From Alphaproteobacteria bacterium (GTDB lineage Bacteria; Pseudomonadota; Alphaproteobacteria; Micavibrionales; Micavibrionaceae), in the NCBI GenBank assembly GCA_030424975.1, contig JAUHVY010000002.1, forward strand, positions 310,001 through 374,000: 64,000 nucleotides of DNA, written 5' to 3'. The notes under the pieces are model-generated. The model did not search any database, was not told the DNA's origin, and saw nothing but the letters and a program-made list of their open reading frames with translations. The translations under genes and the position numbers were made by a program. Below, in pieces: positions 1 to 64,000 of the stretch (its first letter is position 1; every line of letters begins with the position of its first letter).

Positions 1-1632
1 CGCCATCACGAATGTAATCATAAACGGGAATATATTCATCATATCACGTTGAATTTTATCCTGCGGCGGCGGGTTTAGCTTCTTTTGCACCAACATCACT
101 AACAACATCATACACGGCCAAGCACCGATATGCATAAAGTCAGGCGTCTGAAAGTCAAAAACACCAAATAAATTAAATACATTTGTCGGATCACGTGCAG
201 ATAAGTCATCAATCCAGCCATAAAACGGAGCATGACGAATTTCAATCGTCGTCAGCAAAATCTTATAAAACGCAAAAAAGATCGGTATCTGAATCAGGAT
301 CGGCAGACAGCCCGACATCGGGTTCACGCCTTCTTTTTGATACAGTTTCACGATTTCCGCCTGAAGCTTTTCTTTATCGTCATTGTGCTTATCACGCAGC
401 TCCTTAACCATCGGTGTTACGATTTTCATTTTTGCAAAGGAACGATATGACGTACGGGTCAACGGATATACCGCACTACGGATCAAAATCGTCAGCATAA
501 TAATGGCTATACCAATATTCCCTACTGTCAAAGATAAGTAATGTAACGCCAAGAAGAACGGATAAGTAAAGAACCAGAACCACCCGAAATCAACAGCTAA
601 ATCAAAATTAGGGATATTCAGATCCGCTTGGTATTGTTCAAGTGTTAATACACGTTTTGCACCGGCATAAAGGTGATAATTATGCTCAGCGGTTTCACCG
701 GCAGCAATCGTGTACGGCGCACCGACAAAATCCGTCTGATAAACATCACGGTCTTTACTCACAACATCTTTTTGATATTGGAAACTATATGTCGCATTAC
801 GCTCTTGCGTAGGAATTAACGCCGTTAACCAATATTTATCAGATATACCGATCCAGCCTGTCTCTGCCTCAAGCTTTTTACGTGGCTCCTTGACCATCGT
901 TGCGTAATTCATTTGCTCCAGACCGTCACCGATAAAGCCCATGGGCCCTTCATAGGCGATCCATCGCCCTGTATAATCCTCGGGGATCCCCTTTTGCGCG
1001 ACAGATGCATACGGTTTGATAACGACGTCTTTACCTGTCGTATTGGTAACGCGTTGTACAATATTGAACATATAATGCTCATCTAGTGAAAGAACGCGTT
1101 CAAACATCAAGCCTTGTCCGTTATTCCACTGCAACGTAACAGGCGTTTCATGCGTCAGTTTTTGATTTCCGACAACCTGCCATTGCGTTGTATCATCAGG
1201 AACATTGATAGCCTCTAACTTATTATTAGCCATCCAGCCGAAGCGCATAATACGGGCATTTTCGCTTTGATATGGTGAAAACAAAACAACGTTTTCTTTT
1301 TTATCAAGCGTCTTGAAGTATTCCTTTAACGCCAAATCATCAATCGTCACACCACGCGTGGGGATACTACCCTTCACATTGTCATTTTCGAATGTAATAC
1401 GCGGCACATTTTTCAGTGCGACATCACGCGGCACATCTTTGACGGGTTTCAACAATTCCGGATTTTTTTCAACCAATTCCGCATGTGCTTTTTTTGCCTC
1501 ATTCAAAGCTTGTTTCTGGGGCGTTAAAATATAGGTTTCATACAAAAACCATATCGCCAGCGCGGAGATACAAAAGATTATGAAGTTACGAAAATCTTCA
1601 GGATGCATTTGATCCTTTTGGTTATTCATCAT
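1..1632 (-). CDS. yidC: Membrane protein insertase YidC (C-terminus cut by window edge)
   Basis: YidC/Oxa1-family insertase of the inner membrane, which inserts and folds membrane proteins with or without SecYEG. The frame is open from the ATG at 1632 (a second ATG follows at 1629) to base 1, giving 544 residues; about 40-60 C-terminal residues lie outside. The N-terminus has the usual short cytoplasmic stretch and first membrane helix (FIIFCISALAIWFLYETYI), followed by the large periplasmic domain. The last visible codons read MMNIFPFMITFVMA, the conserved segment before the final helix. The start overlaps the end of yidD by 11 bp, as in the common rpmH-rnpA-yidD-yidC operon. The annotation is safe; only the exact start (1632 or 1629) is open. 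Confidence 0.95.
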   Translation of the reverse strand, partial: MMNNQKDQMHPEDFRNFIIFCISALAIWFLYETYILTPQKQALNEAKKAHAELVEKNPELLKPVKDVPRDVALKNVPRITFENDNVKGSIPTRGVTIDDLALKEYFKTLDKKENVVLFSPYQSENARIMRFGWMANNKLEAINVPDDTTQWQVVGNQKLTHETPVTLQWNNGQGLMFERVLSLDEHYMFNIVQRVTNTTGKDVVIKPYASVAQKGIPEDYTGRWIAYEGPMGFIGDGLEQMNYATMVKEPRKKLEAETGWIGISDKYWLTALIPTQERNATYSFQYQKDVVSKDRDVYQTDFVGAPYTIAAGETAEHNYHLYAGAKRVLTLEQYQADLNIPNFDLAVDFGWFWFFTYPFFLALHYLSLTVGNIGIAIIMLTILIRSAVYPLTRTSYRSFAKMKIVTPMVKELRDKHNDDKEKLQAEIVKLYQKEGVNPMSGCLPILIQIPIFFAFYKILLTTIEIRHAPFYGWIDDLSARDPTNVFNLFGVFDFQTPDFMHIGAWPCMMLLVMLVQKKLNPPPQDKIQRDMMNIFPFMITFVMA

Positions 1633-1945
1633 GCGTTACAGCCCCTTGATGTTCAGGTTCCGAGTTATTGTTTTCAATATTTTCTTTTAAACTGCAGCGT
1701 TTATACCCCAAGATGTCGCGCCACGCAAACCGCTTTGGCACAGGATCGATGTAATTTTTTCGACTCCACGGATGACAGCTCAAAATTCTGCAAAATGTTA
1801 AATATAATCCCTTCATGATCCCATGCTGCTCTAACGCTTGGTGAGCATAGCATGAGCATGTAGGATGAAAGCGGCAATTCCGCCCTATAAGTGGTGATAT
1901 GGCGTAGCTGTAACATTTAATCAAAAATTGAAAAAACCTAACCAT
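1622..1945 (-). CDS. yidD: Membrane protein insertion efficiency factor YidD
   Basis: Small membrane-associated protein (YidD/DUF37) that assists YidC-dependent insertion. Diagnostic residues are visible: YSYAISPLIGRNCRFHPTCS and the later SCHPWS motif, with the cysteine pattern of the family. An upstream ATG at 1972 would add nine residues (MIGSRQKAI) and a 35-bp overlap with rnpA. I prefer the ATG at 1945, which overlaps rnpA by 8 bp and gives 107 residues, closer to the usual length. It lies between rnpA and yidC and is translationally coupled to both. Confidence 0.92.
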   Translation of the reverse strand: MVRFFQFLIKCYSYAISPLIGRNCRFHPTCSCYAHQALEQHGIMKGLYLTFCRILSCHPWSRKNYIDPVPKRFAWRDILGYKRCSLKENIENNNSEPEHQGAVTHDE

Positions 1946-2327
1946 TATCGCCTTCTGCCGGCTCCCGATCACGCAAGTGACCGGTGCGTTTTAAACACCA
2001 CTTCAAATCCTTACATAAATCCGCATAGGGGCGGTCAATTGTATCTTTGCGCCCGATCAAAACATAATCACGACCGATTTTTGCATGACCTGATAAAATA
2101 TCAGCCGCAACCGCGCGCAAACGACGCTTAACACGATTTCTTTTCACTGCAGATTTGTTGACTTTTTTACTCACCGTATAGCCGATACGGTTATAGGGGA
2201 GGTTATTTTCCCTGATCTGCAAGATCATTCCGTTGGAAAACCATTTATCGCCGTTTTGCATAGCGATAAAATCAGAACGAGCCGTCAGCATCTTCAGTGC
2301 GGACAGCTCATTTTTATTCGTATGCAT
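1938..2327 (-). CDS. rnpA: Ribonuclease P protein component
   Basis: Protein subunit of RNase P, which with the M1 RNA removes 5' leaders from pre-tRNAs. The 129-residue product carries the RNR hallmark: KKVNKSAVKRNRVKRRLR at about residues 54-71, the basic helix that contacts RNA. It is preceded by a typical central-cleft segment (RIGYTVSKK). Length and position, 44 bp downstream of rpmH and overlapping yidD, match the standard operon. The ATG at 2327 fits; the next Met is at residue 13. The last 15 or so residues (RDREPAEGDNG) are a non-conserved acidic tail. Confidence 0.95.
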   Translation of the reverse strand: MHTNKNELSALKMLTARSDFIAMQNGDKWFSNGMILQIRENNLPYNRIGYTVSKKVNKSAVKRNRVKRRLRAVAADILSGHAKIGRDYVLIGRKDTIDRPYADLCKDLKWCLKRTGHLRDREPAEGDNG

Positions 2328-2371
2328 TAGATCTTAAAGCGTAGCGTCCCTCAAAGAGAGGACAGCGCAAA

Positions 2372-2506
2372 TTATGCGCTCAAACGCTTACGTCCTTTTG
2401 CGCGACGACGTGCCAAAATCGCACGGCCGTTTTTGTCTGCCATACGTGCACGGAAACCGTGACGACGGGCGCGAACTAGACGACTTGGTTGAAATGTACG
2501 TTTCAT
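2372..2506 (-). CDS. rpmH: 50S ribosomal protein L34
   Basis: The 44-residue ribosomal protein L34 begins [20 protein letters not shown] and ends GRKRLSA, the near-invariant basic sequence of the family. It is the first gene of the rpmH-rnpA-yidD-yidC operon. The leader between the promoter at 2584-2612 and the ATG is about 70 nt. Confidence 0.97.
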
Positions 2507-2583
2507 TGTTTTCTACCTTTTTCAATCCGTTGAACCGCCAATGCGGTAAAACCATAATTCTTTTCTTCCCTTGAAGATGGAGG

Positions 2584-2612
2584 TTTATAACCGCTAAACT
2601 TTAATCTGTCAA
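2584..2612 (-). promoter_or_regulatory. Sigma70-type promoter of the rpmH operon
   Basis: On the minus strand a perfect -35 hexamer TTGACA (2607-2612) is followed after exactly 17 bp by a -10 hexamer TATAAA (2584-2589). It lies upstream of rpmH and downstream of nothing else on that strand except the end of the UbiH-like gene, so it most likely drives rpmH-rnpA-yidD-yidC. It is the best consensus promoter seen by eye in the window. Confidence 0.75.
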
Positions 2613-2648
2613 ATGTTTCACAGTAAAAAACAGCGAAAAAAGTTTCGA

Positions 2649-3863
2649 TTACTCGCCCATTGCACGCTTCATAAAGAATTGCTTGGCCATCGGCAGCTTC
2701 GCCACAGCCTTTAAACCGACACGGCGCAGTAATTTTACAGGCGGCAAGTCATTCGAAAACAAACGTACCAATGCATCGGTCGCTGCAATCATCGCCATAT
2801 TATCCGGGCGGCGTTTACGCTGGTAACTGAGTAATAATTCCGGCGCACCGATATCGCCGCCACGCAAAACAGCATCTTCGATCAAATAATGCAATACACC
2901 AAGATCACGAAAACCGAGATTAAGCCCCTGCCCCGCAATAGGGTGGATACCATGTGCGGCATCAGCAACCAAAACCATACGTGGTGCGATATATTCCGCC
3001 GCGTGAACAAGACTAAGGGGGAAAGCCATACGCTTGTTATCAATAATTTCAATAGCGCCGTAAGATTTCGGAAAACGTTTTGTCACCTCGTCCAAAAACA
3101 TATCATCACTCAAGCTCATCAATCCGTCACGCTTATTACCATGCTCGGTGAACACAAGAGAGGAGCAACACCCCCCACCCTTATGATCCGGCATCGGCAA
3201 TATTGCAAACGGCCCCTCAGGCCAGAAATGTTCAACAGCGCGGTTTCGATGTGCATGCTCATGCGATACAAAACACACTACCGCCTGCTGCTGATAGCTC
3301 CATGATCTGATATCAACATCCATAAACTCACGCACAGATGATTGACGCCCATCGGCACCAACGATTAATTTCGCAGATAACACTTTGCCATCATCTAAAA
3401 TCACTTTGGCACAATGCTCATCAACCGTGAAATCCTTTACAGTCGTCGGCGCGATATGATCAACATGCGGAAGCTCCGCCATGCGCGCCATCAAAACTTC
3501 GCGAATATAGCGATTGGATACAATCCACCCAAAAGCCTTACCGTCGACTTCTCCACTCAGAAATTGAAGCAATACGGGGCTGTTACCATCAAGAATTTCA
3601 ATATCCTCGATCGGGCATCCTTGCGCCGCAATCGCATCCCACACACCGGCACGGGCCAAAATTTTCGATGACCCGTATGAAATTGCCGTCGTGCGCTCAT
3701 CCGATTTCAACTGCGCTTCGGGAGCGTCGCGATCAATACACGCAACACGTAATCCGTCAATGCCGCCAAGCAAACACGACAACGACAGGCCTGATAAACC
3801 GCCCCCCACAATAATAACATCATATTCGTTGGCGTTTTTCTGCAATTGATCGTCGTTTTTCAT
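2649..3863 (-). CDS. UbiH/COQ6-family FAD-dependent ubiquinone hydroxylase
   Basis: Flavoprotein monooxygenase of the UbiH/UbiF/VisC/COQ6 family, predicted to hydroxylate the aromatic ring during ubiquinone synthesis. Seen in the 404 residues: an N-terminal Rossmann dinucleotide motif (VIIVGGGLSGLSLS, about residues 15-28), the central GADGRQSSVRE motif (DG fingerprint, about 170-180) and the C-terminal FAD ribityl motif VADAAHGIHPIAGQGLNLG (about 298-317). Family members differ in which ring position they modify, and alphaproteobacteria often use a multi-position enzyme (UbiL or UbiM), so I give no symbol. It is divergent from the PII gene across about 120 bp. Confidence 0.85.
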   Translation of the reverse strand: MKNDDQLQKNANEYDVIIVGGGLSGLSLSCLLGGIDGLRVACIDRDAPEAQLKSDERTTAISYGSSKILARAGVWDAIAAQGCPIEDIEILDGNSPVLLQFLSGEVDGKAFGWIVSNRYIREVLMARMAELPHVDHIAPTTVKDFTVDEHCAKVILDDGKVLSAKLIVGADGRQSSVREFMDVDIRSWSYQQQAVVCFVSHEHAHRNRAVEHFWPEGPFAILPMPDHKGGGCCSSLVFTEHGNKRDGLMSLSDDMFLDEVTKRFPKSYGAIEIIDNKRMAFPLSLVHAAEYIAPRMVLVADAAHGIHPIAGQGLNLGFRDLGVLHYLIEDAVLRGGDIGAPELLLSYQRKRRPDNMAMIAATDALVRLFSNDLPPVKLLRRVGLKAVAKLPMAKQFFMKRAMGE

Positions 3864-3983
3864 AGCCGGGGACTTCCTACTTGAAATTTTACAGAAATGA
3901 TATAGCTTAATTCTCCGCTTTTCTCAAAGATAAAGACTCTTTTTTGTAAAGTGGAACGAAGAAAACAAGCGAAAGACAAACCA

Positions 3984-4322
3984 ATGAAAATGATTATGGC
4001 CGTTATCAAGCCTTTCAAACTGGACGATGTGCGTAACGCATTAACCGATTTGGGCATTGAGGGATTAACGGCGACAGAAGTAAAAGGCTTTGGGCGTCAA
4101 CTTGGTAAAACTGAAAACTATCAAAGCGCCGATTACTCCGTAAGCTTTCTGCCAAAAGTAAAAATCGAGATTGCCGTATCGGATGATCAAGCAGACAAGG
4201 TTGTATCCGTCATCCAGAACTCCGCAGAGACAGGCCGCATAGGTGACGGCAAAATTTTCGTGTATGACCTGACGCGTGCAGTGCGCATCCGCACAGGTGA
4301 AGAAGGCGACGACGCCCTATAA
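3984..4322 (+). CDS. Nitrogen regulatory protein P-II (GlnB/GlnK)
   Basis: Signal protein of 112 residues that senses 2-oxoglutarate and ATP/ADP and controls ammonium transport and glutamine synthesis. The product starts MKMIMAVIKPFKLDDVRNAL; the frame is open 11 codons further upstream, but this ATG gives the exact family start. The T-loop contains the uridylylation tyrosine at residue 51 (SADYSV), and the B-loop is TGRIGDGKIFV. GlnB and GlnK cannot be separated by eye. The likely target AmtB lies 8 kb away at 12190 rather than next door. A terminator follows at 4353. Confidence 0.95.
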   Translation: MKMIMAVIKPFKLDDVRNALTDLGIEGLTATEVKGFGRQLGKTENYQSADYSVSFLPKVKIEIAVSDDQADKVVSVIQNSAETGRIGDGKIFVYDLTRAVRIRTGEEGDDAL

Positions 4323-4352
4323 TCTTCCGAAGATTTTAAACAGAAATAAACA

Positions 4353-4378
4353 AAAGGCCGCTTCATTTTGCGGCCTTT
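4353..4378. terminator. Bidirectional rho-independent terminator
   Basis: A 9-bp perfect stem (4353-4361 with 4370-4378, core AAGGCCGC/GCGGCCTT) closes an 8-nt loop. T/A-rich flanks on both sides let it work for the PII gene on the plus strand and for the convergent orphan gene on the minus strand. Confidence 0.8.
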
Positions 4379-4407
4379 AAAATTCTAATCTTATACTTAT
4401 ATATATG

Positions 4408-5028
4408 TTACGCGATGGGCTGATCGACCTTCGATGTCAAATCACCCGCGATCGGCTCATCATTTAGCATTTCAATCATACCGCTTTGCTGTACAGCGAA
4501 GTTAGCGATAAACAATGCGTTTGAATAAAACACAACAGCGTCACACAAGAAGTGCCCACGCTCATTAATACCTTCATAGCTTGACGGTCTGATTGTTCCC
4601 TCAACAACAGAGCGTGTTGTTGCATCCATATCTTCCGGTAAATTCGGATCTTCGATATCTTCAGAAACGTAGAAAGGACCCTGATCGCCGCGCACAAAGA
4701 AACAGAAGAATTTTAGATATTCCAAAACATTCTCTTCATTAAGTTTAATCGGCGCCTTGCTGTTTACTTCATGAATTGGCGGAGATGTACCGTTCAAACG
4801 GAACAAGTTACCCTGATCAGTCAGGTAGTAAATTGTCATCTTTTTATTAACCCAATTCGGATCACGAACACGAATCAGTGCTACACTTTCATAAAACGGT
4901 AATGTTCTCCATGCGACCTGTGTACTGGTCGGCGATGTACGATACTTCCCGTCGATAGGGTTAATTTGGTCCAAAAACCCCGCTAGCTCGTCACCTTCTA
5001 CTTCGTTCCAATTATCATCGTGATACAT
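4408..5028 (-). CDS. Hypothetical protein, 206 residues, orphan
   Basis: I do not recognise this protein. It is acidic and aromatic-rich with no signal peptide, membrane segment or known catalytic motif. A central stretch (MTIYYLTDQGNLFRLNG) and the following FFCFFVRGDQGPFYVSEDIED look like beta-rich core strands, so it is probably a soluble globular protein. The frame opens at a TTG (5058), but the ATG at 5028 has AGG nine bases upstream and is preferred. It stands alone, convergent with the PII gene, with a 440-bp AT-rich region upstream. Confidence 0.6.
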   Translation of the reverse strand: MYHDDNWNEVEGDELAGFLDQINPIDGKYRTSPTSTQVAWRTLPFYESVALIRVRDPNWVNKKMTIYYLTDQGNLFRLNGTSPPIHEVNSKAPIKLNEENVLEYLKFFCFFVRGDQGPFYVSEDIEDPNLPEDMDATTRSVVEGTIRPSSYEGINERGHFLCDAVVFYSNALFIANFAVQQSGMIEMLNDEPIAGDLTSKVDQPIA

Positions 5029-5058
5029 ATTTTTTATACCTAACTTTATTGACTTCAA

Positions 5059-5470
5059 TCAATCTGACTAATATTGACAGAAAATAGCCTGAGCGCAACC
5101 CCCTGTTATACAAAAATTTTCCTATTCTAAGCCCAATTCATCATGGAATTGCAAGCTTTTTTATATCATTGCCACAAAGACTTAGAAAGAAAAGTTATGA
5201 TTATACAGAGGAAACCCCCAAGAATTCTGCCACCCTTATTCATAATCCAAAGTTCTTAAAGAAGGTTTAAAAAAACGGCTACGCGGCGCTAAAAACACGC
5301 TTAGATATTAGAAAAATGCAATAAACATAGACATTTGAGGGAAAATTACGCCTTGAAAAAGATTCAAAAAAATATATGATCTCCCCGAAATAGATGAATT
5401 AAGGAAATTACCCCTTTATTGCTCATTTAAAGAAGTATTTTGTCCAATTTATAATGATTAAGATATATCG
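5059..5470. other. AT-rich intergenic region
   Basis: About 410 bp without a convincing ORF, separating two divergently transcribed genes. A TATAAT hexamer at 5450-5455 lies only 16 bp before the tpsB ATG and has no good -35 partner, so I do not call it a promoter. No tRNA, strong hairpin or repeat was seen; the region probably holds the promoters of both flanking genes. Confidence 0.4.
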
Positions 5471-7177
5471 ATGCTAAAAATTAATAAAACGCTTGCGATT
5501 GCAACAACCTTTCTCTTGATGAATTCCACAGCAATGGCACAAGTCGAAGATGCAACGCGCTCTGCCGATCCATCCCGTATTTCTGAAGAATTAATGGACT
5601 TCAACACCCTTCCGACGCTTGAACAAAAAGTTGACGTTAAAGGTGTTCCGACTACACAAGCCCCCCAAGGCGCAGAAAATATTCGCTTCGTTTTAAACAC
5701 CCTTGAGATTCAGGGCGTCGGCGCATATGCCCCCGAAGAAATCGCACCATATTATAATGAAAAGCTTGGAACAAACGTTTCGCTTGCCGAAATTTATGGC
5801 ATCGCAAATGACCTTACCGTTAAATATCGTAATGACGGCTATATCCTGACGCAGGTTGTCGTCCCGCCGCAAACAATCGATGGCGGTAAAGTTGAGCTTC
5901 GTGTTGTGGAAGGTTTTGTTGACCAAATCATTATCCAAGGCGCGAGCGAAAAAGACCAAAAACAAATTCAAAAATATGCCGAAAACCTTCGTGAAAACGG
6001 CATTCTTGATGCCAAACAGCTAGAGCGCTACCTCCTTTTGATTAATGACCTACCGGGTGTTGATGCACGTAGCGTGCTCAGCCCGTCAAAAAGTAAGACA
6101 GGCGGATCAGACCTCACTATTATTGTTGAACGTGACCGTTACGATGCGGAAGTTTCTATAGATAACCACGGCACACGCTATCTTGGGCCATATCGCGCAT
6201 CCTATACCGGCTCTATGAACTCTATCCTTGGCTACAATGAACGTATTACAACACGCTTTGTTATGGCCGGCGATAAAGACCGTGCCGATGAAATGTTGTT
6301 CGGCGCCGTTTCCTATGACCAGCCCATATCACGTTTCGGCAGCATGCTTCATGTATCTGCCGGTATCACAGATACTGAACCCGGCGATTCATTAGATGAA
6401 TTCGATGTAGAAGGTAAATCCAAAACTTTGCGCATCGGCGTTTCACACCCGTTCATTCGCTCACGTACAGTCAACTTCACAGGACGTGCAAATTTTGACA
6501 TCCGCAACACACAAAGTGAAAACAACCTGGAACCGGATGACCGCAAGGATAAGCTTCGCAGTGTGCGCGTTGGTGCAACATATCAATTCATGGATACGAT
6601 GCTTGGGGTTGGCGTGAATGCCATCGACTTCGAACTTTCAAAAGGTACCGGTCTGTTCGGCGCGAGCCAAAAAGGCGATGCGAACCTGACGCGCGCACGC
6701 GGCGTAGCGCAGTATTTCAAAGGAAACCTTCAGGTGGAGCGCCTACAACGCGTAAACACCAAGGTAAACCTGTTACTCACTGCGCGTGGCCAGCTATCGG
6801 CGCATAACCTTCTAAGTGCGGAAGAATTTGGTGTTGGCGGTATCTCACTTGGTCGCGGTTACGATTCATCAGAGATCGTCGGTGAAAACGGTATCGCAGG
6901 TAAAGTTGAGGTACAATGGAATAAGCCAAAGCCTATTCCGTATATCCATGATTACCAACTTTTTGCATTCTTTGATGCAGGACGCGTATGGAACACAGAC
7001 GCCACAACATCTGCAGGTAAACGCGAATCCATCAGCTCAACAGGTTTTGGTTTCCGCGCCGATATCACAGAAGACACAGAAGCAGGGTTTGGCGTCGCAT
7101 TCCCGTTAACACGTAATGTTGATGTAACCGATGATCGTGATCCGCGCTATTATTTCAATGTAACGCACAAGTTCTAA
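5471..7177 (+). CDS. ShlB/FhaC-type TpsB outer-membrane transporter
   Basis: Two-partner-secretion porin that recognises and exports a TpsA exoprotein across the outer membrane. The 568 residues show a signal peptide (cleavage after about AMAQ, residue 24), a linker, one clear POTRA domain (about residues 72-160, ending LRVVEGFVDQIIIQG), then a long beta-barrel. The conserved L6-loop RGY motif is present (ISLGRGYDSSEIVG, about residues 457-470). The protein ends in an aromatic residue (YFNVTHKF), the usual outer-membrane insertion signal. No TpsA-like gene lies in the window, so the partner is unknown. A hairpin terminator follows at 7203. Confidence 0.9.
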   Translation: MLKINKTLAIATTFLLMNSTAMAQVEDATRSADPSRISEELMDFNTLPTLEQKVDVKGVPTTQAPQGAENIRFVLNTLEIQGVGAYAPEEIAPYYNEKLGTNVSLAEIYGIANDLTVKYRNDGYILTQVVVPPQTIDGGKVELRVVEGFVDQIIIQGASEKDQKQIQKYAENLRENGILDAKQLERYLLLINDLPGVDARSVLSPSKSKTGGSDLTIIVERDRYDAEVSIDNHGTRYLGPYRASYTGSMNSILGYNERITTRFVMAGDKDRADEMLFGAVSYDQPISRFGSMLHVSAGITDTEPGDSLDEFDVEGKSKTLRIGVSHPFIRSRTVNFTGRANFDIRNTQSENNLEPDDRKDKLRSVRVGATYQFMDTMLGVGVNAIDFELSKGTGLFGASQKGDANLTRARGVAQYFKGNLQVERLQRVNTKVNLLLTARGQLSAHNLLSAEEFGVGGISLGRGYDSSEIVGENGIAGKVEVQWNKPKPIPYIHDYQLFAFFDAGRVWNTDATTSAGKRESISSTGFGFRADITEDTEAGFGVAFPLTRNVDVTDDRDPRYYFNVTHKF

Positions 7178-7202
7178 ACGATCGTTTTTGTCACAGAATT
7201 TT

Positions 7203-7228
7203 AAGGCGGGCTTCAAGCTCGCCTTTTT
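7203..7228 (+). terminator. Rho-independent terminator after tpsB
   Basis: A 9-bp stem (7203-7211 with 7217-7225, one G-U pair) with loop TTCAA is followed by a T run. It lies 25 bp after the tpsB stop codon. Confidence 0.85.
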
Positions 7229-7350
7229 ATTTCGCCTAAGCCATTCATTTTAAAATTTAATTTACTTGCAGGATTGCAAATAATTTTGTTTATTTCCCAA
7301 TGGAGAGAATTACATATTACTTTTTTTAATTTGAGTGGAGTAACTAGCAG

Positions 7351-8115
7351 TTGAGAAGACCGGATTTCATATTTGGAGGAGCGACGCGAAGCGGCCTTTC
7401 GGCGCTTATGCAAATCCTGGATGAACATCCGCAAATATTCATCCCAAGCCGAAAAGAAAACCAATTTTTCAGGCAGTCACAAATAACGGATACCACTCCC
7501 GAAAGTTTCCGCATAGATTTCGAAGATGCCGTGCATACCGAATATAAAATCAGGATCCCAGAAGATCGTATTCTGCACGGTGAGCCTGAATATGACCCTG
7601 TGCGCGCACATGCAGGATGCCCGCACGCAAAAGTTATCTTTACGCTGCGCGATCCGACCAAACGCGCATACATCCAATTTCAACACGCGTTGCAGGAAAA
7701 GAAAGAAACCGTAAAAAACTTTGAACATGCCGTAGAGGCCGAGCTTGCGGGTTTACGCACACCCGAAACAACTGGGCGTTGCTGGATATACAAAAACCAA
7801 TATCAAACACATATTGAACATTGGCTATCCTTCTATCCGCGAGAAAAAGTTTTCATTATGATTTACGAGGAATGGACAGATCCTAATTTTAACGGTTTTA
7901 AAGGACTGGAAGATTTTCTGGGCCTACGAGCCGGATCAATATTGGAAGGACATGATAAGGCTGCGTTTCTTCACTCTGTCAAAGAAAGTACAAACAAGAA
8001 ATTCCCGCCCCTATCCGAATCTACGCAAGAACAGCTCGAAGATATTCTGGCCGTTGATAAAACCTATATATCCAATCTCTTAGGACGCCAGATAAAGCAT
8101 TGGAATTATATGTAA
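7351..8115 (+). CDS. PAPS-dependent sulfotransferase family protein
   Basis: Predicted to move a sulfuryl group from PAPS to a carbohydrate or similar acceptor. In 254 residues the N-terminal 5'-phosphosulfate-binding loop is visible (FIFGGATRSGLSALMQIL, about residues 6-23), and so is the 3'-phosphate-binding motif LRDPTKRAYIQFQHAL (about 101-116). Both fit the heparan-sulfate/NodH-like branch. The gene starts at TTG, with GGAG about 10 bases upstream; no ATG fits before the first motif. It sits next to two glycosyltransferases, so a surface glycan is the likely acceptor. Confidence 0.82.
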   Translation: MRRPDFIFGGATRSGLSALMQILDEHPQIFIPSRKENQFFRQSQITDTTPESFRIDFEDAVHTEYKIRIPEDRILHGEPEYDPVRAHAGCPHAKVIFTLRDPTKRAYIQFQHALQEKKETVKNFEHAVEAELAGLRTPETTGRCWIYKNQYQTHIEHWLSFYPREKVFIMIYEEWTDPNFNGFKGLEDFLGLRAGSILEGHDKAAFLHSVKESTNKKFPPLSESTQEQLEDILAVDKTYISNLLGRQIKHWNYM

Positions 8116-8191
8116 AACACAAAGTTCTGGCAGTTTTCCCTAAAAATGGCATAATATAGTGTCGTTGCAACCGCATTTAGGCAGATACGCC

Positions 8192-9349
8192 ATGAACATT
8201 TTTTATTTTTCAGGAACAAGGTTACCATCGCAAGATGCACAATCCGTGCATGTAATGAAGATGGCACAAGCCTTTGGTAAGGCCGGTTACAACCTTACAC
8301 TATTTGCACAAAACATGAGCAATGCCGCATCCGAAGAATTATTTGAAATATACGACACAGACCCATGTTTCAGTATATACACATCCGCCTATTGGGGTAT
8401 CCCGTTATTATCGCATGCCACGCAGTATCTTGAATTGAAATCAAAAATTGCCAAACTGGATGCTCCGCAGCTGATATACGGGCATGATGTCATATCACTG
8501 GCTCTGTTTGCGCGCCCGGGTGTTCCAATCATATATGAAGCCAATAATATTTCTCAGAACCCCTCCGAGAACATGGCCATACAGCGCTTATTGAAAAACC
8601 GGGATCTGATCGGGATTGTTACGGTATCAGATGTCTTAAAGCAGGAATTACTTGACCGCTATACCGCCCTGCGCCCCGAAGATATATTCGTCGCCCATGA
8701 CGGTGCGGATCTGATTGATAATATAACAGCCATGAAACGAGACGATATCGTTTTAATGGGGCGCAAAGAAGCCCTGAATGTCGGTTATGCGGGCTCCTTA
8801 AGTCCAGGCAAAGGCTTGGCGTTGATCGCGCGCATTGCAAAACAACGACCGCAATATGATTTCCATATCTTGGGTGGCACAAGTAAACAAGTGCAAAAAC
8901 TGCAAACTGAAAACCACCTTAAAAATTTATATTTTTACGGCCACCGCGATCATGCCGAAGTGCAGTGCTACCTCAAGAAATTTGATGTCTGCATTGCGCC
9001 ATACCAACATCGCGCCCTCATCAAAACCGGGCGCAACACATCACGGTGGATTTCACCGATGAAAATTTTTGAGTATATGGCCGCTGAAAAACCGATCATT
9101 TGTTCAAACCTGCCCGTTATTCACGAAGTGCTGGAGCATGGCAAAAACGCCCTGCTTCTACCTGCATCCGATGAAATAAAATGGGCAATGGCATTGGATG
9201 ATATTCGCAAAAACCCAGAAGGCTGGAAGAAAATGGCGCATAATGCCGTAACCAGTCTTACCGAAAAATACACATGGGATAAACGTGTTCAGGCCATCAT
9301 GTCATTTTGCATGGATGATCAATCACAAATTCGATTTGAAAGCGCATAA
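8192..9349 (+). CDS. Glycosyltransferase family 4-like protein
   Basis: GT-B fold glycosyltransferase of 385 residues. The N-terminal domain opens MNIFYFSGTRLPSQDAQSVH, a donor/acceptor-binding loop often seen in GT4 enzymes. The C-terminal domain carries YAGSLSPGKGL and the nucleotide-sugar-binding region FEYMAAEKPIICSNLPVIHEVL with its EX7E-like acids. The ATG at 8192 has AGGCAG upstream and puts the Rossmann strand at the N-terminus; a GTG at 8159 in the same frame has no ribosome site. It follows the sulfotransferase on the same strand and is convergent with another GT4 gene. The sugar donor is unknown. Confidence 0.88.
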   Translation: MNIFYFSGTRLPSQDAQSVHVMKMAQAFGKAGYNLTLFAQNMSNAASEELFEIYDTDPCFSIYTSAYWGIPLLSHATQYLELKSKIAKLDAPQLIYGHDVISLALFARPGVPIIYEANNISQNPSENMAIQRLLKNRDLIGIVTVSDVLKQELLDRYTALRPEDIFVAHDGADLIDNITAMKRDDIVLMGRKEALNVGYAGSLSPGKGLALIARIAKQRPQYDFHILGGTSKQVQKLQTENHLKNLYFYGHRDHAEVQCYLKKFDVCIAPYQHRALIKTGRNTSRWISPMKIFEYMAAEKPIICSNLPVIHEVLEHGKNALLLPASDEIKWAMALDDIRKNPEGWKKMAHNAVTSLTEKYTWDKRVQAIMSFCMDDQSQIRFESA

Positions 9350-9360
9350 ACAAACTGCAA

Positions 9361-10581
9361 CTAAGCGGCTTTTTCGTCTTTTTTATCTTGCGCGATTTTT
9401 GCAAAACCTTGCCAAAAAACCTGTCTGCGCCCCGCCAAAATATCATGCGAATAATTACGGGCATACACAAAATTTTCCTCCGCAACTTTTCGACGAATAT
9501 CTGACGGCAATAGCGTAATAATTTGATCAGCTAATTGCTTAGCATTTCCCCTGTCATGAACATAATCTTCCGACAATAATTCCCGTACGCCGCCTGTGTT
9601 TGAACTCAACACAACGCAGCCTCGGCTCATTGCCTCAATAACCGGACGCGGCAACCCTTCGTGAAAACTTGGCTTTATGAAGATATCTATGCCATCTAAC
9701 CAATCCATAACGGCCTGACCGCTTGGGATACGCCCGCAAAATTTAACCTTACCTTGCAAGCCGTTTTCTTCAATTAAGTCCTGCCACTGCGCAGGGACAG
9801 CCTGCCCTAAAATCTTGAATTCAAAATCCGGCATTGGCTTTTTGCTATCGCCCTTATATTGTTTGATAACATGCCCCAAAGCATCCAGTGCTACGGCCAT
9901 ACCCTTCAGGCCATTTTCAAAATTCCCGACCAAACCAAAAATGATTTTATCATTTGATGCGCTTATACGTTTCAATCGATCTTGCAATACATATTCAGGT
10001 ACGGCTGCTATTTCGACGTTTGATGCGGCTTCGGACAGACCATTGGTCGGGTATCGCTCTTGCAAAAATTTTTGCGTGACATACATCACGGCATCGGCGT
10101 GCAAAACCATTTCTTGCGCGCGTTTATATTTTAACGGCGCATAGGCCTTGCCCACTACATCAGGTTGAAAAAATGCTCGATCATACGCGCATCCACACAT
10201 TTCAATTGCATAAGGCTTGCCGCATTCACGTGCAGCTTTTGCAGCCATCATACCAAAATCAACAGGCCCGCGAATAACGACAGCATCCGCACGCTCAACC
10301 TGCTCTTTTATTTTTTTATACATACGCGTTGTCTTGGTCAGTCGCTTAATCGGGCGATGAATATCAGGCAATAAAATATGATCTACATTTTTACCGGATG
10401 AAATATCAAGAACGCCTGTTTCATCGGCGCGCAACTTTTTCTTACGCCCGACAACAGTAACACTTTCAAAAAAAGGTAAAAAACGCTCTTCCCATAAACT
10501 ATAGGGAAATGCCCCATAGCTATACACCGTTCCGTCTCTCTTTCGTGAATAATAGGTTTCATGACAGAACAGAACGTGCAT
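9361..10581 (-). CDS. Glycosyltransferase family 4-like protein
   Basis: Second GT-B/GT4 enzyme, 406 residues. The N-terminus (MHVLFCHETYYSRKRDGTVY) holds the acceptor-side domain. The C-terminus carries FGLVGNFENGLKGM and the signature FIKPSFHEGLPRPVIEAMSRGCVVLSSNTGGVREL (split here: FIKPSFHEGLPRPVIEAM then SRGCVVLSS). It is the downstream gene of a two-gene minus-strand operon, starting 5 bp after the stop of the PycTM-like gene. Acceptor and donor are unknown; a surface or capsular glycan is an inference from its neighbours. Confidence 0.88.
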   Translation of the reverse strand: MHVLFCHETYYSRKRDGTVYSYGAFPYSLWEERFLPFFESVTVVGRKKKLRADETGVLDISSGKNVDHILLPDIHRPIKRLTKTTRMYKKIKEQVERADAVVIRGPVDFGMMAAKAARECGKPYAIEMCGCAYDRAFFQPDVVGKAYAPLKYKRAQEMVLHADAVMYVTQKFLQERYPTNGLSEAASNVEIAAVPEYVLQDRLKRISASNDKIIFGLVGNFENGLKGMAVALDALGHVIKQYKGDSKKPMPDFEFKILGQAVPAQWQDLIEENGLQGKVKFCGRIPSGQAVMDWLDGIDIFIKPSFHEGLPRPVIEAMSRGCVVLSSNTGGVRELLSEDYVHDRGNAKQLADQIITLLPSDIRRKVAEENFVYARNYSHDILAGRRQVFWQGFAKIAQDKKDEKAA

Positions 10582-10586
10582 TTTTC

Positions 10587-11162
10587 TCAGGACTCCATTA
10601 TTGCTATGACAATGGCGATCAAATTACCGAAACAGAAAACGGCATACGAAATCTTCAACCAAAAGAATTTAGGGATCATTGAGTAACGAGAAATATCGTA
10701 AATATCTTTTGCAACTGTTTCGCACAATTTAGGGCCATCGTTCAAGATCGGCATAAATTGATCCATGAAATCATCTTGTTTCATATGACCAATGTCGTTG
10801 AAGTGCAAAATATTCAAATCTCTATGACCGGACTTTCTGTATTTACGCTTTGGGTATATGCACACCATGGCGGCAAAAATACTCAAAACAGCTGTCACAA
10901 CCGAAACAATAGCTGCACCGCTATATTGTGTGTCGTTCAAACTGTTCAAACAAACAGGGACAAGAATGGAATTTAAGAAAATAAGAACCTGCGCCTTCTG
11001 ATCAGCCAAGCGCATAATCACCATCAGCTTGTTTAATGTGGCCGACAAAATCTGACCGCGCAATAACGCCGGCCATTTTTGTTGAAGCTCTTCGAGCGCA
11101 TTTAGATCTGAAAGTTCCGAAAGTTTTGACACCCGAATCAATCCGCATAGTAAAGATGACAT
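10587..11162 (-). CDS. Pycsar-effector-like (PycTM/DUF5706) membrane protein
   Basis: Membrane protein of 191 residues matching what I know of the Pycsar effector transmembrane domain. It has a helical N-terminus, the RLADQKAQVLIFLNSIL motif leading into a first hairpin of two membrane segments (about residues 58-75 and 82-102), a cytoplasmic insert (HFNDIGHMKQDDFMDQF), and a third hydrophobic helix at about 170-189. The run VAKDIYDISRYSMIPKFFWL before the last helix is also typical. In phage defence such proteins open the membrane when bound by cUMP or cCMP, but no pyrimidine cyclase lies nearby. It is co-transcribed with a glycosyltransferase. Anti-phage function is unproven. Confidence 0.7.
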   Translation of the reverse strand: MSSLLCGLIRVSKLSELSDLNALEELQQKWPALLRGQILSATLNKLMVIMRLADQKAQVLIFLNSILVPVCLNSLNDTQYSGAAIVSVVTAVLSIFAAMVCIYPKRKYRKSGHRDLNILHFNDIGHMKQDDFMDQFMPILNDGPKLCETVAKDIYDISRYSMIPKFFWLKISYAVFCFGNLIAIVIAIMES

Positions 11163-11190
11163 TTCATTATGGAATCGGAATATAATGAAA
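11162..11190. repeat. Inverted repeat at the start of the PycTM-like gene
   Basis: A 9-bp perfect inverted repeat (11162-11170 with 11182-11190, TTTCATTAT/ATAATGAAA) has an 11-nt spacer. It overlaps the start codon of the minus-strand gene at 11160-11162. It could be an operator or an mRNA hairpin hiding the start, or it may be chance in AT-rich DNA. Confidence 0.35.
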
Positions 11191-11233
11191 ATCTAAACGA
11201 TTTGAAAGAAAATATAGAAAATAATGTCAAAAA

Positions 11234-11500
11234 TTATTCAGATTGAGGTGATTCTTGCTCTTCCGCTTCATTTTGAACACGCTCAGCTTCACCTTCTTCA
11301 CCGGCTGCAGGCATAATATTTTGCATGTCTTGCGCAGCGTCATCCATAGCAACATCCGGAATTTGATGTTCATCCGCAGTAAAATCACCCAATCCCGGAG
11401 GCGCTTGATTGAAAAAACGCGCACCGAACTCGTCTGCATGCGCAGAAAAAGATATTGTGCTTAATGCTATAGCAACCAAAAATGTAAAACGCATCGTCAT
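11234..11500 (-). CDS. Small secreted acidic protein, unknown
   Basis: An 88-residue product with a clear Sec signal peptide (MRFTFLVAIALSTISFSAHA, cleaved near residue 22). The mature part is short and very acidic (FTADEHQIPDVAMDDAAQD, then a Glu-rich tail), with no cysteine and no recognised domain. It is probably a periplasmic or secreted low-complexity protein. It is monocistronic; AAAGAGA precedes the ATG at 11500, and a second ATG lies at 11494. Confidence 0.6.
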   Translation of the reverse strand: MTMRFTFLVAIALSTISFSAHADEFGARFFNQAPPGLGDFTADEHQIPDVAMDDAAQDMQNIMPAAGEEGEAERVQNEAEEQESPQSE

Positions 11501-11645
11501 TCTCTTTTGTTACAGGCACAGACCTTATAGCGCCAAGCAATAATTATGTCAAATAAAAACGGATTGAGATTATCCCTTTTCGAAACCGTTAAGATGAATT
11601 ATAACACGTATTGCACGAAACAAAATACAGACAAAACACTTTGCT

Positions 11646-12017
11646 ATGACAACGGATAACCGCAAATTGACAGATCACTTTTTTATACCCCCTCGTGCCG
11701 AAGGCGAACAAGATGACGGGCAGGAGCAACACGGCCTTATTCTAAAGACCCGCCCGAAACCTCAAAAACCATCAATGTATAAAGTACTGTTACTGAATGA
11801 CGATTACACACCGATGGAATTCGTTGTACATGTCCTTGAAAGCATATTCCAAAAAAACCGACAGGAAGCCACAGACATTATGCTTCATGTTCACCGCCGT
11901 GGCGTCGGGGTATGCGGCGTATATACGTTCGAGGTCGCAGAAACCAAAGTGGCTCAAGTGATGGATTTCGCACGTGCGAACGAACAGCCATTGCAATGCA
12001 CAATGGAAAAAGAATAA
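11646..12017 (+). CDS. clpS: ATP-dependent Clp protease adapter ClpS
   Basis: N-recognin that binds N-degron substrates (Leu, Phe, Tyr, Trp at the N-terminus) and delivers them to ClpAP. The 123 residues have a disordered N-terminal extension (1-38) and a core [20 protein letters not shown]. The core has the conserved substrate-pocket NDDYTPMEF and the [17 protein letters not shown] segment. Alphaproteobacteria may carry two ClpS paralogues; this one has the canonical layout. It is followed by a terminator and amtB, with clpA beyond them, so the usual clpS-clpA pair is interrupted. Confidence 0.94.
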
Positions 12018-12054
12018 ATTTATATATCCGACAATAATCACAGCCCCCGTTAAC

Positions 12055-12080
12055 AGAGCGTTATTCAACGCTCTTTTTTA
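12055..12080 (+). terminator. Rho-independent terminator after clpS
   Basis: An 8-bp perfect stem (12055-12062 with 12067-12074, AGAGCGTT/AACGCTCT) with a 4-nt loop runs into a T run. It separates clpS from amtB. Confidence 0.85.
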
Positions 12081-12189
12081 TTTTTTATAAAAAATGTTTG
12101 ACCAACATATGCCAGTTAAGATATGCATTAAATTCATAATAGATATAAACAAAGCGTATAGCGCGAATGTTAGTTAAACGGAGGACATC

Positions 12190-13443
12190 TTGGAAACAGG
12201 ATTTATTTTAAACACATTCTTCCTTTTGGTTTGCGGTGCCATGGTAATGTTCATGGCGGCAGGCTTTGCCATGTTGGAAGCGGGTATGGTTCGTAGCAAA
12301 TCTGTTGCTGTAATCTTAATCAAAAACATCTCTTTATATGCCATTGCGGGCATCATGTTTTATCTCATCGGTTATAACCTTATGTTTACCGATGTCGATG
12401 GCGGCTTTTTCGGCACACCGATGCCATGGGTCGGCGATGACAGCCTGGCTCTATCCGGTGATTATAGTGCGGGTTACGCATCTTATGCTTTCTGGTTCTT
12501 CCAGATGGTTTTTGTTGCCACAGCCGCCTCAATCGTTTCTGGTGCTCTGGCAGAACGCATTAAATTATGGCCGTTCATGCTATTCGTTGCCATCTTGACT
12601 GGCCTTGTTTACCCCATCACAGGAAGCTGGGTATGGGGCGAAGGCTGGTTGTACCAAATGGGTTTCAGTGATTTCGCAGGCTCAACACTTGTACACTCCG
12701 TCGGTGGATGGGCCGCCTTAACAGGTGCCATCGTTCTTGGCGCACGTAAAGGGCGTTTTGATAAAGAAACAGGCGAAGCAAAACCAATCGTCGGCAGCTC
12801 TCTGCCGCAGGTAACAATCGGAACATTTATATTATGGTTCGGCTGGTTCGGTTTTAACGGCGGATCACAGCTTGCAATCTCAAGCGTTGAAGATGCCTTG
12901 GCCGTTGCGAAAATCTTTGCAAACACAAATATGGCGGCGGCTGCGGGTGTGATCACAGTCCTTGCAGTTAACCAATTCACTATGAAGCGTATCGATGTTC
13001 CAATGGCATTAAATGGTGCTTTGGCAGGCTTGGTTGCTATCACAGCGGGTCCGCTTTTACCAAGCCTTTGGCTTGCGATGCTAATCGGTGCTATGGGTGC
13101 AGGTATTATGATGCTGGCAACAGCAGCCCTTGAGAAATTCAAAATTGATGATGTTGTTGGTGCTATTCCTGTGCATTTGGCGGCGGGTATCTGGGGTACT
13201 TTGGCGGTAGTTTTATCCGACCCCGAGGCATCAATTGTGACACAGCTTATCGGTGTGACATCTGTTGGTTTATTCGTTTCCATCATCAGCATCGGCCTAT
13301 GGTCTGCTATGAAATTCAGCGTCGGCATTCGCCTGCACTGGACGAAAGAGGAGTTGGGCGGAGATTTATCTGAACTGGGTATTCGCGCTTATAACTTTGA
13401 GTTCGAAGAAACGCCCAGTGCACACATTGTTGCAGCTGAATAA
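12190..13443 (+). CDS. amtB: Ammonium transporter AmtB
   Basis: Amt/Mep/Rh-family channel of the inner membrane, trimeric in known members, importing ammonium. The 417 residues form about 11 membrane helices. The first twin-pore histidine lies in STLVHSVGGWAALTGA and the second in IPVHLAAGIWGTLAV. No cleavable signal precedes the first helix. Translation starts at TTG (12190) behind a strong GGAGG at 12180-12184; no ATG precedes the first helix. A PII protein is expected to gate it, but the PII gene is 8 kb upstream. It lies between clpS and clpA and has its own terminator at 13470. Confidence 0.95.
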   Translation: METGFILNTFFLLVCGAMVMFMAAGFAMLEAGMVRSKSVAVILIKNISLYAIAGIMFYLIGYNLMFTDVDGGFFGTPMPWVGDDSLALSGDYSAGYASYAFWFFQMVFVATAASIVSGALAERIKLWPFMLFVAILTGLVYPITGSWVWGEGWLYQMGFSDFAGSTLVHSVGGWAALTGAIVLGARKGRFDKETGEAKPIVGSSLPQVTIGTFILWFGWFGFNGGSQLAISSVEDALAVAKIFANTNMAAAAGVITVLAVNQFTMKRIDVPMALNGALAGLVAITAGPLLPSLWLAMLIGAMGAGIMMLATAALEKFKIDDVVGAIPVHLAAGIWGTLAVVLSDPEASIVTQLIGVTSVGLFVSIISIGLWSAMKFSVGIRLHWTKEELGGDLSELGIRAYNFEFEETPSAHIVAAE

Positions 13444-13469
13444 AAGTTAAAGCTTCGTTCCACATGAGG

Positions 13470-13508
13470 GTTAAAGGCGTAGGATTTATTCTGCGCCTTT
13501 AACTTTTT
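13470..13508 (+). terminator. Rho-independent terminator after amtB
   Basis: A 10-bp perfect stem (13470-13479 with 13494-13503, GTTAAAGGCG/CGCCTTTAAC) is followed by five T. It lies between amtB and clpA. Confidence 0.85.
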
Positions 13509-13581
13509 CGCAAGAGATAGTAGGGTAAAAAAATATGTGGTAAGATCTTACCGTTCTCTACATTGAACCCAAGGATAATGC

Positions 13582-15894
13582 ATGCTTTCTCGCAATCTTG
13601 AACAAACACTTCACCGTGCATTGGCCATTGCCAATGAAAAACATCATGAATACGCAACATTAGAACACCTCCTCCTCGCTCTGTGTAGCGATCAGGATGC
13701 GATGGCAGTTCTGCGATCATGCGGCATTGATTTAGACGAGCTGGCGGCATCGCTTTTACATTATGTCGAAAACGACCTTAGCAGCTTAATCAATCACTCA
13801 TCCGAGGAATCAAAGCCGACAAACGCCTTTCAACGTGTACTGCAACGTGCGGCAATCCACGTACAATCATCAGGCCGTGAGGAAGTGACAGGTGCGAATG
13901 TTTTGGTGGCACTCTTTTCCGAGCGCGAAAGCCACGCGGTTTATGTTCTGCAGGAACGTGATATGACGCGTTTTGATGCCGTAAACTATATCTCGCACGG
14001 TATTGCCAAGGTCGCCTCGCAGAATGATACGCATAAAACACCGCAAGGCGTCGAGGAAGAAGAAAAAATTAAAGTCGGTAAAGAGGCTCTTGATGCCTAT
14101 TGCACTGACCTGAACCAAAAAGCTGCCGAAGGGGGCATTGACCCGCTTATCGGACGGACAAAAGAAGTAGAACGAACAATTCAGGTGTTATGCCGCCGCT
14201 CTAAAAACAATCCGTTATATGTTGGTGATCCTGGCGTTGGTAAGACCGCCATCGCCGAAGGGCTGGCAAAACGCATCAATGACAAAGAAGTGCCGGAAGT
14301 TCTGCATGATGCCGTTATCTACTCTCTCGACATGGGCGCACTTTTGGCGGGCACACGATATCGCGGCGATTTCGAAGAACGCTTAAAGTCCGTTTTATCG
14401 GAATTAAAGAACATCCCTGAATCCATTTTGTTTATCGATGAAATACATACAATCATCGGTGCAGGCGCAACCAGCGGCGGCGCAATGGATGCATCCAACC
14501 TTCTCAAACCCGCACTGTCGGACGGGTCGCTAAAATGCATCGGATCGACCACGTATAAGGAATATCGCAATCATTTCGAAAAAGACCGCGCCCTTGTTCG
14601 TCGCTTCCAAAAAATCGACGTTCCGGAACCGAGCATCGAAGACGCCGTGAAAATTTTGGAAGGGCTGCAGCCTTACTACGAAAAACATCACAATATTAAA
14701 TATACAAAAAGCGCCCTACGCGCAGCTGTGGAACTATCAGCCAAATATATCGGAGAGCGCAAATTGCCCGATAAGGCGATCGATATCATAGATGAGGTCG
14801 GCGCGGCGCAAATGTTGGTCACTGAAGATTTACGCAAGAAAACCATCGGCCAAAAAGACATTGAAAACGTCATTGCGGCCATTGCACGCATTCCATCCAC
14901 GACCATGAACAAGAACGATCGCGAGGCCTTACAAAACCTAGAGCGCGATTTAAAAACACTTGTTTACGATCAGGATAAAGCCATCGACATGTTGTGCGAT
15001 TCCGTAAAAATGGCGCGCGCGGGTCTACGCGACCCTGAAAAGCCAATCGGCTCTTATCTTTTCGCGGGGCCTACAGGTGTCGGTAAAACAGAGGTCGCAA
15101 AACAACTCGCAAAATCGCTTGGCGTTGAATTGCTCCGATTTGATATGTCGGAATATATGGAACGTCATTCGGTTTCCCGCCTAATCGGTACGCCGCCGGG
15201 CTATGTTGGTTTTGAACAAGGCGGCCTGATGACCGATAAGGTTGATCAACACCCGCATTGTGTCTTGCTGCTTGATGAAATTGAAAAAGCGCACCCTGAT
15301 TTGTTCAATATTTTGCTACAAGTCATGGACTACGGAAAACTGACCGATAACAACGGTAAAAGCATTGACTTCAGGAACGTTGTCCTAATCATGACAACCA
15401 ATGCAGGCGCATCGGAAATCGCAAAAACACCAATCGGGTTTGAGCGCAGTGTCGGTAGCATGGATTACGCCGATAACGAAGCCATCACCAGAAGCTTTAC
15501 CCCTGAATTCCGTAACAGATTGGATGCGATTGTACCGTTCCAGAATTTACAACCCGGAACCGTTGAAAAAGTCGTCGATAAATTTGTGCTACAGCTAGAG
15601 GCACAGCTATCTGATAAAAACGTCACAATCGAACTCAGCCCGAAAGCCCGTAAGTTTTTAGCAGAAAAAGGGTACGACGTCACAATGGGCGCACGTCCGC
15701 TTGGCCGTATCATTCAGGAAAAGATCAAACGTCCGCTGGCCGAAGAAATCCTGTTTGGCAAACTCGAAAAAGGCGGCGCAGTGATCATTGATTATGATGG
15801 CAAGGCAAATGATCTTTCATTTACCTATGAACCGGATAACCCGAAAAAACGCCGCGAGCAAAGACAAAAACGCGAAAAGGAAAGCGTGAAATAA
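13582..15894 (+). CDS. clpA: ATP-dependent Clp protease ATP-binding subunit ClpA
   Basis: AAA+ unfoldase that threads substrates into ClpP. The 770 residues contain the double Clp-N repeat (about 1-150), a first AAA module with Walker [14 protein letters not shown] (about 213-225) and Walker [12 protein letters not shown], and a second module with Walker [14 protein letters not shown] (about 496-508) and Walker [13 protein letters not shown]. The ClpP-docking loop IGF is present (KTPIGFERS, about residue 616). The C-terminal lysine-rich tail ([12 protein letters not shown]) is typical of the alphaproteobacterial form. clpP is not in the window. An SD-like AAGGAT precedes the ATG. Confidence 0.96.
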
Positions 15895-15915
15895 CCGCTT
15901 TTCCCTTTTGATTGC

Positions 15916-16596
15916 CTAACGCGTAATTAAGACATGATAGTAATTATAAAGGCCGGATGGAGACGGATCGATCAGACATCCGGCTTTATTATTGCGATAT
16001 GCATTACCACTAGCGTTACCAATACCGTTTGCGGCAAGCACATACGCCCCCTCAAAACCACCGGCATGATCAGATACTTCGTCTTCAGTTGCATTTGCCC
16101 CGTTCAACGTTTTATTGATCCTATCGCAAATATCGGGCTTCAGCTCTGTGATCCATAAAATTAATTCAGGTGCGGTCGTACCAATATCCAACACCGCAGT
16201 TTCTCCGTTAAACCACATTCCTGTGAAACCCGCTCCGTTAATAACCCAATCCTGTGGTTTATCCTTGTATACCGCTCCGCCACCATCTTTATCAAAAACA
16301 TGACATGACTTATCGCTCGGCGCATCAGGATTCTCATACATCCATTCAAGAAGCGGCGTTTCAAAGCTAATTTGTGTATCATTACAGTTATTTGATATAC
16401 GCAAAATATTAACAGCATCCTCGATTGATTTTGCATATGCCATGACTTCGGACGCATAAAGAGAGGCCTTCTCGCGCGAGATACCTTCACTACCGCCGCG
16501 CATCATATTTGATACGGCAAAACCAAGTGCAGCAAACAGAACCACTGCTATCAAAATATAGACAAGAACATTACCGCTCTCTGCTTTTCTATCCAT
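15916..16596 (-). CDS. Prepilin-like single-helix secreted protein
   Basis: The 226-residue product begins MDRKAESGNVLVYILIAVVL: a short basic leader, a Gly-x-x-like turn and a 20-residue hydrophobic helix, as in type IV prepilins and pseudopilins. The family's Glu5 is not clearly aligned. The rest is a soluble domain with four cysteines (NNCNDTQ, KSCHVF, PDICDRI, AGCLID) and a conserved-looking end LYNYYHVLITR. The frame stays open 152 codons upstream, but that part overlaps the divergent response-regulator gene and is not real. I recall similar uncharacterised proteins in Micavibrio-like genomes. Function unknown. Confidence 0.65.
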   Translation of the reverse strand: MDRKAESGNVLVYILIAVVLFAALGFAVSNMMRGGSEGISREKASLYASEVMAYAKSIEDAVNILRISNNCNDTQISFETPLLEWMYENPDAPSDKSCHVFDKDGGGAVYKDKPQDWVINGAGFTGMWFNGETAVLDIGTTAPELILWITELKPDICDRINKTLNGANATEDEVSDHAGGFEGAYVLAANGIGNASGNAYRNNKAGCLIDPSPSGLYNYYHVLITR

Positions 16597-16702
16597 TGAA
16601 AATGTTTTCCGAATATTAATTAATGGCTCACCTGAATTTATGAACCGTGCTAGAATACTATAACAAAATAATATCCTCATACATATTTTCTTATAAGGTC
16701 CC

Positions 16703-17569
16703 ATGAATACAGAGCACGCCATAAATATCCTTATTGCAGAAGATAACGAAATCAGCCGTGAGTTAATGTCTACGCTTTTGAAAATGCGCGGATATAACAT
16801 CATTCCCGTATCTGACGGCACAGAGGCAATAAGAGCTGTTAACGAATATACAGTTGACCTTGCGCTCGTTGATATCAACATGGAACCGACAGGCGGATTT
16901 GAATTTGTAAAATACCTGAAAACGCATGGCATCACATTACCGGTCGTCGTTATTACCGCTGATGATTCAAGCGATATTTTAACGCGCGCCAGTGAACTTG
17001 GGGTCGTTCGTATTTTACAAAAACCGGTTGAGCCCGAGCGCCTGAATACCACGGTTGAAAATGTTCTGAAACGATATGGCCATCACGTCAAAAACATTGC
17101 GACCGAAACCTATCACACTCATTTTTCGCACGAACAACTGATGCAACGCGCTATTGATCTGGCGGAACGTAATGCCCAAAGCATGAAAGGCGGCCCATTC
17201 GGCGCAGTGGTTGCAAATGAAAAAGGGGAAATTCTTGGCGAAGGGACAAACGGTATTACTTCACGATCCGACCCGACAGCACATGCTGAAATTATGGCTA
17301 TTCGTCAGGCCTCTGAACGATTAGGGAAATCAGACCTTTCAGATTGTGTTTTGTACTGCTCCAGCGAGCCGACACAAATAGGCAAAGCATTGATCCTGAG
17401 CGTCGGCATCCGCAATGTTTTATTCGGCCTAAGTCATAGTGATATCAAAGATGACTGCCTGCGTGAGCGTAAGAAAACCCAAGAGCCGAGCTATCAGCAA
17501 GTCGGAAAAGAGCAAGCGCTGAAGATGTTCCGGCGCTGGCAAAATTTAGATCAAAAAATCGAAGACTAA
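16703..17569 (+). CDS. Response-regulator receiver fused to a degenerate guanine-deaminase-like domain
   Basis: 288 residues. Residues 5-125 are a complete REC domain: acidic pair E13-D14, phospho-acceptor D57 (LALVDIN), Thr in VITADD and the Lys of LQKPVEPE. Residues 128-288 are a cytidine-deaminase-superfamily domain of the GuaD/TadA type, with KGGPFGAVVANEKG and the proton-shuttle motif HAE (H194, E196). The second zinc motif, normally E-P-C-x-x-C, reads E-P-T-Q-I-G (E222-G227), so both zinc cysteines are missing. Without them the domain should not bind catalytic zinc, so it is probably a ligand-binding or interaction output rather than an enzyme. No histidine kinase is adjacent. Its stop codon directly abuts that of ridA. 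Confidence 0.85.
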   Translation: MNTEHAINILIAEDNEISRELMSTLLKMRGYNIIPVSDGTEAIRAVNEYTVDLALVDINMEPTGGFEFVKYLKTHGITLPVVVITADDSSDILTRASELGVVRILQKPVEPERLNTTVENVLKRYGHHVKNIATETYHTHFSHEQLMQRAIDLAERNAQSMKGGPFGAVVANEKGEILGEGTNGITSRSDPTAHAEIMAIRQASERLGKSDLSDCVLYCSSEPTQIGKALILSVGIRNVLFGLSHSDIKDDCLRERKKTQEPSYQQVGKEQALKMFRRWQNLDQKIED

Positions 17570-18043
17570 TTAAGCGATTTCAAAAACCGCGTCAATTTCA
17601 ACGGCAACACCCAAAGGCAGTGACGGCGCACTCACAGCAAATCGTGCATGCTTACCCGCATCGCCCATAACATCTGCAATCAAGTTTGACGCGCCATTGA
17701 TAACAACTGGCTGATTGGTAAATTCAGGCGTAGAATTAACAAAACCGCCTAGCTTCACACATCTTTTTACGCGTGAAAAATCACCACCGACCGCATCATT
17801 GACCTGCGCCAAAATATTAAGCGCACATGCCTGCGCAGCTTTTGCACCGTCTTCTTCGGTTAAATCGGCGCCAACACGTCCCAAATGCATTTTTTCGCCG
17901 TTTAAAAACGGAATTTGCCCAGATACGTAAACCATATTACCGGACACGACATAGGGAACATAATTTGCCGCAGGGGCAGCAACAGCAGGAAGAGATAAAC
18001 CTAGCTCTTGAAGTTTTGCGTTAACATCTTTAAGACTTGTCAT
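17570..18043 (-). CDS. RidA/YjgF-family protein
   Basis: RidA-like protein of 157 residues. Classical RidA hydrolyses reactive enamine/imine intermediates from PLP enzymes. Seen: YVPYVVSGNMVYVSGQIP, VGGDFSRVKRCVKLGGFVNS and the C-terminal signature ARFAVSAPSLPLGVAVEIDAVFE containing the conserved Arg and Glu. It is longer than the 130-residue archetype because of an N-terminal 25-residue extension, which matches the YjgH/TdcF-like long alphaproteobacterial group. The chosen ATG (18043) starts MTSLKDVNAKL; the in-frame upstream part has no family likeness. It is tail-to-tail with the REC-deaminase gene and divergent from the complex I subunit. Confidence 0.88.
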   Translation of the reverse strand: MTSLKDVNAKLQELGLSLPAVAAPAANYVPYVVSGNMVYVSGQIPFLNGEKMHLGRVGADLTEEDGAKAAQACALNILAQVNDAVGGDFSRVKRCVKLGGFVNSTPEFTNQPVVINGASNLIADVMGDAGKHARFAVSAPSLPLGVAVEIDAVFEIA

Positions 18044-18134
18044 TGTTTTTGCCCTTTGCGTTTGTGATCTGGTCTGCCATAATCGACACAAACAAAGGAA
18101 AAGTAAATCCGAAAGTTTAAGAAACGGTCAGTTC

Positions 18135-18530
18135 ATGGGAATTTTTAAATTACTGGGTGTTTTATCACCTGCGCATATTTCGCTATTTACAATGACATCT
18201 CGCGGTAAAAAAATCGGCACGGATGTAATGGGAAATAAATATTTCGAGGCTCCAGCGCGTAAAGGGTATAACCGCCCGCGCCGTTGGGTCATATACAAAG
18301 GCACACCGGATGCGAGCTTGGTGCCGCCCGAATGGCATGGTTGGTTACATTACCAGACAAATACAGTACCGAGTGAAGACGGGAAGTCATATCGTCGTAA
18401 CTGGCAAAAGCCTCACCAACCGAATCTGACTGGTACAAATCAAGCATACCGTCCGAGCGGGCATATCCTATCAGGTGGTGAGCGCGAGAAGGCAACCGGC
18501 GATTACGAAGCATGGACACCGGATGCATAA
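18135..18530 (+). CDS. NADH:ubiquinone oxidoreductase NDUFA12-like subunit
   Basis: 131-residue accessory subunit of complex I (B17.2/NDUFA12 family), a marker shared by alphaproteobacteria and mitochondria. Seen: GTDVMGNKYFE, the RPRRWVIYKG core and PPEWHGWLHY, the family signature, followed by KPHQPNLTGT and PSGHILSGG. It lies in the conserved neighbourhood ndufA12 / mlaD / DUF2155 / aat. It is divergent from ridA with about 90 bp between. Confidence 0.93.
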   Translation: MGIFKLLGVLSPAHISLFTMTSRGKKIGTDVMGNKYFEAPARKGYNRPRRWVIYKGTPDASLVPPEWHGWLHYQTNTVPSEDGKSYRRNWQKPHQPNLTGTNQAYRPSGHILSGGEREKATGDYEAWTPDA

Positions 18531-18545
18531 CTTTTAAAGAGATTA

Positions 18546-18566
18546 TTACGCGAGAATATCGCGTAA
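18546..18566 (+). repeat. Inverted repeat between ndufA12-like gene and mlaD
   Basis: An 8-bp perfect inverted repeat (18546-18553 with 18559-18566, TTACGCGA/TCGCGTAA) has a 5-nt loop and sits 16 bp after the stop codon. No T run follows, so it is at best a weak terminator or RNA-stabilising hairpin. Confidence 0.4.
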
Positions 18567-18630
18567 ATCTTTACCACTCTGGCGGGGCATGCTAGGGATT
18601 GATTAGAAAAAATTTTGGGCAGGACATAAT

Positions 18631-19092
18631 ATGAAACGTAGTTTCGCAGAAACATTACTAGGGGCAATTGTTGTCATCGTAGCAGGCTTATTTTTAACCT
18701 ACAGCGTGAAGACCGCAGATATCGCCTCCCCTGACGGATACAACATTACTGCTGATTTCTCCAGCGTTGGCGGGCTGCGCCCTGGCGATAACGTGCAAAT
18801 TAGCGGTGTTAAAGTTGGAAATGTCGCAAATGTTGAATTATTGCCTGATACATATTTGGCGCGCGTTCACCTGAACATTAAAAACGGTTACGAATTACCG
18901 CTCGACACTGCCGCCCTCATCAGCAGCGAAAGCCTGCTCGGCGGACAATATCTTGCGCTTGAACCGGGAGCAGACGAAGAAATGATCGCTCCGGGTGGTG
19001 CCATTGAATATACACAAGCGCCTCAGAATCTGGAGCAGCTTCTCGGACAATTTATTTTCAGCATGCAAGATGACAAAAAAGAAGAACAATAA
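18631..19092 (+). CDS. mlaD: Outer-membrane lipid asymmetry protein MlaD
   Basis: MCE-domain substrate-binding subunit of the Mla phospholipid transporter, anchored in the inner membrane and facing the periplasm. The 153 residues have an N-terminal anchor (LLGAIVVIVAGLFLTYSV, about 9-26) and one MCE domain with ITADFSSVGGLRPGDNVQISG and the LISSESLLGGQYLALEPG strand pair. mlaE, mlaF, mlaB and mlaC are not in the window. The next gene starts 1 bp after its stop, so they are co-transcribed. Confidence 0.93.
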   Translation: MKRSFAETLLGAIVVIVAGLFLTYSVKTADIASPDGYNITADFSSVGGLRPGDNVQISGVKVGNVANVELLPDTYLARVHLNIKNGYELPLDTAALISSESLLGGQYLALEPGADEEMIAPGGAIEYTQAPQNLEQLLGQFIFSMQDDKKEEQ

Positions 19093-19093
19093 A

Positions 19094-19561
19094 ATGCGTC
19101 GTACGCAAAACACTATTCTTCTTTGCCTGATGATGATCGGGCTTATGCCATCAATAGCATCTGCCAGAACCATGACAGAATATCCGCGTGCGCGCTTGCA
19201 ATCCCTTGACAAGGCAACAGCCCGCACAATGACATTTGACGCAAAGGTCGGCTCGACCCTCAAATTCGGTCCACTTTATATTCGTGTTAAAACCTGCCAG
19301 AAATCCGCGCCTGTTGATGAACCTGAATCTGCTGCATTTCTTGAAATTTGGGAAGTCGACACAGACAATAATGCAAAATGGGTTTTTAGCGGATGGATGT
19401 TTTCATCTTCACCCGGTTTATCGCCGATGGATCACCCGATCTATGACGTTTGGGTGCTCGATTGCCTGGATAACGAAACCGCAAATGTCGAAAAATCGCC
19501 TAGCGAAGGCAAAGACGAAAAACAAGAAAACCACAAAGAGCCTGAAGTTATTGCAGAATAA
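19094..19561 (+). CDS. DUF2155 secreted protein
   Basis: 155-residue periplasmic protein of the DUF2155 family, widespread in alphaproteobacteria and of unknown function. It has a signal peptide (NTILLCLMMIGLMPSIASA), then the family core LDKATARTMTFDAKVGSTLKFG, LYIRVKTCQKS, FLEIWEVD and VFSGWMFSSSPGLSPMDHP, with two cysteines that could form a disulfide. ATGs at 18995 and 19070 are in frame, but 19094 follows the mlaD stop directly and places the signal peptide first. It ends 3 bp from the convergent aat gene. Confidence 0.88.
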   Translation: MRRTQNTILLCLMMIGLMPSIASARTMTEYPRARLQSLDKATARTMTFDAKVGSTLKFGPLYIRVKTCQKSAPVDEPESAAFLEIWEVDTDNNAKWVFSGWMFSSSPGLSPMDHPIYDVWVLDCLDNETANVEKSPSEGKDEKQENHKEPEVIAE

Positions 19562-19564
19562 CAC

Positions 19565-20230
19565 TTAGTGACGACCTGAAAAATAGCGCAATATAAGATC
19601 TTTTTCAGATTCAGCGCGAAAATCAAACCTACAATCTCTATCCAATAACGGTTCCAAACATTGTACATACTCGTGATGCGCAAGCTCATATACACCGAAT
19701 TGTACCAAATGCGGATTTGTAAATTGCGTATCCAGTAATTCAAATCCTGCCTCATGCAACCGCGCAACAAGATGAACAAGCGACACTTTGCTGGCATCTG
19801 TTGCTCTTGAAAACATGCTCTCGCCAAAAAATGCTGCACCTATGGCCAAACCGTATAGCCCGCCGACAAGTTCTTCATCCTGATAACACTCAACCGAATG
19901 AGCGTAACCTCTGCGGTGCAGTGTGCAATACGCATTCACGATCTCACTATTTATCCATGTATCCGGGCGGTCCAACGTTTCCTTAGCGCAGGCATGAATA
20001 ACTTTTTCAAAATTACGATTAATATGAATTTCATACGGACGACCGGCTATGCGCATCTGCCTGACACTTCGCTTCAAACGCTTTGGAATATGCATATCAG
20101 GAATAGAGATCTGCCCCCTCATCTCAGGACATATCCAATGCACGCGATTACTTCTGGCATTATCGGCCATTGGGAAAATCCCTTCACGATAGGCCGCCAA
20201 AATCACTTCGGGTGTCAGAACAATTTGCAT
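19565..20230 (-). CDS. aat: Leucyl/phenylalanyl-tRNA--protein transferase
   Basis: Aat transfers Leu or Phe from tRNA to proteins with N-terminal Arg or Lys, creating N-degrons read by ClpS. The 221 residues show the N-terminal AYREGIFPMADN motif, WICPEMRGQI, and the GNAT-like core LVGGLYGLAIGAAFFGESMFSRATDASKVSL (given here in part: GGLYGLAIG and FFGESMFSR), then LDTQFTNPHL. Its presence with clpS and clpA completes the recognition arm of the N-degron pathway within this window. Confidence 0.96.
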   Translation of the reverse strand: MQIVLTPEVILAAYREGIFPMADNARSNRVHWICPEMRGQISIPDMHIPKRLKRSVRQMRIAGRPYEIHINRNFEKVIHACAKETLDRPDTWINSEIVNAYCTLHRRGYAHSVECYQDEELVGGLYGLAIGAAFFGESMFSRATDASKVSLVHLVARLHEAGFELLDTQFTNPHLVQFGVYELAHHEYVQCLEPLLDRDCRFDFRAESEKDLILRYFSGRH

Positions 20231-20268
20231 ATGTTAATTATGCAGCAAATTACGCCTAAAGGCTATAC

Positions 20269-20877
20269 CTACATGCCAAACGGATAGGCCGGATCGAAAA
20301 GATCATGCTTTTCACGCATGTCACGCAAAGCCTGCGTATATGTACGTAAAACATTCAGAGAATACAATGCACGCTTTTTAATGTAGATATCTTCGCCATC
20401 TTCGGCGCTCATATCATGATCATTCATAACATTTTCCGCGTTACGAACAATAAGGTGGTCTGGAATATAAACCATGCGGTTATTCTTATAGCCGCTGACA
20501 CGTAATTCAGCGATCGGGTATGCACCACCAGTGCTTGTTGAAACGCCGACAAGCAAACACGGTTTGTGCGCTGTTTGAGCCGACCCGACATATAACAAGA
20601 AATTCTTTAAAGCCCCGGGAACCATACCGTGCCATTCAGGGGCAACCAAAATAACACCATCTGCCTTTGCCATACGCTCTTGATAAGGCTTCGCATGGGC
20701 TGCCAGTTCTGAATCTTTATCCCATGCGCTGTCATCCCAAAACGGCAGAGGATTATCTGCCATTGAAATAATATCTGTGGTCGCATCAGATTCATCCAAA
20801 ACCTTTGCGAGCCACTTCGAAATTTTAATAGATTGAGATTTATCTCTTTGAGATCCTGAAAGGATAACGAAATGCAT
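20269..20877 (-). CDS. NAD(P)H-dependent FMN reductase family protein
   Basis: Flavodoxin-fold reductase of 202 residues in the NADPH-dependent FMN reductase family (azoreductase/ChrR-like). The FMN phosphate loop is LSGSQRDKSQSIKIS near the N-terminus, and the second flavin loop is APEWHGMVPGALKNFLLYVG (about residues 78-97). The C-terminal extension carries a long helix (ALYSLNVLRTYTQALRDM). The physiological substrate cannot be read. It is on the minus strand between accC and aat, probably part of a loose same-strand run. Confidence 0.8.
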   Translation of the reverse strand: MHFVILSGSQRDKSQSIKISKWLAKVLDESDATTDIISMADNPLPFWDDSAWDKDSELAAHAKPYQERMAKADGVILVAPEWHGMVPGALKNFLLYVGSAQTAHKPCLLVGVSTSTGGAYPIAELRVSGYKNNRMVYIPDHLIVRNAENVMNDHDMSAEDGEDIYIKKRALYSLNVLRTYTQALRDMREKHDLFDPAYPFGM

Positions 20878-20910
20878 ATTACTTCTCCTGATGTCATGTA
20901 TCAGAAAATG

Positions 20911-22254
20911 CTAACGCCCCTCTGATAACTTTTGTTCCAACCAATGAATAGTGTAGTCACCACTCTGAAATTCGGGCTGTTTTAAAATCCACTCATGCAA
21001 TGGCAAGGTCGTCTTCACGCCCTCAATAACCGTTTCACGAATTGCGCGTAACAAACGACGAATACATTCATCACGATTACGGCCATGTACAATCAACTTT
21101 CCGATCATTGAATCATAATATGGCGGTATACTATAGCCACCATAAATGGCACTGTCGAAACGCACACCCAAACCGCCTGGCGCATGGAATTGTGTGATTT
21201 TACCGGGCGAAGGAATGAATGTATCAGGGTCTTCGGCATTAATACGAATTTCAATCGCATGACCACGGAAACGGAATTTATCCTTTTGAACACTCAATTT
21301 CTCACCGGCAGCTACACGAATTTGTTCCGCAATCAAATCAATACCTGTAATCATCTCTGTTACAGGATGCTCAACCTGAATACGTGTATTCATTTCCATA
21401 AAATAAAACTTGCCATCTTCGTACAAAAACTCAATCGTTCCCGCACCAAGGTAGCCCAAACCACGCACAGTATCTGCGGCCAATTTACCAATTTTATCGC
21501 GCTCTTCTTGCGATAGAACAGGGGATGGCCCTTCTTCAACCAATTTTTGGTGGCGACGTTGAATCGAGCAATCACGCTCTCCCAAATGAATGGCGTTACC
21601 GTGTGAGTCACCAAAAACCTGAATTTCAATATGGCGCGGCTTTTCCAGATACTTTTCGATATATACGGTATCATCACCAAAGTTCGCCTTGGCCTCGCTA
21701 CGCGCTGTGTTAAAGGCTTCTCTAAATTGCCCTGCTTCACGCACGACCTGCATCCCTTTACCACCACCGCCACTTGCGGCTTTGATCAATACAGGGAAAC
21801 CCATTTCTTCTGAAATTCGCTGACCGTCTTCTGCTGTGTCAACGCCACCATCAGAACCGGGAACAACAGGAAGACCAAGCTCCTGCACGGTTTGTTTCGC
21901 GCGCACCTTATCGCCCATACGATCAATCAGATCCGCAGAAGGGCCAATAAAGGTAAAACCGTGTTCTTCGACCATGCGGGCAAATTGCGCATTTTCAGAT
22001 AAGAAACCATAACCGGGGTGGATCGCATCCGCGCCCGTCAATGCCGCAGCCGTCAAAATAGAAGGGATATTCAAATAACTGTCTTTACCCGCAGGCGGAC
22101 CGATACAAACAGACTCATCAGCCAAACGAACAGCCATAGAGCTTGCATCCGCAGTCGAGTGAACAACAACTGTTCCTACGCCCATTTCGCGACAAGCACG
22201 AATAATGCGCAAAGCAATTTCACCACGGTTAGCGATCAGTATTTTTTTGAACAT
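20911..22254 (-). CDS. accC: Acetyl-CoA carboxylase, biotin carboxylase subunit
   Basis: ATP-dependent biotin carboxylase, the first half-reaction of fatty-acid synthesis. The 447 residues show the N-terminal KILIANRGEIALRIIRACRE, the ATP-grasp glycine loop KAASGGGGKGMQVV, the IEKYLEKPRHIEIQV segment, ERDCSIQRRHQKL, and the catalytic FMEMNTRIQVEHPVTE. Length is standard. It follows accB after 19 bp, so the two are co-transcribed and translationally close. Confidence 0.97.
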   Translation of the reverse strand: MFKKILIANRGEIALRIIRACREMGVGTVVVHSTADASSMAVRLADESVCIGPPAGKDSYLNIPSILTAAALTGADAIHPGYGFLSENAQFARMVEEHGFTFIGPSADLIDRMGDKVRAKQTVQELGLPVVPGSDGGVDTAEDGQRISEEMGFPVLIKAASGGGGKGMQVVREAGQFREAFNTARSEAKANFGDDTVYIEKYLEKPRHIEIQVFGDSHGNAIHLGERDCSIQRRHQKLVEEGPSPVLSQEERDKIGKLAADTVRGLGYLGAGTIEFLYEDGKFYFMEMNTRIQVEHPVTEMITGIDLIAEQIRVAAGEKLSVQKDKFRFRGHAIEIRINAEDPDTFIPSPGKITQFHAPGGLGVRFDSAIYGGYSIPPYYDSMIGKLIVHGRNRDECIRRLLRAIRETVIEGVKTTLPLHEWILKQPEFQSGDYTIHWLEQKLSEGR

Positions 22255-22273
22255 TTTTCAGGAACGCCTTCAG

Positions 22274-22729
22274 TTATTCGATAACCATCAAAACATCACC
22301 GAATTCAATCGGCTCGCCGTTCTCGACCAAAACTTGTGTCACTGTACCTGACTTTTCCGCTTTGATCGGGTTCATCACCTTCATGGCCTCGATAATGACA
22401 AGCGTATCGCCCGCATTAACCTGCGCACCTTTTTTCACAAAAGGCGGAGCGCCGGGCTCAGACTGTAGATAGGCCGTACCGACCATTGGTGACTTGACCG
22501 CACCCGGATGGGATGAGGCCACATTATTCGCCGGAGCATCTAAGCTAGCAACCTGCGGCACGGCCGGATCAGAAGACATATTAACGGCAGGCATCGCGCC
22601 CCCCGCAACAATCGTTCCGCCACGGCTTACACGGATAACCTTGTCACCCTCTGCCACTTCGACCTCTGTAAGGCCTGTTTCATTTAATAGATCAGCGAGT
22701 TCCTTGATCGCTTCTGCATCAATCTTCAT
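22274..22729 (-). CDS. accB: Biotin carboxyl carrier protein of acetyl-CoA carboxylase
   Basis: BCCP subunit, 151 residues. The N-terminal helix (IKELADLLNETGLTEVEVAE) and a Pro/Ala-rich linker precede the biotinyl domain. The biotinylated lysine is K117 in IIEAMKVMN, and the thumb loop (GAPPFVKKGAQ) is present. It is first of the accB-accC pair, downstream of aroQ by about 100 bp. Confidence 0.96.
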   Translation of the reverse strand: MKIDAEAIKELADLLNETGLTEVEVAEGDKVIRVSRGGTIVAGGAMPAVNMSSDPAVPQVASLDAPANNVASSHPGAVKSPMVGTAYLQSEPGAPPFVKKGAQVNAGDTLVIIEAMKVMNPIKAEKSGTVTQVLVENGEPIEFGDVLMVIE

Positions 22730-22831
22730 CGGTAAATCTTACTGTTAATTATGTATTATCGTTAAGTTAAACTCTTGAATACAAAAGTTAAAGCACAATG
22801 TCAAAGCATACCCGTAAAATAGATAAACTTT

Positions 22832-23266
22832 TTACCCAAGCAATTCCGCCAAGCGGTCAATCGCCATCTGATATCCTTTTGCTCCATGCCCCGCAAACAC
22901 GCTCTTAGCAACGGATTCAATGTATGAATGGTGACGAAATTCTTCACGCTCCTTCGGATTAGAAAGATGCACCTCAATAATCGGAACGTCCAATAATTTC
23001 AACGCATCATGGATCGCAACAGAAGTATGCGTATACGCCGCCGCGTTAATTACAACCGCATCCTGTACGCCGCGCGCCTCTTGAATCCAATCAACAAGCT
23101 CGCCCTCGTGATTAGACTGCCTGAAATCAATCTTCATATTATGAGAATGCGCCGTTTCATAGCATAAATCCTCAACATCCTGCAGGCTTTGATCACCATA
23201 TATATGTGGCTCTCGCAGACCGAGCATATTCAAATTCGGGCCATTAAGAATAAGGATTTTTTTCAT
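22832..23266 (-). CDS. aroQ: Type II 3-dehydroquinate dehydratase
   Basis: Converts 3-dehydroquinate to 3-dehydroshikimate in the shikimate pathway; a dodecamer in known members. The 144 residues have ILILNGPNLNMLGLREPHIYG with the catalytic lid (Arg, Tyr), then FRQSNHEGELVDWIQEA, INAAAYTHTSVAI and EVHLSNPKEREEFRHHSYI. All type II motifs are intact. It lies in the conserved dsbA-like / aroQ / accB / accC order. Confidence 0.97.
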   Translation of the reverse strand: MKKILILNGPNLNMLGLREPHIYGDQSLQDVEDLCYETAHSHNMKIDFRQSNHEGELVDWIQEARGVQDAVVINAAAYTHTSVAIHDALKLLDVPIIEVHLSNPKEREEFRHHSYIESVAKSVFAGHGAKGYQMAIDRLAELLG

Positions 23267-23319
23267 AACGCTCTCGCCTTAATATAAACAAAGTGATATT
23301 TTTCAGAAAAGAATCAGCT

Positions 23320-23937
23320 CTATCGCGCTTGCTCGAAATAAGCACGAAGCTCCTCAACCGTAACATTCGGATTACTTGGCTGATAAATTTTATCACCAAT
23401 TAATAATGTAGGCGTTGCACGAACAAACCACGCAAGAAAGAAGCTTTTATTTTCTTCAACATGCGCCTGAATATCTTCATTCGACATATCACGGCTAAGC
23501 TTCACCGTATCAACCCCAAGCGATGAAGCAATTTCAAATAATTTCTCACGGTTATTCACCGGCCAGTTATCATAAAGCGCATTACGAAGCTCAGTAAACT
23601 TCCCTTGCTCTGCTGCGGCATATGTCGCGGTAACCAACGTGTTTTCCCATTCATCCCCCGTCGTAATGGTGCGCGAAATATAACGCACATGACCGTCTTG
23701 CTTAATGGCTTCAATCAAGGTCGGGTGCAAATTACGGCAATGAATACAGGAAAACATGTTAAAATCGACGATTGTCAAATCGGCATTCGGCTGTTCCCAA
23801 ACATATTTATCGGCAACATCGTATACCTTAAAGGCCTCGGAACGGTATTGAAAAAATACATATCCGAAATAAGCTATGGCCAGCAACAGCAAGCCGATCA
23901 AAATTTTATGATGGGTCTTTAGCGTCATGCCAGCCAT
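23320..23937 (-). CDS. DsbA-like thioredoxin-fold protein, membrane anchored
   Basis: 205-residue periplasmic thiol oxidoreductase with an uncleaved-looking N-terminal anchor (ILIGLLLLAIAYFGYVFF). The redox motif is CIHC (MFSCIHCRNLHP), unusual compared with CPHC of classical DsbA. The cis-proline region is RATPTLLIGDKIY. It is adjacent to a second DsbA-like gene upstream with which it probably forms an operon; the pair may handle different substrates or act as an oxidase and isomerase couple (inference). Confidence 0.85.
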   Translation of the reverse strand: MAGMTLKTHHKILIGLLLLAIAYFGYVFFQYRSEAFKVYDVADKYVWEQPNADLTIVDFNMFSCIHCRNLHPTLIEAIKQDGHVRYISRTITTGDEWENTLVTATYAAAEQGKFTELRNALYDNWPVNNREKLFEIASSLGVDTVKLSRDMSNEDIQAHVEENKSFFLAWFVRATPTLLIGDKIYQPSNPNVTVEELRAYFEQAR

Positions 23938-23972
23938 ATTATTACATATTTAAAAAATAACAACGCCAATTA

Positions 23973-24749
23973 TTAATTAGGCGTCGCTCCTGCTGCGCGA
24001 ACTTTTTTCACTTCGGCTATCATCGGGTCAAGACCGATATACCCCGGGAAAATATTATCGCCAATCACAAAACCAGGTGTACCCTTAATACCAAGGACAC
24101 GCGCGACTTCCATTGCCTTTGCAATTTCATCTGCAACGTCCTTCGAAGCCATATCTTCCTTCAGTTTTGCCAGATCAAGACCGGCGTCAGCTGCGAGTTT
24201 TTCATACGCGGCATCATTTTGTGTACCACGATAATTCATCAACGCATTATGCATATCGAAATATTTACCCTGCTTGTGCGCAGCCAAAGCATATTCCGAC
24301 ATTTTTCTTGAAGACGGGCTCAGAATAGGCATTTCCATGAACACAACACGCACATTCTTATCTGTATCAATTAACTTGATCACATCTTCATACGCCTTAC
24401 GACAGTATCCGCAATTGTAATCAAAAAATTCAACAACTGTCACATCACCGTCAGGATTACCAGCTGAAGGCATATCGGCACCTGTTAAGTATGCTTGATA
24501 CTCCTTGAGGTTATCTTGCGCAGACTGCTCCATCAAACGCTCTTGCTCAAGACGGAAATTTTCTACAGAGTCCAAAATTTCACGAGGATGCTCAGCCAAG
24601 TATTGCTTAAACAATTCTTTTAGCTCCGCCTGTTGTTCAGGTGTAAACTGAGATTCCGCATGCGATTGCATCGGCGAACCGATCATAGCCGCAGTACATA
24701 CACCTGCACCTAAAGCTAGCATTTTCAACATTTTAACTTTCTTCTTCAA
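23973..24749 (-). CDS. DsbA-family thiol:disulfide interchange protein
   Basis: 258-residue periplasmic protein with a signal peptide (LGAGVCTAAMIGSPMQSHA), a helical N-terminal extension (FTPEQQAELKELFKQYLAEH) and a thioredoxin fold with inserted helices. The active site is CGYC (EFFDYNCGYCRKAYED), and the cis-proline loop is GIKGTPGFVIGDN. It resembles the DsbA/ScsC-like Com1 group of alphaproteobacteria. Translation appears to begin at TTG (24749), with GAGGAG eight bases upstream; an ATG lies six codons in. Confidence 0.9.
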   Translation of the reverse strand: MKKKVKMLKMLALGAGVCTAAMIGSPMQSHAESQFTPEQQAELKELFKQYLAEHPREILDSVENFRLEQERLMEQSAQDNLKEYQAYLTGADMPSAGNPDGDVTVVEFFDYNCGYCRKAYEDVIKLIDTDKNVRVVFMEMPILSPSSRKMSEYALAAHKQGKYFDMHNALMNYRGTQNDAAYEKLAADAGLDLAKLKEDMASKDVADEIAKAMEVARVLGIKGTPGFVIGDNIFPGYIGLDPMIAEVKKVRAAGATPN

Positions 24750-24809
24750 AACTTAAACTCCTCGCTTTTCAAAGTGATATTATAGTATTCGTTCAAAACC
24801 CGCAAAAAG

Positions 24810-26189
24810 TCACCCATTTTTAGAATTTTCTATATAAGTAACCAAATCTTTCGCCTTTATCCAGTAGCGCGACCCTTCTTTTTCACGGTTAAGCACATAT
24901 TCCGCCATGTTTTTGGCATCGTCAAAACGACGTTGCAACAATGCCTCTTCTGCTAAGTGCAACTTTGCGCCAGTATCATCGGACATACGCCCCAATGCCG
25001 TCGCCATTAAGCGATGAACACGCGTTGAACGGGGCTCCTTCACGACCGCAATTTCAAGGTTATCGACTGCCTCTTTTAACATGGCCTGATTATTCTGCCC
25101 TGCACTTTCAATAAGAGCATGGCCCAGCGCAATGCGAAACAGTGGGGAATCCTCATATTTTATGGCTTCACGATAATACGGCAACGCTTGCTCTACGCGC
25201 CCAAAATCCACCAACATTTGCCCCTTTAGCTCCTGAAAATACGGGTTCTTAGGTTCCGCCGCAATTAAGACATCAATACGCGAGAGCGCATCATCAACCT
25301 GATTGGCACGATACGCCGCAATAGCACGTGCATATTGCGCAGGAATCGACTGATCGCTATCGCCATAGACCCATGGTATTTGCCCCGGGCTCGTGAAGCC
25401 AATCAACTTCGCTTTAATACGTGCATGCTCGTCAGTCCATTTCGCGGGGAGCGGCTTCTCCTTATATTGTGATTGCGCCACGCCGCGCGTCAAAATCTCA
25501 AGTCTGTTCTCAACGAGAGGGTGCGTTTGCATATATTCGCTTTGCTGATTTCTCGGTACATAAATTTCCGCCTTCAACTTATCCATAAAACTCGCCAAGC
25601 CGCTCGGGTTAATCTTGGCTTTTTCCAAAAAAGATAGAGCAGCCTGATCGGCGCTCGATTCCTGAATACGGCTATGCGCCAAATAATTACGTTGTGCAAT
25701 AGATCCACCGCCAAGAGATAACGCCGAAGCAGCACCTGCATCACCCGTCGCAATTGCCGCGCCGATACCAAGCAACAACCCAATCATACTCTCATACGAT
25801 GCGCGCTCCATGGCGGCGCGACCACGTATCAAGTGACCACCCGCAATATGGCCGGTTTCGTGCGCCAATACACCGACAACTTCGCCCGGGTTTTCAGATT
25901 TCGTAATCAAACCGGTATAAAAGAAAATATTTGATCCGCCCGCGACAAACGCATTAATGCTGTCATTTTGAACCAAAATAATATTCACGGCCTTTGGGTT
26001 TAATCCTGCAGCCTTAAAGACAGGTGTCCCCCATTCCCGCAATGTATTTTCAATTTCCGCATCGCGCACAATACTCAGGCCGGAACGCTGTGCTGTGGCT
26101 TGGGTTGAAAAAAACATAATCGCGATCATCGTTAAGAACGAAATTATTGTGACAAAATAAAGATTTATACTGTAATTACGGCTACGCAT
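24810..26189 (-). CDS. M48-family metalloprotease with TPR repeats (BepA-like)
   Basis: Periplasmic zinc protease of 459 residues, similar in layout to BepA (YfgC), which controls assembly of outer-membrane LptD. A signal peptide (to about ATAQR) is followed by the M48 domain with VLAHETGHIAGGHL (HExxH, about residues 105-118) and the third-ligand region IQESSADQAAL. The C-terminal half carries TPR-like helices (FQELKGQMLVDFGRVEQAL and following). It starts 16 bp from the divergent membrane protein gene, so their promoters overlap. Confidence 0.9.
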   Translation of the reverse strand: MRSRNYSINLYFVTIISFLTMIAIMFFSTQATAQRSGLSIVRDAEIENTLREWGTPVFKAAGLNPKAVNIILVQNDSINAFVAGGSNIFFYTGLITKSENPGEVVGVLAHETGHIAGGHLIRGRAAMERASYESMIGLLLGIGAAIATGDAGAASALSLGGGSIAQRNYLAHSRIQESSADQAALSFLEKAKINPSGLASFMDKLKAEIYVPRNQQSEYMQTHPLVENRLEILTRGVAQSQYKEKPLPAKWTDEHARIKAKLIGFTSPGQIPWVYGDSDQSIPAQYARAIAAYRANQVDDALSRIDVLIAAEPKNPYFQELKGQMLVDFGRVEQALPYYREAIKYEDSPLFRIALGHALIESAGQNNQAMLKEAVDNLEIAVVKEPRSTRVHRLMATALGRMSDDTGAKLHLAEEALLQRRFDDAKNMAEYVLNREKEGSRYWIKAKDLVTYIENSKNG

Positions 26190-26205
26190 GTCATAAACTG
26201 CCTGT

Positions 26206-26553
26206 ATGTTAGATATACTTGTCTATTGGTGTGATACGATCTGGATCCCGATTCTATTCTTTGGTGTTCACAAACAACACCGTTGGTGGACTGTGGGCTT
26301 CGTTACATTCGGCATGATTATATCCCGTTTAATGGCCGAAATGATATCTTCGTTCGGCTTTCCGAACGGCATTATGGGCTTTATTGAAACAGATGTCTAT
26401 ATTCGTGGCATTATCGTTTCCAGCTTCTTTTATGCGCTGTTTTTACTCATGGCGCATTTCTCAAGACGCACAGAGGGCGTTGTCTTCATGGCGGCCTGCC
26501 TATCCTTTTTCTTTATGATTTTTATATGCTGTAGCTTCGTAATGGTGTTATAA
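26206..26553 (+). CDS. Small polytopic membrane protein, unknown
   Basis: 115 residues, almost entirely hydrophobic, with about four membrane segments (ILVYWCDTIWIPILFFGV, VGFVTFGMIISRLMAEMI, GIIVSSFFYALFLLMAHF, VVFMAACLSFFFMIFICC). A conserved-looking cytoplasmic loop HKQHRWW follows the first segment. I do not recognise the family. It ends 33 bp before rlmE on the same strand and may be co-transcribed with it. Confidence 0.65.
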   Translation: MLDILVYWCDTIWIPILFFGVHKQHRWWTVGFVTFGMIISRLMAEMISSFGFPNGIMGFIETDVYIRGIIVSSFFYALFLLMAHFSRRTEGVVFMAACLSFFFMIFICCSFVMVL

Positions 26554-26586
26554 CCGTTAAAATTAGTAGATTTAGAAGATATATAG

Positions 26587-27261
26587 ATGTCACGCAATAA
26601 ACCAAAAACAAAAGTCCGCACGGCAAAAGGCAGAAAAAATTCGTCGACGCGTTGGCTAAAACGCCAATTAAACGACCCCTATGTGGCCGAAGCGGAAAAA
26701 TACGGATATCGCGGGCGTGCCGCCTTTAAACTTAAGGAAATAAACGAAAAAATCGATTACCTAAAGCCCGGGATGGCTGTAGTTGACCTTGGCGCTGCGC
26801 CTGGCGGGTGGTGCCAAATTGCCAGCGAAATCGGATGTAAGGTCGTTGCCATTGACTTGCTTGAGATGGATGAAATGGCCGATGTGACGGCGTTGAAAAT
26901 GGATTTCATGGCCGATGATGCGCCCGACATCTTAAAAGAAGAACTATCCAAAATTTCATCAAGTGGGTTGGCTGATGCCGTCCTGAGCGATATGGCACCA
27001 AACACAATAGGCCATAAACAAACAGACCATTTGCGTATTATGGCCGTCGTTGAAGCCGCCTATTACTTTGCAATCGAAATCTTAAAACCTGATGGTATTT
27101 TTGTCGCCAAAGTTTTTCAAGGCGGAGCGCAGGACAGCCTGCTCAAGGAAATGAAAAAGCATTTTAAGGTCGTGAAACATGTCAAACCGCCATCCAGCCG
27201 CAAAGAAAGTGCTGAGCAATTTGTGGTTGCGACAGGTTTTAAGGGAAGTGAAGAAGTATAA
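26587..27261 (+). CDS. rlmE: 23S rRNA (uridine-2'-O)-methyltransferase RlmE
   Basis: FtsJ/RrmJ enzyme that methylates the 2'-OH of U2552 in 23S rRNA late in 50S assembly. The 224 residues begin with a basic segment, then RGRAAFKLKEINEK containing the first catalytic Lys, the SAM motif VVDLGAAPGGWCQIA, SDMAPNTIGHKQTDH with the catalytic Asp, and FVAKVFQGG with the second Lys. The Glu of the K-D-K-E tetrad is in KPPSSRKESAEQFVVA. It ends 4 bp from the convergent orphan at 27266. Confidence 0.96.
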   Translation: MSRNKPKTKVRTAKGRKNSSTRWLKRQLNDPYVAEAEKYGYRGRAAFKLKEINEKIDYLKPGMAVVDLGAAPGGWCQIASEIGCKVVAIDLLEMDEMADVTALKMDFMADDAPDILKEELSKISSSGLADAVLSDMAPNTIGHKQTDHLRIMAVVEAAYYFAIEILKPDGIFVAKVFQGGAQDSLLKEMKKHFKVVKHVKPPSSRKESAEQFVVATGFKGSEEV

Positions 27262-27265
27262 AAAC

Positions 27266-27835
27266 CTAAGCCATAGACGCTTCATTTTGCATAGCATGCT
27301 GCACTAACGGCTTCATCTTAAAAGGATTTTCCTCATCTGCCATGGCTTTTAAACCCGCTTTAAACGCTTGTTCATCTTGGGCATGAACACGAATGCCAAC
27401 ACGGATCATATCAAAATCATCAACCTTTGATTGGCGACGAATATTATAACGCATATTATCCTCACCGCGCACAATCTGTACGAACGGCTCAACGGTAACC
27501 TCACCGCCCATGCGGTTTTCAAGATCAGATTTCAAAATCTGGAATTTTCGATCGCTTGCTATTTGCTCTTTCAAATGTGAAACCGCATCACTATCTATTA
27601 AGGCTGGGTTATTACTGCAATCAATTGTTGTATCATCCCAACAATAAAAACGATCGGCACCGAAATTACGACTAACCCCTTCAGGTGTTTGTGCATTATT
27701 AGAGAGAAATGTGTGCGTACGCACCTTACTGATGCGATCAAAATTGCCGATCATATTCGATTGCGCCATAGAAAGGAGAGACTGCTCTCCTGCAAATCTT
27801 ACATATATACTTGTAATACCGTTACTGGGTATCAT
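27266..27835 (-). CDS. Hypothetical protein, 189 residues
   Basis: I do not recognise this protein. It is soluble, with no signal or membrane helix. The C-terminal half (IQIVRGEDNMRYNIRRQ and FDMIRVGIRVHAQDEQAF) looks like an alpha/beta domain, and the N-terminal half contains FYCWDDTTIDCSNNPAL, with two cysteines. The frame opens at a GTG (27847), but the ATG at 27835 has AGGTG nine bases upstream. It is monocistronic and tail-to-tail with rlmE. Confidence 0.55.
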   Translation of the reverse strand: MIPSNGITSIYVRFAGEQSLLSMAQSNMIGNFDRISKVRTHTFLSNNAQTPEGVSRNFGADRFYCWDDTTIDCSNNPALIDSDAVSHLKEQIASDRKFQILKSDLENRMGGEVTVEPFVQIVRGEDNMRYNIRRQSKVDDFDMIRVGIRVHAQDEQAFKAGLKAMADEENPFKMKPLVQHAMQNEASMA

Positions 27836-27942
27836 TAACGTGCCCACCTAAATAATTTTTGACCTAGGCTTAAGTATACGGACAAAAAGATAACAAATTC
27901 TTAGTTTTCATAACAATTTTAAGAATTTAGAGAATCTTTTTC

Positions 27943-29497
<1,555 letters not shown>

Positions 29498-29606
29498 GCT
29501 TAAGCTGAGACCATAAAAAAACTTGCATTTTTTTTGGAACCAATCATAGTCTATAGACCTTTGCTTTATAGTGAAGAATAAGTCAGATAAACATGAGGAT
29601 AATATC

Positions 29607-29939
29607 ATGACAAAGAAATACCTAGTACTTGCAGCTTTGCTTGCATCTGCGACACCGTTTGCAATCTCATCTGCTCATGCTGAGTCAGTTTCTATCGAAG
29701 CTGATACAGCTGTTCAAGCTGACGCTATCCCTACAGACAGCGTTTCTACAGATGTAACAATCGATGCTAAATCTGCAAATGACACAGAAGCAGCTTCAGG
29801 CGACGAGCATGCTGATGAGCACGCTGACGAAGAGCACGGCGATGACGAACATGCTGACGAAGACCATGCTGATGAAGAGCATGGCGACGAGCACGCTGAT
29901 GAAGAGCACACAGACGAAGAGCACGGCGAAGAACACTAA
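29607..29939 (+). CDS. Secreted His/Asp/Glu-repeat protein
   Basis: 110 residues. A Sec signal peptide (YLVLAALLASATPFAISSAHA) is followed by a 40-residue Asp/Thr/Ala-rich spacer. The last 45 or so residues are short degenerate repeats of the form D-E-E-H-A/G-D, with about a dozen histidines spaced by acids and no cysteine. Such tracts bind Zn, Ni or Cu weakly in many periplasmic proteins, so metal buffering is a reasonable inference. GAGGAT precedes the ATG. A terminator follows, then a TauE/SafE transporter gene on the same strand. Confidence 0.75.
   Translation: MTKKYLVLAALLASATPFAISSAHAESVSIEADTAVQADAIPTDSVSTDVTIDAKSANDTEAASGDEHADEHADEEHGDDEHADEDHADEEHGDEHADEEHTDEEHGEEH
29803..29936 (+). 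repeat. Degenerate tandem repeat encoding the DEEH tract
   Basis: About ten imperfect copies of a 12-15-nt unit of type GCTGAYGARGAGCAY fill the 3' half of the gene at 29607. The unit keeps reading frame, so length changes by slippage would add or remove metal-binding residues without a frameshift. Confidence 0.75.
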
Positions 29940-29962
29940 GCCTTACGCTCATAAATAATACA

Positions 29963-29996
29963 AAAACCCGGCTTGCGATATGCGGCCGGGTTTTCT
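29963..29996 (+). terminator. Rho-independent terminator after the His-repeat gene
   Basis: A 10-bp perfect stem (29963-29972 with 29985-29994, AAAACCCGGC/GCCGGGTTTT) has a 12-nt loop and ends in its own T run. It lies about 25 bp past the stop codon. Confidence 0.85.
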
Positions 29997-30024
29997 TCTC
30001 CATAAAGACTTATTTATTCTTTGC

Positions 30025-30747
30025 ATGATTACCGCTCTTATTTTTATCATCATCACATTTGCCTTCTTCGCACAAAGCTTACTCGGTTTTGGCGGAGGGC
30101 TTATCTGCATTCCCCTCCTCAGCCTGTTTATGCCCGTACAAGACGTTGTATCCATGGTGATGATTTATCAATTCTCGATGGGGCTACTCATATTCTCAAC
30201 TTTCAAACAGATACAATGGCCAAGTATTCTGCGCATGTTGCCCGCCATGGTACTCGGCGTATGCATTGGCATTGTGTTACTGAAATACCTGCAAGCAGAT
30301 GTCATGCGCGGCATTCTTGCGGGGTATATTATTTTACACCTCTTACGCAAACACACATCATTTGACCCGCTCGGTCGTTTAATTAAATGGGGCGATGCCC
30401 ATCTGGCAGGTTTTTTAGGCGGCATGCTCAATGCAATGATCGGCGGCGGCGGCCCTGCTTTCATTTTATTTCTCAAAGAAAAAATTGATATCACATCACA
30501 ATTCCGCGCAAGCATCATCGCAACCCTGATGATATCCAACATCCCCCGCGCCATCGGCGCCATCGGCACGGGTATGCTGACGCCTGATTTGGCAATCACC
30601 GCGATGTATGCCTATCCGGGATTTTTACTGGCGCTCTATATGGGGCAGAAGCTCCATAACAAAATACCTCAAGAAACCTTTTTCAAGGCCGTTGAGGTAT
30701 TGCTCGCATGCTCTGCGACATTATTAATTTTCAAAATTGTAACCTAA
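30025..30747 (+). CDS. TauE/SafE (TSUP)-family membrane transporter
   Basis: 240-residue inner-membrane protein of the sulfite/organosulfonate exporter family, with about eight hydrophobic helices in two related halves. The family glycine motifs are LLGFGGGLICIPLLSLFM (about 18-35) and LGGMLNAMIGGGGPAFILF (about 130-148), the second preceding a conserved charged residue pair. The substrate (sulfite, sulfonate or other anion) is unknown. The ATG at 30025 is chosen because the upstream in-frame stretch overlaps the preceding terminator; no good ribosome site is visible. It overlaps the convergent orphan gene by 4 bp. Confidence 0.85.
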   Translation: MITALIFIIITFAFFAQSLLGFGGGLICIPLLSLFMPVQDVVSMVMIYQFSMGLLIFSTFKQIQWPSILRMLPAMVLGVCIGIVLLKYLQADVMRGILAGYIILHLLRKHTSFDPLGRLIKWGDAHLAGFLGGMLNAMIGGGGPAFILFLKEKIDITSQFRASIIATLMISNIPRAIGAIGTGMLTPDLAITAMYAYPGFLLALYMGQKLHNKIPQETFFKAVEVLLACSATLLIFKIVT

Positions 30748-31418
30748 AGGTCGTGCGCTTCCGCTTCGTATTTCGAAGCATCAAAAGGCGATAGCTTTGC
30801 ATAGGTACCCGCTGCACGCTTATTCAAACCATTAATTGAATTTACGGCATAACCAAATGAACGCGCCATAGATGATCGCTCGGTACCTTCATGCTTATCC
30901 TTAAACCAACGCTCGGCAAAAATAGCATCGCTGTCATCTCCGCTTTTTAACATATCATCAAGATCCTTACCGAATTGCGGATATCTTTCACGGATGGATT
31001 CAACCTTCTCAGCAGCAGCCTCATAAAAACGATGTGCTACAGGACGTGATACATCCAACATATACTCCGGCTCGAACGACGCTGACATAGATGGTGCATT
31101 TTGCTTCCAATGTGCAACGACCTTGTTCAGCATCTCAGATTTCACGCCATAACCGTGAACATTTAAAATCTTATTAGCCACCGTTTCATCCGCTTCAGAC
31201 AGCTCTCTACCGCCTGTCATCGCCGTTACGCAACGATCGAAAAGCGCAGGGCTTTCACCACGAATATCTTCCATCGCTTTACGCATATTGGAATAATCAA
31301 CCTCATACAGGTTACCTGTATTACGTCCTGTTGCATTTAACGGATCAAACACCCCGTCGACAACACGGCCAAGGTTCTGGCCCTTATTTCTATAGTGGTT
31401 CGGCTTTGGAATACTCAT
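30744..31418 (-). CDS. Hypothetical protein, 224 residues
   Basis: Not recognised. Soluble, mostly helical, without signal peptide or cysteine-rich motif. Stretches such as YSNMRKAMEDIRGESPALFDR and PVAHRFYEAAAEKVESIRERYP suggest helical repeats. Similar helical, charged orphans in this window (4408, 27266) may be lineage-specific. Its stop codon overlaps that of the TauE/SafE gene in the shared tetranucleotide CTAA. Confidence 0.55.
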   Translation of the reverse strand: MSIPKPNHYRNKGQNLGRVVDGVFDPLNATGRNTGNLYEVDYSNMRKAMEDIRGESPALFDRCVTAMTGGRELSEADETVANKILNVHGYGVKSEMLNKVVAHWKQNAPSMSASFEPEYMLDVSRPVAHRFYEAAAEKVESIRERYPQFGKDLDDMLKSGDDSDAIFAERWFKDKHEGTERSSMARSFGYAVNSINGLNKRAAGTYAKLSPFDASKYEAEAHDL

Positions 31419-31548
31419 CGTTCAAACCCATTTTTTTCATTTATGGGCCGAATGTATCACACAGAGGGTTAAAAAAGTCAAAATAAAAGTCAAATAATTC
31501 CCGAAACGCTAAGAATTCCATAGCCTAACGCGTTATTTTAGGATAATA

Positions 31549-32844
31549 ATGCCAACCATGAAACCGGCATCAAGAATTAACGCAACATTGGAAATTTTAA
31601 ACGGCACACACAGATCGCGCGTACCGCTCGATAAATGTGTTGGCGATTACATGCGCGCACGTCGTTATATCGGCTCAAAAGACCGCAGTAACGTCGCAGA
31701 GCGTATATACGCCATGACACGTTCCCATGCACGCCTAGGATGGTGGTTAGGAAAAGCAGGCGCAGAAGACACACCGCGCAACCGTGTGATTGCATGGTGC
31801 ATTTTAGGCGAAGAAGCCAATGAAAAGCGCATCAAAGACCTTTTTGACGGATCTCAATATGCGCCTGAACCGTTAAATGATGTCGAAAACACATTCGCCG
31901 CTAAGCTATATGATCAACCATTAGAGCCTGACGACATGCCGCAGGATGTGCGATGCGAAACGCCACCTGAATACGCGCAAAAATTACATGATTTATTCGG
32001 TGATACCTTTGAATCCGAGATGAAAGCAATGCTCGAACCTGCAACGCTTGATCTGCGGGTGAACACATTCACAGCGGATAAAGACAAGGTAAAACAGTCA
32101 CTTGAAAAAGACGGTGTTAATGTTATTGACGGACAATATTGCCCGTGGACATTACGCTGCACGGAAAAAGCATATCTATCGCGCACCAAGGCATTCACAA
32201 AAGGCTGGGTTGAAATTCAAGACGAAGGCTCGCAGCTTATCGCGTGGCTTTGTGATGCCAAACCAGGGATGCAGGTTCTTGATTACTGTGCCGGCGGCGG
32301 CGGTAAAACGCTTGCGCTGGCGGTTGCGATGGAGCGTAAAGGCCGCGTTGTCGCCACCGACAATGATGAACGCCGATTAGAAAACGGGCGTAAACGCTAC
32401 AAAAAAGCAGGTATCGCAGATATCGTTGAGGTTCGCCCTCTATCGGATGAGCGTCATCGCAAATGGTTCAAACGCCAAAAGGGCAAATTTGATATCGTGT
32501 TAATCGACGCCCCATGTAGCGGTAGCGGCACATGGCGCCGAAACCCTGATATGCGTTGGGAAAATTACGGACCGAGCCTTGATGACATTATCGCCATACA
32601 ACAAGAAATTCTTGAAAACGCCGCAAAAGCGGTAAAAGAAGGCGGAATCTTGGCTTATGCGACATGTTCTTTATTTACCGAAGAAAACGAAGAACAAGTT
32701 GAAGCATTTCTTAAAAACAATCCTGACTTTGAAATCAAGCCGGTTGACCCATCCCTTGATATCGGCAGCCCGTTTATGCGCCTGAGCCCGCATCGCAGCG
32801 GTACAGACGGGTTTTTCACTGCCCTCTTGCAAAGAAAAGCATAA
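31549..32844 (+). CDS. RsmB/NSUN-family RNA (cytosine-5)-methyltransferase
   Basis: 431-residue SAM-dependent enzyme of the NOL1/NOP2/Sun family, most like RsmB (16S rRNA m5C967). An N-terminal NusB-like helical domain (about 1-140) precedes the catalytic domain. The SAM loop is VLDYCAGGGGKTLALA, motif IV is DAPCSGSGTWRRNPDMRW with the release cysteine, and motif VI is YATCSLFTEENEEQVEAF with the nucleophile cysteine. AGGA lies eight bases before the ATG. The exact RNA target cannot be read from sequence. Confidence 0.92.
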   Translation: MPTMKPASRINATLEILNGTHRSRVPLDKCVGDYMRARRYIGSKDRSNVAERIYAMTRSHARLGWWLGKAGAEDTPRNRVIAWCILGEEANEKRIKDLFDGSQYAPEPLNDVENTFAAKLYDQPLEPDDMPQDVRCETPPEYAQKLHDLFGDTFESEMKAMLEPATLDLRVNTFTADKDKVKQSLEKDGVNVIDGQYCPWTLRCTEKAYLSRTKAFTKGWVEIQDEGSQLIAWLCDAKPGMQVLDYCAGGGGKTLALAVAMERKGRVVATDNDERRLENGRKRYKKAGIADIVEVRPLSDERHRKWFKRQKGKFDIVLIDAPCSGSGTWRRNPDMRWENYGPSLDDIIAIQQEILENAAKAVKEGGILAYATCSLFTEENEEQVEAFLKNNPDFEIKPVDPSLDIGSPFMRLSPHRSGTDGFFTALLQRKA

Positions 32845-32889
32845 GCACTACAATCGCCCTATCGCATACCGAACATAAAGGGCACGCAC

Positions 32890-33591
32890 ATGCAATCTTT
32901 GATTATATTGTTCATCGTCACATCCGGCGCCATGATCGCAGGCACAAACGACCCGACGGGTGTATGGCTTGAGGAATTAACAACGCCTTATTACGCCTTT
33001 GAAGATGCGGGTTACGAAGTTGAAATTATAACCGTTGCTGGCGGCGATGTACCGATTGACCCAAGAAGCCTCAGCGATGATGACAAACCCGAAAGCGTCG
33101 TCAGATATATGAATGACACTGCCCTTCAGGCCGCCGTGAAAAACACACCATCAATCAATAATCTTGATCCTTCAAAATATGCGGCCGTTTTCTTTCCGGG
33201 TGGTCATGGTACAATGTTTGATTACCCGAATAATGAAAAACTGGCCTCTATCATCAACCAGACCCTAGCTGCAGATAAAATTGTAGCCGCCGTTTGTCAT
33301 GGCCCGTCCGTATTCGTTGGCGTAAATGATGAAAATGGCAAACCGGTCGTGAACGGCAAAAGAATCAGCGCCTTTACCAATGCAGAAGAAGATGCCGTCG
33401 GCCTGAGCGATGTAATGCCGTTCATGCTTGAAACAAAGCTGGAGGAGCTGGGCGCAATCATCATTAAGACTGATAACTTCAAACCCATTGCCGTGATTGA
33501 CGGCAATATCGTAACGGGGCAAAACCCGCCATCATCAGCAAAGGTCGCAAAACTGGTTATTGAAAAATTAGAAAAGAATAAAGCCGAATAA
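32890..33591 (+). CDS. DJ-1/PfpI-family protein (Hsp31-like)
   Basis: 233-residue class I glutamine-amidotransferase-fold protein. Seen: the FFPGGHGTMFDYP loop, the nucleophile elbow AAVCHGPSVFVG with the conserved Cys, and the Glu-containing N-terminal strand (GVWLEELTTPYYAFEDAG). The arrangement resembles Hsp31/YhbO-like glyoxalase III or chaperone members and HchA-type proteins with an inserted P-domain-like region. Role inferred: protection against methylglyoxal or other carbonyl stress. It ends 1 bp from the convergent HAD gene. Confidence 0.85.
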   Translation: MQSLIILFIVTSGAMIAGTNDPTGVWLEELTTPYYAFEDAGYEVEIITVAGGDVPIDPRSLSDDDKPESVVRYMNDTALQAAVKNTPSINNLDPSKYAAVFFPGGHGTMFDYPNNEKLASIINQTLAADKIVAAVCHGPSVFVGVNDENGKPVVNGKRISAFTNAEEDAVGLSDVMPFMLETKLEELGAIIIKTDNFKPIAVIDGNIVTGQNPPSSAKVAKLVIEKLEKNKAE

Positions 33592-33592
33592 T

Positions 33593-34456
33593 TTAATCGA
33601 AATACATGCCGTCATTATCAAAATCATCAAAATCGTCCGCATAATCATCCGGAACCACAGATGTAACATAATGGTATTCATTGCGCATGCGATGCTCGTT
33701 CAAGCTGTTACTGTCCCATATCGCATCAATCGCTTCGCTTTGATCTGACACAACAACATCAACATAATCTTCGATAAAATCAGGATCGTATTTACCCGTA
33801 TTAATCAAAACCGTCATCATGCCGCGCTCTTTGGCGAAATACAGGTTCTCCATTGTGTCCTCGACCATAGCATAACCAACACCACGTTGAGATGGATCAT
33901 CCGTTTCCGGCGCGGCCAGTGAATCAAGCGCCGCATCATACATATCCGGCCCTACATTTTTTCCGATATTATTAACACTATCCTTATAGACATGGCTGCG
34001 GTCATTAAATAAATGCCGAATACCAACCTGATCTAACGAATGTTTCGTCCACTCTTCATTGCCATGTGTGGCAACGGTCATATTCACACCTGCGATACGC
34101 AATTTCGAAAGCGCCCCTTTTGGCGTTTTATCAGGATCAAAAAACCCGTTATCCGTAGTATCTTCGATCAAAAAGTGATACTGGTCAGTGCGAAGTTGTG
34201 CCATATCCGCACCAAATTCTTTGGTAAATATATCGAGCGACCCGCCATATTTCATCTTACTTTTTTCAAGCAACGCCAGAACTTGATCATCAGAAAAATC
34301 GGGCAGCTGCTCTTGCACCGCGCGCGTGGCTGCTCTGACATGATATTCTTTGGCGTTCGCGGGCTCGGCATAAAGCGTATTGTCATTATCAAGAACAACC
34401 CCCCTGATGTAGTCAGGGTGGACATACGGATTCTGCTTTTCGTAATGATGAACCAC
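33593..34456 (-). CDS. HAD-superfamily hydrolase
   Basis: 287-residue haloacid-dehalogenase-fold phosphatase. Motif I is VVLDNDNTLY (DxDxT, nucleophile Asp near residue 23), motif II is VATHGN, motif III Lys is in KNVGPDMYD, and motif IV is MVEDTMEN, with the acidic pair reduced to ED. A helical cap (about residues 40-110) follows motif I, as in pyrimidine 5'-nucleotidase-like members. It has an unusual acidic tail (DDYADDFDDFDNDGMYFD) that is probably unstructured. The start is GTG. Substrate unknown. Confidence 0.8.
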   Translation of the reverse strand: MVHHYEKQNPYVHPDYIRGVVLDNDNTLYAEPANAKEYHVRAATRAVQEQLPDFSDDQVLALLEKSKMKYGGSLDIFTKEFGADMAQLRTDQYHFLIEDTTDNGFFDPDKTPKGALSKLRIAGVNMTVATHGNEEWTKHSLDQVGIRHLFNDRSHVYKDSVNNIGKNVGPDMYDAALDSLAAPETDDPSQRGVGYAMVEDTMENLYFAKERGMMTVLINTGKYDPDFIEDYVDVVVSDQSEAIDAIWDSNSLNEHRMRNEYHYVTSVVPDDYADDFDDFDNDGMYFD

Positions 34457-34550
34457 TATATTTACCCACTGTTCTTATATCGTACGCTTTTTTGCGTATC
34501 TTTATCTGTTTAATTTATACCGCGATATTGAAAAAACAGCAAATAAAACA

Positions 34551-34574
34551 AGCCCGTTAGCGAACTAACGGGCT
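34551..34574 (-). terminator. Rho-independent terminator after metE
   Basis: A 10-bp perfect stem (34551-34560 with 34565-34574, AGCCCGTTAG/CTAACGGGCT) with a CGAA loop. Read on the minus strand it is followed by a T-rich tract (34532-34550). It lies 31 bp beyond the metE stop. Confidence 0.88.
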
Positions 34575-34604
34575 CATCACAAATTCTAAAATAACGGCGG
34601 TTAA

Positions 34605-36938
34605 TTAAGCCGCAGCACTCGCGCTTGATTTTTCACGCAAAATTTTCGCTGCTTCCACCATGTTTTTCAATGATGTTTCAACTTCCGGCCAGCCGCGTGT
34701 TTTCAAACCACAGTCAGGGTTAACCCAGATTTGACGCTCATCAAGATTGATTTTCGCCTTATCCAACAGATCAACCATTTCCTGAACAGTAGGAACACGT
34801 GGAGAGTGAATGTCATAAACGCCCGGTCCGATCTCGTTCGGGTATTTAAACTCTGTGAATGCCTCAAGCAATTCCATCTGTGAACGTGAACACTCGATAG
34901 AGATCACATCCGCATCCATCGCCGCAATTGATTCAATCACATCGTTGAATTCAGAATAACACATATGTGTGTGAATCTGTGTTTCGTCTTCTACACAGCA
35001 TGCAGTGATGCGGAAATCTTCAACAGCATTATCAAGATATGCCTTCCAGTCATCCTTACGAAGGGGCAAACCTTCACGGAATGCTGCTTCGTCGATTTGG
35101 ATCATCTTGATGCCAGCAGCCTCAAGATCAGCAACTTCATCACGAATAGCAAATGCGATTTGTTTTGATGTTACGGAACGTGGCTGGTCATCACGAACGA
35201 AAGACCACTGTAGGATCGTGATCGGGCCTGTTAGCATCCCTTTCATGATTTTATCAGTTTGCTCTTGCGCGTATTTTGACCATTCAACAGTCATCGGAGT
35301 CGGACGAGAAACATCACCGAAAATGATCGGTGGCTTCACGCAACGTGAACCGTATGATTGTACCCAGCCGAACTTAGAGAACGCAAAACCGCCCAATTGC
35401 TCACCGAAATATTCAACCATGTCATTACGCTCAGGTTCGCCGTGAACAAGAACATCGATATCTGCTTTGTGCTGATAATCAACAACAGTGCGAATTTCCT
35501 GTTCCATCGCTGCTTTATATTCTGCTTCGCTGATTTCGCCTTTTTTGAAATCTGCACGTGCTTTACGAATTTCCTGCGTCTGCGGGAAAGAGCCGATTGT
35601 TGTTGTCGGATATAACGGCAAATCAAGAGCAGCATGCTGAACTTTCTGACGTTGTGCGAATGGTGACTTACGGTTTGTAATTTCAGGTGTGATATTCGCG
35701 ATACGCGCCTTCACTGCATCATCATGAATTCGTGAAGATGTACGGCGATCTTCCTGAACTTTATCACTTGCTTCGATTTCTGCAGCAATTGCATCACGGC
35801 CTTCATTTGCGCCTTTTGCAATTGTAGCAATTTCAGAAACTTTCTGCGTTGCATAAGCCATCCAGCTCTTCAACTGGTCATCCATCTGTGTTTCGCTGTT
35901 CAGATCAACAGGTGTATGAAGCAAAGAAGATGAACCGGCAACGAATACCTTGTCAGAACCAAGTTTCGCAACAGCCTTTTCAATGAAGTTCAAAGACTTT
36001 GACAGGTCATTTTTCCAAATGTTACGGCCGTCAACAATACCAACAGACAATGTCTTATCGCCGATTTTTGCCAATGCTTCGTCCAATGCTTTTTCTGCGT
36101 TATTTGCAGCAGTATTCGCTTGGTTCGGGCCACGACACAAATCAATGTGAAGCGCATCAACCGGAAGTGCAAAGAACTGGTCTGCATTCGCGCGAAGTGT
36201 ATCGAAGTATGATGTTACGATCACTTTCAAACCTTCAGGCTTTTCAAGTGCGTCATATGCCGCCTTAACAACCGCTTGTCCGACAGGACATAGGTCAAGA
36301 CAGAATACAGGCTCGTCAATTTGAACCCACTGCGCACCTTGTGCAGCCAATTTCGCCAAAATTTCGTTATAAACAGGGATCAATTTTTTCACTGTTTCTG
36401 CATGGTCAAACGCATCATATTGCGCCTTACCCAAGAAAACAAAGCTTGCAGGACCAACCAAAACAGGGCGTGTTTCAATGCCAAGGTCTTTCGCTTCTTG
36501 GTATTGATCAAATACTTTTGTATTCGAAAGTTTCGGCTCCATGCCTTCTTCAAATTCAGGAACGATATAGTGGTAGTTTGTGTCATACCACTTTGTCATT
36601 TCCATCGCTGTCACGTCGATGTCACCTTGTTGACGGCCACGCGCCATTGCGAAATATGTATCAAGATCGATGTTACCACCATCCCAATTGTAACGCTCAG
36701 GGATAAGACCCAAAGTTGTGATCATGTCCAAAACCTGATCATAGAATGAAAAGTCATTCGAAGGAACGTGATCAAGACCGGCTTGCTTTTGCAATTTCCA
36801 GTTATGTGCACGAAGCTCCTTACCGGTGTTCAATAGCTCATCCTGAGAGCTTTTGCCTTTCCAATAAGCTTCAACAGCCTTCTTCAGTTGACGCATATCA
36901 CCGATACGCGGAAATCCTAAATTTGTAGCCAGGACCAT
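34605..36938 (-). CDS. metE: Cobalamin-independent methionine synthase
   Basis: 5-methyltetrahydropteroyltriglutamate-homocysteine methyltransferase, last step of methionine synthesis without B12. The 777 residues contain the N-terminal domain starting LATNLGFPRIGDMRQLKKAV and the catalytic C-terminal barrel. Its zinc ligands are in IHTHMCYSEF (His, Cys), ISIECSRSQMELL (Glu region) and WVNPDCGLKTRGW (Cys). The frame is open 15 codons upstream, but GGAGGAA six bases before the ATG at 36938 fixes the start. metF is two genes upstream on the same strand, and a terminator follows. Confidence 0.97.
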   Translation of the reverse strand: MVLATNLGFPRIGDMRQLKKAVEAYWKGKSSQDELLNTGKELRAHNWKLQKQAGLDHVPSNDFSFYDQVLDMITTLGLIPERYNWDGGNIDLDTYFAMARGRQQGDIDVTAMEMTKWYDTNYHYIVPEFEEGMEPKLSNTKVFDQYQEAKDLGIETRPVLVGPASFVFLGKAQYDAFDHAETVKKLIPVYNEILAKLAAQGAQWVQIDEPVFCLDLCPVGQAVVKAAYDALEKPEGLKVIVTSYFDTLRANADQFFALPVDALHIDLCRGPNQANTAANNAEKALDEALAKIGDKTLSVGIVDGRNIWKNDLSKSLNFIEKAVAKLGSDKVFVAGSSSLLHTPVDLNSETQMDDQLKSWMAYATQKVSEIATIAKGANEGRDAIAAEIEASDKVQEDRRTSSRIHDDAVKARIANITPEITNRKSPFAQRQKVQHAALDLPLYPTTTIGSFPQTQEIRKARADFKKGEISEAEYKAAMEQEIRTVVDYQHKADIDVLVHGEPERNDMVEYFGEQLGGFAFSKFGWVQSYGSRCVKPPIIFGDVSRPTPMTVEWSKYAQEQTDKIMKGMLTGPITILQWSFVRDDQPRSVTSKQIAFAIRDEVADLEAAGIKMIQIDEAAFREGLPLRKDDWKAYLDNAVEDFRITACCVEDETQIHTHMCYSEFNDVIESIAAMDADVISIECSRSQMELLEAFTEFKYPNEIGPGVYDIHSPRVPTVQEMVDLLDKAKINLDERQIWVNPDCGLKTRGWPEVETSLKNMVEAAKILREKSSASAAA

Positions 36939-37158
36939 AAAAAATTCCTCCATTAAAGGTATAAATAAAATTCGCTTACCCAATACGGCATAGAACGGTT
37001 AGACATAAAGATCAAGGAAAAACACATAATTTATATGCTGCATTGCCGAATAACTTTCAATTTCCCGCAAAATGGCGCTGAACAAGGCTTTTGACGCAGT
37101 TAAAGCACATAAAAAATATGTAGTTCAAACAAGAAAAATTAACATAAACTGCACTTTT

Positions 37159-37884
37159 TTATGCCCTAAAAAGCTCATCAATCATTAAATCTGTTTTGTT
37201 TAAAAAGCTTTTCGTTACTTTGTAATGTTCAGTATCTTTGTACGAAACCTCTTCTATTCCATTTTGATGAATATAATAAATTGTCGCATTAGGGTAAGCC
37301 ATAAGAATCGGAGAATGTGTGGCAATTATAAGCTGCGAATCTTTTGCTAACCTATCAAAATGAATTAAAGCCGATAACTGCCTCTGTGGTGACAATGCCG
37401 CCTCTGGCTCATCAAACATATAAAAGCCATTACCACGAAGCTTATTCTGCAAAACTGCCATAAACGATTCTCCGTGAGACAATCTGTGTATTGACCCGGT
37501 TCCGGTTCCGTATCCTCTTGTACCCACATCATCCAGGTAAGACGCAACATTATAAAAGCTTTCTGCACGCAAAAAATACCAATCCTTGGGACGCTTATAG
37601 CCCTTTACACACCTCAAATTTTTATACAAGGAAGAGTGCGTAGAAGATGTAGAAAACTTTGTATTCATATTTCCGCCTTCAGGATTCAACCTCATACCAG
37701 CTGCTATAGCTTCCAAAACAGTTGATTTTCCGGCGCCATTTTCACCAATTACAAAGGTTACAGGCGTTTTAAATTGAATATTTTCAATATTTTTTACTGC
37801 ACTCAAATTGTAGGGGTAAACGCCCTCATCTTCGACCTGATCCCATTCGATACGCACATATCTCAAATAAGGCTTATCTTCCAT
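37159..37884 (-). CDS. AAA/ABC-type ATPase, small stand-alone (COG3910-like)
   Basis: 241-residue predicted ATPase. Walker A GENGAGKSTVLEAI (about residues 47-60), a Q-loop-like region, the ABC signature RLSHGESFMAVLQ, Walker B GFYMFDEPEAALSP, and the switch histidine in LIIATHSPILMAYP are all present. There is no coiled-coil arm, membrane domain or nuclease partner. It resembles the AAA_21-type small ATPases used in housekeeping and in some defence modules; role unknown. The ATG at 37884 has AAGGGG upstream. It is inserted between metF (10 bp upstream) and metE (220 bp downstream). Confidence 0.8.
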   Translation of the reverse strand: MEDKPYLRYVRIEWDQVEDEGVYPYNLSAVKNIENIQFKTPVTFVIGENGAGKSTVLEAIAAGMRLNPEGGNMNTKFSTSSTHSSLYKNLRCVKGYKRPKDWYFLRAESFYNVASYLDDVGTRGYGTGTGSIHRLSHGESFMAVLQNKLRGNGFYMFDEPEAALSPQRQLSALIHFDRLAKDSQLIIATHSPILMAYPNATIYYIHQNGIEEVSYKDTEHYKVTKSFLNKTDLMIDELFRA

Positions 37885-37897
37885 CAAGCGATGCCCC

Positions 37898-38737
37898 TTA
37901 CTTCAAAACCTCGACCGCTTGCTTGGTGATGTCCGATTTATTGAGCGTATAATAATGAATATGCTCGACACCGTTTTTCGCTAATTCTTCGGTTTGAGAT
38001 ACCAACAATTCCAAAGCCACCTTGCGCGCTTCTTCAGGCTTATCATCCAAGCCTTCAAATTTTTCATGCAACCAATCAGGCACATTTGCCTCACAACGTT
38101 TTGCAAAACCGCACATTGATTTGAAATCATGAATCGGTAAAATACCCGGGCAAATTTGCGCCTTCACGCCTGCCGCCAAACATTTCTCAACAAAATTATA
38201 ATACAGATCATTATCAAAGAAGAACTGCGTCAAAGCACGATGTGCGCCCGCATCACATTTCATTTTCAAGGCATAAATATCATCTTCCAATGATTTTGAA
38301 TCAGGGTGCTTTTCCGGATACGCACCAACAGAAATTTCAAACGGATGCCATTTCAACAAGCCTTCGACAAAATCAGACGTATATTGAAAATAATCACCAT
38401 CATCATCAAGCGGCCATTGCAAATCAGCCGGCATATCACCACGCAAAGCAACGATGTGTTTCACACCATCCTTCCACAGCCCGTCAACATAGCTGTGCAA
38501 TTCTTCTTTTGTCGTATTCAAAAACGTTAAATGCGAACCGATCGGAATATTCGTCATATCCATTTTCTTTTGAATCGTATTGATTGTACCGTCTTTGGTT
38601 GATCCCCCCGCACCATATGTCACGGTCATAAATTTCGGCCCCAAATCGGCCAGAACAGGAACGGCTTCCCATAGGACTTCTGCCGCTTTTTCGCTTTTTG
38701 GTGGAAAAAATTCAAATGAAAATGTCGTCTTACTCAC
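37898..38737 (-). CDS. metF: 5,10-methylenetetrahydrofolate reductase
   Basis: FAD enzyme of 279 residues that makes 5-methyl-THF for methionine synthase. Seen: FSFEFFPPKSEKAAE at the N-terminus with the catalytic Glu, VTYGAGGST, the HIVALRGDMP loop that contacts FAD, VGAYPEKHPDS, and ALTQFFFDNDLYYNFVEKC. The start is GTG, with AGAGGG about ten bases upstream; that ribosome site can pair with an upstream CCCTCT (see the leader element). It is the first gene of metF / ATPase / metE. Confidence 0.96.
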   Translation of the reverse strand: MSKTTFSFEFFPPKSEKAAEVLWEAVPVLADLGPKFMTVTYGAGGSTKDGTINTIQKKMDMTNIPIGSHLTFLNTTKEELHSYVDGLWKDGVKHIVALRGDMPADLQWPLDDDGDYFQYTSDFVEGLLKWHPFEISVGAYPEKHPDSKSLEDDIYALKMKCDAGAHRALTQFFFDNDLYYNFVEKCLAAGVKAQICPGILPIHDFKSMCGFAKRCEANVPDWLHEKFEGLDDKPEEARKVALELLVSQTEELAKNGVEHIHYYTLNKSDITKQAVEVLK

Positions 38738-38746
38738 GTTAAAAAA

Positions 38747-38821
38747 ACCCTCTAAAATTTAATTATGACGCGCATTACAGCATCATTCACTTTACCGTAC
38801 AACCAGTTTTTACAAGAGGGT
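38747..38821 (-). promoter_or_regulatory. Possible translation-controlling leader of metF
   Basis: The ribosome site of metF (AGAGGG on the minus strand, within 38747-38753) is exactly complementary to CCCTCT about 62 nt upstream (38815-38821). Pairing extends by four A-T pairs after a 3-nt bulge. The 60-nt loop could form further structure. This is what a ribosome-site-masking regulatory RNA looks like, but I do not recognise a known SAM-riboswitch core. Confidence 0.35.
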
Positions 38822-38845
38822 AATTTAAAGAACAGCGTTGAGTGA

Positions 38846-39880
38846 TCAATCGCAATCAATGCCATTATAAAGAAGGCTATCAGGATCAGCCTCTGATTCC
38901 AACTTACGTTTCCATGTATGCTGTGCCTTGTTTTCAAAGGGTTCTAATCGCTTCACATAGAGCGTCGCACCGCTGAGATTATAATTCTGCGCGGCAATAA
39001 CATTAAAGAATCTATCATTTTCAATCCCCTTTGCCTCTTGCGTTGCCCACATATCGGCACGATCATGATCAACACTCACCCACTGTGTGACATTTGCCCA
39101 CTGGCACTCTGCATAACCCAGCGGACCCGGCGTTTTCGTCGATGTATATAATGTCGCCTTCCCCAAATCCCACGGCGTTTGCGCACCATTAGATTTTTGA
39201 ATACGCGCAGCATTTCGAATAGCGCTCACCTCCGGGGTTGCCATCATATCATGTGCGCGATTATCCCCCCCCTCAATCAGCATTCCGTCAGGCATCGCAA
39301 TAACGGCAACGGCCTGATCGCTTTTTTCAAAAATATCCGCTACGGCCTGCGGAATATCGGCGACACCCTGATCTTGATGGTCAATCATACGATCAGCGCG
39401 CGATTTTTGCATATCGACATGATACGGCGCGTCATTAAAACCCGCGATATCGGCTGTATCTTTATACGTAGCCCCATAGGTGACCACAAATTGCCCCTCT
39501 TTAATTAGCCCTTCTTCGATCAAATCACGCGCCAATATCTCTTGCTTCGAATGACAGGCGGGACAACTCTGACCGCTTGATGACATGACAACACAACACC
39601 CTTCGGTCGTTTCTAAACCACGCAAATACCCCTTTAACGCATCAATTGTTTCAGGGTTAAGCGCCTGATCCTCCGCATGCGCACTGCCCATTCCCGTCAA
39701 CAAAACCGCATTCGCCTCAACCTCTCCGATTTGCGTCACCTCGCCAATTTTCATGTCATAGACATGAATGGAAGCACCGAAAGGCCCGCCGCGCCCCTCC
39801 GTCACAGTTTTTACGGCAAAATCATCCGTTTCATTTAACAAATTATGTAATAATTTTTCAGGAATATTAATCGTAGACAT
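38846..39880 (-). CDS. Tandem cytidine/guanine-deaminase-fold protein with degenerate C-terminal half
   Basis: 344 residues. The N-terminal half is a zinc deaminase of the guanine-deaminase type: GRGGPFGASIHVYD (about 29-42), HAE at H68-E70, and zinc cysteines C106 and C109 in SCPAC. The second half appears to repeat the fold without its zinc site: ATPEVSAIRNAA (214-225) aligns with the HPE-containing helix, and LYTSTKTPGPLGYAECQWAN (244-263) aligns with the LYTSCEPCPMC segment, with all zinc ligands replaced. I infer one active and one structural or regulatory domain; the substrate (guanine, cytosine, pterin or another) is unknown. It is upstream of metF on the same strand. Confidence 0.75.
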   Translation of the reverse strand: MSTINIPEKLLHNLLNETDDFAVKTVTEGRGGPFGASIHVYDMKIGEVTQIGEVEANAVLLTGMGSAHAEDQALNPETIDALKGYLRGLETTEGCCVVMSSSGQSCPACHSKQEILARDLIEEGLIKEGQFVVTYGATYKDTADIAGFNDAPYHVDMQKSRADRMIDHQDQGVADIPQAVADIFEKSDQAVAVIAMPDGMLIEGGDNRAHDMMATPEVSAIRNAARIQKSNGAQTPWDLGKATLYTSTKTPGPLGYAECQWANVTQWVSVDHDRADMWATQEAKGIENDRFFNVIAAQNYNLSGATLYVKRLEPFENKAQHTWKRKLESEADPDSLLYNGIDCD

Positions 39881-39897
39881 TTTGTAAGATACACCAT

Positions 39898-41052
39898 TTA
39901 AGAAACTTCAATACCCTGCATTACGCATTCGCCGTCATAATCATTTATTTCAGATACAGTTGCCAGATCATCACATAACATTTCTTCACGCATTTCTTTT
40001 AATTGCTCCGCTTTTTCAGGAACAAAATATTCAATACCTTCTATGTATAATTCAGCAATATGCAACATGCGTTCGTTCACATTTTTATCAGGGTCAACAG
40101 CATCAAATTCGATAACATCCATCATCGCCAAATATGTACGTAAATATCTGTTATCAATATCATCATATTTTCTTTCATACTCTTTCACACTATCAAGCAA
40201 AACATCACGATCTTCCACATGGCCGTTAACGTCGTATTTTTCCCACCCCTGATCTTTCGGAAATAAATCATCCAAATATATCGCCGTATCATGCGTAGGC
40301 TCTTTTGTCAGAAAAACAATTGCGCGCAAAGCAACTTGAAAATCACGTGCCTCTTGAGGAATATCGCCCACATGATCCACAGCTTTTATAGCGCCATAAT
40401 CTGCAGCGACCTCTCCTCGCAAAGTAGCTTCATGAGGTGCATCAGCGTTTTTCTCCGGCGTCGAACGCGCAACATTCGCCCTTGTACTATCAGCTTGCTT
40501 CGCATGATAAGTTTTCTTCTTTGTATGGCTCACCTCATGCATCAGAGTAAGCATAAATTTCGTATCAGATAACCGTTCAGGTATTTTTACATCATCCGCA
40601 TCAAAACCGAATGTTTCCGCAATGTGATCACGCACAGATTGGCGCGGTGCAAGAATTATCTGCGCATCTATACCGTCGATATCGTAGGAGACACGTGACA
40701 CACCGTTGATCGCATAATCAAATTGCTCCGCATAGGATTGACGAAAATCATCGGATATAAACCACTTTCCCTTACGATCGAACAGATCATCTTTTGTCTT
40801 ATTCCACGCATAATGATGAGCACTAAAGACATTATTATCATCATAAACACGGATATTTTCCGGATTTTTCACATCGTCCAATAATGCCTCAGGCAGGTCG
40901 TTATGTCGCACATAATCATCCAAAGAGGATGAGGTTAAAGCAGGAATATTTACCACCGCCATATGCAGCGCAAGTGCGCCCGTTACGACCGTTGATGCCG
41001 TAATCGCAGGCCATTTAAGCCCATCTCGTATATTTTTGAGTGAATTATTCAA
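39898..41052 (-). CDS. Membrane-anchored HExxH protein, putative metallopeptidase
   Basis: 384 residues, family not recognised. An N-terminal hydrophobic helix ([20 protein letters not shown], about 17-36) anchors or exports it. A zinc-protease-like motif [11 protein letters not shown] has H172, E173 and H176; a possible third ligand is E214 in [11 protein letters not shown], 38 residues on, with D218 nearby, the spacing style of gluzincins. The rest is acidic and mostly helical. The start is TTG behind GAGGG. It lies 18 bp upstream of the deaminase gene on the same strand, so the two are probably one operon. Confidence 0.65.
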
Positions 41053-41151
41053 CCCTCAACCCTTAATTTTCATAAAAAGAGAGTATCAATTCATGTCATT
41101 TTATGCAATAAAAACGCTTCAAATTCAGGCGATAACAGGTTAAAAAACGGT

Positions 41152-42756
41152 ATGACACAGACACAAGCACAACAAGCCCCGGCGCTTCAAAAAGATCACG
41201 ACCACATCCTTATTCTGGATTTTGGTTCCCAGGTAACCCAGCTCATCGCCCGCCGTTTGCGCGAAAGCGGTGTATATTGTGAGATTTGGCCGTTTAACCA
41301 AGCGCCAGAAGATCGCATTCGCGCCTATAAGCCGCGCGGTATTATCCTATCTGGCGGCCCACGCAGTGTTTTAGACGAAGATTCCCCGCGCGCACCAAAC
41401 ATTGTGTTTGAAATGGGCGTTCCTGTATTCGGCATTTGTTACGGTCAACAAACAATGGTTGAGCAATTAGGCGGCAAAGTCGAAGGCGAACAAAGCCGCG
41501 AATTCGGCCGTGCCTTTGTTGATGTTTTGGATCATTCCGAAATCACCACAAATGTTTGGGACAAGGGCGCCCATGAACAAGTATGGATGAGCCACGGCGA
41601 CCACGTTGCCGAACTGCCTCAGGGGTTTGAGGTTATCGCAAAATCAGACGGCGCACCGTTTGCCTTTATCGCCGATAAAAAACGCAAATTCTATGGCGTG
41701 CAATTCCACCCCGAAGTGGTTCACACCCTCCATGGTGCGGACTTGCTTAAAAACTTCACGCATAATGTTTGCGGCTGTAAGGGCGATTGGACAATGGCAT
41801 CCTTCCGCGCCGAGCAAATAGAAAAAATCCGCGCCCAAGTCGGCGACGGCAAAGTCATTTGCGGCCTGTCGGGCGGCGTAGACAGCTCGGTTACCGCCGT
41901 TCTTATTCACGAAGCCATCGGCGATCAACTGACCTGTATTTATGTTGATACAGGCCTGATGCGCGCAGGTGAGAGCGAGCAAGTGGTGAACCTGTTCCGC
42001 AACCATTACAACATCCCCCTCATCCATGAAGATGCGAGCGAGAAATTCCTGAGCGGGCTGGAGGGTATCTCCGACCCTGAGATCAAGCGTAAGCTTATCG
42101 GCGGCATGTTCATCGAGGTCTTTGACAATTGCGCCGCGCGCGTATCAAAAGACGGTAAACCCGCTAAATTCTTGGCGCAGGGCACATTATACCCCGACGT
42201 TATCGAAAGCGTGAGCTTCGGCGGCGGCCCGTCCGAAACCATCAAAAGCCACCACAATGTCGGCGGATTGCCCGATGACATGGAGATGGAATTGGTTGAG
42301 CCGATGCGCGAATTATTCAAGGACGAGGTGCGCGCTCTGGGGCGTGAACTTGGTATGCCCGAAGATTTCATTCGCCGCCACCCCTTCCCGGGGCCGGGTT
42401 TGGCGATCCGTATTCCGGGTGAAATCACACAAGAAAAAATCGATATCCTGCGCAAGGCCGACACTATTTATCTGGATGAAATCCGCAAAAGCGGCCTTTA
42501 TGATGAAATATGGCAGGCCTTCGCGGTGCTTCTGCCTGTGAAAACCGTCGGTGTGATGGGTGATGCCCGTACATATGATTATGTTTGCGCGCTTCGTGCG
42601 GTGACAAGTACAGACGGTATGACCGCCGATTATTACCCGTTTGAACATGAATTTTTGGGGCGCGTTTCCACCCGCATCATTAACGAAGTTCACGGCATCA
42701 ACCGCGTTGTATACGACATCACATCAAAACCACCGGGCACGATTGAGTGGGAGTGA
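41152..42756 (+). CDS. guaA: GMP synthase (glutamine-hydrolysing)
   Basis: Makes GMP from XMP with glutamine and ATP. The 534 residues contain the class I amidotransferase domain ([19 protein letters not shown], nucleophile in [18 protein letters not shown] for the catalytic His and Glu), the PP-loop ATP pyrophosphatase domain ([16 protein letters not shown]) and the C-terminal dimerisation domain ending KPPGTIEWE. It is the first of a plus-strand run with a sirtuin and two small genes. Confidence 0.98.
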
Positions 42757-42775
42757 TTTATTTAGAAAATAAACC

Positions 42776-43555
42776 ATGACCATATCCGCTGATCTTGCCT
42801 TTGTGCAATCCATCAAAAGCCTGTCATACAACAACCCCGATTTGGCGGCGGATATTGTGATCCTAACGGGAGCGGGTATCTCCGCCGAGAGCGGCCTGCA
42901 GACATTTCGCGGCGCGGGCGGTTTATGGTGCGGCCACCGCGTAGAGGACGTCGCAACACCCGAAGCCTTTATCCGCAACCCCGCCCTTGTGCATCAATTT
43001 TATAATGAACGCCGCCAAGGATTACTCAGCGATGATGTTGCACCCAACCCCGCACATATTGCGATTGCGCGGCTGCAGCAAAATTGGGGCGGGACGATCA
43101 CATTAATCACGCAAAATATTGATGATCTGCACGAACGCGGCGGCGCACAAGGCGTTTTGCACATGCATGGCGAAATCCTGAAATCATTTTGCACAACATG
43201 CCGCAAGGTAAGCCCGCAGCAAAATAATTCATCGGTGCGCGATGCCTGCCCCGCCTGTAATGACATCGGCACAATGCGCCCCGATATTGTGTGGTTCGGC
43301 GAGATGCCCTATCACATGGACACAATCGAGGAAAAGCTTATGGCGGCGGATTTATTTATTTCCATCGGGACATCAGGCAATGTCTATCCGGCCGCAGGTT
43401 TTGTCATGATGGCACGCAACATGGGTGCAAAAACCCTCGAGATTAATCTGGAGCCATCCAAAAACGCCTATGAATTTGATCATGGGATGTATGATAAAGC
43501 CAGCTTGGCGGTGCCGCGTTTTGTTGATATGCTGCTCTGTGATAATAACGGGTAA
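42776..43555 (+). CDS. NAD-dependent deacylase, class III sirtuin (CobB-like)
   Basis: 259-residue Sir2 enzyme removing acyl groups from lysines with NAD+. Seen: ILTGAGISAESGLQTFRG, the catalytic ITQNIDDLHERGG and LHMHGE, two zinc-binding pairs (FCTTCRK and DACPACND), and IVWFGEMP. The motif FYNERR supplies the Tyr and Arg that mark class III desuccinylase/deacetylases. A 28-residue N-terminal extension precedes the Rossmann strand. It is 19 bp downstream of guaA, so it is likely co-transcribed. Confidence 0.93.
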   Translation: MTISADLAFVQSIKSLSYNNPDLAADIVILTGAGISAESGLQTFRGAGGLWCGHRVEDVATPEAFIRNPALVHQFYNERRQGLLSDDVAPNPAHIAIARLQQNWGGTITLITQNIDDLHERGGAQGVLHMHGEILKSFCTTCRKVSPQQNNSSVRDACPACNDIGTMRPDIVWFGEMPYHMDTIEEKLMAADLFISIGTSGNVYPAAGFVMMARNMGAKTLEINLEPSKNAYEFDHGMYDKASLAVPRFVDMLLCDNNG

Positions 43556-43573
43556 ATAGCACAAGGAGCATCT

Positions 43574-43804
43574 ATGTCCCACAGCGTTGAACAGGCCACC
43601 GAAGCCATCTATCAATCACTTCAAAATGATAACGAAGATTTAGATGCGCGCATTAAGGATTTAAAAGAAGCCATGAAGGCCGAGAAAAAAACCGAAGCCG
43701 TGTTCGATGCCGATCGTTTGGTGCAAAATAACCGCGAGGGGCGCAAGCGCATGCAGAGCTATTTCAAAAAAAAGGGAGTGAAAGTGAGCTTTGCCAAGAC
43801 GTAG
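43574..43804 (+). CDS. Small charged coiled-coil protein, unknown
   Basis: 76 residues, highly charged and helical (IYQSLQNDNEDLDARIKDL, EAMKAEKKTEAVFDADRLV), ending in a basic tail (YFKKKGVKVSFAKT). No domain is recognised. AAGGAGC precedes the ATG closely, and it follows the sirtuin by 18 bp, so it belongs to the guaA run. It overlaps the next gene by 14 bp, which supports both being translated. Confidence 0.7.
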   Translation: MSHSVEQATEAIYQSLQNDNEDLDARIKDLKEAMKAEKKTEAVFDADRLVQNNREGRKRMQSYFKKKGVKVSFAKT

Positions 43805-44324
43805 AAGACGAGTAAAAAAGTTAGAGAAAATCGAAAGAGAACCGATGGTGGGGGAAAGTACCTTCACCGCGTTCTTGGATGTTTTCGGTGTCTTTAGCTT
43901 AACCTCGGCAATTACTCTTACAACCTCGTTAAAATATATCATATCGCTGATACCGATCTGCGGATATAAATCAACATTTGTCATCCCCGTCACATGCGGT
44001 AAATCGACATTCGGCATTATCCTTTCACATTATTTTATAATCTTTTCACCGTGGTCATTGCCGTATATGACCGATGTGTTTTATGCCCTGGCGGCGGTGA
44101 CATTGAATTTGCAGGTTATAAAATTCTTCTGGCTGTTTTTAACGGTCATGACTTACACCTTGGCCGTTTTATCGGCGCTGCGTATTTTATTTGCGCGCAT
44201 CACATTGCCATTATTTGAGCCTGAAAATTTTTCAAAGCCAGTGCGGCGCGCATCAAAAATCCTCCCTTTTGCGGTTTTGATTCCGACAATTATATTCATG
44301 TTCTTGGAATTTATCGGGCTATAG
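43791..44324 (+). CDS. Membrane protein, unknown
   Basis: 177 residues with a basic N-terminus (RRRRRVKKLEKIERE) and about four hydrophobic segments (TSAITLTTSLKYIISLIPI, GIILSHYFIIFSPW, FFWLFLTVMTYTLAVLSA, ILPFAVLIPTIIFMFLEF). No family is recognised. The best start is TTG at 43791, inside the previous gene; AAGTGAG lies just upstream. An internal ATG at residue 19 is an alternative. It ends 2 bp from the convergent nucleotidyltransferase gene. Confidence 0.6.
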   Translation: MPRRRRRVKKLEKIEREPMVGESTFTAFLDVFGVFSLTSAITLTTSLKYIISLIPICGYKSTFVIPVTCGKSTFGIILSHYFIIFSPWSLPYMTDVFYALAAVTLNLQVIKFFWLFLTVMTYTLAVLSALRILFARITLPLFEPENFSKPVRRASKILPFAVLIPTIIFMFLEFIGL

Positions 44325-44326
44325 GC

Positions 44327-45130
44327 CTAAAACACCCACTGACGCAATATGTCATTGGCTGATGCCTCCATCTGCTTTTCAGGGGAGGGTAATTCCGCCA
44401 CTTTACGCTCTGCCGCCTCATAGGTATCGAGCAGGAAATCATCAAGCTCATGAATACGTTTCGTTACAGCTTTTTCTTCGCATTCATGCTTTTGCGCGAT
44501 GAGGTCATGCATAATGGCACAAACACCCTTTGGTACATTTCCACCATCCATTAATGCATCGATATTCATCGGCACTTGTTTTACACCACGATTATTCGCC
44601 ATCCATCGCAATGCCATCGCCGGACGGATCATATAGAAATATTTCTTAATTTCGGTGGTATCGGATGTGCGCCACGCCTGATCAATCTGGCGGCTTCCTA
44701 GATTGATGTAATGATACATCAATGCCTTTGTTTGAAATGATCGTCCGCAAAATGATAATAACTGATCGGTAAAGTCAGGAACGGTTTTATATATAATCGG
44801 CGATTGTAACCACTCCATGACCACCGCATTCGATTTCATGGCCAAGTGCAACGTTTTACGCAAATCCCAACCGCTGACATCATAGACATCATTGATGGGT
44901 AATTCGATTACATCACGGCCCGGATAGACGGTTAAATACCAATCATGTTCATGCACATATATAAAACGCACATCGTAATCACTATTCGGCGAATGAAATC
45001 CCCATGCACGACTGCCCGATTCAACCGCATGCAAAATTTTGACACGGTGCTTCTCCTCGATCTTCTCGAGGGTCTTTGAGATTTCCGCCTCCACAGCGGA
45101 ATCGACAGCTTTTGCGCGATCAAATACCAT
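44327..45130 (-). CDS. Nucleotidyltransferase of the RlaP/COG3541 family
   Basis: 267-residue protein with a DNA-polymerase-beta-like nucleotidyltransferase fold. The signature is ESGSRAWGFHSPNSDYDVRFIYV (in part SGSRAWGF and NSDYDVRF), giving the GS and DxD residues for metal and nucleotide binding, with a further acid in VIELPINDVYDVSGWDL. The C-terminal half is helical with MRPAMALRWMANN. Some relatives sit in RNA-repair clusters with ligases; here there is no ligase or kinase beside it. The target is unknown. Confidence 0.85.
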   Translation of the reverse strand: MVFDRAKAVDSAVEAEISKTLEKIEEKHRVKILHAVESGSRAWGFHSPNSDYDVRFIYVHEHDWYLTVYPGRDVIELPINDVYDVSGWDLRKTLHLAMKSNAVVMEWLQSPIIYKTVPDFTDQLLSFCGRSFQTKALMYHYINLGSRQIDQAWRTSDTTEIKKYFYMIRPAMALRWMANNRGVKQVPMNIDALMDGGNVPKGVCAIMHDLIAQKHECEEKAVTKRIHELDDFLLDTYEAAERKVAELPSPEKQMEASANDILRQWVF

Positions 45131-45244
45131 TGCCGTTTTGTTCGTAAGTTAGAAATACTGAAGTGTTTTGAGTATGAAGATCATCGCGAAAAACCCTTTC
45201 AATGTCAAGGGCTAACACGGCGTTGATAACAGGGGTATTCGCGC

Positions 45245-46021
45245 TTATTTTTCCTGATCACGTAAAAACGTATACGTCTTCTCATTCGACATAGCCGGTT
45301 GAAATACATATCCATCGGTGTTGAAATCTTTCAACCCATCGGGCGTTTCAATACGGTTTTGAATCATATACCGCGCCATCATACCGCGCGCGCGCTTTGC
45401 AAATAAACCAATTGTTTTCGGTGCGCCGTTTTTCATTTCCTTAAAATCGCAGGTAATAAAATCACCTTCTAACGCTTTTGGCTTAACAGCCTTAATATAT
45501 TCATTCGAAGCCAGAGAAATGACGCTTTTGTTTTTATGACCTTTCACAACCTCATTACACATTGCGGCAATTTTATCACCCCAGAAATCATACAAATCCT
45601 CACCGCGCGGGTTCGCAAATTTTGTGCCCATCTCAAGGCGGTATGGCTGCATGAAGTCAAGCGGACGCAACATCCCGTATAGCCCCGATAGAATGCCTAA
45701 ATGATTTTGCGCAAAATCTAAATCCTTCGCACCTAATGTATCCGCATCCAATCCGACATATGTATCACCACGAAACGCATATACGGCCGCCTTCGCATTA
45801 TCGTTTGTAAACTTTTCCTCGAACCCTTGATAACGATCATAATTCAGCTGCGCCAAATTATCAGATAAATGCATCAAGCTTTTAATCTTACCTTGTGAAA
45901 GCTTTTTCAAATGCGACACAAGCTCAAACGTATCATCAGAAAATTGCGGCTGCGTTGCTCCCGAAACATCAACCTTAGTTTCAAAATCCAATTTCTTCGC
46001 AGGGGATACCAGTGCCAGCAT
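45245..46021 (-). CDS. yaaA: Peroxide stress protein YaaA
   Basis: 258-residue DUF328/YaaA protein. In E. coli it lowers intracellular iron and protects DNA during hydrogen peroxide stress, and the fold binds DNA. Seen: LALVSPAKKLDFE at the N-terminus, FRGDTYVGLDADTL, LGILSGLYGMLRPLDFMQPYRLEMG (in part GILSGLYG and LDFMQPYRLEMG), and the basic KRARGMMARYMIQNRI. GGAAG six bases before the ATG at 46021 fixes the start over the longer frame beginning 46090. Confidence 0.94.
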   Translation of the reverse strand: MLALVSPAKKLDFETKVDVSGATQPQFSDDTFELVSHLKKLSQGKIKSLMHLSDNLAQLNYDRYQGFEEKFTNDNAKAAVYAFRGDTYVGLDADTLGAKDLDFAQNHLGILSGLYGMLRPLDFMQPYRLEMGTKFANPRGEDLYDFWGDKIAAMCNEVVKGHKNKSVISLASNEYIKAVKPKALEGDFITCDFKEMKNGAPKTIGLFAKRARGMMARYMIQNRIETPDGLKDFNTDGYVFQPAMSNEKTYTFLRDQEK

Positions 46022-46120
46022 AATTCTTCCTTTAGTCTGATTCTTTATTGTCTTCGTGTATTTGGAATTATCGCCATTATCCATTAGCACGCAAGCATAT
46101 TCTATGATAAACGATCAATC

Positions 46121-47047
46121 ATGACACAGGCCACGCAAACACAAATTACCCCAACGGACAAACAGCAAAAAAGAGAATTGCTGATCGGTGTGGGGTGCGG
46201 CCTCTTGAATTCTATTTTCCTTGTGATCAGTTCATCTATGGTCAAACTCGCCACAAGTGAACAACATAATGCCGTCGACGTCTTTTTCTATCGCAGCATC
46301 GGCGTATTAATCCTTAGCGTTATACTCCTCAGTTATACGCGGCAATGGTCATCATTAAAGACAACAAACCATAAAAAGCAGGTTATCCGCGCAGTTCTCG
46401 GCTCCATAACCATGCTGTTAGCATTCATGTCCTATGATCATCTACCAATCGCACAGGCACAGCTCTTCTTTTTCATGTCACCGCTTATTGTCGTGCTTTT
46501 ATCTTATCCGCTACTCGGGGAACGCGTAGGAATTTATCGCGCCGGCGCGGTCTGCATCGGCTTATTCGGCGCATCTATTGTCTTACAACCGGGAACGCTG
46601 GATTCAACACAAGGGGCCCTCATCGGCCTGGGCGTGACGCTTTTTTATGCCAGTGTCACACTCTGTTTGCGATGGATGGGAAAAACAGAAAACGCCAATA
46701 TCACGGTTTTTTATTTTGCTGCTGTTTCAACGCTCATGGTTTTGCCCTTCATTTATTTCTACGCCAATGTGCCAAGCCTTTATACAGGTGCGCTTATTAT
46801 CGGCATCTCTGTCCTAAGTTTTGGCATTCAAATGTGCCTGACATATTCATACAAACTCGCGCCTGCGGCGATTATTTCACCGTTGATTTACACCAACCTG
46901 ATATGGGCACTCACGATTGATTTCGTCATCTGGAGCAAGACCCCGACCACCAATATGATGATTGGCGCATTTATCATTATTTTCTCGAACCTTTTCATTT
47001 TATGGAGAGAACAGAAAAAAAATAAAAAGATGGTTATGAGTTCATAA
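46121..47047 (+). CDS. EamA/DMT-family transporter
   Basis: 308-residue drug/metabolite-transporter protein with about ten membrane helices in two EamA repeats. Seen: the first repeat with FYRSIGVLILSVILLSYTR and LPIAQAQLFFFMSPLIVVLL, and the second with YASVTLCLRWMGKTENANI and APAAIISPLIYTNLIWAL. It starts 99 bp from the divergent yaaA. Substrate is unknown. Confidence 0.9.
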   Translation: MTQATQTQITPTDKQQKRELLIGVGCGLLNSIFLVISSSMVKLATSEQHNAVDVFFYRSIGVLILSVILLSYTRQWSSLKTTNHKKQVIRAVLGSITMLLAFMSYDHLPIAQAQLFFFMSPLIVVLLSYPLLGERVGIYRAGAVCIGLFGASIVLQPGTLDSTQGALIGLGVTLFYASVTLCLRWMGKTENANITVFYFAAVSTLMVLPFIYFYANVPSLYTGALIIGISVLSFGIQMCLTYSYKLAPAAIISPLIYTNLIWALTIDFVIWSKTPTTNMMIGAFIIIFSNLFILWREQKKNKKMVMSS

Positions 47048-47117
47048 AACTTTACAACCCTATCCCAAGGTTTTAATGTTTCACGCATTCATTAAATTAT
47101 TATCGTGTGAGGAAATA

Positions 47118-47591
47118 ATGACTAACGGAACAACCAGAACATCCCGTCACTTTGCAAAAATTACGCTTTCATGTGCGGCGCTTGTTACGCTTTCTGCATG
47201 TGTAACTACGGCATCCGCTCCACCTGCACAGGTCCAATCAACGATTACAAATGCATCTATGATTTCCGAAGGCGCATCCTGTAACCAAATCGCGCAGGGC
47301 ATCCAACAGATGGATCAAATTATCGTCGCGACAACAGGCAACACAACATCATCCTACAACACAAACAACAACACATTCAGCGGTACAAAACAGACACTAA
47401 ACAATCATTTGTACCAATCTGATGCTTATCGTGAAAATTCAGGCATTGCATCTGATCTGATGAGAATGGTAACCGGCGGCAACACAACAAGCACAAAATC
47501 ACAATTGGAATACCAACAATCACGCGATGCACAACAACAGAAAAGCCGCCTCGTCAGCCTGTTCCAACAGAAAAAATGTGTGGCACAATAA
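47118..47591 (+). CDS. Putative lipoprotein, unknown
   Basis: 157 residues with a lipoprotein signal: basic start, hydrophobic AKITLSCAALVTLSAC and lipobox LSAC (acylated Cys near residue 28). The mature protein is Asn/Gln/Ser/Thr-rich (TTGNTTSSYNTNNNTFSGT) with two further cysteines (GASCNQIAQGI and QKKCVAQ), which may form a disulfide. Helical parts flank the low-complexity core. GAGGAAATA precedes the ATG at 47118; the longer frame from 47076 lacks a ribosome site. Family not recognised; envelope location is inferred. Confidence 0.7.
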   Translation: MTNGTTRTSRHFAKITLSCAALVTLSACVTTASAPPAQVQSTITNASMISEGASCNQIAQGIQQMDQIIVATTGNTTSSYNTNNNTFSGTKQTLNNHLYQSDAYRENSGIASDLMRMVTGGNTTSTKSQLEYQQSRDAQQQKSRLVSLFQQKKCVAQ

Positions 47592-47616
47592 TTAAAAACA
47601 GTATAGAAGCAGCAGC

Positions 47617-47886
47617 ATGAGTAATTTTAGCGATATAAAAAAACGTCTAAGCATGTCAACAACCATGCCGGCCGGAACGGGCGGTGCGCCTGCGCAGTGG
47701 CTGATGGGCAGTGGTGCATCACACCACCATGTACATGCCGAAGACGGTTCTTGTTGTGGTTACGATCATGCACATGATCACCATCACGAACACGCCCATG
47801 CACATCATCATGCGCATGACGATGATGACGAAGAAGAGTGCGACGAAGACCACACAAACCCGTCAGGCGGATGTGGCTGCTGCTAA
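47617..47886 (+). CDS. His/Cys-rich small protein, probable metal binder
   Basis: 89 residues. No signal peptide, so probably cytoplasmic. The first 35 residues are ordinary (MSNFSDIKKRLSMSTTMPAG); the rest is a run of histidines with Asp/Glu and Ala (HAHDHHHEHAHAHHHAHDDD), flanked by Cys pairs (GSCCGYDH) and ending GGCGCC. Roughly 20 histidines and six cysteines suggest Ni, Zn or Cu binding, like the His tails of metal chaperones such as HypB or SlyD, but no chaperone domain is present. It is 26 bp after the lipoprotein gene and upstream of a sulfate-permease-family gene. Confidence 0.75.
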   Translation: MSNFSDIKKRLSMSTTMPAGTGGAPAQWLMGSGASHHHVHAEDGSCCGYDHAHDHHHEHAHAHHHAHDDDDEEECDEDHTNPSGGCGCC

Positions 47887-47938
47887 TTCAATGCTTTTTT
47901 AAGGCGCTTATCTTGTAAGTACCGAAAATATCTGTATA

Positions 47939-47973
47939 AAGGCCGTTTCACATGTGATGCGGCCTTCGTTTTT
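47939..47973 (+). terminator. Rho-independent terminator after the His-rich gene
   Basis: A 7-bp stem (47939-47945 with 47960-47966, AAGGCCG/CGGCCTT), capped by an inner TCAC/GTGA helix, is followed by a T-rich run. It separates the His-rich gene from the SulP gene. Confidence 0.75.
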
Positions 47974-48031
47974 ACGGCCTGCTCCAACCGTGATCTTTTG
48001 AACATTCAAATAGGAACAGGAAACGACGATC

Positions 48032-49675
48032 ATGCTTCGCGTTATCAATAAATTTGACCTTACCCAAAACCCGAAAGCCGATATCCTTTCCGGTCTGACC
48101 GTCGCATTGGCATTAGTTCCTGAGGCAATCGCCTTTGCATTTGTTGCTGGCGTTGAACCGTTGGTCGGACTATACGCCGCGTTTTTCGTCGGTTTAATTA
48201 CATCTGTTTTTGGCGGCCGTAGCGGCATGATCTCGGGCGCAACAGGCGCGATGGCCGTTGCCATGGTCGGTCTGGTAAGCATGTACGGCGTCGAATATTT
48301 ATTCGCAACCATTGTTCTGGCAGGGATTATCCAAATTCTGGCAGGTATATCAAGAATGGGTAAATTCATTCGCCTTGTGCCGCATCCCGTTATGCTGGGT
48401 TTCGTGAACGGCCTGGCGATTGTTATTTTCTTGGCGCAGCTCGGCCAGTTCAAAGCAAAACAAGCAACAGATGCCGTTACCGCACATGCAGGCGATGCGG
48501 CAGCTTCCGGAGCAGAAGGTCACCATAGCGCATTGGATGTGGTCTTTAACGGTGGCTGGATGCAGGGCGCAGACATGCAAATCATGCTGGGTTTAACATT
48601 ACTGACGATGGCGATTATCTGGCTTTTGCCCAAAGTTCCGAAAATCGGAAAAATTGTTCCCGCGTCTTTGGCATCTATTATGATTGTTTCAGGCCTTGTG
48701 ATCGGTCTAGATCTGGATACGCGCACTGTCGGCGATATGGCAAGCGTTTCAGGCGGCTTACCTGACTTTCATATCCCTGCCGTACCGCTGAACTGGGAAA
48801 CATTTATGATTATCACCCCTGTTGCCTTTACTCTGGCGGCGATCGGCCTGATTGAAAGCTTACTAACACTTACACTGATTGATGAAATCACAGAAACACG
48901 CGGGCGCACATCCCAAGAATGCGTGGGCCAAGGTATGGCAAATGTAACATGCGGATTTTTCGGCGCGATGGGTGGCTGTGCGATGATTGGTCAATCCATG
49001 ATCAATATTCAATCAGGCGGACGCGGACGCCTGTCGGGTATTACCGCAGCCATCGCCCTTTTATGCTTTATTCTGTTTGCATCACAATGGATCGAAATGA
49101 TCCCTCTGGCGGCATTAACCGGCCTTATGATGATGGTGGTTATCGGCACATTCGCGTGGGCATCTGTGCGCATCATGCATAAAATTCCGAAAGAAGACGC
49201 ATTCGTTATTCTTTTGGTTACGGGCGTTACGGTTATTCACGACCTGGCCTTAGCCGTTATTATCGGCGTGATCGTATCCGCCTTGGTTTTCGCATGGAAA
49301 TCCGCGCATCATATTTGGGTTAAGGAAGGACGTTCCGATAAAGGCAGCAAAGTTTACATGCTATACGGCCCGCTATTCTTCGGTTCAATTGCGGAATTCA
49401 AAGATATTATCAATCCCAAAAATGACGAGAATGAAAAAGATATCGTTCTGGATTTCAGCCACGCCCGCGTCTGGGATCACTCCGCACTTGAGGCCATTGA
49501 TGCCATCGCTACAAAATATGAAGAAGCAGGCAAGCGTTTGCACCTTGTGCATTTAAGCGAAGATTGCCAGTTATTGCTGAAAAAGGCGCGTGATATGGTT
49601 GAGGTTAACACAATCGAAGACCCGCATTACCGCGTTGTCGTTGATTATGCGGATATGGTTGACAGCAAGGGCTAA
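48032..49675 (+). CDS. SulP-family anion transporter with STAS domain
   Basis: 547-residue SLC26/SulP membrane protein. Seen: an N-terminal [20 protein letters not shown], a core of about 11-14 helices including [14 protein letters not shown] and [16 protein letters not shown], a periplasmic insert ([16 protein letters not shown]), and a C-terminal STAS domain ([20 protein letters not shown]). SulP members carry sulfate, bicarbonate or dicarboxylates, and this one cannot be assigned. AGGAAACG precedes the ATG. It overlaps the convergent BaiN-type gene by 4 bp. Confidence 0.92.
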
Positions 49676-50880
49676 ACCACCTGCCCTGCGCACCAGCCGG
49701 ATGACCATGCCCATTGAAAATTATGGCCGCCCAGATGCCCTGTGACGTCTAAGACTTCGCCGATAAAATACAGGCCCGGTACGGTGTTTGCCTCGAAAGT
49801 TTTGGATGACACATCACGCGTATCAACACCGCCAAGCGTCACTTCTGCCGTGCGATAGCCTTCAGTTCCGTTTGGTTTTACGTGCCAATCTTTGATGGCG
49901 GTACTAAGGGCTTCTATTTTTTTATCTGATAAATCGGCCATACGCTCATCAATCCCCGTTTGCTCTATCACCATTTGCGCCACGCGCGCAGGCAATATAT
50001 CAGGCAGCACATTACGCAACATCTGCTTTGCGCGCCCCTGCCTTGCATCCTTCAGATATGTGATAACATCTAGATCGGGTTGCATATCAATTGATACGGC
50101 CTTACCGTCCTTCCAATACGACGAAACCTGCAAAATAGATGGCCCCGATAATCCGCGATGCGTAAATAACAGCCCCTCACGAAAAACCCCATCACCTGAA
50201 CGCACACTCGCATCAACGGCAACACCTGATAAATCTTTGGTTGATTGCAACAAGGCATCATCAAAGGTGAGCGGCACCAGTGCTGCGCGCGGCGGAATAA
50301 TATTCAAACCGAACTGCTTAGCCAGTTCATAACCAAAATTACTCGCCCCGATCTTTGGGATGGATAAACCGCCACTGGCAATCACAAGGCTTTCGCCTTT
50401 AAAATCACCCTTATTCGTTTTTAACAAAAATCCATCATCGGTTTTTTCAACCGACTTCACCTTTGTTTCTATGAAAAATTTCCCCTCATTATTTTCCACA
50501 CCGAACCGAAGCATATCAACAATATCAACGGCGCTGTTATCGCAAAAAAGCTGCCCCCGCGCACTTTCGTTCCCTGCTTTTTCCTCATACGGTTTTTCAT
50601 GATAGCCAATGCCGTGCTGTTCCATCAGGGCAATGAAATCATGCTGGTCATAACGGCTAAAGGCCGATTTACAAAAATGCGGGTTTTGAGAAAGGAAATT
50701 ATCCGGTGATGAATAAAGATTTGTAAAATTACAACGCCCGCCGCCTGAGATGCGGATCTTCTCACCCAGTTTCCTTGTATGTTCAATCACGATAACGGAA
50801 CGGCCGCGCTTGGCGGCTTCCCACGCGCACATCATGCCTGCTGCGCCTGCCCCTATGACGATGACATCTGATTGTCGCAC
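49672..50880 (-). CDS. BaiN/RdsA-family NAD(P)/FAD-dependent flavoprotein (HI0933-like)
   Basis: 402-residue flavoprotein. The N-terminal FAD motif is [21 protein letters not shown], with the family [19 protein letters not shown] loop. The C-terminal signature is [18 protein letters not shown] and [28 protein letters not shown] (in part [13 protein letters not shown] and GHNFQWAW). BaiN reduces bile-acid intermediates in gut clostridia, but most homologues have no known substrate. The start is GTG with a weak ribosome site. Confidence 0.9.
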
Positions 50881-50899
50881 TTAAATTATCCTGACTATA

Positions 50900-51535
50900 T
50901 TAATAGGAAAGATCAGAAGTATGTACTTCATGATCGTTATCTCCGCCGCGCGGATCAGAACCATACCATTTTGATCGCACCGGATCACTATTCTTTTGAT
51001 ATCGTGCCGTCCAAAATTCAAACCGCGCCGATAAATTATTCAACGTATTTTGAATTGGAGGCGGCCAATTTTCTTTTCCTTCCAGAATAACATCACGCTT
51101 AAACAAAAATGGTTCAGGATCAGTAATAATATGTTTCTGCGTCCACGATCCTTCGACCGGTGAAAAGTCATTCAACCATTGCGAAAGCTCAGGTGGAGCC
51201 TCATAAACTTTGGTATCAAAAACAAAGTCCACCCCTTCTTTTGTCGTAATTAGCGGTGCGACATGAAAATTATACTCAATATTGTGATGATGATGACGAT
51301 CAAGTAAAGAATAAGGGGTTTCAGGGCTTTTTATGGAAGCCATGTCACCCTGCTGATCTTGTGCATACACCCAAACCTTGCGCACATCATCAATATTAAA
51401 ACGATCTGTAAGGATATGCGCAGTACGATATGCACGTGTTTCACACAACGTGTCATGCTTATCACCCATATGGGTAAACCTCTCATCCCGTAGGGCTTTG
51501 AATATTTCTAAAGCGTTTTGGTTACTGACTTGCAT
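50900..51535 (-). CDS. Protein-glutaminase-like protein (Gln deamidase fold)
   Basis: 211 residues with the Cys-His-Asp triad pattern of protein-glutaminases. Cys31 lies in HDTLCETRAYRTAHILTD (residues 27-44), His91 in EYNFHVAPLI and Asp107 in FVFDTKVYEAPPELSQW. The order, spacing and the KVWVYAQD strand match what I know of the PF18626-type family, whose founding enzyme deamidates glutamines in proteins. No signal peptide is visible when starting at the ATG 51535; a longer frame to 51616 adds a mildly hydrophobic segment. It is divergent from a HAD gene 97 bp away. The protein substrate is unknown. Confidence 0.7.
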   Translation of the reverse strand: MQVSNQNALEIFKALRDERFTHMGDKHDTLCETRAYRTAHILTDRFNIDDVRKVWVYAQDQQGDMASIKSPETPYSLLDRHHHHNIEYNFHVAPLITTKEGVDFVFDTKVYEAPPELSQWLNDFSPVEGSWTQKHIITDPEPFLFKRDVILEGKENWPPPIQNTLNNLSARFEFWTARYQKNSDPVRSKWYGSDPRGGDNDHEVHTSDLSY

Positions 51536-51632
51536 ACTTACAATCCAAATTATTTTTTCATAATATACAGTTTTTTTAAATTGCACAAAAACTAAACATA
51601 ACGCATCATTAAGCATTAGAAAGATTTAAAAA

Positions 51633-52412
51633 ATGCGACAGAATTTCAACGAACTGAGCTTTACGCCTTATCTCCCCTTACCAAATATATTGGTTTGGGA
51701 TATGGACGGTACGTTAACACAATCAAAAATGTCACGTTTTGTGGGTTCCGAACAAGAAACAAATGCACGTAGGTTATTAGTCGCTGCAGATCGCTGTTAT
51801 AAAACAGCAAGATCTATGAAAAACCTTATCGCACCCAATCTACATATCAATGACACAACCAAATCGCGGTTGCTTCAAGTTATCAGCCGCCGTCAAGAAG
51901 ACATGATAGAATCCTTATCCTTTGTAAAGAATTTCGATATGCGCCAAGCCATCGTCAGCAATAATTCACGCAGCGCAATGGGCAACAAAGTTTTAAATCA
52001 TTTAGAAATGAGCGATTATATTGAACACAGCCTGTTCCAGGAAGATATGAAGGGCTTTAAAAAACCAAATGTAGAAGTCATGGGTATTCTGGCAGACCAG
52101 ATGAACTTCAAAGACAGTGATACAATTTGGGTCATCGGCGATAGTGCCTCTGATATGAAATTTGCGCTTTCAGCCGACCAAGTCATGCCACAACAAATCA
52201 TACCTGTTGCCATGGGGGTAAATAGCCGCGCCGCCATGTTTTTAAATTCCGAAGAAAACATCAAACATCACGCTATTATGTCTGAACCGCTTGACGTTAC
52301 CTTACTATGCTCAATCAACCATAATGCGCTTGATTGGGACATAAAAATGCACGGATATAATTTCGAAGAAGCAGACCAAGATACACACATCCATCTCGAT
52401 CCTGAAAACTAA
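51633..52412 (+). CDS. HAD-superfamily hydrolase
   Basis: 259-residue HAD phosphatase. Motif I is VWDMDGTLTQSK, motif II is AIVSNNSRS, motif III Lys is in GFKKPNVEV, and motif IV is VIGDSASDM. The cap is a helical C1 type (about residues 35-105), as in phosphoglycolate-phosphatase-like enzymes. The last 60 residues are an extension rich in His/Asp (EADQDTHIHLDPEN). Substrate unknown. It is divergent from the glutaminase-like gene. Confidence 0.8.
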   Translation: MRQNFNELSFTPYLPLPNILVWDMDGTLTQSKMSRFVGSEQETNARRLLVAADRCYKTARSMKNLIAPNLHINDTTKSRLLQVISRRQEDMIESLSFVKNFDMRQAIVSNNSRSAMGNKVLNHLEMSDYIEHSLFQEDMKGFKKPNVEVMGILADQMNFKDSDTIWVIGDSASDMKFALSADQVMPQQIIPVAMGVNSRAAMFLNSEENIKHHAIMSEPLDVTLLCSINHNALDWDIKMHGYNFEEADQDTHIHLDPEN

Positions 52413-52503
52413 GGCATGAAAACATACGCTTTACGTTGCTTTTCGTAAAATTCTGTGTATAAATACGCCTCCATAGCACAGATTTTTGTAAGGAATGAAC
52501 GAT

Positions 52504-53403
52504 ATGAGCGCACAAAACCCTTCGGAGAATGTAACAAACATCAAAACCGGATTGGCTGAAATGCTTAAAGGCGGCGTCATTATGGACGTTGTAACAGCGG
52601 AACAAGCGAAAGTCGCAGAAGATGCAGGCGCAGTTGCCGTTATGGCATTGGAGCGCGTTCCTTCTGACATTCGTAAAGCAGGCGGCGTTGCCCGTATGAG
52701 CCCACCTGAAATTATTGAAGAAGTCATGAAAGCGGTTTCTATTCCTGTTATGGCGAAATGCCGTATCGGTCATTTTGCAGAGGCACAATTGCTTCAGGAA
52801 ATGGGCGTTGACTATATTGATGAATCCGAAGTTTTGACACCTGCGGATGAAGAATATCACATTAACAAGCATGACTTTAAAGTACCGTTCGTTTGCGGTG
52901 CGAAAAACTTGGGCGAAGCATTACGCCGTATTGGCGAGGGTGCTGCTCTTATGCGTACAAAAGGTGAGCCGGGCACCGGTAATATCGTTGAGGCCGTTCG
53001 CCACATGCGCCAAATCAATGCTGAGATCAAATGGATCACAAACATGGATGAAAGCGAACTGATGACAGCTGCACGCGACATGGGTGCCCCGTATGAGCTT
53101 TTGAAAGTTGTGCGCAAAGAAGGCAAGCTTCCTGTTCCTAACTTTGCAGCCGGCGGTATTGCAACACCTGCGGATGCTGCACTTTGTATGCAACTTGGTG
53201 CGGAAACGGTCTTCGTAGGTTCAGGTATTTTCAAAAGTGATAACCCTGAGAAATTTGCAAAAGCCATCGTAAAAGCGACTGCGCACTATAACGATCCTGC
53301 GATTGTTTTACAGGCTTCAAAAGAGCTTGACGGCGTTGCGATGCGCGGAACAGAAATCAGTGAAATTGATGAGCCGATGTTGATGGCAAATCGCGGATGG
53401 TAA
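52504..53403 (+). CDS. pdxS: Pyridoxal 5'-phosphate synthase, PdxS subunit
   Basis: PLP synthase of the DXP-independent route, condensing ribose 5-phosphate, glyceraldehyde 3-phosphate and ammonia. The 299 residues form a TIM barrel. Seen: [40 protein letters not shown], the Schiff-base lysine region [16 protein letters not shown], and the second catalytic lysine in [16 protein letters not shown]. Its ammonia-supplying partner pdxT lies 2 kb downstream with three genes between. The ATG at 52504 is nine bases from AGGA; an ATG at 52495 abuts the ribosome site. Confidence 0.97.
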
Positions 53404-53410
53404 ATCTGCG

Positions 53411-53848
53411 ATGAGCATACCCATCCTATGGCTGATTTTTACAAGTGCAGCCATAGTGGGAATGGTCGGATATGATGTTGCCATTAAATTAGCAACCGAA
53501 CAAATTAACGTCTTTGCATTCACCACTATTTTGGTTGGCTTTGCCTTTGCTATGCACCTACTTGCATTGCTGGTCTACAAAGTCACTGTGCCGGACGCAT
53601 CATTATCTTTAAATACAAAAACCATCGGTTGGGCCGCACTTGGCGGACTTGGCCTTGTTGTCATGGATATCGGTTTTTATCTGGGCGTAAAATATGGCGG
53701 CCTGGCAATGACCAATGCCGTATGGCTTATCGGCGGCCTGATCCTGAGTGTGATCTTAGGGTATTATGCTTTTCACGAACCGATCGACATCAAAAAAATC
53801 ATCGGTGTTGCGTTCGGGCTTCTCGCGATTTACCTTATGGTCGTCTAA
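53411..53848 (+). CDS. Small EamA-like membrane protein
   Basis: 145 residues with about four to five helices (WLIFTSAAIVGMVGYDVAI, FTTILVGFAFAMHLLALLV, WAALGGLGLVVMDIGFYLGV, AMTNAVWLIGGLILSVILGYY, IIGVAFGLLAIYLMVV). This is half an EamA/DMT transporter, so it probably works as a dimer, like small-multidrug-resistance proteins. It starts 8 bp after pdxS and is likely co-transcribed, so a link to vitamin B6 or a precursor is possible but unproven. Confidence 0.8.
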   Translation: MSIPILWLIFTSAAIVGMVGYDVAIKLATEQINVFAFTTILVGFAFAMHLLALLVYKVTVPDASLSLNTKTIGWAALGGLGLVVMDIGFYLGVKYGGLAMTNAVWLIGGLILSVILGYYAFHEPIDIKKIIGVAFGLLAIYLMVV

Positions 53849-53859
53849 CAAAACAATTC

Positions 53860-54759
53860 ATGAGCACAACGATGTCTGAAACAAGCAAAATGAACGAACA
53901 ACAGAAAATAGCAGATAAGCAAAACACTAAATTTCGGGGCATCAAAGCATTTATCCCAACCTCGGCACTGAACGCTATGAGAAATGCGCGTGCAAACAAA
54001 TCCCTTAAAAATGCCCCTCGCTTAGCATTCAATTCTCAAAATCTTTTAAAATTAGGTGATATACAGCTAGATAAATGGCTGAACAATTCAGACTGCGCAC
54101 AAAATTGGTCCGAGGATCAAAAGAACATAGCAAAAATCCTAGGGCATCAGGACAAATATGGCGGTGTAAACCCCGGTGACAGACAAGCCATATACACCCT
54201 GATTAACACCTTAAAACCGGAAAATATCCTTGAAATCGGCACGCATATCGGAGCATCCACACTTTATTTTGCATCCGTTATAAAACGTAATGGCGTTGGG
54301 AAACTAACGACCGTTGACATTCTGGATGTCAATGCGCCCGACGCACCTTGGAAAGGCTTGTGCTTACCTGCCAGCCCAAAGGATAACCTAAAGACCATTG
54401 ATTGCGACAAAAATGTTGAATTTATTCAATCAAATTCCAAAGATTTTTTAGAACAAGCAAAACAAAAGTTTGATTTTATTTTTCTTGACGGGGATCACGG
54501 CTCAAAAACCGTTTACCAAGAGGTTTCTCTAGCATTAAACCTTTTAAGGCCAAATGGAATTTTATTACTCCACGATTACTACCCCGACAAAAGACCTCTT
54601 TTCCCGGATGGTCATATTATTCCCGGCCCCTATTCAGCCATTAAACGCATATGTGAAGAAAATACAGATATTAAACCTTATCCGTTAGGTGAACTACCAT
54701 GGGAAACAAAGCAAAATGTAAACACCACCAGCTTGGCAATACTCACACGCCTTAATTAA
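53860..54759 (+). CDS. Class I SAM-dependent methyltransferase
   Basis: 299 residues. The first 90 form a basic, probably flexible N-terminus. The Rossmann domain has motif I ILEIGTHIGASTLYFA, motif II VDILDVN and motif IV FDFIFLDGDHGSKTVYQEV, followed by LLRPNGILLLHDYYPD; this is the Methyltransf_24 type (cephalosporin-hydroxylase/O-methyltransferase-like). The long frame from 53629 runs inside the previous gene and is rejected as start. It overlaps the convergent CHAP-like gene by 4 bp. Substrate unknown. Confidence 0.85.
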   Translation: MSTTMSETSKMNEQQKIADKQNTKFRGIKAFIPTSALNAMRNARANKSLKNAPRLAFNSQNLLKLGDIQLDKWLNNSDCAQNWSEDQKNIAKILGHQDKYGGVNPGDRQAIYTLINTLKPENILEIGTHIGASTLYFASVIKRNGVGKLTTVDILDVNAPDAPWKGLCLPASPKDNLKTIDCDKNVEFIQSNSKDFLEQAKQKFDFIFLDGDHGSKTVYQEVSLALNLLRPNGILLLHDYYPDKRPLFPDGHIIPGPYSAIKRICEENTDIKPYPLGELPWETKQNVNTTSLAILTRLN

Positions 54760-55253
54760 GGATAAATAAAACCAGATGCAATATACGGCGATCCATAGGC
54801 ATTGGTATGATAATTCCAGAAACGCGCGCGCGACCAGTCATTATTCGGTGACACATCCTCAACACGCATACGCTCATAAATCATACAGCGGCTGGCGGTA
54901 TCACTGCCCCAATTACTGTGTGTGACTTCAATTGTGCGCGAATTGATGACGCGTTTTACCACTGATAAATGCCCGTAGTGCAAACGCGATGACTTTGCCA
55001 GAACATAGATCGCACCGACGCGCGGCTTGTTTCCACGTGCATACTTTCCTTCCGCCTGCCACCACCATGTATGCGCATCCCCGCGAATGGGAACACCCGA
55101 TACATCGCGTGCATATGGCACACAGCTGATCGGTTTTGCCACACGATATCCCGATGCGTTACTTGAAGAAAACGAACCCGATCCGCCACCACCGCAGCCC
55201 GATAAAGCCAGACAAAATACAAAGAGGGGGAACAGAAAAAATTGACGCAACAT
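54756..55253 (-). CDS. CHAP-domain lipoprotein, putative peptidoglycan amidase
   Basis: 165 residues. A lipoprotein signal (FFLFPLFVFCLALSGC, lipobox LSGC) is followed by a Gly/Ser linker and a CHAP domain (about 38-150). The nucleophile Cys is in ISCVPYARDVSG, and the catalytic His is in LHYGHLSVVKRV, followed by EVTHSNWG. CHAP enzymes cleave peptidoglycan stem peptides or glutathionylspermidine-type amides; cell-wall remodelling is most likely. It is convergent with the methyltransferase and divergent from pdxT. Confidence 0.88.
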   Translation of the reverse strand: MLRQFFLFPLFVFCLALSGCGGGGSGSFSSSNASGYRVAKPISCVPYARDVSGVPIRGDAHTWWWQAEGKYARGNKPRVGAIYVLAKSSRLHYGHLSVVKRVINSRTIEVTHSNWGSDTASRCMIYERMRVEDVSPNNDWSRARFWNYHTNAYGSPYIASGFIYP

Positions 55254-55392
55254 GACAACACCTTTTATTACCGCCCCATTGCGCCATATTTATATCGCAC
55301 TTGCAACCCCATAGAATTTAAATGCGGCGTGACTTGCCTTTTCGATAAAGCACTGATAAAGAAAAACCGATACAAAGAATTGAGCTAAAAAC

Positions 55393-55953
55393 ATGACAAA
55401 CACAAAGCCAGTAATTGGTGTTTTAGCCCTGCAAGGGGCCGTAATGCCGCATAAGCAACATATTGAAAGCTGCGGTGCGGAGTTTCGCACAGTCAAAACA
55501 GCAAAAGATATAGAAGACGCCGATGCTTATATTTTGCCGGGCGGAGAGAGCACAACCATGTTGAAGCTGATTGATAATTTCGGCCTTTGGGATGTTTTAA
55601 ATGATAACTTTGCAAAGAAACCTGTATGGGGCATTTGCGCCGGTTCAATTCTTATGGCGCAAACGGTAACAAACCCCGCGCAAAAATCATTCGGGCTTCT
55701 GCCGATGACCGTACAACGCAACGGCTATGGCAGGCAACTCGACAGTCACCACACAGAAATTAACGGCTACACCGTTTCCCTAATTCGTGCGCCGGTTATA
55801 ACCGAAATCGCAAATGATGTAGAGATTCTGGCATCCTATGATGATACGCCGGTTTGGGTGCAAAAAGGCAATAAAATGGCCAGCACATTCCACCCCGAGC
55901 TGACGATGGAATACCCGTCACCAATGCACAAAGCATTTATCGACCTTCTTTAG
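55393..55953 (+). CDS. pdxT: Pyridoxal 5'-phosphate synthase, PdxT glutaminase subunit
   Basis: Glutaminase that feeds ammonia to PdxS. The 186 residues have IGVLALQGAVMPHKQHIESCG, ILPGGESTTMLKL, the nucleophile elbow VWGICAGSILMAQ and the catalytic His-Glu in ASTFHPELTME. All class I amidotransferase triad residues are present. It has its own start region separated from pdxS, rather than the usual adjacent pair. Confidence 0.96.
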   Translation: MTNTKPVIGVLALQGAVMPHKQHIESCGAEFRTVKTAKDIEDADAYILPGGESTTMLKLIDNFGLWDVLNDNFAKKPVWGICAGSILMAQTVTNPAQKSFGLLPMTVQRNGYGRQLDSHHTEINGYTVSLIRAPVITEIANDVEILASYDDTPVWVQKGNKMASTFHPELTMEYPSPMHKAFIDLL

Positions 55954-56054
55954 TGTTATTTTGTTTCACTGATGGCTGTTTTTATTGCTGCGAAATTCAA
56001 ACCGTGGTAGTAATAGCGCTCACTTATGACAATTATAATAAAGAGATTTTTTAA

Positions 56055-57386
56055 ATGGAAGCACTGACTATCGGGAGCATTGTACTCGGTTTTATCGGTT
56101 TTTTAACCGCCCTGTTTATAGCAGCATTATTTTTCAGACGTGTTGTGCCAACGAACGAAGTTCATATTGTTCAATCAACAAAACACACACGTTCATACGG
56201 CAAAGACACACCGAACGGGAACACTTATTACGAATGGCCGGCTTGGATCCCGATGTTTGGTATCACAAAAATCATCATGCCGGTTTCGGTTTTTGATATT
56301 CAATTAAACGCATACGAAGCCTATGACGTTGGTCGTGTGCCGTTCGTGGTTGATATCGTTGCGTTCTTTCGTATTTCCGACAGTAATGTCGCTGCCCAGC
56401 GCGTTGAAAGCTTCCGTGAATTGGAAACACAGCTATTAGCCATCGTACAAGGTGCGGTACGTACAATTTTGGCATCACATGATATTGATCGTATCATGTT
56501 GGAGCGTAGTATTTACGGCGAACAATTTACCGACGCAGTGCGTGACCAGCTCATCAGCTGGGGGGTTGTACCTGTGAAAAACATCGAATTGATGGATATT
56601 CGTGATGCACAGGAAAATCGCGTCATTCATAACATCATGGAAAAGAAAAAATCCCTGATCGAAATGCAATCACGTCAAGAAGTTGCCGAAAACATCAAAA
56701 ATGCAGAAGTTGCCGAAATTGATGCCAAACGTGAACGCGACATTCGTGATGAACAAGCACAACAGGCCGTTGGTGAACGCGCGGCGGAAAAGATCAAAAT
56801 GGTTGGTATTGCAAACGAGCAAGCACAGCAAGAGATCAAAGAGCAGCAGCGCATGACGAAAGAAAAAGAAATGGCCGTTATTAAGGTCAATGACGTTAAG
56901 CGTGCGGAAATCACCAAAGACATGAATGTTGTTAAAGCAGATGAAGACAAGCAAACAACGATCCTTCGTGCGGAAGGTGACCTTGAGGCCAAGAAAAAAG
57001 AAGCCGAAGGGATTAAGGTTGAAGGGGAGGCACGCGCTGATGCGGAACGCGCCATGCAACTTGCCCCCGTTCAGGCGCAAATCGCATTGGCAAAAGAGAT
57101 TGGTGAAAACCAAGGTTACCAATCGTATCTTTTGGGTGTTGAAAGTATCGGCGCATACAAGATTGTCGGTATTGAGCAAGCAGACGCCCTGAAAGTGGCA
57201 GATATTAAAATCATTGCCAATACAGGCGAGCCTGTACAAGGCATGACCAATGTCATGGAACTGTTCTCATCTAAAGGCGGAACAGATCTTGCCGCAATGA
57301 TGGAGGGACTTTCCCAAACGGAAAACGGCCAAGCCTTGCTTGAACGTTTAGGTCTTGCCGTTAAAAAAGCCGCGAATGAAGGATAG
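56055..57386 (+). CDS. SPFH-domain flotillin-like protein
   Basis: 443-residue membrane-associated scaffolding protein. An N-terminal hydrophobic segment (TIGSIVLGFIGFLTALFIAALFF) is followed by an SPFH/band-7 domain (about 30-210, with VVPTNEVHIVQSTK and LISWGVVPVKNIELMDI). Next come long Glu/Lys/Ala-rich coiled coils (about 195-345) and a C-terminal domain with QGMTNVMELFSSKGG. Flotillins organise membrane microdomains; no NfeD-like partner is adjacent. A bidirectional terminator follows. Confidence 0.9.
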   Translation: MEALTIGSIVLGFIGFLTALFIAALFFRRVVPTNEVHIVQSTKHTRSYGKDTPNGNTYYEWPAWIPMFGITKIIMPVSVFDIQLNAYEAYDVGRVPFVVDIVAFFRISDSNVAAQRVESFRELETQLLAIVQGAVRTILASHDIDRIMLERSIYGEQFTDAVRDQLISWGVVPVKNIELMDIRDAQENRVIHNIMEKKKSLIEMQSRQEVAENIKNAEVAEIDAKRERDIRDEQAQQAVGERAAEKIKMVGIANEQAQQEIKEQQRMTKEKEMAVIKVNDVKRAEITKDMNVVKADEDKQTTILRAEGDLEAKKKEAEGIKVEGEARADAERAMQLAPVQAQIALAKEIGENQGYQSYLLGVESIGAYKIVGIEQADALKVADIKIIANTGEPVQGMTNVMELFSSKGGTDLAAMMEGLSQTENGQALLERLGLAVKKAANEG

Positions 57387-57418
57387 ATAAAAGCCTAAAA
57401 AAGCTTCAAAAACAAAAC

Positions 57419-57452
57419 TGGCCTTATATCAAATGATGTAAGGCCAATTTTA
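57419..57452. terminator. Bidirectional rho-independent terminator
   Basis: A long stem (57419-57430 with 57435-57446, TGGCCTTA/TAAGGCCA core, one G-T pair, AAAT loop). T- and A-rich flanks on both sides serve the flotillin-like gene and the convergent gene at 57474. Confidence 0.85.
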
Positions 57453-57473
57453 ATTATGTTCTTTTATGAATTA

Positions 57474-58823
57474 TTATGCCATTTCAACATCCGGCTCTTC
57501 GTCATAAGGGCTTGGCATTGTATCCGGCGCAGTATGCCAGACCTCTTCCAGGCCACGAGATTGTGCCATTGTGTGTTCTTGCACTGCCTTAAACAAACGA
57601 TCACCCAAAAGTGAATGCATCAATTTAGAGCCATTAAAGTTTTCAACGGCTGTATCGTAATCTTGACATAGCGGCGCAACATGTTCCAACAGTTGATCAT
57701 AGCTTTGAATTTTATCTTCCTTCAAGCCGTGATACATACCTGCCAAGGTTGCACAAAGCTGTAGCATAATCAGGCTACTACCATCTTTCAGGCCGGCACC
57801 ACCATCACAGTGACGCACTTCGATATGTGCATTTTTCTCATTAACAGCGACCTTATATGGCACACCGTGCCTTTCATAGAATTCCTTGGATTGCGGGTTC
57901 TGCTTTACAATTGCCCCCCCCTTTTTCAACGGATGATATCGTGCCTCTGATGATGCACTAAGGTTACTGTTTCCAATTCTGTTCCAAGATGAACGTCTTA
58001 AATTCACAAATGGCAAGATTGATTCAGCGGTCACATCAATAATACCGGCTGATGTATTCCATGTGACAGGCGTACCACTATCAGGGTCATCTGCATTATA
58101 GAACGGGTTAACACCTTCTTTACCGACAAAACCGATATTAATATGCACGCCACTACCCGCTGCACCTTTATTGTCAATCGGTGCATTGTCATCAAGCAAC
58201 AATTCTTCTAATGTTTCGCATTCCAAAATACGATCGCGGCCGATCAGGCCCTCATAATTTTCTGCTTGCTCCTTGATATCATCAAGAATTTCTTCAGGCG
58301 TCATATCAACCGTCTCGGTTAAATATGCATGCAAATCAACAATCGGGCGCGGGTTCCAACTCACAGTAGACGGCTCATCAGTATACGCTTCGATCGCTTC
58401 CAGAATATCTTGACGCATTTCCGTCAACAACTCTGCTTTATGAACAAGATGGCTTTTATCATGCGGTTTTTCCGGCTCATGATCCATAACAAGTTCAAGA
58501 CGTATTGTATTAGGAATATGCAGCGCATGATTTTTACCTGCTTCAATCGAATCCTTTACACGCATCAAGGGATGCTCGTCATCAATACTGGCAAATAATG
58601 ATCCGTATTTATCGCTTAAACGCTCTGTCAGATAATCAATCAGATTTTGCTCTTCACGATAATCAATACCATGAATTGTAAATTCATCTTCAATACCTAA
58701 AAGAATATCACCATGCATATCCTCTAAAGCAGCCTGATATTCAAGTAGCTTCTCAGCAGCAGCGTCTTGTAATTCTTTTGCGGTGTCATAGACCGCAATT
58801 TGCTCAAATTCTTGTTCAATCAT
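57474..58823 (-). CDS. Divergent glutamine-synthetase-fold protein, unknown ligase
   Basis: 449 residues that look like the glutamine-synthetase/glutamate-cysteine-ligase catalytic fold. A first acid cluster is LLGIEDEFTIHGID (about 41-54), with further acids in IRLELVMDHE. The nucleotide/metal segment GAAGSGVHINIGFVG parallels the GSGMH motif, and HIEVRHCDGGAGLKDGSSLIM followed by CATLAGMYHGL parallels the REVR and C-terminal helix of GS. Overall identity to true GlnA is clearly low; there is no beta-grasp N-terminal domain, and 100 helical residues precede the core. Probably an ATP-dependent gamma-glutamyl or amide ligase of unknown substrate. Confidence 0.6.
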   Translation of the reverse strand: MIEQEFEQIAVYDTAKELQDAAAEKLLEYQAALEDMHGDILLGIEDEFTIHGIDYREEQNLIDYLTERLSDKYGSLFASIDDEHPLMRVKDSIEAGKNHALHIPNTIRLELVMDHEPEKPHDKSHLVHKAELLTEMRQDILEAIEAYTDEPSTVSWNPRPIVDLHAYLTETVDMTPEEILDDIKEQAENYEGLIGRDRILECETLEELLLDDNAPIDNKGAAGSGVHINIGFVGKEGVNPFYNADDPDSGTPVTWNTSAGIIDVTAESILPFVNLRRSSWNRIGNSNLSASSEARYHPLKKGGAIVKQNPQSKEFYERHGVPYKVAVNEKNAHIEVRHCDGGAGLKDGSSLIMLQLCATLAGMYHGLKEDKIQSYDQLLEHVAPLCQDYDTAVENFNGSKLMHSLLGDRLFKAVQEHTMAQSRGLEEVWHTAPDTMPSPYDEEPDVEMA

Positions 58824-58972
58824 TGTTTTATTCCGTTATTTTTAAACCGTGTTGGCGCGGACATATACCCATCCCTAAGATAATGCAAGAAAAAAGCAAA
58901 ATTTTTCTTAAGTTTACTTATTTTCCATGATATTCACTAAAGCTCTGAAATATCAAGGAATGGCGACAGGCA

Positions 58973-60382
58973 ATGAAATATATATCAACGCGCGGCGGCG
59001 GCGAGCCCCTCTCTTTTGAAGATGTCTTACTTGCAGGTCTTGCACCTGATGGCGGGTTATACGTTCCGCAAAACTGGCCAAAAATTGATATCGAATCCCT
59101 GAAAGACAAAAGCTATCAAGAGATAGCACTCAGTGTTATGTATCCGTTTGTTGAAGGGTGTATCCCACGCGCAGATTTTCAAGCCATCATCAATGAAACA
59201 TATTGCGCGCCGCATTTCCGTAATGACGATGTAACACCACTGCATGCCCTGCCTGATTATATGGGTGGCAATATTCATATCATGGAGCAATTCCACGGCC
59301 CGACTATTGCCTTTAAAGATGTCGCACTGCAATTACTTGGGCGCCTGTTTAATTATGTTTTAAAAAAACAAGGTAAGCGCATCACAATTGTTGGCGCTAC
59401 TTCGGGTGATACCGGATCGGCCGCGATCGAAGGCTGCATGGTTTGTGATCAAATTGATATCTTTATCCTGCACCCAAAGGGGCGCGTTTCAGATGTACAA
59501 CGCAAACAAATGACAACCATTAAGGCACCGAATGTTCATAACATAGCCTTAGAAGGTACATTCGATGATTGCCAAAATATGGTAAAAGCCATGTTTAATG
59601 ATACTGATTTCAGAAACACCGTTAACTTATCTGCGGTGAATTCAATTAACTGGGCGCGGATCATGGCGCAGATCGTGTACTACTTTACGACTGCAATCAA
59701 ATTAGGCGCACCTGAAAAAGACGTATCATTTGTTGTTCCGACAGGTAATTTCGGAAATGTCTTTGCCGCATATTGCGCACTGAATATGGGGTTACCAATT
59801 AAACGTTTATGTATCTCCAGCAACAAAAATGACATTCTGACGCGCTTCTTTGAAAGCGGCGAAATGAAGATTGAGGACTCCTACAAGACCCTCAGCCCGT
59901 CAATGGATATCCAAATCTCCAGCAACTTTGAACGCTATCTTTTTGATTTGCTTGATCGCGATGCCCCGCGCCTGAAGACATTAATGGAAACGTTTAAGGC
60001 CGACGGCGATATCGCCGTGAGTGATGATCACCTGGCCACGGCGCGCGCCATGTTTGCCGCCGCGCGTGCAGACGATGCCTTAACCCTTGATTTAATCAAA
60101 GAGGTCTATGAAAAAACCGGTTACATTCTTGATCCGCATACAGCGGTGGGCATGGCAGGTGCAAAATCATTAGCCGAAGATGATCAAGACGGCGCAATCG
60201 TTTTGCTTGCCACCGCGCATCCGGCGAAATTCCCCGATGCCGTCGAACAGGCCATTGGCATACGCCCTGCGCTGCCGGATCATTTATCGGATTTATTTGA
60301 TCGTGAAGAGGTCATGAGCGAACAGCCAAATGACATTGCCCGCGTGCAAGATTACGTCAAATCCCAAAGCCGCGCCGTTTAA
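58973..60382 (+). CDS. thrC: Threonine synthase
   Basis: PLP enzyme converting O-phosphohomoserine to threonine. The 469 residues match the long gram-negative form. Seen: ISTRGGGEPLSFEDVLLAGL, the PLP-lysine motif GPTIAFKDVALQLLGRLF, VGATSGDTGSAAIEG, FVVPTGNFGNVFAAY, and DPHTAVGMAGAKSL near the C-terminus. AGGCA lies before the ATG. ada follows on the same strand after 60 bp. Confidence 0.97.
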   Translation: MKYISTRGGGEPLSFEDVLLAGLAPDGGLYVPQNWPKIDIESLKDKSYQEIALSVMYPFVEGCIPRADFQAIINETYCAPHFRNDDVTPLHALPDYMGGNIHIMEQFHGPTIAFKDVALQLLGRLFNYVLKKQGKRITIVGATSGDTGSAAIEGCMVCDQIDIFILHPKGRVSDVQRKQMTTIKAPNVHNIALEGTFDDCQNMVKAMFNDTDFRNTVNLSAVNSINWARIMAQIVYYFTTAIKLGAPEKDVSFVVPTGNFGNVFAAYCALNMGLPIKRLCISSNKNDILTRFFESGEMKIEDSYKTLSPSMDIQISSNFERYLFDLLDRDAPRLKTLMETFKADGDIAVSDDHLATARAMFAAARADDALTLDLIKEVYEKTGYILDPHTAVGMAGAKSLAEDDQDGAIVLLATAHPAKFPDAVEQAIGIRPALPDHLSDLFDREEVMSEQPNDIARVQDYVKSQSRAV

Positions 60383-60442
60383 ATTTAATTTCATGCCTGA
60401 TTTTCGGCGGTGCTTTTCTCGGCAATGCGCTATAGTCTTGCT

Positions 60443-61483
60443 ATGGACGTAACACATGAGCAAAATTACGAGGCTTTTTTTGACCGCGACAAAACCTATG
60501 ACGGAATTTTGTTTGTAGGGGTCAAAACAACAGGCATATTTTGTCGCCCGACATGTCCTGCAAAACGCCCGAAGCCGGAAAATTGCGAATTTTTCAAAAC
60601 CGCGCAAGGTGCAATGCTCGCGGGATATCGCGCCTGCAAACGATGCCACCCACATGCTCTGCCTGATGCCGCATCGGATACCATCAAACATTTGATCCGC
60701 GCCGTAGAAGAAAATCCGGAAAAAAGATGGAAAGCATCAGATTTCAAAGCGTTGGGCATTGATGAATCAACCGTACGCAGGCAATTTAAAAAACGGTTTA
60801 ACATGACCTTTGTTGCCTATGCCCGCGCACGTCGCATGGGATTGGCACTCAAACAAATCAGAGAGGGCGAAACAGTGACCAACGCGCAGATCGATCAGGG
60901 ATATGAATCAAGCAGCGGTTTCCGTGATGCCTTTACCCGCATTATGGGCGCGCCGCCATCGGGGAAAACACATATCGTCTTATCCGCTGCATGGATTGAT
61001 ACCCCGCTTGGTGCAATGATTGCCATGGCGGATGACAAGGCCCTTTATTTATTGGAATTTTCAGATCGCCGTGGGCTGGAGCGCGAAGTAGAACGCATGC
61101 GCAAAAAACTGAAATGCGCCATCCTGCCCGGTAATAATAAAATATTGCAGCAAACAGAGAAAGAGATCTGCGAATATTTCAGCGGCGCGCGCAAGGAATT
61201 CTCGATCCCGCTTGCGGCATACGGAACAGATTTCCAACGCGCTGTTTGGAATGTATTGTGCGATATTCCCTACGGGCAAACACGTAGCTACGCCGACCAG
61301 GCGATTGCCATTAACAACCCAAAGGCTGTGCGCGCCGTAGCACGCGCAAACGGATCAAACCAATGCGCCATTATTATCCCATGCCACAGGGTCATCGGAT
61401 CGGACGGGTCATTAACCGGATATGCAGGCGGCCTGCCGCGCAAGGAATGGTTACTTGAAATGGAAAAGAAAAACGCGCCCTAG
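60443..61483 (+). CDS. ada: Ada: bifunctional DNA-alkylation repair and transcription regulator
   Basis: 346 residues in three parts. Residues 1-75 form the Zn/methylphosphotriester domain, with the four cysteines in GIFCRPTCPAKRP and YRACKRCHPHA. About 85-170 is an AraC-type HTH (STVRRQFKKRFNMTF). About 175-345 is the O6-methylguanine methyltransferase, with VARANGSNQCAIIIPCHRVIG and its acceptor Cys. All parts are intact, so it can both repair DNA and, when methylated, activate the adaptive response. The ATG at 60443 matches the family start; an ATG 11 codons upstream is less likely. Its stop overlaps that of the next gene. Confidence 0.95.
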   Translation: MDVTHEQNYEAFFDRDKTYDGILFVGVKTTGIFCRPTCPAKRPKPENCEFFKTAQGAMLAGYRACKRCHPHALPDAASDTIKHLIRAVEENPEKRWKASDFKALGIDESTVRRQFKKRFNMTFVAYARARRMGLALKQIREGETVTNAQIDQGYESSSGFRDAFTRIMGAPPSGKTHIVLSAAWIDTPLGAMIAMADDKALYLLEFSDRRGLEREVERMRKKLKCAILPGNNKILQQTEKEICEYFSGARKEFSIPLAAYGTDFQRAVWNVLCDIPYGQTRSYADQAIAINNPKAVRAVARANGSNQCAIIIPCHRVIGSDGSLTGYAGGLPRKEWLLEMEKKNAP

Positions 61484-62952
61484 AATTGCGGACCATCATC
61501 ACCAAAACGATATACTTTATCATCTTTCAGCCAATCTGTTGGCTTTATGTCATTTTCAAGATCAGCATCATAATCACTGTACGGGAATGCAAACGGGCGC
61601 AACTCTTCAGGTAATTTGCCAATCGCAGCTTCATATTCCTCAGGCAGCAGATGAAAACGCTTCATTTTCTCAAACGCATTATCTTCATCATTACGATCAA
61701 TCTCAATGATATTATCGCTATAAATCTCGTATATATATTCAGGGGCGTCATCCGCAAAAATCTGTTTTTTCGGTTCATCAGAAACAAGCTGATCCGGTGC
61801 ATATTTCAACATAATCGTCGCCGTAGGCCCTTTGCGCGCAAGCATTTCATCAAAATCATTTTGTTGCGACATATGCCCATGTCCATAGATAACAACACCG
61901 CCGCGCGCATCGGAAAGCGCCGTCACATTATCAATAATCGCCTGATTAACATCAACTGATACACTCTTATCCAAAAACTCTTCTAACTTGGCCTGCCCCT
62001 GTCTGTAATCAACATTGGCATTCATAACCGCGTCCATCTGCACCCAGAAATCAGCCATGCCTTGCTGTGTTTGCAGATCATGCGAATATGCCTGTTCATA
62101 CAAAAATGTAAATGATTGTGTTAATTCAGGGTCTTTATAGAGCTGCCCTTCGTAACGAATATCAGGATATTTTAACGGCAAGCCCATTGACGCGGCATGA
62201 AAAACACGATCATGCGTTAACTGCGCATTCTTTTCATCTGACGGGCTGGTGTCATAATCCCCTGTCGTCATAAGATATTCATTGCCGAAATAATTAACAT
62301 TATTATCCTGAAAATCTTGGTACAGAGTCGTTTGCGTCGCAGGCACAGGAAGCATTTTAATTTTATCCAGATAATCCAGCGCATTTAAAAAGCTTTGCCC
62401 TTCAATATCTGCTTCATCAATTTGCGATGCCAATGTTGCACCTAATGCAGACGTATATATACCCTGCGGCTGATCCGAAAGTTGCGGAAATTCGTCTTGT
62501 ATTCCCACAACAAGGGCAAAAAAGGCATCGTTCGTTGCTTCATCCCAATATCCATTTTGTTCAACGCCTTCAAAATAATTATTTGCCAGATATGCCTGAA
62601 CGGTCCTTACAGCTTCTAGCGTTGATAGGTCGTCACCCTCATATTCGGGTACAGGATATCCTTCATTCTCCTCTGTGCCGGCTTCTAGAAAAAGAGGCTT
62701 ATCACACTCATTAATAGCCTGAAGCACATAGGGATTGGAAACAAGCTCCATAATTTTCGGAGAGGTGTGGTTCGTATCACCAATCAAAATATAAGTATTG
62801 TCTTCACACAATGATTTTAGTGTCGAAATGAAATTTTCGTATCTGTCTTCGCTTAAACGATCAGGGATTGGCTCATGCGCCTCATCAGATGTAAGCGCTG
62901 TTAGCGTTGCGAATATAACAACTCCGCTCGTGACGCGACTTAGTTTACCCAT
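61480..62952 (-). CDS. Secreted ChaN/EreA-like (Tiki-fold) protein, unknown
   Basis: 490 residues with a signal-like N-terminus (VTSGVVIFATLTALTSDEA). The segment TYILIGDTNHTSPKIMEL (about 54-70, H62), the acidic strand KPLFLEAGTEE, the Arg/His of LTHDRVFHAASMGLPLKYPD and the late GGVVIYGHGHMSQ resemble the GEHH / E / R / GH motifs of the ChaN-EreA-TraB superfamily of haem-binding proteins and esterases. Some positions differ (DTNH for GExH). The C-terminus is very acidic. I would not name a substrate. It is convergent with ada (CTAG overlap). Confidence 0.6.
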   Translation of the reverse strand: MGKLSRVTSGVVIFATLTALTSDEAHEPIPDRLSEDRYENFISTLKSLCEDNTYILIGDTNHTSPKIMELVSNPYVLQAINECDKPLFLEAGTEENEGYPVPEYEGDDLSTLEAVRTVQAYLANNYFEGVEQNGYWDEATNDAFFALVVGIQDEFPQLSDQPQGIYTSALGATLASQIDEADIEGQSFLNALDYLDKIKMLPVPATQTTLYQDFQDNNVNYFGNEYLMTTGDYDTSPSDEKNAQLTHDRVFHAASMGLPLKYPDIRYEGQLYKDPELTQSFTFLYEQAYSHDLQTQQGMADFWVQMDAVMNANVDYRQGQAKLEEFLDKSVSVDVNQAIIDNVTALSDARGGVVIYGHGHMSQQNDFDEMLARKGPTATIMLKYAPDQLVSDEPKKQIFADDAPEYIYEIYSDNIIEIDRNDEDNAFEKMKRFHLLPEEYEAAIGKLPEELRPFAFPYSDYDADLENDIKPTDWLKDDKVYRFGDDGPQF

Positions 62953-63019
62953 AGTATCACCTTAAAAAACTTTTGGTGTTTCTATCTTAAACCATATTTT
63001 GATGCAAATAAAACTTACG

Positions 63020-63856
63020 CTATGACAAATAACCTACATGCCAATCAATATGATCATCCATAAAACTCTGAATGAAGAAATAACTATGATCATATCCGTC
63101 ATGCATACGCATCGTTAAGGCTTGGCCGGCGTTTTGGCAAGCATCTGCAAACAGATGCGATTTTAATTGCCCCTCCAAAAAATCATCGGCCTTTCCCTGA
63201 TCGATCAAAATCGGAGCATTATCACTTGCATCTTGCGCCTTGCTGACCAATGCGCAGGCATCATGATTTTGCCATTCTGCCTGATCATCACCTAGATACG
63301 CACGAAACGCCTTATGCCCCCACGGTACCTGCGACGGAGCAACTATGGGCGAAAAGGCCGAACAAGATTGAAATAATGACGGGTATTTAAAATAAAGCGT
63401 CAAGGCACCATGCCCACCCATTGAATGACCGGTAATGCTTTTACGTGGCAAAAGGGGGAGCTCACCCTCAACCAATGGCAATAAATCCTTGATGATATAA
63501 TCTTCCATTTGGAAATGCGCATCCCACGGCTCTTGGGTCGCATTGATATAAAATCCTGCGCCCTGACCAAGGTCATACGCATCATCATTCGCAACGTCGT
63601 CACCGCGTGGTGACGTATCAGGCGCGATAATTGCTACGCCCTGTTTCGCCGCATTCTGATACGCATTGGCTTTGGTCGTGAAATTATCTTCCGTGCAGGT
63701 TAACCCAGAAAGAAAAAGGATATAGGGGACATCGCCCTTCGTTGCTTGCGGCGGTAGAAAAACAGAAAATCGCATAGACGTTTTTGTCGCCTGACTGTCA
63801 TGTGAACAATATAATAACCGTCCACCATGGCATAGATGCTCTTTTTCGATCTTCAT
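63020..63856 (-). CDS. fghA: S-formylglutathione hydrolase
   Basis: Esterase-D-type hydrolase (278 residues) that releases formate and glutathione from S-formylglutathione, the second step of formaldehyde detoxification. Seen: FLPPQATKGDVPYILFLSGLTC, the catalytic Ser in ITGHSMGGHGALTLY, Asp in ILIDQGKADDFLEGQL, and His in MHDGYDHSYFFI. It directly follows adhC on the minus strand after 19 bp, the standard pair. Confidence 0.96.
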   Translation of the reverse strand: MKIEKEHLCHGGRLLYCSHDSQATKTSMRFSVFLPPQATKGDVPYILFLSGLTCTEDNFTTKANAYQNAAKQGVAIIAPDTSPRGDDVANDDAYDLGQGAGFYINATQEPWDAHFQMEDYIIKDLLPLVEGELPLLPRKSITGHSMGGHGALTLYFKYPSLFQSCSAFSPIVAPSQVPWGHKAFRAYLGDDQAEWQNHDACALVSKAQDASDNAPILIDQGKADDFLEGQLKSHLFADACQNAGQALTMRMHDGYDHSYFFIQSFMDDHIDWHVGYLS

Positions 63857-63875
63857 TATGACATCCCCTTATGGC

Positions 63876-64000
63876 TTAATATTCGATAACACTACGGATG
63901 GATTTACCCTCATGCATTAAATCAAAGGCCTTATTGATATCCTCTAACGGCATCTTATGGGTGATCAAATCATCAATATTGATCTTTCCATCCATATACC
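63876..64000 (-). CDS. adhC: S-(hydroxymethyl)glutathione dehydrogenase, C-terminal end (cut by window edge)
   Basis: The last 40 or so residues of a zinc alcohol dehydrogenase of class [23 protein letters not shown] followed by [20 protein letters not shown] and stop. This matches the conserved end of the glutathione-dependent formaldehyde dehydrogenase. The remainder lies beyond base 64000. It is paired with fghA. Confidence 0.92.

Follow-up and report, generated by a model that had tools for sequence, protein, structure and literature searches.

A predicted response regulator whose output is a guanine deaminase (GuaD) fold devoid of its zinc site is encoded in the genome (two contigs, 2.43 Mb) of an alphaproteobacterium of the family Micavibrionaceae. 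The window analyzed here is the whole stretch of 64,000 nucleotides containing the gene, and its features are listed in Table 1. Judged from sequence, the fusion of a receiver (REC) and a pseudo-guanine-deaminase appears to be a real and conserved response-regulator output, unreported within the literature searched, and its molecular function is predicted; no paper on a Micavibrio receiver-deaminase was found in a search that reached a minority of subscription journals. To our knowledge, few response regulators use a dead enzyme for their output, and RssB is the model among them. We consider it somewhat probable that the former guanine deaminase serves here as a pseudoenzyme output, binding a ligand or a partner under the control of phosphorylation.

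Table 1. Positions of the fusion gene, its domains and motifs, its neighbours, and related genes (window numbering unless a locus is given)
Feature	Position	Strand	Basis or remark
REC-pseudoGuaD fusion gene, 288 aa	16703..17569	+	ORF call and orthologues
Receiver domain, residues 6-126; E13, D14, D57, T85, K107 present	16718..17080	+	Pfam, residue table, model
Receiver D57 codon	16871-16873	+	
Pseudo-guanine-deaminase domain, residues 140-288	17120..17566	+	Pfam; GuaD/GSDA fold
H194-A195-E196, with the zinc-ligand His and the general-base Glu both kept	17282..17290	+	alignment
E222-P-T224-Q-I-G227 replacing E-P-C-P-M-C	17366..17383	+	alignment
clpA, conserved upstream neighbour	13582..15894	+	
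clpS, conserved upstream neighbour	11646..12017	+	
Pilin-like gene between clpA and fusion	15916..16596	-	no Pfam or NCBIfam match
Downstream convergent gene of the RidA family	17570..18043	-	
guaB	28007-29497		
guaA	41152-42756		
P0002, 344 aa, weakly deaminase-like, with an internal duplication	38846-39880	-	no Pfam or NCBIfam match
Zinc-less REC-GuaD of G098	L213 458-1258 = L235 8757-9557	-	

The receiver matches Response_reg (PF00072) in Pfam at residues 9-118 (E 1.3e-24) and has the fold of that family together with its acidic pair, phosphoacceptor Asp, Thr, and Lys; in a structure comparison, it aligns with the solved receiver 8fk2_A (Z 22.6, rmsd 1.2 over 121). The second domain matches dCMP_cyt_deam_1 at residues 143-242 (E 2.9e-19) and carries the motifs GGPFGA (163-168), DPTAHAE, and E-P-T-Q-I-G (222-227). 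The preliminary description had read a complete REC domain and a CDA-type domain from these same residues, and both readings hold. The model of the full-length protein (pLDDT 85, pTM 0.50) does not fix the relative arrangement of the two domains. Orthologues were searched in 142 genomes of the order, 104 of which are coded as the same family (f1, Micavibrio and relatives); the fusion is present in 43/104 f1 genomes, spread over 20 genus codes, and was not found in the other 61, some of these genomes being incomplete. A search for REC-CDA fusions in related genomes, as the preliminary description had proposed, yielded nine f3 and four f5 genomes with an intact zinc site and the zinc-less f5 G098, in addition to the 43 of f1.

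In the window, clpS and clpA precede the fusion, and a convergent ridA follows it. The pair clpS-clpA adjoins the gene in families f1, f2, and f3; in f3, the start of the fusion is at most about 20 nt away from the clpA stop. In RssB, which acts as a ClpXP adaptor, a receiver is joined to a phosphatase fold without active-site residues (PMC7226468); by this precedent, the dead GuaD might act like the dead PP2C of RssB and bind both a substrate and the neighbouring Clp ATPase, ClpA, under the control of the receiver. We regard this role as rather unlikely. An opposite-strand gene separates the fusion from clpA in most of f1, and a plain guaD already lies behind clpS-clpA outside the order: in both G140 and G141, a convergent ridA comes after clpS-clpA-guaD, and G249, from another order, has the same four genes clpS, clpA, guaD, and ridA in a different arrangement. 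Because the adjacency to clpA is inherited from plain GuaD, it says little on function, and its value as functional evidence was downgraded after clpS-clpA-guaD had been found in other orders. Since plain GuaD has the same position between clpS-clpA and ridA elsewhere, our conclusion is that the pseudo-domain descends from a functional GuaD at this locus. The clpS-clpA-guaD-ridA grouping was absent from the 15 other GuaD stretches examined outside the order. Its occurrence at L250, L251, and L264, in three genomes from different orders of Alphaproteobacteria than that of the window, may reflect an old functional link of GuaD, RidA, and ClpAP. As for the remaining genes of the locus, the pilin-like product has an N-terminal hydrophobic helix and its conserved gene is inserted at this place in most of the Micavibrionaceae, and a predicted membrane protein, ammonium-transporter-like by eye, is encoded between clpS and clpA (12190-13443, +).

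The preliminary description had also drawn attention to guaB, guaA, and a second deaminase-fold gene in the window. Both gua genes are present, but they lie 10-24 kb from the fusion, outside the conserved neighbourhood; a link by proximity is not supported, and their closeness is put down to chance. The second gene was located as P0002, with a weak profile match only; the first half of its product (GGPFGA...SAHAE...SCPAC) looks intact, and the second half (TPEVSAIR...TPGPLG) is without a zinc motif.

By sequence, the closest solved relatives of the pseudo-domain are the structures of Bacillus subtilis guanine deaminase, 1tiy/1wkq (E 1.2e-20), and its identity to intact GuaD sequences is about 29-38%. 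The domain modelled alone, from 72 sequences, gave a confident deaminase fold (pLDDT 90.7, pTM 0.86), and over 139 residues this model matches guanosine deaminase 7dc9_A with Z 19.8 and rmsd 2.1. In a deaminase tree built with the zinc-Cys columns removed, the f1 pseudo-domains constitute a single clade (100/99) with a long stem within GuaD, separated from TadA by a split of 99/97, which rules out a TadA origin; the zinc motif is absent as well. Tree, fold, and locus place the pseudo-domain in the GuaD lineage by descent, and the original guanine-deaminase-type assignment is borne out by the tree against TadA and by the match with 7dc9_A.

The first zinc Cys is replaced by Thr in 43/43 f1 orthologues and the second by Gly in 40, Ser in two, and Ala in one, whereas both are present in 98/98 GuaD comparison sequences. 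Because all f1 orthologues lack what all GuaD sequences have, the loss is neither chance nor error; the sequencing error that could have undone the initial reading is thereby ruled out, and the alignment with GuaD confirms that close homologues lack the cysteines too. The zinc site appears to have been lost in the common ancestor of the f1 fusions. In AtGSDA, zinc is held by His80, Cys110, and Cys113, Glu82 is the base, Asn69 anchors the purine, and Tyr185 caps the active site (PMC9739398). In the alignment, H194, E196, and N183 are the f1 equivalents of His80, Glu82, and Asn69, and both Cys and the Tyr are missing. The complete His-Cys-Cys zinc site, the GFDD loop, and the C-terminal Tyr of an active GuaD are not found in the fusion; loop and Tyr are absent from f1 and widespread in the GuaD set (F 98/98, D 96%, Tyr 96/98). 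Conservation of at least 85% in both f1 and GuaD is seen at 20 positions, including G163, G164, P165, N183, D190, H194, and E196, and R188 (95%), T224 (100%), G227 (93%), and H245 (86%) are newly fixed in f1.

The zinc His is kept in 42/43 and the general-base Glu in 43/43 f1 orthologues, and these residues, together with H245, R188, and C219 (86%), could suit a domain that remains enzymatically active by means of a different metal site or a different chemistry. This is improbable, since no Cys or His apart from H194 is invariant across f1 as a substitute ligand, H194 itself is lost in G042, the GFDD loop and capping Tyr are gone too, and a second independent loss occurred in G098 (below). Judged by motif, the deaminase domain is most readily taken as non-catalytic. 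The G042 protein (L160 5786-6745, -) is the most diverged f1 member, with FAE at the zinc His, GRAFGA for GGPFGA, and an intact receiver. Non-catalytic deaminase subunits have a precedent in ADAT3, and deaminase folds dimerise; the genome itself encodes an intact TadA-like protein (L004). A dead regulatory subunit paired with an active deaminase, as ADAT3 is with ADAT2, is nevertheless just as improbable, given that the pseudo-domain falls in GuaD and not in TadA and that an intact single-domain GuaD was seen in only two f1 genomes (G020 and G059).

The dN/dS of the dead domain between close pairs is 0.007-0.08, about equal to that of the receiver half, and the domain appears to be under strong purifying selection. 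Within the receiver, D57 is kept in 38/42 f1 fusions and all five residues E-D-D-T-K in 33/42; because D57 is lost in four, phosphorylation cannot be required everywhere. The fusion also seems dispensable in places, since it was not found in 61/104 f1 genomes and a lone receiver replaces it at the locus in G025 (without D57) and G037. Although these lone receivers, that of f2 G094, and the very diverged G042 are what would be expected if the receiver alone mattered and the deaminase half were a decaying relic, the dN/dS values, the invariant Thr, and the conserved pocket residues make this very improbable. The pseudoenzyme under phosphorylation control of the preliminary description stands in part: the zinc ligands are lost, the domain is conserved, and the receiver is, by its residues, mostly phosphorylatable.

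In the sister families, nine f3 and four f5 genomes encode a REC-GuaD with intact HAE and EPCPMC; the GFDD loop is kept in f3, and the Tyr near the C-terminus in all f3/f5 proteins. Their receivers keep the Asp and Lys; in f3, E-N, E-A, E-P, or D-P occupies the place of the acidic pair and most receivers have another residue for the Thr, and the one f5 receiver tested (L157) has no Pfam receiver match. Furthermore, f5 G098 combines a degenerate receiver with a zinc-less deaminase (HAE to KAV, EPCPMC to EPEPMS), a loss that is independent because the gene has the AIM24 and c14 neighbours that also accompany the active f5 proteins. Plain GuaD follows clpA directly in the f3 genus g46 (G126 and G096), and a plain receiver follows clpS-clpA in f2 G094. 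Because sister families have intact zinc sites with degenerate receivers and other orders have plain GuaD, we infer that an active GuaD gained a receiver, that f1 kept the receiver and lost the enzyme, and that the sister branch did the reverse. Shared locus position favours a single origin of the fusion, on which the trees disagree. A single clade of all fusions is not rejected in the deaminase tree (AU p 0.167, or 0.353 when the f3 single GuaD is included). The receiver tree, in which degenerate receivers are very long-branched, rejects a clade of f1 with f3/f5 (AU p 0.003-0.007) and places f1 near f2 and single receivers. In a search beyond the order, neither 385 genomes of the class (a few of them f1) nor 299 genomes of the phylum gave a REC-GuaD fusion spanning both domains, with cutoffs that strongly diverged fusions might escape, and no phage match reached 80% coverage of the protein.

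In the signalling pseudoenzyme that we prefer, a histidine kinase would phosphorylate D57, and phosphorylation would alter the dimer or the domain arrangement such that the dead active-site pocket is exposed or closed. The pocket keeps the purine anchor N183 with H194 and E196 and gained R188 and T224. Instead of catalysing a reaction, the domain would signal through what its pocket or surface binds, either a purine-like small molecule or a partner protein; the odds are roughly even between a pocket for a small molecule (purine or pterin-like) and a partner protein, and the retention of H194 and E196 might be structural. A more specific and unlikely version is a phosphorylation-gated purine sensor that would couple nucleobase availability, e.g., prey-derived guanine, to two-component signalling in Micavibrio-type predators, possibly via ClpAP. 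Micavibrio aeruginosavorus ARL-13 has at least 41 two-component genes up-regulated in attack phase (PMC3189940), and no passage on the fusion protein was found in that paper.

The whole series of plain active GuaD, receiver with active GuaD, receiver with dead GuaD, and lone receiver exists in living genomes, with positions traceable by neighbouring genes, and provides an unusually complete record from enzyme to pseudoenzyme. With it, one can test how an enzyme becomes a signalling module and which disappears first, regulation or catalysis, and the sister lineages, which kept the enzyme while the receiver decayed, are a natural reciprocal experiment.

Compared with known systems, the fusion has the fold, lineage, GGPFGA, purine-anchoring Asn, and HAE in common with GuaD-type enzymes (B. 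subtilis GuaD 1wkq/1tiy, NE0047, and Arabidopsis thaliana guanosine deaminase) and differs from them in lacking both zinc Cys, the GFDD loop, and the C-terminal Tyr and in its added receiver. The deaminase fold is also shared with TadA and ADAT2-ADAT3, although the fusion belongs to another subfamily by the tree and TadA has no receiver. The f3/f5 REC-GuaD fusions have the same domain order, and those of f3 share the clpS-clpA locus, whereas their enzyme is intact and their receiver degenerate at the acidic pair and Thr. RssB likewise joins a receiver to a catalytically dead binding domain, and the fusion lies near a Clp ATPase gene; however, the dead domain of RssB is a PP2C, whereas the output here is a GuaD deaminase fold. 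By analogy, the best reading is that the fusion would work like RssB without being a member of the RssB family.
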